Source: Winogradskyella sp. (GTDB lineage Bacteria > Bacteroidota > Bacteroidia > Flavobacteriales > Flavobacteriaceae). From it: a stretch of 38,291 nt of DNA. Below, piece by piece: positions 1 to 38,291 of this stretch (within the stretch, counting starts at the first letter, position 1; every line of letters starts with the position of its first letter). A program made the translations under genes and the position numbers. Below the pieces are notes generated by a model. The model had not been told where the DNA came from, did not search any database, and worked only from the letters and a program-made list of their open reading frames with translations. The DNA lies in contig JABDKL010000065.1 of assembly GCA_013002225.1 (NCBI GenBank), positions 1-38,291 on the forward strand. Reading direction: 5' to 3'.

Positions 1-2
1 CA

Positions 3-158
3 TCAGCACCATATAGCGGATTTGTGAATCCGGTTATTGTACCTGCAATCGATGGCGATGGAAATATCACAGCCTTTAAGATTGATCAGCCTAATAGTTT
101 TTCAGAGCAAATGTTAGAATATAGTAATAAGTATAATAATCTTCCAGAAGTTAACTAA
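3..158 (+). CDS. C-terminal fragment, possibly M49-like (dipeptidyl peptidase III) peptidase
   Basis: An open frame enters from the left edge and ends at TAA 156-158, giving 51 residues that begin SAPYSGFVNP and end NNLPEVN. It is the only one of the three forward frames that stays open here, and it is followed at once by a good terminator, so it is the end of a real gene. The blocks GFVNPVIVP, DGDGNITAFKI and QMLEYSNKYN recall the C-termini of Bacteroidota M49 (dipeptidyl peptidase III-like) zinc peptidases, but this rests on memory of the family and the catalytic region lies outside the window. Being a gene end is well supported; the family is tentative. Confidence 0.5.
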   Translation, partial: SAPYSGFVNPVIVPAIDGDGNITAFKIDQPNSFSEQMLEYSNKYNNLPEVN

Positions 159-180
159 ATAAAGAATTTTATTAATTTAA

Positions 181-210
181 AAGCAGCCTATTATTTGGCT
201 GCTTTTTTTA
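181..210 (+). terminator. Rho-independent terminator
   Basis: A 7-bp stem AGCAGCC (182-188) / GGCTGCT (197-203) with an 8-base loop is followed by a run of T. It lies 23 bases after the stop of the left-edge gene. Confidence 0.85.
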
Positions 211-248
211 TTAAAAGAATTTTTTTAAAAAAAAAGTAATGGCAAAAA

Positions 249-434
249 TTACATAAAAATAAACTTAACCGTAGCGATCATAGCAATAAAACCAATAAAA
301 GCAATGAGAACCCAGATAGTACCTTTATAGTAGCGTTTGTGTAAATTTAAATCCTTACGATACTGAAAGCCAATAATTACAGCAAAAGCAATGAAAAATA
401 ATATTCCGAAAATCAATTGACCTGTACTAAACAT
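249..434 (-). CDS. Small conserved two-helix membrane protein
   Basis: The product is a 61-residue protein with two hydrophobic segments (about residues 7-22 and 41-58) joined by a basic loop (YRKDLNLHKRYYKG). It resembles a small hypothetical membrane protein I recall as common in flavobacteria; its function is unknown. I start it at the ATG at 434. A longer frame would begin at a TTG at 497, but that overlaps the divergent gene at 487, and a TATTTTTG promoter element at 450-457 on the same strand lies inside the extra part. The shorter form is therefore favoured. Confidence 0.72.
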   Translation of the reverse strand: MFSTGQLIFGILFFIAFAVIIGFQYRKDLNLHKRYYKGTIWVLIAFIGFIAMIATVKFIFM

Positions 435-449
435 TAGTTTACTTTTATG

Positions 450-457
450 CAAAAATA
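450..457 (-). promoter_or_regulatory. -7 promoter element (TATTTTTG) of the small membrane protein gene
   Basis: A perfect match to TAnnTTTG on the minus strand, 15 bases upstream of the ATG at 434. I see no clear TTTG -33 partner. It supports the shorter start. Confidence 0.45.
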
Positions 458-486
458 AGAATTGAGCCACTAATAAACTAAAAACT

Positions 487-873
487 ATGCAAGACAAAAT
501 TAACGCTGTAAAGGAATTTCATAAGGCATTCAAGATCGGTCACAGAGAAACACCTAAAGCCGATTTAGGAATGGAAAAAAATATGCTACGGTATAAACTT
601 ATGCGCGAAGAGAATGAAGAGTATTTAGAGGCTGCGAACGACAATGACTTAGTAGAAGTTGCAGATGCCTTAGGTGATATGCTATATATACTTTGCGGAA
701 CAATTATAGAACACGGTTTACAATATAAAATTGAAGAAGTTTTTGAAGAAATTCAGCGCAGTAATATGAGCAAATTAGGTGAGGATGGAGAACCAATATA
801 TAGAGATGATGGTAAAGTTTTAAAAGGCCCAACTTATTTTAAACCACACATAAAAGAGATTCTGGAATCATAA
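487..873 (+). CDS. MazG/HisE-like nucleoside triphosphate pyrophosphohydrolase
   Basis: This 128-residue all-alpha protein probably hydrolyses a nucleoside triphosphate to the monophosphate and pyrophosphate, as a house-cleaning enzyme. The metal-binding pattern of the family is visible: an EExxE cluster at E41-E45 and ExxD at E57-D60, followed by D64 in ADALGD. The C-terminal half (MSKLGEDGEPIYRDDGKV, then GPTYFKP) is typical of the PRA-PH/MazG-like single-domain enzymes found in bacteria and phages. The actual substrate cannot be read from sequence. The gene is divergent from the small membrane protein gene and convergent with ilvE, with a shared terminator between it and ilvE. Confidence 0.85.
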   Translation: MQDKINAVKEFHKAFKIGHRETPKADLGMEKNMLRYKLMREENEEYLEAANDNDLVEVADALGDMLYILCGTIIEHGLQYKIEEVFEEIQRSNMSKLGEDGEPIYRDDGKVLKGPTYFKPHIKEILES

Positions 874-874
874 A

Positions 875-899
875 AAAAAGCAGCGATAAGCTGCTTTTT
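875..899. terminator. Bidirectional terminator between the MazG-like gene and ilvE
   Basis: Stem AAAAGCAGC (876-884) / GCTGCTTTT (890-898) with loop GATAA. The A run on the left and the T run on the right let it work in both directions, which suits the convergent genes. Confidence 0.85.
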
Positions 900-924
900 A
901 ATTGAAATGAATAAACGCTAAATA

Positions 925-1995
925 TTATTTTACCTCATACCTCCAGCCATGTTTGTCTTCAGCTAAATTATGCTGTATGTGCATTAATTTTTCTTTAAAC
1001 AACATCGCATAAGAGTTGTCGAGTTGTGGTAGGTCAAAAACATCATCAGCATGGCCAAAAGCAGACACTGGGCTGATTACAGCGGCAGTACCAGCTCCAA
1101 ATATTTCTTTTAGATCACCTTCTTTTGCCGCAGTTTTAATTTCGTGAACACTAACTGGTCTTACCTCACAATCAATATTTAAATCCGCAGCAAGCTGAAT
1201 TACACTTTTACGTGTTACACCATCTAAGATTCTATCATTGTTAGGTGCAGTTATAAGTTTGTCATTAATTCTAAAAAAGATATTCATGGTACCTGCTTCC
1301 TCTAAATTCTTGTGTGTAGAAGCATCAGTCCATATAATTTGCTGAAACCCTTTTTGTTGTGCTAAACTTGTAGGATAAAATTGTGCTGCATAATTACCAG
1401 CGGCCTTTACAAAGCCAACTCCGCCATCGGCAGACCGACTATATTTTCGGGCAAATAATACGCGTACAGGTTGGTTATAATAGGCTTTAGCAGGTGAGCA
1501 AATTATTATAAAACGATATGTTGCAGCAGGTGATGCAGAGATGGCAGGTTCTGTTGCGATTACAAAAGGTCTAATATAAAGTGAATTTCCTAAACCAGAT
1601 TTAATCCAGTTTTTATCTAGATTTAATAAAGTTTCTAAGCCCTTAAAAAAGTAATTTTCAGGAAACTCTGGAATGGCTAATCTTGCTGCAGATTTATTAA
1701 TTCGAGCAAAGTTCTGATCGGGTCTAAATAAAAACACGTTATCATCGGCATCTTTATAAGCCTTCATCCCTTCAAATACTGCCTGCCCATAATGAAACAC
1801 TCTGGCAGAAGGTTCAATTGACATTGCCTGATAAGGCGTTATTTTTGGTATTTGCCATTTGCCATCTTCAAAATCGCAAGTAAACATGTGGTCTGTGAAC
1901 ACGCGACCAAATGCTATGTTGGCAAAATCGACATCTGTAATTTTAGTATTTTGAGCTTTCTCTATGACGATTTCTTCAGTATAATTTGTAACCAT
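925..1995 (-). CDS. ilvE: Branched-chain amino acid aminotransferase
   Basis: A PLP enzyme of fold type IV that interconverts branched-chain amino acids and their 2-oxo acids with glutamate/2-oxoglutarate. It has 356 residues from the ATG at 1995. Family hallmarks are visible: VFHYGQAVFEGMKAY near residue 67, the PLP lysine in GVGFVKAAGNYAAQFYP (about K197), then LEEAGTMNIFF and the phosphate-binding IFGAGTAAVISP. A TTG further upstream at 2019 would add eight residues. I prefer the ATG because a promoter-like TACTTTTG sits at 2017-2024 and would overlap the longer form. It stands alone, away from other ilv genes. Confidence 0.95.
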   Translation of the reverse strand: MVTNYTEEIVIEKAQNTKITDVDFANIAFGRVFTDHMFTCDFEDGKWQIPKITPYQAMSIEPSARVFHYGQAVFEGMKAYKDADDNVFLFRPDQNFARINKSAARLAIPEFPENYFFKGLETLLNLDKNWIKSGLGNSLYIRPFVIATEPAISASPAATYRFIIICSPAKAYYNQPVRVLFARKYSRSADGGVGFVKAAGNYAAQFYPTSLAQQKGFQQIIWTDASTHKNLEEAGTMNIFFRINDKLITAPNNDRILDGVTRKSVIQLAADLNIDCEVRPVSVHEIKTAAKEGDLKEIFGAGTAAVISPVSAFGHADDVFDLPQLDNSYAMLFKEKLMHIQHNLAEDKHGWRYEVK

Positions 1996-2016
1996 AATTG
2001 CCTTTGATTGGTTTCG

Positions 2017-2024
2017 CAAAAGTA
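2017..2024 (-). promoter_or_regulatory. -7 promoter element (TACTTTTG) of ilvE
   Basis: A perfect TAnnTTTG match on the minus strand, 21 bases upstream of the ilvE ATG. No convincing TTTG -33 box was found. Confidence 0.45.
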
Positions 2025-2069
2025 CATAATCATTACGGTTAATAAAAGGCTAAATTATCTTAAATTTTG

Positions 2070-2077
2070 TAAATTTG
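2070..2077 (+). promoter_or_regulatory. -7 promoter element (TAAATTTG) of the DUF4920 lipoprotein gene
   Basis: A perfect TAnnTTTG match 34 bases upstream of the ATG at 2112, within the divergent ilvE/lipoprotein intergenic region. The -33 box is unclear. Confidence 0.4.
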
Positions 2078-2111
2078 TGTTTCACTTTACAATCAAAAAA
2101 TAGTCAGAATA

Positions 2112-2618
2112 ATGAAAAAAATAGCCTTATTTATTTTAACGAGCACATTAATTGTTGCTTGTAAAAACGACATAAAAGTTCAGGATACTCCGGTAGAAGA
2201 AGAAAAAAAGGAACTTGCCTACACCTCAATTGGTATGGAGATAAGTGACGATGATGCCCTACCTTCAGATCGTATGATGGAGCATTACAAAAATTTGAAG
2301 CCTGGAGATACCATACCAGCTAAAATGACTGCCAAAATTGATGAGGTATGTTCAAAGAAGGGATGTTGGATGACTTTAGATATGGGCAATGAAAATGAGG
2401 TTATGGTAAAGTTTAAAGATTACGGATTTTTTATGCCTTTAGATGCAGAGGGAGAGGTAGTCGTTAATGGAAAGGCTTTTGTGGCGGAAACTCCAGTAGA
2501 CGAATTAAGACATTACGCAGAAGATGCAGGTAAGTCTAAAGAAGAAATAGAAGCCATCACAGAACCAAAATTAGAGTACCGATTTGAAGCTGATGGTGTT
2601 TTATTAAAGGGTGAGTAG
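2112..2618 (+). CDS. DUF4920 lipoprotein
   Basis: A 168-residue lipoprotein of unknown role. The N-terminus is a type II signal peptide ending IVAC, with the lipidated Cys at position 17. The mature part is acidic at first, then shows the DUF4920 core: an OB-like beta region with PAKMTAKIDEVCSKKGCWM (two Cys five residues apart, then a Trp) and VMVKFKDYGFFMP. The Cys pair could bind a metal or form a disulfide; that is inference. An imperfect inverted repeat follows the stop codon. Confidence 0.85.
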   Translation: MKKIALFILTSTLIVACKNDIKVQDTPVEEEKKELAYTSIGMEISDDDALPSDRMMEHYKNLKPGDTIPAKMTAKIDEVCSKKGCWMTLDMGNENEVMVKFKDYGFFMPLDAEGEVVVNGKAFVAETPVDELRHYAEDAGKSKEEIEAITEPKLEYRFEADGVLLKGE

Positions 2619-2620
2619 TA

Positions 2621-2684
2621 AAAACTTTTTAAAAGCACTAAGTTTCTATTCGTCCATAAGTTTTACTATAGCTTTAAAAGTTTT
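2621..2684. repeat. Imperfect inverted repeat after the DUF4920 gene
   Basis: The left arm AAAACTTTTTAAAAGC (about 2621-2636) and the right arm GCTTTAAAAGTTTT (2671-2684) are near-perfect reverse complements with two single-base bulges, separated by about 34 bases. It may act as a weak terminator or as an RNA fold ahead of mnmD. Low GC makes chance possible. Confidence 0.35.
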
Positions 2685-2697
2685 ATATTGAGAGCTT

Positions 2698-3393
2698 ATG
2701 AAACGAAAAGTGATCACCACCTCTGATGGGTCTAAAACAATACAGATAGAAGATTGGAATGAACAATACCATTCCGTTCATGGTGCCATACAAGAAGCAA
2801 ATCATGTATTTTTAAAACATGGTTTGCTTTTTTATTTCCAGGAAATCTTTAAGAAAACAGAAAATTTAAAAGGTCAAGAATCTGTTTCAATTCTTGAAAT
2901 AGGTTTTGGTACAGGGCTCAATGCATTCTTAACGTTGTTGGAAGCAGAACAGCTAAATTTACATATTGATTATGTTGGAGTTGAAGCTTTTCCAGTGAAA
3001 CAGGAAGAAATCAATCAACTAAATTATGTGTCTTTAATTTCCAAAGCCCACAAGAGTCAATTCGATTTACTACATCAATCGACCTGGGAATCGCAACATA
3101 AAATTTCAAAATACTTCCAGTTAGAAAAGCAAAAAATAGACTTTAATCAAATTACTGCATCCAACCAATTCAATATTATTTATTTTGATGCTTTTGGTGC
3201 GCGAGTACAACCAGAGTTATGGACAGAGTCTATTTTTGAAATTATGTACAAAGCCTTAAGATCCAATGGTGTTTTAGTGACGTACTCAGCAAAAGGCAGT
3301 GTAAGGCGCGCTATGGAATCTGTTGGTTTTACCGTAGAACGATTACCTGGACCACCAGGCAAACGTGAAATGCTAAGAGCACAAAAAAATTAA
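2698..3393 (+). CDS. mnmD: tRNA 5-methylaminomethyl-2-thiouridine methyltransferase, MnmD
   Basis: A 231-residue, SAM-dependent methyltransferase acting on the wobble uridine (U34) of certain tRNAs: it is the stand-alone equivalent of the N-terminal half of E. coli MnmC. Visible features are the SAM-binding ILEIGFGTGLNAFLT near residues 66-80, the acidic YFDAFG motif at about 162-167, and the C-terminal LPGPPGKREMLRA that characterises the family. The FAD-dependent oxidase half of MnmC is absent, as is usual in Bacteroidota. The ATG at 2698 gives the typical N-terminus KRKVITTSDGSKT. Confidence 0.9.
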   Translation: MKRKVITTSDGSKTIQIEDWNEQYHSVHGAIQEANHVFLKHGLLFYFQEIFKKTENLKGQESVSILEIGFGTGLNAFLTLLEAEQLNLHIDYVGVEAFPVKQEEINQLNYVSLISKAHKSQFDLLHQSTWESQHKISKYFQLEKQKIDFNQITASNQFNIIYFDAFGARVQPELWTESIFEIMYKALRSNGVLVTYSAKGSVRRAMESVGFTVERLPGPPGKREMLRAQKN

Positions 3394-3562
3394 ATAGATA
3401 TAACCGTTTAATTGTTTTGGCTATTAGTCCACCAATACGATATTGTGGCCAATTCAGCGTCGCAGTATTTATACGATTCACCTAGATGACTTAAACGTTA
3501 AATCCAAACTAAAATGGGTTAGCGTCCTCAACACCTTTCGTATCTTTAATGAAAAAGAAAAA

Positions 3563-4471
3563 ATGACCATTTTAATAACTGGAGCCACCGGATTAATAGG
3601 GCAAAAAGTAGTCGAGAGGTGTCATCAAAAAGGGATAAATGTTAATTATTTAACCACTTCAAGATCAAAATTGAGTTCCGAATCTAATTATAAGGGCTTC
3701 TATTGGAATCCAAAAAACAATGAGATTGATCATAGCTGTTTTGAGCATGTTTCAGCCATAATTAATCTTGTTGGTGCCTCCATTTCTAAACGCTGGACAG
3801 AGGATTACAAAAAAGAAATAATAGAAAGTCGAACAAAAACAGCTCAATTACTTCAGGACACAATTAGGGCACATGATTATGATGTTCAATACGTCGTATC
3901 TGCAAGTGCTATTGGAATATATCCATCTAGCCTGATTAATTATTATGAAGAAAGTAATACTGAAATTTCGGGCTCATTTTTGGGAGAAGTTGTGACTAAA
4001 TGGGAAGAAGCTGTGGACAATTTTGAAAAAGTAGGTTGTAAAGTGGCTAAAATTAGAATCGGTTTAGTGTTAGCTGAAAAAGGTGGCGCGTTGCCAAAAA
4101 TTACACAACCCATTAAATATGGAGCAGGTGCCGCCTTCGGTAGTGGCAAGCAATGGCAAAGTTGGATTCATGTTAACGACCTTGCGGATATGTTCTTATA
4201 TGCTTTAACACACAAATTAGAGGGAGTTTATAATGGTGTTGCACCTAATCCAGTCAGTAATAACGAACTAACAAAAGTTGCTGCAAAAGTTTTAAGTAGG
4301 CCCCTAATTTTGCCTAATATTCCGAAAGTAATTATGAAGATGGTGTTAGGTGAAATGCACATTATTCTATTTGAAAGTCAGCGTGTAAGTTCACAAAAAA
4401 TTGAAGATAAAGGGTTTTATTATAATTACCCGAATTTAAAACCTGCTTTAGAAAATTTACTAATTAGCTAA
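3563..4471 (+). CDS. TIGR01777-family NAD(P)-dependent epimerase (YfcH-like)
   Basis: A 302-residue protein of the extended short-chain dehydrogenase superfamily. The nucleotide-binding loop GATGLIG is at residues 7-13. The C-terminus has the DUF1731 signature (GEMHIILFESQRV, then KGFYYNYPNL and ALENLL). The physiological substrate is unknown. An open frame extends upstream to a TTG at 3443, but the Rossmann fold begins at once after the ATG at 3563, so the 40 extra residues (rich in K and R, unlike the family) are rejected. TATCTTTA at 3541-3548 is a near-consensus -7 element 14 bases ahead of the ATG. Confidence 0.87.
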   Translation: MTILITGATGLIGQKVVERCHQKGINVNYLTTSRSKLSSESNYKGFYWNPKNNEIDHSCFEHVSAIINLVGASISKRWTEDYKKEIIESRTKTAQLLQDTIRAHDYDVQYVVSASAIGIYPSSLINYYEESNTEISGSFLGEVVTKWEEAVDNFEKVGCKVAKIRIGLVLAEKGGALPKITQPIKYGAGAAFGSGKQWQSWIHVNDLADMFLYALTHKLEGVYNGVAPNPVSNNELTKVAAKVLSRPLILPNIPKVIMKMVLGEMHIILFESQRVSSQKIEDKGFYYNYPNLKPALENLLIS

Positions 4472-4483
4472 ATTGTATTAACA

Positions 4484-4519
4484 AAAAAAAGCACTTACAA
4501 AATTGTAAGTGCTTTTTTT
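4484..4519. terminator. Bidirectional terminator between the epimerase and YceI-like genes
   Basis: A long near-perfect palindrome, AGCACTTACAA (4490-4500) / TTGTAAGTGCT (4503-4513), flanked by A7 on the left and T7 on the right. It lies between two convergent genes. Confidence 0.88.
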
Positions 4520-4537
4520 GTTTACTAAATTTAAAAT

Positions 4538-5194
4538 TTACTGAACCTTATTGGCTACAAGGCTTACGGTTAACTCTATGTCATCGTTAATAAACTTGTC
4601 ACCAAGATTATCAAAGAATGATTTAGAACCATATTTCACATTCCACTTAGAACGGTCAATAGTAAAAGTTTCACTATTTAACGTCATAGTGTCACCATCC
4701 ATAGATGTAGTAACAGGAATTGTGATATTATTGGTGGTATCCTTCATAGTTAAATTTCCAGAAAGCATTGTCTTATTATCAACAGTTTCAATGCTTGTAA
4801 TTTCAAATTTTGAAATTGGATATGTTTCGGCATCAAAAAAGTCAGGACTTTTTAAGTGACCTGTTAATTTAGCATTACTATCATTATCTGCTGGTATATC
4901 TTTAACGGTGATACTGTTCATGTCAAAAGTGAATTTTCCGCTCTCAATACCTTCATCATTAACTCTAATGTTACCAGTTTCAATAGCAATTGTACCATTA
5001 TGCGATCCTGTTGGCTTGTAGCCTTTCCATTCGATCATAGACTTGTCTGTATTAACAGCATAGGTCATTGCAGTTGCATCGGCTACAGCAGCTTCTTCGG
5101 CCTCAGTGGTTTTTGCTTCCTTTGAGTTGTCTTTACAACTAGCGAATGTAATTACAGCAACAATCGCAAAAATTTTTAAAAATGGTGTCTTCAT
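4538..5194 (-). CDS. YceI-family lipoprotein
   Basis: A 218-residue lipoprotein with a type II signal peptide ending FASC (lipid Cys20), a short acidic/alanine linker, then a YceI beta-barrel: TDKSMIEWKGYKPTGSHNGT, FTFDMNSITVKD, a KSPDFFDAETYPISKFEIT motif and the closing VKYGSKSFFDNLGD with DDIELTVSLVA. YceI proteins are lipocalin-like and bind polyisoprenoid-type lipids; whether this one does is inference. It sits alone with its own promoter-like element (TAACTTTG at 5221-5228) and is divergent from grpE. Confidence 0.9.
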   Translation of the reverse strand: MKTPFLKIFAIVAVITFASCKDNSKEAKTTEAEEAAVADATAMTYAVNTDKSMIEWKGYKPTGSHNGTIAIETGNIRVNDEGIESGKFTFDMNSITVKDIPADNDSNAKLTGHLKSPDFFDAETYPISKFEITSIETVDNKTMLSGNLTMKDTTNNITIPVTTSMDGDTMTLNSETFTIDRSKWNVKYGSKSFFDNLGDKFINDDIELTVSLVANKVQ

Positions 5195-5220
5195 GTTAGT
5201 TTCTATTTTGTTTTAGAAGA

Positions 5221-5228
5221 CAAAGTTA
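5221..5228 (-). promoter_or_regulatory. -7 promoter element (TAACTTTG) of the YceI-like gene
   Basis: A perfect TAnnTTTG match on the minus strand, 26 bases upstream of the ATG at 5194. The -33 box is not evident. Confidence 0.45.
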
Positions 5229-5272
5229 GCGATTTGAACACGCATATAATTATAAAAAAATGTTAATGACAT

Positions 5273-5305
5273 TTTGACATTTTTATAATAATGGCAGTAC
5301 TTTTG
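5273..5305 (+). promoter_or_regulatory. Promoter of grpE-dnaJ
   Basis: TTTG at 5273-5276, a 21-base spacer, and TACTTTTG at 5298-5305 match the Bacteroidota primary sigma-factor pattern. The grpE ATG follows 37 bases later. I see no CIRCE-type inverted repeat that would suggest HrcA control. Confidence 0.6.
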
Positions 5306-5342
5306 CCACTTCTAAATCGAAGATTTAAAAAATAATCTCAAA

Positions 5343-5909
5343 ATGAGTAAAAAGAATAAGGAAAATAAGGTGGAAGAACCACAAATAAATGACCGTGAAA
5401 CTGCAACTGCAGAAACGGATGCAGAAAGCCAAACAGATATTCAAAAAGAGGAACAATCTGTAGAAGAGCAGTTACAGGACCAATTAGCTGCTGAGAAGGA
5501 TAAATTTATGCGTTTGTTTGCTGAATTTGAAAATTACAAAAGACGTACAAGCAAGGAGCGTATGGATTTGTTTAAAACAGCAAGTCAGGACGTAATGGTT
5601 GCTATGCTGCCAATATTAGATGATTTTGAACGTGCCTTAACGCATATTGAGGATGATAAGGAGGCAGAAGAATTACGTAAAGGTGTATTATTAATTTACA
5701 ACAAATTAATGAATACGCTGGAGCAAAAAGGTTTGTCAAAAATTGACGTAAAACAAGGAGATACCTTTAATGCAGACGATCACGAAGCGGTAACCCAAAT
5801 TCCTGCTCCAAGTGACGATCTAAAAGGTAAAATAATCGACGTCGTAGAGCGCGGTTACAAACTGGGAGAAAAGGTAATTCGTTTTCCAAAAGTGGTAATA
5901 GGACAATAG
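5343..5909 (+). CDS. grpE: Nucleotide exchange factor GrpE
   Basis: A 188-residue co-chaperone that releases ADP from DnaK. The first ~45 residues are charged and probably disordered. A long coiled-coil helix follows, including [16 protein letters not shown], and then the C-terminal beta domain with [16 protein letters not shown] and [21 protein letters not shown]. Length and motifs match the family. The dnaJ gene follows after 46 bases in the same direction, the usual grpE-dnaJ pair; dnaK itself is not in the window. Confidence 0.97.
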
Positions 5910-5955
5910 TAATGCAAGTTTTCTGCACTTTAGAGAACGAATAAAAAAAGATTTA

Positions 5956-7071
5956 ATGAAAGAAGATTATTACGATATTTTAGGAATAAGTAAAAGTGCA
6001 TCTGATGCTGAAATAAAAAAGGCATATCGTAAGATGGCTTTGAAATATCATCCAGATAAGAATCCAGACGATAAAGAAGCTGAAGACAAATTTAAGAAGG
6101 CTGCAGAGGCCTATGAAGTTTTAAGTAACGCAGATAAAAAGGCACGTTATGATCAGTTTGGTCATCAGGCTTTTGAAGGTGGCGGTGGCTTTAACGGCGG
6201 CGGCATGAATATGGATGATATTTTCAGCCAGTTTGGAGATATTTTTGGCGGTGCTTTTGGTGGCGGAGGCTTTAGTGGTTTTGGCGGAGGCGGTCGACAA
6301 CGAATGGTAAAAGGAAGTAATTTGCGTATTCGTGTCACTTTATCACTAGAAGATATTGCTAATGGTGTTGAGAAAAAGATTAAAGTCAAACGAAAAGTAC
6401 AGGCAGAAGGGACAACTTACAAAACTTGTGGTACCTGTAATGGCTCAGGCCAGGTAACGCGAGTTACAAATACTATCTTGGGAAGAATGCAAACCGCATC
6501 TCCTTGTCAGACTTGTGGTGGTGCCGGACAGACAATAGACAAAAAACCGGCAGATGCAGATGCTCAGGGATTAAAAGTCGCAGAAGAAACGGTGTCGGTA
6601 AAAATTCCAGCTGGTGTGGTAGATGGCATGCAACTCAAGGTTAATAGTAAAGGAAATGAAGCGCCAGGAAATGGTATAGCAGGTGATTTGCTTGTGGCTA
6701 TCAGCGAGGAAGAACATCCAACTTTAAAGCGTGAAGGCGATAATCTACATTACGATATGTACGTGAGTTTGCCAGATGCTGTTTTAGGATCGTCTAAAGA
6801 AATAGACACTGTAACCGGGAAAGTAAGAATTAAAATTGAAGCAGGAGTTCAGTCAGGTAAGATCTTAAGATTAAGAGGAAAAGGTATACCAAATATTAAC
6901 GGTTATGGTAAAGGTGATTTATTGGTGCATGTTAATGTGTGGACACCTAAAACCCTGAATAAAAAGCAAAAAGAATTTTTTGAGAGTATGAAAGATGATG
7001 AACATTTTGAGCCAAAACCGGAAAGTTCTGATAAATCATTTTTTGAAAAAGTAAAAGATATGTTTTCATAA
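5956..7071 (+). CDS. dnaJ: Chaperone DnaJ with a reduced zinc finger
   Basis: A 371-residue type I Hsp40 that delivers substrates to DnaK and stimulates its ATPase. The J domain (1-68) has HPD at 32-34. A Gly/Phe-rich linker spans about 73-113, then come the substrate-binding beta domains and a C-terminus ending [10 protein letters not shown]. The cysteine-rich region has only two CxxCxGxG units (C158/C161 and C184/C187) where E. coli DnaJ has four. By alignment these are units 2 and 3, so one zinc centre (the second) remains and the other is lost. I recall the same arrangement in other flavobacterial DnaJs, so it is likely a lineage trait and not damage. Confidence 0.96.
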
Positions 7072-7097
7072 AAAAGTCAATAATTAAGAAAAAATAC

Positions 7098-7196
7098 TAT
7101 CTTTGATTTATCGCTAATGCTAATTAGCGGTAATTTTTCTTTTTCATAGCAATTTTTTCCCATCCTTATCTAACCATAAGGGTGGGTTTTGTTTTT
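7098..7196 (+). ncRNA. Possible small RNA, or simply the dnaJ 3' region
   Basis: Between dnaJ and the ABC operon, a perfect -7 element TATCTTTG (7098-7105) is followed about 7 bases later by a hairpin CGCTAA/TTAGCG (7112-7117 / 7124-7129), a U-rich linker and the strong terminator at 7159-7196. A transcript of about 85 bases would have a 5' hairpin and a 3' terminator. There is no recognisable -33 box and no family match I know of, so this is speculative. Confidence 0.2.
7159..7196 (+). terminator. Strong rho-independent terminator downstream of dnaJ
   Basis: An 11-bp stem CCCATCCTTAT (7159-7169) / ATAAGGGTGGG (7176-7186) with a single G-U pair and a 6-base loop is followed by TTTTGTTTTTT. 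It separates grpE-dnaJ from the ABC operon. Confidence 0.88.
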
Positions 7197-7305
7197 TAAG
7201 GGGTTTACTCACTAAAATCCTTTTTAAAAAGTAGATTAATATGTCCTTAAACTCTTCAACATTTAATATATTTACCTACTAACCCTACTATAAACCAAAT
7301 TATAT

Positions 7306-8232
7306 ATGAGTGACCTATTAGTTGCTAATTCCGTATCTAAAAACTTCGGAAAATTTAGAGCACTAAATCAAGTTTCCATTGCTGTACCAAAAGGCAGTAT
7401 TTTCGGGCTGTTAGGTCCTAATGGAGCTGGTAAAACAACGCTAATACGTATTATTAATCAAATTACCATGCCAGATGAAGGAACTGTGTTACTCGATGGA
7501 CATGATTTGAAGCCAGAACATATAAGAGATATTGGATATTTGCCGGAAGAACGCGGTTTGTATAAAACCATGAAAGTAGGTGAGCAATGTTTATATTTAG
7601 CTCAGTTAAAAGGGTTAAGCAAATCTGAAGCTAAACGCAGATTAAAATATTGGTTCGATAAATTAGAAATTGGTGACTGGTGGAATAAAAAAATACAAGA
7701 ACTTAGTAAGGGTCAGGCTCAAAAAATTCAGTTTGTAGTAACTGTATTACACAAACCAAAATTATTAATTTTTGATGAGCCCTTCTCGGGTTTTGATCCT
7801 ATAAATGCCAACTTAATAAAGGATGAAATTCTACAATTAAGAGAGGAAGGAGCTACTGTAATCTTTTCAACCCATCGTATGGAATCTGTTGAAGAATTAT
7901 GTGACCATATCGCACTTATCCATAAATCTAATAAAATTTTAGACGGAAAACTTAACGACATTAAAGCGCAGTTTAAAACCAACACATTTGAAGTTGGTTT
8001 GCAATCTAATAATAGCGAAACGGTTGTGGCAGATATTGAAAATAGGTTTGAGGTGCTGCCTGCAACATTTAGAAATTTACATGATGATATAAAATTAAAC
8101 GTTAAAATTGATAAAGACACTTCACCAAATGATCTGTTGTCGTTTTTAACTTCTAAGGCCGAAGTTCATCACTTTGTAGAGGTTATTCCATCCGCAAACG
8201 ATATTTTTATTCAAACTGTAAAAAATAACTAA
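7306..8232 (+). CDS. ABC transporter ATP-binding protein (NatA-like)
   Basis: The 308-residue ATPase subunit of an ABC-2-type exporter. Walker A GPNGAGKT is at 37-44, the signature LSKGQ at 133-137, Walker B LLIFDE at 153-158 and the H-loop STHR around H190. The C-terminal ~90 residues (DIKAQFKTNTFEVGLQ onward) correspond to DUF4162, common after NatA-like ATPases. The permease starts two bases after its stop, so the pair is certainly one unit. The transported substrate is unknown; Na+ is the textbook NatAB substrate but cannot be inferred here. It is the first gene of a probable seven-gene operon. Confidence 0.92.
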   Translation: MSDLLVANSVSKNFGKFRALNQVSIAVPKGSIFGLLGPNGAGKTTLIRIINQITMPDEGTVLLDGHDLKPEHIRDIGYLPEERGLYKTMKVGEQCLYLAQLKGLSKSEAKRRLKYWFDKLEIGDWWNKKIQELSKGQAQKIQFVVTVLHKPKLLIFDEPFSGFDPINANLIKDEILQLREEGATVIFSTHRMESVEELCDHIALIHKSNKILDGKLNDIKAQFKTNTFEVGLQSNNSETVVADIENRFEVLPATFRNLHDDIKLNVKIDKDTSPNDLLSFLTSKAEVHHFVEVIPSANDIFIQTVKNN

Positions 8233-8234
8233 TA

Positions 8235-9548
8235 ATGAATCATCTTCCCCTCATTATAAAAAGAGAATATCTTACAAAGGTTAAGAATAAATCATTTATA
8301 ATTATGACCTTTTTAAGTCCTCTGATTATGATTGCGTTAATTGCCGTTGTAGCCTATTTATCACAATTAAATAACGATAAACAACGCACAATTTCCATAC
8401 TTGATGAATCTGGCTACCTTAAAGAGGTTTTTAAAAATACTGAAAACACAGTTTATACAAATTTAAGTGGGCTAAGCTTAGAAGATGCTATCGCACTTGT
8501 AAAAGAAAAAGAAGACTATGGTTTATTACACATTGCAAGCGTAGACTCCTTAGACGAGGTTTCTAATAACGTTAAGTTTTATTCAGAGGAATCGCCCTCT
8601 CTTTCAATCATATCAAGCTTAGAAACTAAAATCGAAAAAAAATTACAGGATATAAAATTAGAAAGAGATGGTGTTAGCTTATTAAAAATTGAAGCTTCAA
8701 AAACGAGTATTATTATTGCTCAAGAAAGTTTTGACGGTGAAAAAAGCTCAAAAATAGATAACGTAATAAAGCTTGCATTTGGTGGGATAGCAGGTTATTT
8801 GTTATTCATGTTTATCATTATTTACGGTAACATGATAATGCGAAGTGTTATAGAAGAAAAAACCAGTAGAATTATAGAGGTTATAATATCGTCAGTAAAG
8901 CCAATACAATTAATGTTAGGTAAAATAATTGGTACATCCTTAGCGGGCGTTACCCAATTTGCAATTTGGGTTATTTTGGGAGGCGTATTGCTCACTGTCG
9001 TTTCTGCAATTTTTGGAATAGATATGACACAGGTTCAGAGCCCACAACAAGAAATGGTCAATCAGGCCATGCAGGCAGATGGAGCTCAGGCCTTTGCAGA
9101 AAATATTTTTATAGGAATTAGTAATTTGCCCATAATCAACCTTATAGTAGCATTTATATTCTTCTTTATTGGTGGTTATTTACTGTATAGCTCCTTGTAT
9201 GCTGCAATTGGTGCAGCTGTAGATAATGAAACTGATACGCAACAATTTATGTTGCCAATCCTTATGCCACTGATTTTAGCAGTATATGTTGGGGTTTTTA
9301 CGGTGATAGAAGATCCTCATGGTACTGTATCTACGGTCTTTTCATTTATACCTTTAACCTCACCTGTTGTTATGCTTATGCGTATACCTTTTGGTGTGCC
9401 TCTATGGCAGCAAGGACTATCTTTAGTATTGTTAATCAGTACATTTATGTTAGCTGTTTGGTTTGCAGCAAAAATTTATCGCGTTGGTATTTTAATGTAT
9501 GGTAAAAAACCAACCTACAAGGAATTGTTTAAATGGCTTAAATATTAA
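8235..9548 (+). CDS. ABC-2-type transporter permease (NatB-like)
   Basis: A 437-residue membrane subunit partnering the preceding ATPase. The first membrane helix (about 22-42) follows the coupling segment IIKREYLTKVKNKSFIIMTF typical of ABC-2 permeases. A large extracytoplasmic domain (about 43-175) then precedes five or so membrane helices, including the YGNMIMRSVIEEKTSRIIEV stretch that marks the family. The C-terminus is basic and cytoplasmic (YGKKPTYKELFKWLKY). The stop codon directly abuts the start of the MscS gene. Confidence 0.9.
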   Translation: MNHLPLIIKREYLTKVKNKSFIIMTFLSPLIMIALIAVVAYLSQLNNDKQRTISILDESGYLKEVFKNTENTVYTNLSGLSLEDAIALVKEKEDYGLLHIASVDSLDEVSNNVKFYSEESPSLSIISSLETKIEKKLQDIKLERDGVSLLKIEASKTSIIIAQESFDGEKSSKIDNVIKLAFGGIAGYLLFMFIIIYGNMIMRSVIEEKTSRIIEVIISSVKPIQLMLGKIIGTSLAGVTQFAIWVILGGVLLTVVSAIFGIDMTQVQSPQQEMVNQAMQADGAQAFAENIFIGISNLPIINLIVAFIFFFIGGYLLYSSLYAAIGAAVDNETDTQQFMLPILMPLILAVYVGVFTVIEDPHGTVSTVFSFIPLTSPVVMLMRIPFGVPLWQQGLSLVLLISTFMLAVWFAAKIYRVGILMYGKKPTYKELFKWLKY

Positions 9549-10430
9549 ATGCTAATGCAAGATTTAAGTAAAATAGAGGAAACCATTACAGAAAGTTCTG
9601 CCTGGGAAGCAACAAAAGATTTCTTAAGTCAGCATATAGATTTTGGTCAGGATATTAGCATATCATTTTTCGATATTATAATAGTTATTACTGCTATTTT
9701 TATTACGACCATTATCCTTCGAGTGATGCTTAAAGTGATAACAAGAAACTTACCAGAAGAGGATAAAGGAAAGTTTAACGTTGTATATGGTTATTTTAGA
9801 TGGTTAGTCTATTTAATTATATTTCTAATTACGTTACATAGTGTAGGCGTTAACGTTACAGCAGTTTTTGCAGCATCTGCAGCGTTGCTTATAGGTATTG
9901 GTCTAGCGCTTCAGACCTTATTTCAAGATATAATTTCTGGTGTTTTTATTCTAGTGGATCAAACAGTTCATGTGGGCGACATTATTGAAATAGATAATAA
10001 AATTGGTCGGGTAGAGGAGATTAAATTAAGAACTACTAGGGCCGTTACAATTGATAATAAAGTTTTAATTATTCCAAACCACCTCTACTTAACTAATACA
10101 TTGTATAACTGGACGCAAAACGGAACTTTGACACGTGAGAGCGTAGAAGTTGGAGTGTCCTATGGTAGTGATGTTCAACTAGTAAAGAAACTGCTGTTAC
10201 AAGCAGCAAGTACCCACGAAGATGTAATCTCTGAACCAGAACCTATTGTCTTATTTACTAATTTTGGAGATAGTTCTTTAGATTTTAAAATTGTTTTTAC
10301 GTTAGCGGATAGTTTTAAAGCACAATTTCCTAAGAGTGATATACGTTTTGAAATTGATAGGCTCTTCAGAGAGAACAATGTAGCTATACCTTTCCCACAA
10401 CGTGACATTCATATTATAGAGAAAAAATAG
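9549..10430 (+). CDS. Small-conductance mechanosensitive channel (MscS family)
   Basis: A 293-residue inner-membrane channel that would open under membrane tension in hypo-osmotic shock. Three membrane helices are predicted (about 41-63, 80-100 and 105-137). The third contains the pore-lining, Gly/Ala-patterned LLIGIGLALQTLFQDIISGV. The beta domain follows with VHVGDIIEI, GRVEEIKLRTT and VLIIPNHLYLT, all typical. It starts with no gap after the ABC permease; a second ATG six bases further in is an alternative start. Confidence 0.93.
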   Translation: MLMQDLSKIEETITESSAWEATKDFLSQHIDFGQDISISFFDIIIVITAIFITTIILRVMLKVITRNLPEEDKGKFNVVYGYFRWLVYLIIFLITLHSVGVNVTAVFAASAALLIGIGLALQTLFQDIISGVFILVDQTVHVGDIIEIDNKIGRVEEIKLRTTRAVTIDNKVLIIPNHLYLTNTLYNWTQNGTLTRESVEVGVSYGSDVQLVKKLLLQAASTHEDVISEPEPIVLFTNFGDSSLDFKIVFTLADSFKAQFPKSDIRFEIDRLFRENNVAIPFPQRDIHIIEKK

Positions 10431-10436
10431 TTGTAT

Positions 10437-11327
10437 ATGATTTTACACCTGCGGAAATACAGATTCTTACTAGTTGTATTTTCTATGTTTTATTTTAATG
10501 CTGCCGAAGCACAATTGACAGACCTGGCAAGACTAGAATATTCATTCATTCCAAAATCAAAATCCGAAGATCAATACACGCGTTTACGAGCCCTTTTTAA
10601 TTATCCCATTGAAACGAGCGAGGATAGTTATTTTATTGTAGGTGGCGAATATAATAGAGTAATACTAAATTTAGAAGACAGCTATCCTTTTGATACATCA
10701 TTATTAGAGACTGTTAATATTATAGACCTAAACATTGGCTATACCTTTAAAACTAGTGAAAAATGGCGCCTGGGATTTAAAATTTCACCTCGGATAGCCT
10801 CAACCTTAACGCAATCCATAACACAGGATGATATTTTTATTAATGGTGGTGTTTTTGCTATTAACGACAGATCAAAAGACGAAAGCGCCAAGCGTCCTTA
10901 CAGATTAATTTTAGGACTTACCTATAATACTACAACGGGCCTGCCTATACCCTTACCTTTTGTAAGCTATGAGCGACGAATTAATGAAATGTGGTCCTTT
11001 GCTCTGGGTGTGCCTAAAACCAATGTAAAGCATTACGTTAACAAAAAAAATACGTTGCAGGCATTCGCCAGTGTGGATGGTTATTTCGCCCATTTGCAGG
11101 AACCATCTTTGGTTTTAGGTAAACAAGTCGATAACATATCACTTTCTGTTGTAGTTGGTGGATTGGGTTATGAATATAAAATAAGTAAATATTTGTATGC
11201 GTATATTTATACAGGATATACCGTAAGATTAAATAATGTCCTTAGAGACGAAAATAGAAATGAAGTGTTCAATCTAGATAATTTAAATGCATTTTATCTT
11301 AGAACAGGATTAAAAGTAAAAATATAG
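10437..11327 (+). CDS. DUF6268-type outer-membrane beta-barrel protein
   Basis: A 296-residue exported protein. The signal peptide (FLLVVFSMFYFNAAEA, cut before Q) is followed by alternating beta strands rich in Tyr, Phe and Leu, and the chain ends in an amphipathic strand (FYLRTGLKVKI), as in an outer-membrane barrel. The overall pattern (ARLEYSFIPKSKSEDQYTR near the N-terminus) resembles DUF6268. Function is unknown. A TTG at 10431 is in frame directly after the MscS stop, but the ATG at 10437 is the more plausible start. The next gene begins two bases after its stop. Confidence 0.75.
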   Translation: MILHLRKYRFLLVVFSMFYFNAAEAQLTDLARLEYSFIPKSKSEDQYTRLRALFNYPIETSEDSYFIVGGEYNRVILNLEDSYPFDTSLLETVNIIDLNIGYTFKTSEKWRLGFKISPRIASTLTQSITQDDIFINGGVFAINDRSKDESAKRPYRLILGLTYNTTTGLPIPLPFVSYERRINEMWSFALGVPKTNVKHYVNKKNTLQAFASVDGYFAHLQEPSLVLGKQVDNISLSVVVGGLGYEYKISKYLYAYIYTGYTVRLNNVLRDENRNEVFNLDNLNAFYLRTGLKVKI

Positions 11328-11329
11328 AG

Positions 11330-12493
11330 ATGTCAAAAATTTTAATAATAGAAGATGAAGCTGCAATTAGACGAGTTTTGGTTAAGATTCTAACAGAAGA
11401 GAGTGATACCTACCAAGTTGAAGAAGCAGAAAACGGTTTAATTGGTATTGAAAAAATTAAAAAGGACGATTACGATCTAGTTTTATGTGACATCAAAATG
11501 CCGAAGATGGATGGTGTAGAGGTTTTGGAGGCTGTTAAAAAAATAAAGCCGGAAACTCCGATGGTTATGATTTCTGGTCATGGCGATTTAGATACTGCAG
11601 TAAATACAATGCGTTTAGGTGCCTTCGACTATATTTCAAAACCACCAGATTTAAATAGACTATTAAATACAGTTCGTATTGCTCTGGATCGAAAGGAGCT
11701 CGTGGTAGAGAACAAAATGCTAAAGAAAAAGGTTAGCAAGAACTATCAGATGATTGGTGAAAGTGATGGTATTGAACGCATCAAGAATATGATAGATAAA
11801 GTTGCACCTACAGATGCACGAGTTTTGATTACCGGTCCAAACGGAACCGGGAAGGAGCTTGTTGCGCATTGGTTGCATCAAAAAAGCGAACGCTCAAAAG
11901 GTCCGATGATAGAGGTTAATTGTGCGGCAATCCCGTCAGAGCTAATCGAGAGTGAATTATTTGGACACGTTAAAGGCGCCTTTACATCTGCCGCAAAGGA
12001 CAGAGCTGGTAAATTCGAAGCTGCAAATGGAGGAACAATCTTCCTAGATGAAATTGGAGATATGAGCTTGTCTGCTCAAGCTAAAGTCCTAAGAGCATTA
12101 CAAGAAAGTCGCATACAGCGTGTAGGTAGCGATAAGGACATTAAGGTTAATGTTAGGGTAGTCGCTGCAACAAATAAAAATCTTAAAAAAGAAATTGAAG
12201 ATGGTAAATTCCGGGAAGATCTGTATCACCGATTAGCGGTTATTTTAATCGAAGTCCCGGCTTTAAATGATAGGCGTGAAGATATTCCCTTACTTATCAA
12301 TTATTTTGCTAATAAAATTTCTAACGAGCAAGGAACTGCAGAAAAAACATTTTCATCAAAGGCGGTAAAACTTTTACAGAACTATGATTGGACAGGGAAC
12401 ATTCGAGAGCTAAGAAATGTTATTGAGCGTCTAATTATATTAGGAGGTAAAGAGGTAAGTGAGAGTGATGTAAAGGCTTTTGCTTCAAAATAA
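11330..12493 (+). CDS. NtrC-like response regulator (receiver + AAA+ domain) lacking a DNA-binding domain
   Basis: A 387-residue protein. The receiver domain (1-120) has acidic E8/D9, phospho-acceptor D54 and K104. The sigma-54-type AAA+ domain has Walker A GPNGTGKE (169-176) and Walker B GGTIFLDE (234-241). Two features are odd. The sigma-54-contacting loop reads GAFTSA (216-221), where bacterial enhancer-binding proteins have GAFTGA. The chain also ends right after the AAA+ lid ([17 protein letters not shown], then 13 residues), with no Fis-type helix-turn-helix. Similar short forms are, from memory, widespread in flavobacteria. No histidine kinase is adjacent. Confidence 0.93.
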
Positions 12494-12505
12494 AACATTT
12501 TTATT

Positions 12506-13387
12506 ATGAATGATATCGACATTAAAGACTTCAAAATTACTTCACAGATTAACATTGAAGATTTACCAACTCAATACAATTTAAATGCTCCGAAGAAAGA
12601 CATTGAAAAGGCATTGAGAGGGGTCAGCGAAGATTTGGCAGACATTCAGAATACCATGTATGCCCATGGTAAATACGCTGTTTTGATGTGTATTCAAGGT
12701 ATGGATACTGCTGGAAAAGATAGTTTAATAAGAGAAGTCTTTAAAGAGTTTAATGTAAGAGGTATCGTTGCTCATAGTTTTAAAAAGCCGACAGATCAGG
12801 AGTTAAAACACGACTATTTATGGAGACATTATATTGCCTTGCCAGCGCGTGGTAAATTTGGGATTTTTAATAGAACCCATTATGAAAATGTCTTAGTGAC
12901 TCGGGTACATCCTGAGTACTTGATGTACGAAAACATGCCCGATATAAGTAGTATCGATGACGTAGATGAGGCCTTTTGGGAAAGACGCTTTGAGGAAATT
13001 AATAATTTTGAAAAACACATAGCCTCGAACGGAACCATCGTCTTCAAATTTTTTCTTAATCTATCTAAAGCCGAACAAAAAAATAGATTATTAAGACGTC
13101 TTAATAAACCAAATAAACATTGGAAATTCTCACCAGACGATTTAAAGGAGCGAAAACTTTGGGACACCTATCAAGATTGCTACGAAGATGCACTTAACAA
13201 AACCTCTAAACCACATGCGCCATGGTTTAATATTCCTGCAGATGATAAACCGACTGCTCGTTATATTGTAGCCAAAATTCTTTATGACATCTTAAAAACC
13301 TATACAGATATAAAAGAACCAGAATTGCCTGCAAAAAATAAGGCAAACATAGATTTGTATAAACAACAATTAGAAAATGAAAAATAA
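12506..13387 (+). CDS. PPK2-family polyphosphate kinase
   Basis: A 293-residue enzyme that transfers phosphate between polyphosphate and nucleotides. Visible motifs are the P-loop GMDTAGKDS (about 70-78), the adjacent LIREVFKEFNVRG, the substrate lysine/arginine region HDYLWRHYIALPARGKFGIFNRTHYENVLVTRVHPE (described by its key residues W, R, P and the NR-HYE motif), a basic lid with RLLRRLNKPNKHWKF, and APWFNIPADDKPTARYIVA. It resembles the polyphosphate:nucleotide phosphotransferase group (TIGR03709-like). The preferred nucleotide cannot be decided here. Its last 11 bases overlap the next gene. Confidence 0.9.
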   Translation: MNDIDIKDFKITSQINIEDLPTQYNLNAPKKDIEKALRGVSEDLADIQNTMYAHGKYAVLMCIQGMDTAGKDSLIREVFKEFNVRGIVAHSFKKPTDQELKHDYLWRHYIALPARGKFGIFNRTHYENVLVTRVHPEYLMYENMPDISSIDDVDEAFWERRFEEINNFEKHIASNGTIVFKFFLNLSKAEQKNRLLRRLNKPNKHWKFSPDDLKERKLWDTYQDCYEDALNKTSKPHAPWFNIPADDKPTARYIVAKILYDILKTYTDIKEPELPAKNKANIDLYKQQLENEK

Positions 13388-14780
13388 CATACTCACTATA
13401 ACTTTATGTTTAGCTTTTACCTTCAGTTTTTCTCAGACTGATGAAGAAACTCTAAAATCGATTTATAAGACCTCATTAACCAATGGAATGAGCTACCAAT
13501 GGTTAGACCATTTGTCTAACAATATCGGAGGTCGTTTATCGGGTTCTAAAAATGCAGAACTTGCTGTTGATTATACCAAAGCCGAACTCGAAAAACTAGG
13601 ACTAGATAAGGTTTGGTTACAACCTGTCATGGTGCCAAAATGGGAAAGAGGTGAGAAGGAATTGGCTTATATAAACACTGATGGTAAAATTAAGAAAGTT
13701 AATATTTGTGCTTTAGGTGGTTCACTTGCAACTCCAGAAAAAGGAATTACCGCAGAGGTAGTTGAGGTTACCGACTTTGAAGAATTGGAAGCCTTGGGGA
13801 AAGAAAAAATTAAAGGTAAAATTGTGTTTTATAACAGACCCATGCAAGCGGATCTCATAAATACTTTTAATGCCTATGGCGGTTGTGTAAACCAACGATA
13901 TGCAGGTGCTATGGAAGCCGGGAAATATGGTGCTGTTGGTGTAATTGTACGATCTATGAATTTACGGCAGGACGATTATCCGCATACGGGCAGTATGAGT
14001 TATGGAGACTTACCAATAGAAAATCGAATTCCGTCTGCAGCAATTAGTACTAATGACGCCAACGTATTAAGTGAGGCTTTGAAAAAAGATAAGAATTTAA
14101 ATTTTTATTTTAAGCAAAGCTGTCAACAATTTGACGATGTACAATCATATAATGTTATAGGCGAAATTACAGGAAGTGCATTTCCAAATGAATATATCAT
14201 TGTCGGAGGCCATTTAGATTCTTGGGATCTAGGAGATGGCGCTCATGATGATGGTGCTGGAGTGGTACAATCAATGGATGTGTTAAGGTTATTAAAAGAA
14301 AGTGGTATTACACCAAAACGAAGTATAAGAGTTGTATTGTTTATGAATGAAGAAAATGGATTGCGTGGTGCCACAGAATATGCGAAAATTGCGGAAGCGA
14401 AAAATGAAAACCACATTTTTGCATTAGAAAGTGACTCTGGAGGATTCACGCCAAGAGGGTTTTCTTTTGCCACCAATGCTACTAATTTTAAACAAGTTTT
14501 AGCCTGGAAGCCATTATTTAAGCCTTATTTAATTCATTATTTTGAACAAGGTGGAAGTGGTGCTGATGTGGGCCCATTAAAATCAGAGACCAATGTACTG
14601 GCTGGTTTACGTCCAGATTCTCAACGATATTTCGACCACCATCATGCTTCTAATGATACTTTTGAACATGTTAATAAAAGAGAATTGGAGTTAGGTGCAG
14701 CGACAATGACCAGTTTGGTTTATTTATATGATAAATATGGTGTAAACCCTGTACCAGAACAACAACAAATCAAGGATTAG
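13377..14780 (+). CDS. Secreted M28-family metallopeptidase
   Basis: A 467-residue zinc aminopeptidase/carboxypeptidase-like protein exported by the signal peptide ILTITLCLAFTFSFS. A PA-domain-like insert (about 110-255) precedes the catalytic part. The two-zinc ligand set is present: H279 in GGHLDSWD, bridging D291 in HDDGAGV, the catalytic/ligand Glu pair at 325-326 in MNEENG, D353 in LESDSGG, and a His in DHHHASNDT (about 421-423). It overlaps the PPK2 gene by 11 bases, implying coupled translation, and closes the operon. Substrate specificity is unknown. Confidence 0.92.
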   Translation: MKNNILTITLCLAFTFSFSQTDEETLKSIYKTSLTNGMSYQWLDHLSNNIGGRLSGSKNAELAVDYTKAELEKLGLDKVWLQPVMVPKWERGEKELAYINTDGKIKKVNICALGGSLATPEKGITAEVVEVTDFEELEALGKEKIKGKIVFYNRPMQADLINTFNAYGGCVNQRYAGAMEAGKYGAVGVIVRSMNLRQDDYPHTGSMSYGDLPIENRIPSAAISTNDANVLSEALKKDKNLNFYFKQSCQQFDDVQSYNVIGEITGSAFPNEYIIVGGHLDSWDLGDGAHDDGAGVVQSMDVLRLLKESGITPKRSIRVVLFMNEENGLRGATEYAKIAEAKNENHIFALESDSGGFTPRGFSFATNATNFKQVLAWKPLFKPYLIHYFEQGGSGADVGPLKSETNVLAGLRPDSQRYFDHHHASNDTFEHVNKRELELGAATMTSLVYLYDKYGVNPVPEQQQIKD

Positions 14781-14854
14781 TTTTCTTTATATTCAGAGAA
14801 TCAACTGGTTTTTGCTGTAAATCCTATAGCTTCTTATTTGCTAAGAGCTCTATA

Positions 14855-16042
14855 TTAAAGATAGCTGAGCCACCATTTATCTTTATTATTCAGTTTGTAA
14901 ATCATGTATTTCTTGCAGATAGGGTATAGAATTAAAACGATTATAATCCAAATAATATAAACCGTAAACAGTGAATAGCCATAACCTTTAAGGGCCCCTG
15001 TGCTCATAGTTTCATTATTTAAAATCATTAACTTCCAATCCCGACCTGTTAGCAATAATCCTATAAAAGCTCCAATATGTATCACAAAAATATGAAGTAT
15101 ATAATAGAAAAAAGGTACGCGTCCAAATACCAGTAAAAAGTTGGTAATTTTAGTCTTTATGTTCTCAATAAAATAGAGAAATAATAGAGCAGGTCCTAAG
15201 GTCATTAATATAAAAATTAGTGATGGCGGATATTTTGTTGCGTTAAAAAAAGAGATAATGGTTTTTTCTGTCGATTCTTGGTAAGCCCAAGGTACCAGAT
15301 CACCGTAAACATTAAATCCTCTTAGAATTAAGAAGAGTACAATAGCTGTGAATCCACAATAAAGTAACCATTTTCTTCTTACTTTAAGTGATATTTCTTT
15401 TTTGTAAAGTTGACCAAAACAGTAGCCTAAGCTAATGACACCAATCCATGGTAATACCGGATACGAAAACCAAATGTATCGATTGTTTCCAAGAGCAAAA
15501 CCATTTGATTGGTGAAGAAAATACCAGATTATAGACCCTATACTTTCTCCTTCTCTAACGAATCCATCAAGGGTATTATGTCCTATTATGATAAATAGTC
15601 CAAGGGCAAGAATAACGCGCTTTGGCAAATAAATTAAAAGACCCAGAGCAATCATACAGATGCCAATAGCCCAGATTACTTGTAGGTTAGTGAAACCAAA
15701 ACTAATGTCGAACCACCAGAGAAAATTATTAATAAATATTTCGACAAAAATGAGCCATAAACCACGGGTAATTAAAAATTTTGAGAGTTGCGCTTTTGAT
15801 TTTTTTTGTCCGTACAAAAATGCAGAGGTGCCGGCAAGAAATATAAATACCGGAGCACAAAAATGTGTTATAAATCGTGTGCCAAATAATGCGAAATTTG
15901 TGGATTCCAAATTTTCAGGATAGTTATCAAAAAAAGCATTAATGTGATAGTAATCTCTAACATGGTCTAAAGCCATGATGACCATTACCAGGCCTCTTAG
16001 GATATCGATAGACTCAATTCTGGTGGATTGGAGTGATTTCAT
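14855..16042 (-). CDS. DUF1624 / HGSNAT-like integral membrane protein
   Basis: A 395-residue protein with about ten hydrophobic segments. The N-terminus RIESIDILRGLVMVIMALDHVRDYY is the hallmark of the DUF1624 / heparan-alpha-glucosaminide N-acetyltransferase-like family (membrane acyltransferase superfamily), with the conserved His in LDHVRD. CAPVFIFLAGTSAF and a periplasmic DISFGFTNLQVIWAIG support it. A role in modifying an envelope sugar with an acyl group is plausible but inferred. It is convergent with the M28 peptidase gene and lies just downstream of lysA, separated by a terminator. Confidence 0.85.
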   Translation of the reverse strand: MKSLQSTRIESIDILRGLVMVIMALDHVRDYYHINAFFDNYPENLESTNFALFGTRFITHFCAPVFIFLAGTSAFLYGQKKSKAQLSKFLITRGLWLIFVEIFINNFLWWFDISFGFTNLQVIWAIGICMIALGLLIYLPKRVILALGLFIIIGHNTLDGFVREGESIGSIIWYFLHQSNGFALGNNRYIWFSYPVLPWIGVISLGYCFGQLYKKEISLKVRRKWLLYCGFTAIVLFLILRGFNVYGDLVPWAYQESTEKTIISFFNATKYPPSLIFILMTLGPALLFLYFIENIKTKITNFLLVFGRVPFFYYILHIFVIHIGAFIGLLLTGRDWKLMILNNETMSTGALKGYGYSLFTVYIIWIIIVLILYPICKKYMIYKLNNKDKWWLSYL

Positions 16043-16082
16043 AAGTCCTTATTATAAAAAGACTTGAGGTAATTAAAGGTAT

Positions 16083-16118
16083 AAAAAAAAGCGTTGCTAT
16101 TAACAACGCCTCATTTTT
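16083..16118. terminator. Terminator downstream of lysA
   Basis: Stem GCGTTG (16091-16096) / CAACGC (16104-16109), with A8 on the left (U8 on the minus strand) and a T run on the right. It serves lysA on the minus strand. Confidence 0.82.
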
Positions 16119-17324
16119 TTAAAGTTTAATCTCTATCTGATTATGCAAAATATCATCAAAAGTCTCACGCTTTCTAATGAGATGAGCTTTACCCTTATAG
16201 ATCAGTACTTCTGCAGGCTTGTAACGGGAATTATAATTACTTGCCATTGTAAAACAATAGGCACCGGCATTCTTAAAGCACAAGATATCCCCTTCATTAA
16301 TCTCGTTAATGCGCCTATTATTTGCAAAGGTGTCGGTTTCGCATATATAACCAACAACAGAATAGAAACGTTCTCGCCCTTTAGGATTAGAAATATTTAC
16401 TATTTCGTGCTGAGACCCATAAAGCATAGGTCTAATTAAATGATTAAAGCCGGTATCTATTTGTGCAAAAACGGTAGAAGTGGTTTGTTTTACAACATTT
16501 ACCTTTGCTAAAAACACACCAGCTTCGCTCACCAAAAACTTACCAGGTTCAAATGCTAATGTCAAGTCCTTGCCATAATCTTTACAGAATTCGTTAAACC
16601 GTTTCGATAATTTTTGCCCTAGTTCTTCAATGTTCGTTTCAATATCGCCTGATTTGTAAGGAACCTTAAATCCTGATCCAAAATCTATAAAATCAAGACC
16701 TTTAAAATTCTTAGCTGTTTCGAAAAGTATTTCACTGGCATATAGAAAAACATCAATGTCTAATATATCACTACCTGTGTGCATGTGAATGCCGTTGATG
16801 TTCATCTTAGTATTCTTGACTATTCTGAGAATATGCGGTATCTGGTGAATAGATATTCCAAATTTACTATCAATATGGCCAACAGAGATATTAGTGTTTC
16901 CGCCTGCCATGACGTGCGGATTAATTCGAATACAAACAGGAGTCTTTGGATGCTTAGTACCAAATTGTTCTAATATTGAAAGATTGTCAATGTTAATTTG
17001 CACTCCCAATTTAGACACTTCTTCAATTTCTTCGAGCGAAACGCCATTTGGCGTATATATAATCTGATCTGACTTAAATCCGGCTCTAACTCCTAATTTT
17101 ACTTCTTGTATTGAAACGGTATCAATTCCTGAACCTAGTGCATTAAATAATTTTAATACCGAAATGTTTGATAATGCCTTAACCGCATAGTTAATTTTTA
17201 AGTGTTTTACCTTACTAAATGCATTCGTTAATCGGTTATATTGGTTTATAATTGTATTTGCATCATAAACGTACAGTGGGCTGTCGTGTTCCTTTGCAAT
17301 TTTTAATAAAGCATTTTCTTTCAT
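16119..17324 (-). CDS. lysA: Diaminopimelate decarboxylase
   Basis: A 401-residue PLP enzyme (fold type III) that converts meso-diaminopimelate to L-lysine. The PLP lysine is in NYAVKALSN (K49). HMHTGSD, the phosphate-binding DFGSGFKVPY and EPGKFLVSEAG, and the C-terminal CETDTF and GAYCFTMASNYNSR with its Tyr and Ser/Asn are all typical. Length fits the family. A divergent ACT-like gene lies 119 bases away on the other side of its promoter region. Confidence 0.95.
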   Translation of the reverse strand: MKENALLKIAKEHDSPLYVYDANTIINQYNRLTNAFSKVKHLKINYAVKALSNISVLKLFNALGSGIDTVSIQEVKLGVRAGFKSDQIIYTPNGVSLEEIEEVSKLGVQINIDNLSILEQFGTKHPKTPVCIRINPHVMAGGNTNISVGHIDSKFGISIHQIPHILRIVKNTKMNINGIHMHTGSDILDIDVFLYASEILFETAKNFKGLDFIDFGSGFKVPYKSGDIETNIEELGQKLSKRFNEFCKDYGKDLTLAFEPGKFLVSEAGVFLAKVNVVKQTTSTVFAQIDTGFNHLIRPMLYGSQHEIVNISNPKGRERFYSVVGYICETDTFANNRRINEINEGDILCFKNAGAYCFTMASNYNSRYKPAEVLIYKGKAHLIRKRETFDDILHNQIEIKL

Positions 17325-17360
17325 TAGAAGTAATCTTGAAATTTAGGTAGATATTAGGGG

Positions 17361-17368
17361 CAAAAATA
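17361..17368 (-). promoter_or_regulatory. -7 promoter element (TATTTTTG) of lysA
   Basis: A perfect TAnnTTTG match on the minus strand, 36 bases upstream of the lysA ATG. The -33 box is not clear. Confidence 0.42.
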
Positions 17369-17443
17369 GAAGTAAATACTAGCAATAGCATAAAAATGTA
17401 AAAATATTGCTAATTTTACACATTGTGTTAAATAATTAACAAA

Positions 17444-18100
17444 ATGAAAACTATTGCTTCTTGTGTTCAGGAAATTATTGTATCCAGTCCTTTTTTGGAA
17501 GAAGGATTGTCCCGGCAGATCATAAATTTTTCAGCCTTAGCTAAGGATCTTAATAAGCCAATTTCTAATATGCTTAGAAAACCCGTGAAGGATGGGGCTA
17601 TAATGATGGCATTAAGACGATATCAGCAGCCACTTAATTTAGAGATGACCCAAAGACTAAGCTTGGTTTTTAAAAACTTAGGGGATATTACAGTACGATC
17701 AAATTTAAGTGATTTCACATTTCAAAATTCAAATACCTTAATAAAGAGTCATACAAAGATCTTAGAACAAATAAGTACTAACAATCAGATCTTTTATGCT
17801 TTTACGCGTGGAATGTTTGAGAGTAATATTATTATTTCGACTTCAGAGAAGCAAAGTATTCTAAAGGCTTTTGAAAATGAGGTGTTAATTGGCTCACAAG
17901 ATCGGCTTTCTGCTATAAGTATTAATTTACCAAAAGGGAATTCTAAAATTGCCGGATTATATTATCAAATTTTTAAACGATTGGCTTGGGAAAAGATTAC
18001 GATATACGAAGTGGTTTCAACCACTAATGAATTTACGATCGTTGTAGAAGATGACTTGGTAGATAAGGCTTTTTCTGTCATTAAGCGTCTTAAATATTAG
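17444..18100 (+). CDS. Conserved protein with ACT-like C-terminus, divergent from lysA
   Basis: A 218-residue cytosolic protein without signal or membrane segments. The N-terminal ~70 residues are helical (SPFLEEGLSRQIINFSALAKDL, MLRKPVKDGAIMMALRRY) and could form a small helix-turn-helix-like fold. The middle has GDITVRSNLSDFTFQNS. The C-terminal ~75 residues (AISINLPKGNSKIAGLYYQIFKRLAWEKITIYEVVSTTNEFTIVVE, seen as a beta-alpha-beta pattern) resemble the ACT-like repeats of aspartate kinase. I recall Bacteroidota homologues labelled aspartate kinase, but no kinase domain is present. A regulatory role in the aspartate/lysine pathway is inferred from the ACT-like part and the lysA neighbour. 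Confidence 0.6.
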   Translation: MKTIASCVQEIIVSSPFLEEGLSRQIINFSALAKDLNKPISNMLRKPVKDGAIMMALRRYQQPLNLEMTQRLSLVFKNLGDITVRSNLSDFTFQNSNTLIKSHTKILEQISTNNQIFYAFTRGMFESNIIISTSEKQSILKAFENEVLIGSQDRLSAISINLPKGNSKIAGLYYQIFKRLAWEKITIYEVVSTTNEFTIVVEDDLVDKAFSVIKRLKY

Positions 18101-18144
18101 TCGACAATGATTACTGCCTTTTAATAAATAGATTCTGATTTTTA

Positions 18145-18175
18145 TTTGTTAAACGCTTTAGGATACGTATTTTTG
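18145..18175 (+). promoter_or_regulatory. Promoter of sucC
   Basis: TTTG at 18145-18148, a 19-base spacer and TATTTTTG at 18168-18175: a full match to the Bacteroidota -33/-7 pattern, with the sucC ATG 27 bases downstream. This is the clearest promoter in the window. Confidence 0.7.
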
Positions 18176-18202
18176 TGGCACTAAATAAACATCTGATCAC
18201 AA

Positions 18203-19393
18203 ATGAATTTACACGAATATCAAGGAAAAGAATTACTTAAAAGTTTTGGTGTACGCATACAACGTGGTATTGTTGCAAAGAGCGCTAAAGAAGCTGTAGA
18301 TGCGGCTAAACAATTGACTGCAGAAACGGGTACAGGTTGGCACGTTATTAAGGCACAAGTTCATGCTGGTGGACGTGGAAAAGGTGGAGGTGTTAAACTC
18401 GCTAAAAACTTAAACGAAGTTGAAGAAATTGCAGGACAAATCATTGGTATGAATTTGGTAACTCCTCAAACTTCAGCAGAAGGAAAAAAAGTACATCAGG
18501 TTTTAATTGCTGAGGATGTGTATTATCCAGGTGATAGTGAACCAGATGAATATTATATGTCTGTGCTTTTAAATCGTGGTACTGGTAAAAACATGATTAT
18601 GTATTCTACCGAAGGTGGTATGGATATTGAAACTGTAGCTGAAGAAACGCCACATTTAATATTTACAGAAGAGATTGATCCTGCCGCAGGGATATTACCA
18701 TTTCAGGCAAGACGTGTTGCATTTAACTTAGGGTTATCAGGAACCGCTTTTAAAGAAATGACCAAATTTGTAACTGCGCTTTATACGGCCTATGATAAAT
18801 CGGATGCTTCTTTATTCGAAATCAACCCGGTTTTAAAAACAAGTGATAGCAAAATTTTAGCAGTAGATTCTAAAGTTACTTTAGATGATAATGCCTTATA
18901 CAGACATAGAGATTTAGCTGAGTTACGCGATTTACGTGAAGAAAACCAGATAGAAGTAGAAGCTGGTGCCTTAGGCTTAAATTACGTTGATTTAGATGGT
19001 AATGTTGGTTGTATGGTAAACGGAGCTGGTTTAGCAATGGCAACAATGGATTTAATTAAGCAAGCAGGTGGCGAGCCAGCTAACTTCTTAGATGTTGGTG
19101 GTACTGCAGATGCTGCAAGAGTAGAGGCAGCTTTTAAAATCATTTTAAAAGATCCTGCTGTAAAAGCAATATTAATAAACATATTTGGTGGTATTGTACG
19201 TTGCGATAGAGTTGCTCAAGGGGTAATTGATGCCTATAAGAATATGGGTAATATAAATGTACCTATTATTGTTCGTTTACAAGGTACCAATGCAGATATC
19301 GCAAAAGAATTAATTGACAATTCTGGGTTAGACGTAATGAGTGCAACAGAATTTCAAGAAGCTGCCGATAAAGTACAGCAAGTATTATCTTAA
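18203..19393 (+). CDS. sucC: Succinyl-CoA synthetase (ADP-forming) subunit beta
   Basis: A 396-residue TCA-cycle enzyme subunit that makes succinate plus ATP/GTP from succinyl-CoA. The ATP-grasp domain begins MNLHEYQGKELLKSFG; the nucleotide loop HAGGRGKGGGVK lies near residues 53-64. LFEINPVL provides metal ligands, and the C-terminal flavodoxin-like domain has GNVGCMVNGAGLAMATMD and INIFGGIVRCDRVA, which face the phosphohistidine of the alpha subunit. Full family length. sucD is not adjacent, which is common in flavobacteria. A terminator follows directly. Confidence 0.97.
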   Translation: MNLHEYQGKELLKSFGVRIQRGIVAKSAKEAVDAAKQLTAETGTGWHVIKAQVHAGGRGKGGGVKLAKNLNEVEEIAGQIIGMNLVTPQTSAEGKKVHQVLIAEDVYYPGDSEPDEYYMSVLLNRGTGKNMIMYSTEGGMDIETVAEETPHLIFTEEIDPAAGILPFQARRVAFNLGLSGTAFKEMTKFVTALYTAYDKSDASLFEINPVLKTSDSKILAVDSKVTLDDNALYRHRDLAELRDLREENQIEVEAGALGLNYVDLDGNVGCMVNGAGLAMATMDLIKQAGGEPANFLDVGGTADAARVEAAFKIILKDPAVKAILINIFGGIVRCDRVAQGVIDAYKNMGNINVPIIVRLQGTNADIAKELIDNSGLDVMSATEFQEAADKVQQVLS

Positions 19394-19417
19394 GGATTTA
19401 ACAATTTTAATAATATA

Positions 19418-19444
19418 AAAATGCGCCTCTGGCGCATTTTTTTT
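19418..19444 (+). terminator. Rho-independent terminator after sucC
   Basis: Stem ATGCGCC (19421-19427) / GGCGCAT (19431-19437) with loop TCT, followed by T8. Confidence 0.9.
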
Positions 19445-19557
19445 ATGCATTCGTTTTTGTTAAAAGACTGATAATCAATGTTAAATAATGTTAATTGCTG
19501 TCACGTATTTTATTTATAGTCGTCCTATAAGTATCAATCATATAAAAACGAATCATT

Positions 19558-19899
19558 ATGAAAACATTAAAGATGTTAGTACTAGTCGTAACAATTACGT
19601 TTAGTAGTGTACTTTCAGCAAGTACAGATCCAATCGAAAATGCTGAGCCAAAAGTTATTCATGCAACTGTTGTGAAGTTATTAGAAAAACCAGATTTTCA
19701 GCTATCTGAGGATATCTATGCTAAGGTTAAGGTTGCAATTAACAAGGAAGGAGAACTGGTTGTATTATCAGTAGATACTAAAAATGAGGTAGTTGCTAAC
19801 TTTATAAAGAGACGCTTAAACTACAAAAAAGTACTTAAGAGTAAGCTTAAAGTAAATAAGTCTTACATAATTCCTGTGAAGGTTATAAAATCCAACTAG
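19558..19899 (+). CDS. Small exported protein of unknown function
   Basis: A 113-residue protein with a clear signal peptide (MLVLVVTITFSSVLSA, probable cut before STD) and a mature part of about 92 residues with alternating beta-like segments and many Lys (VKVAINKEGELVVLSVDTKNEVVANFIKRRL and a terminal YIIPVKVI). The pattern loosely recalls the C-terminal domain of TonB-like proteins but lacks a diagnostic motif, so I leave it unassigned. It stands alone between two terminators, so it is a single-gene unit. Confidence 0.7.
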   Translation: MKTLKMLVLVVTITFSSVLSASTDPIENAEPKVIHATVVKLLEKPDFQLSEDIYAKVKVAINKEGELVVLSVDTKNEVVANFIKRRLNYKKVLKSKLKVNKSYIIPVKVIKSN

Positions 19900-19912
19900 A
19901 AGTAATGGATTT

Positions 19913-19949
19913 AAAAAAAAGAGTAATATTAACTATTACTCTTTTTTTT
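19913..19949. terminator. Bidirectional terminator between the small exported protein and DUF1456 genes
   Basis: Stem GAGTAATA (19921-19928) / TATTACTC (19934-19941) flanked by A8 and T8. The right arm lies within the last codons of the convergent DUF1456 gene. Confidence 0.87.
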
Positions 19950-20180
19950 ATGTTCTTTTTTAGGCATTGGTCCACGTAAATGAATGATTAGACCATTAAG
20001 AAAATTTCTTAAAATTTGATCCCCACACTCCATATATTTAGGATGATCTTCTTTTCTAAAGAAGGCGTTTAGTTCACTTTTAGAAATTCTAAAATCTACT
20101 AAAGCTAAAATTTTTACTATATCATCATCCCGCAGTTTGTGAGCTACTCTGAGTTTCTTGAATATATCGTTGTTTGTCAT
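19929..20180 (-). CDS. DUF1456 (YehS-like) protein, single repeat
   Basis: An 83-residue cytosolic protein. The sequence MTNNDIFKKLRVAHKLRDDDIVKIL, then FRISKSELNAFFRKEDHP and CGDQILRNFLNGLIIHLRG is characteristic of DUF1456. E. coli YehS (about 156 residues) contains two such units, whereas this protein has one and then a Lys/His-rich tail (PMPKKEHKKKSNS). Function is unknown. It lies downstream of the esterase gene on the same strand after about 40 bases and may share its transcript. Confidence 0.85.
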   Translation of the reverse strand: MTNNDIFKKLRVAHKLRDDDIVKILALVDFRISKSELNAFFRKEDHPKYMECGDQILRNFLNGLIIHLRGPMPKKEHKKKSNS

Positions 20181-20220
20181 TAGTGTATTGGTTTTAATTT
20201 TAAGTAATAAAAGTTAGTTA

Positions 20221-21027
20221 TTAAAATTTTGACAACCAATTATAGGCCGCTGGAAATTGTGACATCCATAGCGCCTCATTATGTTGTCCGCCTTCAATAA
20301 TATAATTTGCAAGATGATCGTCTTTGACACCTTTAGTTTTTAATAGCTTCACCATGCGTTGATGATCGGGCACCATATCGTCTCCTTCTTCACTTCCTAT
20401 AACAAAATAAAACTTTGAAGAATTAGATATTTCTGATGCTTTTACTAAATCATAAATCTCCTCACTCACCCAAAACGAAGCAGAAAAAACACCGGCTTTA
20501 CCAAATGTTTCCGGATATTTAATTGCCGCATAAAATGATATTAAACCACCTAAAGAGGCACCAAGAATTGTGGTGTGTTTAGCCTCAGCCTTTGTTCTGT
20601 AGGTCACATCGACGTGTGGCTTTAAGGTGTTTTTTAAGAAATTAAGATAAGCTTCGCCTCTACCACCTCCAAATTCCGCATGTCTATAAGGTGTAAGCTC
20701 CTCAATCCTGTTTTCATTGCCGTGTTCAATACCAATAATAATACTTTTGTGTTCTTTTAGAGTATCCATAAATTCATCTACTTCCCATTCTCCTATATAA
20801 GAAGACTCTTTATCAAACAAATTCTGAGCGTCATGCATGTACAAGACAGGGTAGCGTTTATCAGAATTTTGATAATCTTTGGGTAGGTAAACCCATATTG
20901 TTCTTATCGTATCCAGCTGAGGAGCTTCAATAGTAAATTTGCTAACTTGCTCAGAAGCAGTGCTTTGCGGGAATGATTTATTAAAAAACAAGATTGTAAA
21001 TAATAGACCTAAATACTTCAATTTCAT
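20221..21027 (-). CDS. Secreted esterase-D-like alpha/beta hydrolase
   Basis: A 268-residue exported hydrolase. The signal peptide (MKLKYLGLLFTILFFNKSFP) starts at the ATG at 21027; a TTG at 21075 would add 16 non-signal residues and is rejected. The mature enzyme has VYLPKDY, VLYMHDAQNLFD, the nucleophile elbow GASLGG (Ser158), an acid in GSEEGDD (216-217) and the catalytic His in GGQHNEALW (His249). This set fits the Esterase D / enterochelin-esterase-like family, which cleaves carboxylic or siderophore esters. The substrate is unknown. Confidence 0.87.
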   Translation of the reverse strand: MKLKYLGLLFTILFFNKSFPQSTASEQVSKFTIEAPQLDTIRTIWVYLPKDYQNSDKRYPVLYMHDAQNLFDKESSYIGEWEVDEFMDTLKEHKSIIIGIEHGNENRIEELTPYRHAEFGGGRGEAYLNFLKNTLKPHVDVTYRTKAEAKHTTILGASLGGLISFYAAIKYPETFGKAGVFSASFWVSEEIYDLVKASEISNSSKFYFVIGSEEGDDMVPDHQRMVKLLKTKGVKDDHLANYIIEGGQHNEALWMSQFPAAYNWLSKF

Positions 21028-21124
21028 AAGACCTATAGTTTTATGGGTTGACAAACGAATAAAAAAATCGACCAAGTACGCTCAATTTTTCGACAAGATA
21101 CATTATATCTACGACAATAAAATA

Positions 21125-21571
21125 ATGAACCTCTTTAACTTTACAGTAACAAGTAATACCCTCAAAAACATGATAAATCGTGCTGAAAAATTGAGTTTGT
21201 TATCTGAAATGATAGCATTTGCTCAAACAGATGAAAATATAAAAACCATTGAGTATAACTTCTTATTTAGTATAGCCAGACAATTAGATATATCTAAAGA
21301 AGATTTTGAATATCTCTTTGAGCATCCCGTAACTTATGTGCATCTAAAGACACATAGTGAAAGAATCGTTCAGTTTCACAGGTTAGTATTACTTATGAAC
21401 TTAGATCATAAGGTGTCTCCCAAACAACTTGTTAAAATTCATAATTTTGGTCTTAGAATGGGGTTAAGCCATGAGTCGATTAATCGTGTACTAGATTTAA
21501 TGGACAGTTTTCCAAATAAAATCGTACCTCCAGATTTTCTTATAGATATTTTTAAAGTACAGTATAATTAG
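21125..21571 (+). CDS. TerB-like conserved cytosolic protein
   Basis: A 148-residue all-helical protein. Segments such as AEKLSLLSEMIAFAQTDENIKTIEYNFLF, ARQLDISKEDFEYLFEHP and GLRMGLSHESINRVLDLM look like the TerB-type helical fold used in tellurite-resistance-like and many unrelated proteins; the assignment is by pattern only. I choose the ATG at 21125; another ATG at 21170 is possible. The frame extends further upstream to 20939, but that part lies over the start of the divergent esterase gene and is rejected. Confidence 0.68.
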   Translation: MNLFNFTVTSNTLKNMINRAEKLSLLSEMIAFAQTDENIKTIEYNFLFSIARQLDISKEDFEYLFEHPVTYVHLKTHSERIVQFHRLVLLMNLDHKVSPKQLVKIHNFGLRMGLSHESINRVLDLMDSFPNKIVPPDFLIDIFKVQYN

Positions 21572-21578
21572 GATTTTT

Positions 21579-21609
21579 AGCCACTTGCTTCTGGCTGTTT
21601 ATTTGTTTT
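21579..21609. terminator. Weak terminator between the TerB-like gene and uvrB
   Basis: AGCCA (21579-21583) / TGGCT (21592-21596) with an 8-base loop, followed by GTTTATTTGTTTT. Short stem, so tentative. Confidence 0.45.
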
Positions 21610-21621
21610 AATACTCGCTAA

Positions 21622-23628
21622 TTATTTCACTTTTAATTTTTCCAGCTTACTCTGATAAGCTGTGATCTCATCTCTAAAGCGAGCAGCTTCCATAAAATCT
21701 AAGGCTTTCGCTGCTTGTTCCATCTGTTTACGTGTGTCCCTAATTTTCTTTTCGAGCTGACTTTTAGTTAAATATTCGCTTTCAGGTTCAGCAGCTAATT
21801 TAGCCTCCAATTCTGTTCTATAAGTACTTACAGAGTTTTTAGCCAAAGCACTATCTAAACTTTTATTGAGGGCCTTTGGTGTAATATTATGTTCCGTGTT
21901 ATAAGCAATTTGTTTTTCACGTCGGTAGTTCGTTTCATCGATGGTTTTTTGCATACTACTGGTAATTTTATCAGCATACATAATGGCTTTACCGTTTAAG
22001 TTTCTAGCAGCTCTACCAACAGTTTGAGTTAAGGAGCGGTTAGATCGCAAAAACCCTTCCTTATCTGCATCTAAAATAGCCACTAAAGACACTTCAGGCA
22101 AATCCAAACCTTCCCGAAGCAGATTTACACCAACCAAAACATCAAAGACACCCTTACGCAAATCTTGCATAATCTCAACACGTTCCAAAGTGTCTACATC
22201 ACTATGTATGTAGCGGCATCGAATAGATATACGTGTTAAATATTTTACCAACTCTTCAGCCATGCGCTTTGTGAGGGTCGTCACAAGTGTCCTTTCGTCC
22301 TTTTCTACGCGAGTTTGAATTTCTTCAATTAAATCATCAATTTGATTTAAACTAGGTCTAACCTCAATAACCGGATCTAATAAACCTGTAGGTCTAATGA
22401 CTTGTTCAACATAAACACCATCTGTTTTTTGCATTTCGTAATCTGCAGGTGTTGCACTGACATAGATAACCTGATTTTGAAGCGCTTCAAACTCTTCAAA
22501 TTTTAAGGGTCTATTATCCATAGCAGCAGGCAAACGGAAACCATAATCTACTAAGTTTACTTTACGGCTTCTATCGCCACCATACATAGCATGAACTTGA
22601 GAAATGGTTACATGACTTTCATCTACAACCATAAGGTAATCATCAGGAAAATAATCCAGTAAGCAGAATGGTCTTGTGCCTGGTGCTCTACCATCTAAAT
22701 ATCTGGAATAATTCTCAATTCCAGAGCAGTAGCCTAATTCACGAATCATTTCCAGATCAAATTCGGTCCGTTCTTTTAGTCGTTTAGCTTCAAGATGTTT
22801 ACCAATATCTTTAAAATAATCGTGCTGTAAGACCAGATCATCCTGAATATCTTTTATGGCTCCATTCAATACATCTGGTGAAGTCACAAACATATTTGCA
22901 GGATAAATATTTAAACGGTCGTAGCGTTCTATGATTTCGTTGGAATGGGCGTCAAAAGCTTCAATTTCTTCAATTTCATCACCGAAAAAATGAATTCTAA
23001 ATGCATGGTCTGCGTAACCCGGAAAAACATCTACCGTATCACCTTTAATTCTAAAATTACCATTTTTAAAATCGGCTTCAGTTCTGGAATATAGGCTTTG
23101 CACAAGCTTGTGTAGCAATTTTGTTCGGGAAATGACTTGGTCCCGTTCTAACGTAATTACATTTTTTTGAAATTCTATTGGGTTACCAATTCCATAAAGA
23201 CAAGATACCGAAGCAACAACCAATACATCTCGACGACCAGAGAGCAGTGAAGAGGTAGTGCTTAATCGCATCTTTTCAATTTCTTCGTTTATCGATAAAT
23301 CTTTTTCTATATATACACCTGAAACCGGTATATAGGCTTCGGGTTGGTAATAATCATAATAGGACACAAAATATTCAACAGCATTCTCCGGAAAAAACTG
23401 TTTAAATTCGGAATACAGTTGTGCAGCAAGAGTTTTATTGTGTGCCAATACTAGCGTAGGCCGTTGTACTTTTTCTATTACATTTGCTACAGTAAAGGTC
23501 TTACCAGAGCCTGTGACACCCAGTAAGGTTTGATATTTTTCTTTTTGATCTATACCTTCAGCTAATTGTTTTATAGCTTCGGGCTGGTCACCAGTAGGTT
23601 TAAATTCTGATTCAATTTTAAAGCGCAT
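21622..23628 (-). CDS. uvrB: Excinuclease ABC subunit B
   Basis: A 668-residue helicase-like subunit of nucleotide excision repair that receives damaged DNA from UvrA and recruits UvrC. The N-terminus FKIESEFKPTGDQPEAIKQL is standard. Walker A GVTGSGKT is at 37-44, the beta-hairpin YYDYYQPEAYIP near 93-104, then VDESHVT, SATPADYE, the helicase motifs LREGLDLPEVSLV and QTVGRAARN, and a C-terminal UVR motif (EQAAKALDFMEAARFRDEI) that contacts UvrC. Full length. It is followed upstream, after 35 bases, by the first adhesin-like gene. Confidence 0.97.
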   Translation of the reverse strand: MRFKIESEFKPTGDQPEAIKQLAEGIDQKEKYQTLLGVTGSGKTFTVANVIEKVQRPTLVLAHNKTLAAQLYSEFKQFFPENAVEYFVSYYDYYQPEAYIPVSGVYIEKDLSINEEIEKMRLSTTSSLLSGRRDVLVVASVSCLYGIGNPIEFQKNVITLERDQVISRTKLLHKLVQSLYSRTEADFKNGNFRIKGDTVDVFPGYADHAFRIHFFGDEIEEIEAFDAHSNEIIERYDRLNIYPANMFVTSPDVLNGAIKDIQDDLVLQHDYFKDIGKHLEAKRLKERTEFDLEMIRELGYCSGIENYSRYLDGRAPGTRPFCLLDYFPDDYLMVVDESHVTISQVHAMYGGDRSRKVNLVDYGFRLPAAMDNRPLKFEEFEALQNQVIYVSATPADYEMQKTDGVYVEQVIRPTGLLDPVIEVRPSLNQIDDLIEEIQTRVEKDERTLVTTLTKRMAEELVKYLTRISIRCRYIHSDVDTLERVEIMQDLRKGVFDVLVGVNLLREGLDLPEVSLVAILDADKEGFLRSNRSLTQTVGRAARNLNGKAIMYADKITSSMQKTIDETNYRREKQIAYNTEHNITPKALNKSLDSALAKNSVSTYRTELEAKLAAEPESEYLTKSQLEKKIRDTRKQMEQAAKALDFMEAARFRDEITAYQSKLEKLKVK

Positions 23629-23632
23629 GGTG

Positions 23633-23664
23633 CAAAGTTACGATAAAGATAAACGCAAATCAAT
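23633..23664 (-). promoter_or_regulatory. Promoter of uvrB, very close to the start codon
   Basis: On the minus strand, ATTG (23664-23661), a 20-base spacer and a perfect TAACTTTG (23640-23633). The -7 element ends only four bases before the uvrB ATG, so the transcript would be nearly or fully leaderless. The -33 box has three of four expected bases and overlaps the end of the upstream gene. Confidence 0.5.
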
Positions 23665-26012
23665 TAACGCTTTAAAGCAAAATGTCCTGCGTAGACTTCG
23701 CCATCCAAGAATTTAGCAATATACCAATAATCACTACTTGGAAGGGGTTGGCCATTTAGAGTCCCATCCCATCCACCATTGAGTGTGGTATGTTCTGAAA
23801 GTAATTTACCGTAGCGGTTATAAATCTGTACATATTCTATCGCATTAAATTGCGAATTCGTACCAATAACACGCCAGGTATCATTACTGCCATCGCCATT
23901 AGGTGTAAAATATTTTGGAAAGCCTAAAACCGAAATTTCTTCTTCAATAACTTCACAACCGTTTCTATCTCTTATATAAACGGTATGAAAACCTTCTGTA
24001 ACATTTGTGAACATATTACTTTCCTGGTAAAATCCATTAATATCATCTAAAGCATAATCATATATGCCGTTACCAGAAACATTAATTGTTACCGTATTAT
24101 TTGGTGAAATGCCCTCGACCAAAATATTTTCTACACTAGCAGTTTCTGATGCTAATACAGTTATAGACCTGCTTGAAGCGCACCCATTAGGATCCGTGAC
24201 TAAAACAAAATATGTGCCCACTTCATTGGCCTCATAGAATGAAGTTGTAACATCGGTTAAACTACCATTGACAGACCACTCGTAAAAGTAATTGTTAGGT
24301 AAATCATTTAAAACGCCACCGTTTAAAGTAATTGTTTCCGGATAGGTATCAAGACAATAAAAAACCGTTTCATCCTCGTCTAAGATAGGAGTGTATAAAA
24401 CATTTAAATTTGCACTAGAGATACTAAAACACTGACTGTTATTTTCTACCTTAACAAATATGATTTGTGAATTTATACTTGTATTGGTATAGTTGTTTGG
24501 GAGCGGGTTAACGTCATTAAGTGCATCGTTTTCTGTTTCAAAATAAGAAACTTCAGATCCTGTTGGGATTTGGTTAATAATTGAACCTTTAATATCGCTT
24601 AAAATAAAGTTGGCATAACCATCTAAATTTTCGCCGTCACAGGCTTCTAAAACTGGTATTGAAATGGTATTATTAGAAATCTGCAACTCTAACTGAGCAG
24701 TAGCCTCGCAATTAGCCGGATTTATTATACGAGCAAACACTACCTGGTTAGGTATTGTATTTTCAAAATTGGTTGCCGTTGTTATGGCGTTGCTATTGTT
24801 ATTCGCGTCAGTTTCAGTTAGAAAAAAGTCTGTAACAATTAAGGCACTGTCTCCATTTGTAATAGCCTCTGAGGCATCATAGAGATTGTATAGTGTAAAG
24901 CCATCTTGGTTTAGATCACATTCTACCAGAATGGCATTTTGGACGTTGGGTTCTGGTGCATACTCAATTACCACCTCTCCATAAGAAACACAGGAATTAT
25001 TTAAACCTACTTCAACAGTATAGGTTCCTGGCGTTGTGACCTCATAAGTACCGCAATTTATGCAGCCTGCAGGCGTTGATTGTTCCAAAACGCCATTTCT
25101 ATACCAATCATAAGAAGGTGAACCAGATTGACTGGCGTTTAACTCTATAGTTTCGCCTTCACATAACGAATTTCCCGTAGCAATCAAACGGTTTGGACCC
25201 AGATCTGTTGATAGTTGAAAACTACCGGCCTCAAGAAATACAGCAGAGTCGTATCTGAAATTTTGTTCGTCGGCAATAACAAGCTTTACGTGGTAAGACT
25301 GATTTGGTACAACATTAGCGGTAGCGGTTAAAATTGCAGTCTGACCATTGAAGTTAATTGGCGAAACTGTATCATTATAACTACCAAAATAAGTTTCATT
25401 TTGAGGTGGGCAACTTCCGGGAACACCTGGTGTAACCGTAGTTGCTTTTACTGGAGTATTGGTATCTGGCACCAAGGCAATATTTTCATATTGATTCTGA
25501 CCCAAAGTAGGTTTTATTAGAAAACCAAACAAATCTGAAAACTGACAACTATTAGGGTTGTTTTCCTGATATTCTTCTGAAGCAAAAAGATATCTGAAAC
25601 TTACTTGTGAGGCTACAGAGGTAAAATCAAATTCTATTACCGTAGCATTTATGGTGTTGGTTTCATTTAATGCAAATTCTAAATCTGCATCACCTTCCCA
25701 ATTCGGTGCGTTATCATCACTCAGGCTATTATTTGGTCCCGGAACATTAGCTAAACGTCCTGTACTTAATACCAATCCACTTTGAAAAGGGAAGGAGGTA
25801 CCACTGGCATCAAAAAAACCAAAACTTTGATCTGAGCCATTAAAATCCCCACCTACAACATTTGTTACTGTAACATCTGTAATACAATCACTATCAATTA
25901 AAATGTCTTCTATGAGTTGTTGGGGTGTATAGGTTTGACTATCCACAACAATGTTTTGCGAATGTAGAACTACTGAAAATAATAAGGCAAATATAATTAC
26001 TATATGCTTCAT
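23664..26012 (-). CDS. Choice-of-anchor L protein with two repeats and T9SS type-B C-terminus
   Basis: A 782-residue secreted protein from the ATG at 26012 (a TTG at 26033 is rejected because it overlaps the promoter element at 26031-26038). Order of parts: signal peptide (1-18, ending LHSQ); choice-of-anchor L domain (about 20-265) with SGLVLSTG and FASEEYQENNPNSCQFSDLFGF; an Ig-like segment (about 280-350); two ~94-residue repeats from C365 and C458; an Ig-like segment and a SprB-like segment; and a gliding-motility-associated, T9SS type-B sorting domain beginning FPKYFTPNGDGSNDTW and ending GHFALKR. It is predicted to be exported through the type IX system and held at the surface or released. 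Ligand unknown. Confidence 0.9.
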   Translation of the reverse strand: MKHIVIIFALLFSVVLHSQNIVVDSQTYTPQQLIEDILIDSDCITDVTVTNVVGGDFNGSDQSFGFFDASGTSFPFQSGLVLSTGRLANVPGPNNSLSDDNAPNWEGDADLEFALNETNTINATVIEFDFTSVASQVSFRYLFASEEYQENNPNSCQFSDLFGFLIKPTLGQNQYENIALVPDTNTPVKATTVTPGVPGSCPPQNETYFGSYNDTVSPINFNGQTAILTATANVVPNQSYHVKLVIADEQNFRYDSAVFLEAGSFQLSTDLGPNRLIATGNSLCEGETIELNASQSGSPSYDWYRNGVLEQSTPAGCINCGTYEVTTPGTYTVEVGLNNSCVSYGEVVIEYAPEPNVQNAILVECDLNQDGFTLYNLYDASEAITNGDSALIVTDFFLTETDANNNSNAITTATNFENTIPNQVVFARIINPANCEATAQLELQISNNTISIPVLEACDGENLDGYANFILSDIKGSIINQIPTGSEVSYFETENDALNDVNPLPNNYTNTSINSQIIFVKVENNSQCFSISSANLNVLYTPILDEDETVFYCLDTYPETITLNGGVLNDLPNNYFYEWSVNGSLTDVTTSFYEANEVGTYFVLVTDPNGCASSRSITVLASETASVENILVEGISPNNTVTINVSGNGIYDYALDDINGFYQESNMFTNVTEGFHTVYIRDRNGCEVIEEEISVLGFPKYFTPNGDGSNDTWRVIGTNSQFNAIEYVQIYNRYGKLLSEHTTLNGGWDGTLNGQPLPSSDYWYIAKFLDGEVYAGHFALKR
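24357..24920 (-). repeat. Two tandem CDxDxDG-type protein repeats
   Basis: Residues 365-457 and 458-552 of the 782-residue protein. The units open CDLNQDG and CDGENLDG and have the second Cys about 70 residues in. They are homologous to the 11-unit arrays in the two neighbouring genes. Confidence 0.8.
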
Positions 26013-26030
26013 TTCTAGTTTTAGGGAGTG

Positions 26031-26038
26031 CAAAGATA
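26031..26038 (-). promoter_or_regulatory. -7 promoter element (TATCTTTG) of the 782-residue adhesin gene
   Basis: A perfect TAnnTTTG match on the minus strand, 18 bases upstream of the ATG at 26012. No obvious -33 box. It suggests the smallest adhesin gene has its own promoter. Confidence 0.45.
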
Positions 26039-26090
26039 CGCATCAGCCATTATTAAAATTTAAAAAAATCTTTTAATCTTAGGTTATGAG

Positions 26091-29000
26091 TTAACGTCTT
26101 AGCGCAAAGTGACCTGTGACTTGAAAGGATTGGTTATTACGATAAATTGTAGCACTGTACCAATAATTGCCAGCTGGCATTTTATTACCATTATAGGTTC
26201 CGTCCCATCCAAGAGAGTTTGAGTTCAATTCCTTTAATAATTTACCGAAACGATCATAAATATAAACTTTACTACCAGGCAATGTTTCTATTCCCGCAAT
26301 ATGCCAGGTATCAAAGTCACCATCGTTATTTGGTGTAAGGTGCTTTGGAGCATCAATAACCAAGACCACATGTGTTATTTGGGCACAACCATTCAGATCT
26401 CTTATAGTAACGGTATTGTAACCAATTGGGACATTATTAAAGATATTTGAGGTTTGAACGGTTAAATTATTTAGTTGATAACTGTAATTACCAATGCCGC
26501 TAACTGTAATAGTTATATTATTTGGGTCAGAGAAATCTATAGTTTCTACGACATCAATTGTTGCTGATTCTGATTCAGTAACAGCAAAAGATTCTGTAAA
26601 TACGCAACCCGACGAATTCGTCACTGTAACAGTATATGTGCCAGTTTCAAGAATCTCGATTTGAGGCGTTGTAGCGTTAGTAGACCATAAATAAGAATCG
26701 CCTGAGTTGCCAGTAGAAGCATTTACAATAAGTGGTAAATTATCCAAACAAATGACTTGGTCATCAATACTTAAGGTTGGCAGTGCATTTATAATTACAG
26801 AAAATTGAGTTGTACTAAAACATCCTGTTGTATTATTTTCAATTCGAGCGTAAATGACTTCGTTATGAGATGCTAAATAAGAATTCTTATCAATGTCATT
26901 TATACTCTCAATTGCGTTGTCTATAGAATTATAGTAGCTAACAGCATGTTCATTTATATTTTGATTACCAATAATAGAGTCATCTTGTTGCATTAGTGCT
27001 ACTTCCAATACACCATCGAAGTCATCGTCGCAGGCAATTATATTATTGAGAGGGTTAGCAAGAGGAGGCGAATTTATGACTAATTGAAATGGATATACAG
27101 CATAACACTTTGTAGTACTATATTCAACTCTGGCATAGAGCATTTGCGATGTAGTTGTGTACGTATAATTTGTATTAAGCACATTTTGGCCTGACGCTGC
27201 ATCGGCTTCAGAATTATAATAGCTAACCAAGACATTGAATGTATTCTCTAAAAGTATTGCATTAATCGCATCAAGATTTGTGCTATTTTCATCATTAGCA
27301 CATACATTGTAGACTTCAAAATCATGAATAGGAGGAGGTGTATTAAGGACGAGGTTAAAAGCAACTGAAATAAAACAACCAGTCGTTGTGTTGGTCACCT
27401 TAGCATATAGGGTTTGTGGGCTTGAGCTGTTTGTATAAGATTCAGGGGTTAGTATCTCGTTAATATTCGCGAATAAATCAGATTCACTTTCATAATAGCT
27501 AAATGTAATACCGAATTGACGGCCATTAAGGAGTAATAATTCTATTTCAGTTAAATCCCAGGTCTGTTCATAATTAAAATTGTTACCACAAGCTATCAAA
27601 GACTGTTCTAAGTTTATTGTCGGCAATGCCAATGCATTAATGTAAAATGAAACTACCTCAAAACAACCTGAGTCTACATTTAATATACGTGCATAAACCA
27701 ATTGTTGCGCAATAGAAGTCGTAAATGTTAGAGGTAAATTGTTGATGCCATTATTAGCATTAAAGGGTGTTAAGTGAAAACTAACCGCCAGGTTTTGTGG
27801 ACTTGCTGTAGTTATTTCTGATATTTTTTCGCTGAGATCTACAGTGACCATACCATTACTGTTATCGTCACAGGCAAACATATCTGTAGGTGCATTAAAT
27901 ATTGCATATTCCCGAACTTCTATTAAAAACGAACCTACCTTAAAACAACTATTTTCGTCGTTATTTTGGAGGCGGTAGTAAATTGTCTGTGGATTAGAAG
28001 CATTTTGGTAATCTATTGTTTTATCAATAGGATTTAAATTATTGTAAGCCTCATTTTCGGTTTCAAAATAGCGTACGTTCAAATGATCTTGAGAATTAAT
28101 AATTTCTGCATCTTTGGTTTCGAAAATAAAATTAGCCGATTGCGTAAAATCCTCTTGACATTGCGTGTAATCCCTTATTGGTACTAGTTGTGGGTCATTA
28201 TAAATTAAAACATCAAATCCTAAAATAAAAATACAGTTGTTTCCCGATTTGATTTTTACGAATATTTCTGTAGTTTCTGTCGAATAATTTTGAGGATTTG
28301 AAATAGCCCCAATATTACTTAATGCATTTTCGTATGAGCTAAAAAAAGTATAATTAAAATTTGAAAGTTCTTCTGAAATAATGGGTATTACAGTTTCGAG
28401 ATTTAAGGTTGCCATACCATCTTGATCTGCATCACAAATTATAATAGGCTCCAAAAGATTTTCATCTAGCGTATCAGAAATATTAACCAATAGTGAAGAA
28501 ATTTGAAAACAGCCTGTATTTGTATTAGTTATCCGAGTGTAAAACAATTGAATATCTCCAGGAACATCATAAGAATCTACCACTTCGTTTTGTTGATTAA
28601 TAGCATCACTTTCTGTTAGGTAAAACGCTACTTCAAAATTTGAAAGTCCTTCATTCACAACATATTTTAATGGGTTTATTGAGATTTGAGAGGTATTATC
28701 AATAGCATTATAGCTACCACAACTTGAGGTTTCTTTTGGTGGAAAGCTAGGTTTAGAATTTACTACCAACTTTACTTCAGAATCGTATTCACAGTTATAA
28801 GAGGTGCTATTGATAAATAGTGTTTGCTCATAGTCAGTCACTGTAAATGGTTGATTACGGTCTAAAGGATTTTGGTTATTAGCTCTGTCTTCCTCAGATT
28901 CGTAAAAGGTGATATCCATATTATAGCCACTCTGTAATTCGGTATGCACATCGTTTAAATTAAAATCGAAAACACCATCATTTGATGCATCATCACAACC

Positions 29001-30929
29001 TGTAGAAATTCTTTGCTCTTCGAGAACATTATACAATAGGTTTTTATGGAACTCAAGAGAAATTGTTGTTTCGCAGTAGGACTCTTCGAAAGATACTCCT
29101 ATAGGTAAGCTTTCCATAGCAGAAGTAATGGTATATAATCTTGGATTACCAAATATTGGGACAAGAACTCTAACGGTAGCACTTGGATACACTTCTTGTA
29201 ATTCTAAAATAGCTTCTTCTATATTAAAAGTTATTGGTGCGTTTTCATAAGTGTATGTGTTAGAACCTTGATTAAGATAATAGTCTGGTCGTACACATCC
29301 ATCGATTGTAAATTTTTCAATACCTAGATCTGGAGAGGTCAAGTAGTTAAAGTATACGCGTTCTAGGCTAAAACATCCTGTGGCAATGCTTTCAATCCTG
29401 GCGTGCATAAATTCAGGGAAACCCGTAAAGTCGGGATATTCGGTTAATTCATTGGTTTTATTTATCGCATCTGCTTCACTTAGGTAATAAGAAACATCAC
29501 TCGAATTATTATATTCAGATACTAGAGGGTCCAGGATATTTATATTTACGAATGTAAAATCAGACAATCTACCATCGCAGATATTTACTGTTATTTCAGC
29601 TGATGGTGGCGAATCATAAATTTGAAAGTTAAAGGTTCCCAATTGAAGGCAATCACCATTTATACTTTCAATACGCACAAAAATGGTTTCAGAGTCTTCC
29701 GAGTTTTGATAAACTTCACTTAAGGAGTTTATATTGTTTAGAGCATCGTCCTGAGTGAGATGATAAGTGATGTTATAATTAGTTGAGGGTAATTCTGCCA
29801 GAATTTCCGCGTCTTTTAGAGCACTGAAATTAAAGTCGTAGAGCCTATCACTTGGTGCAGGATCGCATACCTCAATGTCTGTTATGCGTGCTGCATTCTG
29901 AAATGGAACAATTTCAATCTCAATAGTATCTCCAAAATTGCAATTACCAGCAGCGGTAGGTATAGATATTTCCACACTATAAGTTCCCGATTGTAAAACT
30001 TGAAGTGTTGGGCTATTTTCGCCATTAATTAAACTGCCGTTTAAGAACCAATTGTAGATCGCAGAATTATTGTTAATAGCTGCATTTAATATAAGGTCAG
30101 TACCACAAACAGATTGATCTGGTCCTAAATCAATGGAGCCACCAAAATCCTGTGTTTCAATAAATACAGCAGAATCAAACCGTTCATCGATATGGTCTGC
30201 AATTACAAATTTAATATGGTAGGTCTCACCAGGAATAATATTGGTCTGGGATGTAAATACCTTAGTTAGACCATTAAAATTAGTATTACTGCCATTATAA
30301 CCTTGAAAATAGTCTTCGTTTTGTGCTGAACAAAATCCCTCAATATTTGGACGAATTGTATTTGTACTTACTAACGAATTGGTTTCTGGCACTAAGGCCA
30401 TATTGGTATAGGGATCCATAGATCCAGCAGGTTTGATAAGAATTGCAAAAACATCACTAAAATTACAGGGGTATGCTTGTTGATATTCTTCCGAAGCAAA
30501 AATGTATTTAAATGCTACAAAATCATTCGCAGATACAAAATCAAACGCTATGGATGTGGCATTGAGCGTTTGATCTATGCCAACTATGTCAAAAATATCA
30601 GAATCGGTTTCCCAATTGACGTCTCCATAACTTAAGTCCTGACCAATTATAGAATTGCCTGCGGTGGTAATACTGCCTGTTGATAAAATTATACCATTTT
30701 GAAGTGGAAAATTTGAATTTGCCTGTTGGAAAGTACCAAAACTGTTTATGTTATTGACAGCCCCATTTACTGGTGATGAAACATTGGAGACTGTAACACA
30801 ATTATCTCCAACTAATTCTTGTAATAGTTGTTGTGGCTGAGTTGAACTTTCTGTAATTACCTGCTGTGCATATGAACAACAAACATGCAAAGTGAAGAGG
30901 AGAAACGCATAAATACTTTCCTTTTTCAT
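26091..30929 (-). CDS. Giant 11-repeat choice-of-anchor L surface protein with T9SS type-B C-terminus (copy A)
   Basis: A 1612-residue secreted protein. The signal peptide runs to about residue 21 (CCSYA, then QQ). The choice-of-anchor L domain (about 22-262) has NGIILSTG and FASEEYQQAYPCNFSDVFAILI. An Ig-like segment (265-345) precedes eleven ~94-residue repeats from C355 to residue 1393. The 219-residue tail holds a PKD/Ig-like segment (YLWSTNATTPQIEILETG), a SprB-like segment and the type-B sorting domain (APKHLTPNNDGDFDTWH to GHFALRR). Unit 3 (545-644) has lost the CDxDxDG opening. It is a paralogue of the next gene, with the same architecture. Probably a surface adhesin; the ligand is unknown. 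Confidence 0.9.
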   Translation of the reverse strand: MKKESIYAFLLFTLHVCCSYAQQVITESSTQPQQLLQELVGDNCVTVSNVSSPVNGAVNNINSFGTFQQANSNFPLQNGIILSTGSITTAGNSIIGQDLSYGDVNWETDSDIFDIVGIDQTLNATSIAFDFVSANDFVAFKYIFASEEYQQAYPCNFSDVFAILIKPAGSMDPYTNMALVPETNSLVSTNTIRPNIEGFCSAQNEDYFQGYNGSNTNFNGLTKVFTSQTNIIPGETYHIKFVIADHIDERFDSAVFIETQDFGGSIDLGPDQSVCGTDLILNAAINNNSAIYNWFLNGSLINGENSPTLQVLQSGTYSVEISIPTAAGNCNFGDTIEIEIVPFQNAARITDIEVCDPAPSDRLYDFNFSALKDAEILAELPSTNYNITYHLTQDDALNNINSLSEVYQNSEDSETIFVRIESINGDCLQLGTFNFQIYDSPPSAEITVNICDGRLSDFTFVNINILDPLVSEYNNSSDVSYYLSEADAINKTNELTEYPDFTGFPEFMHARIESIATGCFSLERVYFNYLTSPDLGIEKFTIDGCVRPDYYLNQGSNTYTYENAPITFNIEEAILELQEVYPSATVRVLVPIFGNPRLYTITSAMESLPIGVSFEESYCETTISLEFHKNLLYNVLEEQRISTGCDDASNDGVFDFNLNDVHTELQSGYNMDITFYESEEDRANNQNPLDRNQPFTVTDYEQTLFINSTSYNCEYDSEVKLVVNSKPSFPPKETSSCGSYNAIDNTSQISINPLKYVVNEGLSNFEVAFYLTESDAINQQNEVVDSYDVPGDIQLFYTRITNTNTGCFQISSLLVNISDTLDENLLEPIIICDADQDGMATLNLETVIPIISEELSNFNYTFFSSYENALSNIGAISNPQNYSTETTEIFVKIKSGNNCIFILGFDVLIYNDPQLVPIRDYTQCQEDFTQSANFIFETKDAEIINSQDHLNVRYFETENEAYNNLNPIDKTIDYQNASNPQTIYYRLQNNDENSCFKVGSFLIEVREYAIFNAPTDMFACDDNSNGMVTVDLSEKISEITTASPQNLAVSFHLTPFNANNGINNLPLTFTTSIAQQLVYARILNVDSGCFEVVSFYINALALPTINLEQSLIACGNNFNYEQTWDLTEIELLLLNGRQFGITFSYYESESDLFANINEILTPESYTNSSSPQTLYAKVTNTTTGCFISVAFNLVLNTPPPIHDFEVYNVCANDENSTNLDAINAILLENTFNVLVSYYNSEADAASGQNVLNTNYTYTTTSQMLYARVEYSTTKCYAVYPFQLVINSPPLANPLNNIIACDDDFDGVLEVALMQQDDSIIGNQNINEHAVSYYNSIDNAIESINDIDKNSYLASHNEVIYARIENNTTGCFSTTQFSVIINALPTLSIDDQVICLDNLPLIVNASTGNSGDSYLWSTNATTPQIEILETGTYTVTVTNSSGCVFTESFAVTESESATIDVVETIDFSDPNNITITVSGIGNYSYQLNNLTVQTSNIFNNVPIGYNTVTIRDLNGCAQITHVVLVIDAPKHLTPNNDGDFDTWHIAGIETLPGSKVYIYDRFGKLLKELNSNSLGWDGTYNGNKMPAGNYWYSATIYRNNQSFQVTGHFALRR
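26751..29867 (-). repeat. Array of 11 protein repeats in copy A
   Basis: Residues 355-1393. Most units open with a Cys-Asp-rich motif (for example CDADQDG, CDDDFDG) and include a YYxSxxDA-like strand, an IYARIEN-like strand and a second Cys in TGCF. Unit 3 is highly diverged, and units 5, 9 and 10 have a weak opening motif. At the DNA level the units are too different to be direct nucleotide repeats. Confidence 0.85.
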
Positions 30930-30982
30930 TGGTTCTTTTCCAGAAATAATAGCCCTAGAGAAATCTTACTTTCTCTTTTTTT

Positions 30983-30995
30983 TATAAAGATAGGA
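30983..30995. repeat. 13-base motif TATAAAGATAGGA, copy 1
   Basis: It lies in the 127-base gap between the two giant genes and is repeated exactly at 36243-36255, about 60 bases past the upstream gene's stop in both places. Read on the minus strand it contains TATCTTTA, one base from the -7 consensus. Confidence 0.5.
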
Positions 30996-31056
30996 AAAGC
31001 AACCCAATGATTTGGGAATTAATTGGTTGTTTAGGTTAGAATGTAATTAATGATTG

Positions 31057-34000
31057 TTAACGTCTTAAGGTAAAATGGCCCTTGACTTCAAATGATTCAT
31101 TGTCTTTCTGAACCTTTGCTAAAAACCAATAATCACTAGCAGGCATTTTATTACCGTTATAAGTACCGTCCCAACCTGCAGTTGTTGCACTCAATTGTTT
31201 TAATAGTTTACCATAGCGATCGTAAATGTAGATTACTGTACCTGGTAAAGTTTCCACACCACTAATATGCCATGTGTCAAAATCGCCATCACCATTAGGT
31301 GTCATATGTTTTGGAGCATCGATAACAATAACTTCTTCAGTAACTTCAGAACAACCATTAATATCGATTACTGTAATGGTGTGGTACCCTAAACTAACAT
31401 TTTCAAAAAACGGAGATTCCTGAGGTTCTCCATTATCTAGTTGATAGAGGTAGTCACCAATTCCGCTTACTGAAATTGTAATATTATTTGGGTCTGAAAA
31501 ATCAATCGTTTCTGTAAATTCTATTGTAGCTGCTTCAGATTCAGAAACACTAAATGTTCTTGTATTTTCACAACCAAAATCACTGGTAACTGTGACCCAA
31601 TAAACGCCAACCTGAGTAATTGTAATTTCTGCACTTGTTTCACCAGTAGACCATAAATATTGATCTGTAGTGTTATTGGTATTGGCAGATACAATTAGTG
31701 GTAAATCATCTAAACATATAACCTGATCATTAATATTTATAACAGGCAGAGGATTTATGGTGACCTCAAATTGTGTAACGTCATAACATCCTGTACTATT
31801 GTTTTCAATTCTGGCGTAGATCATCTCGCTGTCAAAAGCCATATAATTTGTTTCTAATGGTTCTGTACCTTCCTCTGCTTGTAAAACAGAATTGTAATAA
31901 CTTACATGGTATTGTGCTGGGTTTTGGTTACCCAAAACAGATGCATCCTGTGTCGAAAGATCGAATTCTAAAATGCCATCAAAATCATCATCGCACGCCA
32001 TTAAACCGTTTGGTAAATTGGCAACAGGTAATGGGTTTACGCGTAAATTAAACTCATAAATGTAGAAACAGTGTGTCGTGCTATATTCAATACGAGCAAA
32101 TAGTGTATCATTAGTAGTTTGATAGGTGTAGTTGGTATCTAAACTGTTGGTGTTAGTATAGGCGTCGGTTTCATTAGAGTAATAACTAATCAATACATTA
32201 AAACTTTCCTCCATTAAAGCGTCATTGATTTCATTAAGGTCAAAACTATTTGTAGCATTTTCACATATCTGATATTCGCCAAAATTTTGAATAGGAGGAG
32301 GTAAGTTCACGGATAGTTCAATTGGTACCGTAACATAACAATTTGAGATTGTGTTTGTGATTTTCACAAATACAGTTTGTGGATTACTTACATTAATATA
32401 ATCTTCTGGATTAGATATGGCATTTGTATGGCTTTCAACATTTGCCATTGATTCGAAATAATTAATCTCAATATCGTCTTGTCTCACGTCTAAAATATCA
32501 ACTTCAGCTTGAGTGAGATCGAATGCTACAAACCCATCGTAATCAGTGTCGCATTGTACCATAGGTTGCGCTTCATTAACCTCAGGAACCTGAATGACAT
32601 TTAGCATAAAAGATGTTATAGAATTACAGATCGTACCATTATCTATTTGTACATAAATTTGTTGAGGATTTACGGTATTCGTAAAATTATCAGGAAGTGG
32701 GCTAATGCTGTTTTCTGCATTATATGCTGAGGTATAAAAAGTAATTGATAGATTATCGGATATCCCTTGCGAAATTTCAGCAGCTTTAGTTGTTAAATCG
32801 AAGGACTCAAAACCATCGTTAGAGGCATCGTCGCACACAAACCAATTCGATGGTTGATTATATTCTGGGTTTGTACCTACCTCTATGATAAAGTTAGAAG
32901 TGCCGAAACAATTTTGGTCGGTAAGATTCTCAACTCTTACATATATTGTTTGAGGATTGCTCACATTTTGGTAAGCATTATTTTTATCTATAGCATTGAT
33001 GCGATTTTCAGCATCACTTTGAGATCGGAAGTATAATACAGCCTTTCCTGGCTGGCCATTTAGTATTTCCGCATCCTTGGTATTAAATATAAAGTCAGCG
33101 AAATCATCGCTATTGTCTTCGCAAATTTTATAATTTTCGATAGGTTGAAAAACAGGTAATACATTAACAATAATAGAATATGTTTCTGTGCTATGACAAC
33201 CAGTTACGGTATTTTCTACACGTATATATATTAATTCTGTTTGAGCGTTATAGGAATTATTTTCGGTAATAGCGTTGGTGTTGCTATCCGCATCTGTTTG
33301 GCTATTATGAAAGGAGATAATACGCTCATTAGTATCTGTTACTACTTGCGGTATCGCATGGCTTAAATTTACTATGGAATAGCCATCCTGGTCGTCATCG
33401 CAAATAATGAGTGGTGAAGGTGCAGAAGTCACTGGCGCTTCCAAAACCGTAATATTAAATGCATTGACATCAAAACAACCAGTGCCGTTCGATTGAATTC
33501 GCGTAAATAAGGTAAACGGATTAGTGTTATTTGTGTAAAAGTTAGATAATACGTTTTCGTTTGCTTCTGCATCCTCCTCAGTTAGAAAATAACTTACTGT
33601 AAAGCCACTCATGCTGTCCGTGACTTCGTCATCAAATTGCGACAAATCTGTTGTAGTTAGACCATCTTGGTCTTCATCACAGACTGTTTGGTCTGCTATA
33701 GGTTCAAACTCATCAACACTAGTCAGGATTATTTCAATTTCTGCTACATCGTTACATGTATCACTTGCTAAGTATAAATAAAGTATCTGAGGGTTATTTT
33801 GTGGTGTATAAGTTACAGACTGATCTAGAGCGTTTGTTTGTGCATCTCTATCTGCTTCAGTTTCGTAAAAATCTACCGTCACATTTTCTAAGTCATTGAT
33901 TATGCCTGTGGCAATACTTTCTAGATTAAAATCTTCACTATTGTCGTTATCTACATCGCAACTCGAGATGTTGTTTATATTGGTTCCCGTAAGAAGTAGG

Positions 34001-35883
34001 TTAGTATGTAATTCTATAGTGGTTACAGAAGCACAACCCGTAGAATCATTTTCTACTCTTATGAAAACATTCTGCAATTCACTTTCACTGTTTTGGTAAT
34101 TGCTTTCGTTTGCTATTGGATTTGCACCATTAACAGCATCCTCGTAGGTTTCATGAAAACTTATGTTAACATCAGTTAAACCCTGAAGGACGTCATCAAT
34201 TATAGATGTTAAGTCAAATTCTGCAAACCCGTTATGGTCCTCATCACAAGCATCAATATAGTGTCGAGCTGTATTTATAACCGGGTTTTCCAATACAACT
34301 ATATCTAATGTAGTTGTGCTTATACAGCCCGATTGCGGGTTTTGAACACTCACATAAACTTGTTCGTTTGCGCTAGAATTTACATATGGCATAGGAAGTG
34401 GGTTACTTCCAGAGGCTGCATCAATTGATGTGGCGTGATAGGTAACCACAAGATTGGGTTGACCATTGGTTATTTCATTATCTTTTACTGATAAATCAAT
34501 AGTGGTGTACCCATCGGCAGTTGCATCGTCGCATACCTCTAAGGGTGTTGGATTTACAATAGAGGGTAATGAATTTACAACTAAATCGAAAGTCGAAAAT
34601 GCTAAACATCCATTATCAATGTCTTCTATCCTTACAAAGGTAGTCTGAGGATTGGAAGTATTTTGTATTGGTGTTAAAATAGGATTTAATCCATTTTGTG
34701 CATCACTACTCGTAAAATGGTATGAAATGGTATAATTTGATGAAGGAACTGAAGCTAATACTTCGGCGTTTTTAGTATTTAAATCAAAAGTTTCAACACC
34801 ATCATTACTGGTATCGTCACAAATTTGATAATCTGAAACGGGCTCCGAAGTTTGAGTCGAACTTAATGTAATAGTGACCTCATCTTCAATTGTGCAATTT
34901 TCACCTGATAACGGAATTGAAATTTCAACTCTATAATTTCCAGATTGTGTCACGTCTAATGTGGTTTGCACAGCACCTGCAATTAAATTATTATCGAGGT
35001 ACCAGCTGTATGTAGCCTGAGGGTTTTCTATATTTCCATCAAGCAATACATTGGTAGCACAGGTAGTGACATCCTCGCCTAAATCTACAGCGGCATTAAA
35101 ACTGTTGCCCTCTATAAAAACTGCAGAATCATAATTCTCATCGGTTTGGTCGGCAATGACAAGTTTAATTTGATATTGCACATTGGGTTGAATAGTCGCT
35201 GTAGCAGAAAGTACTGCTGTTCTTCCATTATAGTTTGTATCACCAACATTATAACCACCGAAAAATTCTTCGTTTGAAGCATCACAGAATCCTACGATTT
35301 CGTCATGCACAGTATTTGTATTAACAGGTGTTGCTGTGCCAGGTACAATAGCAATGTTGGTATAGGGATTTCCACTTCCGGCTTCGCGAATTAAAAAGGC
35401 AAATCCGTCTGAGTATTGGCAAGGAAAATTACCATAATATTCTTCTGACGCCAGAATATAATTAAACTGTATGGTGTTAGAAATAGAGGTAAAATTGAAC
35501 TCGATTGATGTTGCGTTCAATGTATTTGAAATACCCAAGGCAGTTTCTAAATCTGTATCTGTTGTCCAGCTAGAGTTACCATCGTTTAGCGTTGTATTAT
35601 TCTGTGTGTTACCACCTGAGTTTGCATTACCTGTAGAAAGAACTATCCCATTCGCAAATGGAAAATTTGATTCACCACGTTCAAAATAACCATAACTACC
35701 AATTCCTACAGAGTTTCCATTGTTGGGTGATGAAATATTGTTGACATCGACACAGCCTTGTATAAGCGTGTTTTCTACTAAATTTTGTGGGGAGACAGTG
35801 TTGTCTATAGTAATTTGTTGTGAAAATAAGAGGGAACTAAAAAGGCAAATAAAAACTATTAGGAAGCGATTGATCCAATTCAT
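31057..35883 (-). CDS. Giant 11-repeat choice-of-anchor L surface protein with T9SS type-B C-terminus (copy B)
   Basis: A 1608-residue paralogue of the previous gene. The signal peptide runs to about residue 21 (SSLLFS, then QQ). The choice-of-anchor L domain (about 22-262) has NGIVLSTG and LASEEYYGNFPCQYSDGFAFLI. An Ig-like segment (270-345) leads to eleven repeats, C355 to residue 1389, all eleven recognisable. The 219-residue tail matches copy A position for position: YLWSTGETSAEI, a SprB-like segment and a type-B sorting domain (APKHMTPNGDGDFDTWH to GHFTLRR). Export by the type IX system is expected. The function (adhesion, gliding or polysaccharide binding) is inferred only. Confidence 0.9.
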   Translation of the reverse strand: MNWINRFLIVFICLFSSLLFSQQITIDNTVSPQNLVENTLIQGCVDVNNISSPNNGNSVGIGSYGYFERGESNFPFANGIVLSTGNANSGGNTQNNTTLNDGNSSWTTDTDLETALGISNTLNATSIEFNFTSISNTIQFNYILASEEYYGNFPCQYSDGFAFLIREAGSGNPYTNIAIVPGTATPVNTNTVHDEIVGFCDASNEEFFGGYNVGDTNYNGRTAVLSATATIQPNVQYQIKLVIADQTDENYDSAVFIEGNSFNAAVDLGEDVTTCATNVLLDGNIENPQATYSWYLDNNLIAGAVQTTLDVTQSGNYRVEISIPLSGENCTIEDEVTITLSSTQTSEPVSDYQICDDTSNDGVETFDLNTKNAEVLASVPSSNYTISYHFTSSDAQNGLNPILTPIQNTSNPQTTFVRIEDIDNGCLAFSTFDLVVNSLPSIVNPTPLEVCDDATADGYTTIDLSVKDNEITNGQPNLVVTYHATSIDAASGSNPLPMPYVNSSANEQVYVSVQNPQSGCISTTTLDIVVLENPVINTARHYIDACDEDHNGFAEFDLTSIIDDVLQGLTDVNISFHETYEDAVNGANPIANESNYQNSESELQNVFIRVENDSTGCASVTTIELHTNLLLTGTNINNISSCDVDNDNSEDFNLESIATGIINDLENVTVDFYETEADRDAQTNALDQSVTYTPQNNPQILYLYLASDTCNDVAEIEIILTSVDEFEPIADQTVCDEDQDGLTTTDLSQFDDEVTDSMSGFTVSYFLTEEDAEANENVLSNFYTNNTNPFTLFTRIQSNGTGCFDVNAFNITVLEAPVTSAPSPLIICDDDQDGYSIVNLSHAIPQVVTDTNERIISFHNSQTDADSNTNAITENNSYNAQTELIYIRVENTVTGCHSTETYSIIVNVLPVFQPIENYKICEDNSDDFADFIFNTKDAEILNGQPGKAVLYFRSQSDAENRINAIDKNNAYQNVSNPQTIYVRVENLTDQNCFGTSNFIIEVGTNPEYNQPSNWFVCDDASNDGFESFDLTTKAAEISQGISDNLSITFYTSAYNAENSISPLPDNFTNTVNPQQIYVQIDNGTICNSITSFMLNVIQVPEVNEAQPMVQCDTDYDGFVAFDLTQAEVDILDVRQDDIEINYFESMANVESHTNAISNPEDYINVSNPQTVFVKITNTISNCYVTVPIELSVNLPPPIQNFGEYQICENATNSFDLNEINDALMEESFNVLISYYSNETDAYTNTNSLDTNYTYQTTNDTLFARIEYSTTHCFYIYEFNLRVNPLPVANLPNGLMACDDDFDGILEFDLSTQDASVLGNQNPAQYHVSYYNSVLQAEEGTEPLETNYMAFDSEMIYARIENNSTGCYDVTQFEVTINPLPVININDQVICLDDLPLIVSANTNNTTDQYLWSTGETSAEITITQVGVYWVTVTSDFGCENTRTFSVSESEAATIEFTETIDFSDPNNITISVSGIGDYLYQLDNGEPQESPFFENVSLGYHTITVIDINGCSEVTEEVIVIDAPKHMTPNGDGDFDTWHISGVETLPGTVIYIYDRYGKLLKQLSATTAGWDGTYNGNKMPASDYWFLAKVQKDNESFEVKGHFTLRR
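31717..34821 (-). repeat. Array of 11 protein repeats in copy B
   Basis: Residues 355-1389, averaging 94 residues. Typical openings are CDDASNDG, CDEDHNG, CDEDQDG, CDDDQDG, CDTDYDG and CDDDFDG. The second Cys follows at about 65-75 residues, often as TGC. The units align one-to-one with those of copy A. Confidence 0.87.
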
Positions 35884-35957
35884 AAGTTTAAGTTAAGTTT
35901 ATTCTCTTGAGAGCTTAGATAGATTTGGGACTAACACTAACTCATCAAATAATGGGC

Positions 35958-35989
35958 TAAACCTAGACTTAAAATAGATAAAAAACAAA
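35958..35989 (-). promoter_or_regulatory. Candidate proximal promoter of the copy B gene
   Basis: On the minus strand, TTTG (35989-35986), a 20-base spacer and TAGGTTTA (35965-35958), one base from TAnnTTTG. It lies 74 bases before the ATG and downstream of the hairpin in the direction of transcription. Confidence 0.4.
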
Positions 35990-36050
35990 TAAACACGACG
36001 AAATACCTAAAACGTTAACATTTGTTGCGATTATTACCTTAAAGAATAAT

Positions 36051-36078
36051 AAAAAGACCTCCAGAGGAGGCCTTTTTC
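36051..36078 (-). terminator. Terminator or attenuator hairpin upstream of copy B
   Basis: Stem AAAAAG-A-CCTCC (36051-36062) / GGAGG-C-CTTTTT (36066-36077) with one mismatch and loop AGA. On the minus strand it ends in CTTTTTATTATT. It lies about 230 bases past the stop of the 591-residue gene and could end that transcript. Confidence 0.7.
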
Positions 36079-36242
36079 CCAAATTGAATTCATAAACATA
36101 TATACCATAACATATAAATGTCCTTAACCCGGAACTCAATTTCGTTATATAAAAAACTATGTAGTCATTGTCTGATCAAATCCAAAAAAGAATGAAATTT
36201 TCACTTTTGGTGAGGGAAAATAGACTAATCATTAATCTATTC

Positions 36243-36276
36243 TATAAAGATAGGACAAGTATTAATTAGCTACAAA
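36243..36276 (-). promoter_or_regulatory. Candidate distal promoter with 13-base motif, copy 2
   Basis: On the minus strand, TTTG (36276-36273), a 20-base spacer and TATCTTTA (36252-36245). The element includes the second copy of TATAAAGATAGGA (36243-36255, + strand). A transcript from here would run into the hairpin at 36051-36078 before reaching copy B. Confidence 0.35.
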
Positions 36277-36308
36277 AAAATAAGATGAAAGGACTAAAAA
36301 TTTAACAT

Positions 36309-38084
36309 TTAATAATTAACATACACCCAACCAATAATTGGTTTGTAATTTGAATCATTTAAGTTTAATATATAATAATAAGTGCCTACTGGTACCAGAT
36401 TTCCACTTGCATTAATTCCTTTGTTGATTAAACCTAGCCAAGGCTTATCATTATTGCCTTCAAAGACAATTTCACCATAACGATTGTAGATTTGCAGTTT
36501 ATGTTCTGTAAAAATATTATAAAGTCCTCCTATATTAAACCAGTCATTTATCGAATCATTATTTGGTGAAAATCCTTCCGGAATATTAGGTGGACAATTT
36601 TCTACATTTAATTGAAATTCTAAAATTTCGTAACAAGGTGGACGTTCTAGTCTTGCGTAGATGATGGTAGCGCTCGAACTATAATTACTTGGGTTTAGAA
36701 TACTATTTGTCTCATTCTCTAAATTGTTTAGGGACAAATAAAAGGCTATATCATCCTCGTTATAGGTAACACTTTCAAGTGAATCAAATAAATTAAAAGT
36801 TGCGTTGCCAAAACCTTTATTACAGTCTTTAAGTCCAGGCAAGACAGTTATTTCTGGAATAACCAATAACATAATTTCAGCAAAATCAGAATTATTTTCC
36901 TCGTTTGTTTCAGTTACTGTTCCTTCCATAGTTCCATTATCATCCACAATTGCATCGATACTAAAGCTTGAGTTTATTTCGTCAGGTATGGTTACAATTA
37001 CACTGCCACTTTCACTAGAGCCGATTGGTATAGCATTTTGTGTCTGGCTTTGTCCAACAAGTATATTGTTTATGTAAAAGGCAATTGGAGTATTTGAAGG
37101 TAAAACAGCGGTACTATTAAAATTATTAACTGTGTAGACGATTTCGACACGGTTGTCCCCACAGTCAGTATTATAATTATCAATTATTATGGTTGCATCT
37201 GGTAACTGGCTGTTTAACACCGTAATGATATTATTTACCATCACAAAATCCTGACCAGATGTTAATGTTATGGTTGCCGCCGTATCTCCAATGTTTATAT
37301 TATCCTGAATATTATATACATCAATATCCATATTATATAGATCTGTCGCTCCTGTAAAAGAATTAGTACCGTTAAATGCATTGTTAGGAGGATTTAATGG
37401 TAAATTACTTATAACATTACCATTAATAGTAAGCTGTTCGTTTATTGCCAGAGCACTATCACCTTCCCAGGCTATAAAACCAATTTTAGCGTCCTCATTA
37501 TCCAGAACATTAAGATTGTTTAAAGTAATATTGAGAATTGATGGGACGCTTTGTAAGCCATCATAAACATTGAGTTGATTAAGAGGTAAATTATCGTCCT
37601 GATAAATTATAGTTATAGCCCAACCTCCAAAATTTGTACCCGAACTACAAAAGGGGCCAATTACATCTGTTAGATCTAGGTCTGCTAGGGTGTATGTTGA
37701 GCTTTCAGAGGCTGCCACTATATCGGTAACGTCTGCGAAAGCAGCAAAAAAAACACGATTGCTGTCTAATGCATCGTCAAAGGAACGTTCAGCCATAACG
37801 GGAATTCCGTTAAGTGTAACATTTAAGTCGCCAGAACCAGAACCTGCCCAATATAAATAGGCAGCAATTACATTTTGAGTAGGGTTTAGATTAAGAAAAG
37901 CTGAAGAGGAGGTTTCAATAACACAAATGTTAGCTGGTCCGTTTTCTATAGTATTAAGTGTGTTACCAATAGCAGTATAATCGTACCTGCCATTAAATTG
38001 TTGAAACAAGGAAACATCCTGTGCAGATAATGTAGAAGTTATACAAAGTAACAGTAAGTACGATATGTAATTGAAGCGATTCAA
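36309..38084 (-). CDS. Secreted T9SS type-B protein with CARDB-like domain and TTG start
   Basis: A 591-residue exported protein with signal peptide YLLLLCITSTLSA (cut before QD). The N-terminal ~290 residues form a beta-sandwich-like region (VIAAYLYWAGSGSGDLNVTLNG, GTNFGGWAITIIYQDD, IGFIAWEGD) that I do not assign to a family. A CARDB-like segment follows (about 300-405; VEIVYTVNNFNSTAVLPSNTP). One diverged repeat of the adhesin type lies near 416-496. The C-terminus is a gliding-motility-associated domain (EGFSPNNDSINDWFNIGG) ending GWVYVNY and not in the -KR form of its neighbours. The start is TTG at 38084: no in-frame ATG lies between the upstream stop and the signal peptide. It ends well before the hairpin at 36051. 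Confidence 0.85.
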   Translation of the reverse strand: MNRFNYISYLLLLCITSTLSAQDVSLFQQFNGRYDYTAIGNTLNTIENGPANICVIETSSSAFLNLNPTQNVIAAYLYWAGSGSGDLNVTLNGIPVMAERSFDDALDSNRVFFAAFADVTDIVAASESSTYTLADLDLTDVIGPFCSSGTNFGGWAITIIYQDDNLPLNQLNVYDGLQSVPSILNITLNNLNVLDNEDAKIGFIAWEGDSALAINEQLTINGNVISNLPLNPPNNAFNGTNSFTGATDLYNMDIDVYNIQDNINIGDTAATITLTSGQDFVMVNNIITVLNSQLPDATIIIDNYNTDCGDNRVEIVYTVNNFNSTAVLPSNTPIAFYINNILVGQSQTQNAIPIGSSESGSVIVTIPDEINSSFSIDAIVDDNGTMEGTVTETNEENNSDFAEIMLLVIPEITVLPGLKDCNKGFGNATFNLFDSLESVTYNEDDIAFYLSLNNLENETNSILNPSNYSSSATIIYARLERPPCYEILEFQLNVENCPPNIPEGFSPNNDSINDWFNIGGLYNIFTEHKLQIYNRYGEIVFEGNNDKPWLGLINKGINASGNLVPVGTYYYILNLNDSNYKPIIGWVYVNY

Positions 38085-38121
38085 AGTAGTCTTTTGGATA
38101 CTCTAAATTACACTTTTTTAT

Positions 38122-38291
38122 TTACCTTTTTATGGCAAAATGGCTGGTAAATGTTCTGCCATCCTGCAGTGTAACTTTAAACCAATAGTCGGTAGCAGGC
38201 ATTTTAGCATTATTTAGTGTGCCATCCCAACCAACACTTAGAGGATCTAATTCTTTAATGAGTTTACCATAACGATTAAAAATTAAAATAG
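38122..38291 (-). CDS. C-terminal fragment of another T9SS type-B surface protein
   Basis: The last 55 residues of a gene that continues past the right edge: ILIFNRYGKLIKELDPLSVGW and so on to TSHFAIKR, with stop at 38122-38124. The pattern YGKLIKEL, GWDGT, MPATDYWF and HFAIKR is the end of the type-B (gliding-motility-associated) sorting domain and is closest to those of the choice-of-anchor L proteins here. The 591-residue gene starts 37 bases beyond its stop on the same strand. Confidence 0.88.
   Translation of the reverse strand, partial: ILIFNRYGKLIKELDPLSVGWDGTLNNAKMPATDYWFKVTLQDGRTFTSHFAIKR

Follow-up and report, generated by a model that had tools for sequence, protein, structure and literature searches.

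Candidate stalk proteins of Winogradskyella with eleven ordered, diverged domains and an array length that changes mostly in threes

Nebulin and titin are eukaryotic muscle proteins, far longer than the bacterial proteins considered here and built of other domains. Multi-domain duplication blocks are already known, the clearest being the seven-domain block by which nebulin mainly changes its length (passages of PMC1553488), and titin has A-band super-repeats (PMC10665226). In bacteria, SprB has 6497 residues and a repeat number that varies between species (passages of PMC9950754). Excerpts of a further source (PMC12618676) place sprF immediately downstream of the SprB gene and describe three orphan type-B cargo proteins of F. 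johnsoniae that use one common shuttle, along with shuttle crosstalk for CTDs of high identity. A review describes heptameric hooks of Aureispira made from the T9SS-secreted protein GhpA (passages of PMC11205867). Among the matches listed from open-licence papers, none dealt with the family described below or with experiments on its proteins, and the term “choice-of-anchor L” had no match in such papers.

Here we describe two neighbouring proteins, A and B, encoded in a window of 38,291 nucleotides (the whole stretch of DNA that was analysed, from a Winogradskyella contig). On the minus strand, adjoining uvrB, the window carries four complete genes for type-B T9SS cargo, namely a 591-aa protein, B, A, and S. 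Protein A (1612 aa, 26091..30929) and protein B (1608 aa, 31057..35883) share one architecture: a signal peptide (recognized by eye), a choice-of-anchor-L head, 11 units, and a 219-residue C-terminal part with a type-B T9SS sorting domain. The head takes up residues 1–354 in both proteins (29868..30929 in A, 34822..35883 in B), with NF038133 matching residues 33–260 of A (E 2.1e-44) and 36–262 of B (E 2.2e-43). The array follows at residues 355–1393 of A (26751..29867; units starting at 355, 451, 545, 645, 737, 832, 924, 1020, 1114, 1210, and 1300) and at residues 355–1389 of B (31717..34821; units starting at 355, 451, 546, 642, 735, 828, 921, 1017, 1111, 1207, and 1297). The C-terminal part, with its stop codon, lies at 26091..26750 in A (TIGR04131 at 1525–1612, E 2e-30) and 31057..31716 in B (TIGR04131 at 1521–1608, E 1.4e-32). 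NF038133 scores 151.6, 148.2, and 161.0 bits in A, B, and S against a curated cut-off of 27 bits, and TIGR04131 scores 104.7, 111.6, and 104.9 bits against a cut-off of 35 bits; these domain matches make A and B type-B T9SS cargo proteins that bear a choice-of-anchor-L head. An earlier note on this DNA had read both proteins as 354 residues, 11 repeats, and 219 residues, and all of its counts are right: both arrays have their first repeat cysteine at residue 355, end at residue 1393 (A) or 1389 (B), 219 residues before the C terminus, and measure 1039 and 1035 residues. The position-specific motifs it had picked out likewise occur in both proteins, with FIFxTKDAEI in unit 7, TNYTYxTT and EYSTTxC in unit 10, and DR in unit 4. 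Unit 3 of A (28998–29297 of the window, minus strand) is degenerate and 100 residues long. The unit HMM gives only 10 matches in A and other arrays of its kind, as it does in some 11-unit arrays having a degenerate unit.

Protein S (782 aa from its ATG, 23664..26012, minus strand; an alternative TTG start gives 789 aa) has a head and C-terminal part as in A and B, with 2 units at 24357..24920. These two units have no clear partner in A or B, and we rejected any assignment of them to particular positions. Upstream in the cluster, and likewise on the minus strand, the 591-aa cargo (36309..38084) has one unit-like domain at residues 428–499; beyond it, the window end truncates another type-B cargo gene, of which the C-terminal end is present (38125..38291, minus strand). 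UvrB (21622..23628, minus strand) is the downstream neighbor. The order [4-unit][4-unit][1-unit][11-unit B][A or longer paralogues][2-unit S] UvrB recurs, complete or in part, among the loci of relatives. Of 127 loci, many of which stop short of its position, 70 include UvrB itself; this set contains some contigs twice and shows identical proteins once. At three loci (L046, L101, and L128) the strand that encodes S, with its 2 units, is not the one that encodes the rest of the cluster. Elsewhere in the window, at 20221–21571, an esterase-like frame (minus) and a TerB-like frame (plus) overlap by ~140 bases on opposite strands, and one of their starts may be too long.

The ~94-residue unit carries two cysteines, and the resulting 22 are invariant across 102 aligned arrays (alignment A1, covering 102 of 147 eleven-unit arrays, out of 114 picked for diversity); a disulfide within each unit is likely. 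AlphaFold2 predicts the typical unit as strand-helix-strand-helix followed by long strands, with a mean pLDDT of 89 and a pTM of 0.36 for the whole B array and a mean pLDDT of 92.2 and a pTM of 0.71 for B units 9–11. The starts of B units 3, 5, 6, 9, and 11 are often CDxDxDG-like, which resembles DxDxDG calcium-binding loops. We rejected any Pfam name for the unit, since nothing in the arrays of A and B exceeded the Pfam cut-off and triplets from 102 members gave scattered weak matches, with no family in more than 4. A Pfam family for SprB repeats exists, and neither A nor B matches it at E up to 1. Sequence searches of solved structures with a whole-array profile (E up to 1) or a profile of units 9–11 (E up to 10) returned no real match; we took four weak RNA-polymerase matches as chance.

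The two proteins are 41% identical overall and align along their length with 1% gaps. Units at the same position in A and B share on average 34.8% identity versus 23.5% for other A/B pairs, a sum that none of 200,000 permutations reached, and the identity is 20–27% when one array is slid against the other by one to five units. With the two sequences alone, the optimal assignment gives the A unit its same-numbered B unit at 8 of the 11 positions and permutes the other three (2, 6, and 8). We also compared two sets of profiles, one built from 32 proteins of the A clade and the other from 55 of the B clade. The clades were delimited by tree distance, and the A clade includes two or three in-paralogues of some genomes, so that “orthologue” is loose there. 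The best 11×11 assignment of these profiles is the identity, none of 200,000 permutations being as good, and the maximum lies on the diagonal in 10 of the 11 rows and 8 of the 11 columns. When 330 units, drawn from 15 A-clade and 15 B-clade proteins, are placed in one tree, the A and B units of a position together form a clade (support 0.87–0.997) at 9 of the 11 positions, the exceptions being 2 and 5. Because same-position units match in the assignments and in the 330-unit tree, the array most likely had its 11 units already when one gene gave rise to A and B, as the earlier note had proposed, and the position matching and near-gapless alignment support its further claim that neither protein has had a net gain or loss of units since. 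The tree it had suggested, of the units of A, B, and S, bears this out in part: sister pairs form at positions 1, 4, 6, 7, 9, and 11, and A10 and B10 lie next to each other at the root, where the long-branched A3 also sits, so that 6 or 7 of 11 positions pair across the proteins, whereas 3, 5, and 8 are unpaired and A2 groups with A5. Apart from this A2–A5 grouping in the 24-unit tree, units clustering within each protein, which would have spoken against the claim, were absent from the trees. A comparison of synonymous and non-synonymous divergence along the pair, also suggested there, is saturated and uninformative (pS 0.73, dS about 2.6).

Relatives of the two proteins are widespread. A first scan found a match at E up to 1e-80 in 77 of 149 genomes, including all 67 of the same genus, some of the matches being partial; the relatives named were mostly Winogradskyella and other Flavobacteriaceae. 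A wider scan of the family matched 137 of 397 genomes and 92 of 237 genera, with open frames of ~1606–1664 residues in most full-length matches among those listed. Loci from the first scan comprised one or two regions per genome, with three genomes (G044, G065, and G082) excluded for matches that seemed cut; the wider scan contributed 60 regions of the 137 matching genomes plus automatically given loci. Eight of these 60 yielded no new counted protein: three had already been counted, one was cut by a contig end at no fewer than 15 units (at least 15), one was in broken pieces, two with ~8 units had a head below threshold, and one, cut, reads nine units.

Counted by array length, the 264 distinct proteins that carry both the head and the C-terminal part have 11 units (184 proteins), 14 (18), 17 (7), 20 (1), 9 (4), 8 (1), 2 (47), or 1 (1), with one uncertain at about 18; none has 10, 12, 13, 15, 16, or 19. 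The relatives all come from searches with an 11-unit query, a choice that could leave very short arrays under-represented but would hardly affect those of 10, 12, or 13 units. Eleven units are present in 184 of the 216 proteins with at least 8, including relatives down to about 39–50% identity, and 215 of these 216 remain once near-identical proteins are merged. The forms with 8, 14, 17, and 20 units (27 proteins) each differ from 11 by a multiple of three, and residue totals are narrow within a class (1314–1320 for 14 units, 1592–1595 for 17). Nine units, two short of 11 and outside the series 3n+2, occur in 4 of the 216 and in two lineages, three genomes of one genus and a divergent relative. 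The loci concerned are L159, L214, and L215 in genus g14, and L220; a further one, L221, which is cut at its end and uncounted, also reads nine. With this divergent L221 among the nine-unit forms, it is the divergent members that obey the rule of three least. The fixed length proposed in the earlier note thus holds as a prevalence of 11 and fails as a constant, given the arrays of 8, 9, 14, 17, and 20.

The uncertain count belongs to a fourth choice-of-anchor-L protein of the same genome (G000, contig C77, 104875–112453), which has 2468 aa and an extra N-terminal region and gives 17.9 units by length, 16 by HMM matches, and 17 by cysteine spacing. Neighboring cluster genes (loci L035–L161) carry the same type of unit without a head, and their number is likewise frozen, with 4 units in 52 of 61, 6 in 5, and 2 in 3. 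One of these 61, L071:10695–14894, is an 11-unit frame that stops right after the array and has no C-terminal part. Because the head-less 4-unit neighbors differ by two, three is not a law of the 94-residue domain.

The step of three resides in one part of the array. In proteins with 14, 17, and 20 units, the order is 1–8 followed by [9 10 11] two, three, or four times, with a few ambiguous unit calls; the counterparts of this multiplied triplet lie at 26751..27590 in A and 31717..32553 in B (both minus strand). Across 121 segmentable arrays, a unit's best partner within the same protein stands at lag 3 in 440 cases versus 196 expected; 24 of 145 long arrays, A included, were not segmentable by HMM and are absent from the lag-3 and unit-order analyses. 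Within 11-unit arrays there is a weak signal of period 3 (permutation p 0.024 for A and 0.042 for B, which are not independent). The triplet 9-10-11 therefore behaves as a super-repeat in the longer arrays, where a lag-3 peak (at 14, 17, and 20 units) goes with copy number changing by whole blocks, within the limits set by the weak lag 3 of 11-unit arrays and by the nine-unit exceptions. A recent event is seen in a 17-unit relative (L072:10649–17182), which carries a fresh, in-frame duplication of three units; its lag is 837 bp and its length about one period, and the lag-3 units are 82–87% identical; in the 20-unit protein, lag-3 copies are 68/66% identical. Parsimony on a tree of the flanking domains, from which the 47 two-unit proteins and the one-unit protein were left out, counts 19 changes; 16 of them are by a multiple of three, whichever of three support cut-offs is applied (one protein, L075_861, was left out before tree building). 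A binomial with a one-in-three chance would give 7e-6 for this ratio, a figure on which we do not rely because the 19 changes are not independent draws: the inner triplet has a single origin, and losses and recombination can mimic gains.

That single origin comes from the 14-unit proteins of the B and C paralogue clades, whose inner units 11 and 12 each form one clade in the unit tree (support 0.84 and 0.999), with no clade for inner unit 10; these groupings give the inner triplet a single origin in the two paralogue clades. Where 11-unit proteins branch within groups of longer ones, some of them have therefore probably shed an entire triplet, and such losses are inferred at L046 and, at the 0.9 support cut-off, at L094. 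The same clades, together with the nine-unit forms outside the rule, fit the idea that the rule of three is mostly a historical accident, in which one old triplet duplication was inherited or exchanged and then lost on many occasions, without any general property as the cause. We regard this as a tentative reading of real weight, somewhat short of an even chance, for it has to accommodate separate events (the recent L072 duplication, the lag-3 copies of the 20-unit protein, and the 8-unit relative), and the inferred losses, too, are of whole triplets.

As to why the number is stable, units within one protein share on average 21% identity in A and 27% in B. Among 120 eleven-unit genes, compared with a floor of 14 bp, the longest exact DNA match between units is 18 bp and the median is 0 at every lag from 1 to 7; among 15 fourteen-unit genes, lag 3 has a median of 14 bp and a maximum of 21 bp and is the sole lag of 1–7 with a median above 0. 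With unit identity this low and exact matches of 18 bp or less, slippage is not expected, and copy number has probably been frozen since the diverged units share too little identical DNA. We consider it likely that these proteins carry an ordered stalk of eleven domains in which positions are orthologous, as the unit comparisons show for most of them, number is frozen by divergence, and changes come mostly through 9-10-11 triplets. In this mechanism, every position of the stalk would be an orthologous domain of its own; the domains would have diverged too far to recombine, which would freeze their number; and the triplet 9-10-11 would be a super-repeat still able to recombine, gained or lost as a block, so that a recombination register may underlie the steps of three.

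The earlier note had reasoned that repeat arrays change fast and that a fixed length therefore points to selection. The premise suits near-identical repeats and does not carry over to units as diverged as these; since copy number was probably frozen by divergence, fixity alone is no proof of selection. Selection for array length is possible, for instance if the stalk were a ruler that has to hold the head at a given distance, and if a rigid module of three domains tolerated no changes other than whole triplets. The retention of 11 units despite large divergence, the tight residue totals within each class, and the prediction of the triplet as a fairly ordered body are consistent with such a ruler; unit divergence by itself already predicts the stability, however, the neighboring head-less arrays vary by two units, and three genomes of one genus have nine-unit forms in common. 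On balance we think it somewhat unlikely. Rather unlikely, in our view, is a version in which three units constitute a mechanical module and selection tolerates whole modules only, giving lengths of 3n+2 (2, 8, 11, 14, 17, and 20) as in muscle rulers, perhaps through side-by-side assembly of chains as in GhpA hooks. Quite improbable is gene conversion between neighbors, by which homogenization and not shared array ancestry would give A and B their equal length: the two are adjacent paralogues, A units at positions 10 and 11 do not form separate clades within A+B in the 330-unit tree, and the last ~100 residues are 67% identical versus 41% overall, which fits some exchange at the C-terminal end, but separate A and B clades at positions 1–9, the low overall identity, and saturated synonymous sites indicate that the array as a whole is not being homogenized, so that conversion of units 1–9 is disfavored on these comparisons.

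If the ordered stalk described above is secreted as its sorting domain suggests, its shuttle would be encoded elsewhere. The window contig has no PorP/SprF-like gene, and six are found elsewhere in the genome. A SprF-like gene lies immediately downstream of the C77 paralogue, with which the last ~100 residues of B and A are 58% and 48% identical, respectively. Because of this identity, and of the shuttle sharing by orphan cargo and the crosstalk described for F. johnsoniae in the excerpts cited above, our best guess is that the C77-linked SprF-like shuttle serves A and B.

Bacterial surface repeats are usually regarded as fast-changing, whereas those of the A/B family have kept their identity across genera and change length mostly in threes. 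The family may thus offer a clean system for testing whether recombination or function sets the length of a domain array, and it points to an uncharacterized candidate stalk protein, possibly an adhesin, with a match, whole or partial, in 67 of 67 sampled genomes of the same genus.

Among known systems, the closest in behavior are the super-repeats of nebulin and titin, which are likewise ordered arrays of diverged domains with a length that changes by a multi-domain block; the block here consists of three bacterial beta-rich domains in a protein predicted to be secreted. NF038133 choice-of-anchor-L proteins are related through the domain carried by A, B, and S, but the NF038133 model covers the head alone. 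The closest solved fold, judged from predicted models, is GhpA: segments of this Aureispira protein are the top two Foldseek matches of the array model (E 8.3e-28) and the top five of the triplet (E 5.5e-9). These matches are modest (13–16% identity in most, triplet TMq 0.30–0.40 in the top five), and Ig and cadherin arrays rank next, so that part of the GhpA match reflects any string of beta-rich domains; no GhpA chain was found by sequence with the profile of units 9–11 (E up to 10) or of the whole array (E up to 1). With SprB and the other type-B T9SS adhesins of F. johnsoniae, A and B share the type-B sorting domain and a large size, and they would share a surface location. They differ from SprB in that the number of units is near constant across the family and every unit is different, and in that their cluster has no sprF-like gene within the window, in which respect they resemble the orphan type-B cargo of F. 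johnsoniae, whose shuttle is encoded elsewhere (excerpts of PMC12618676).
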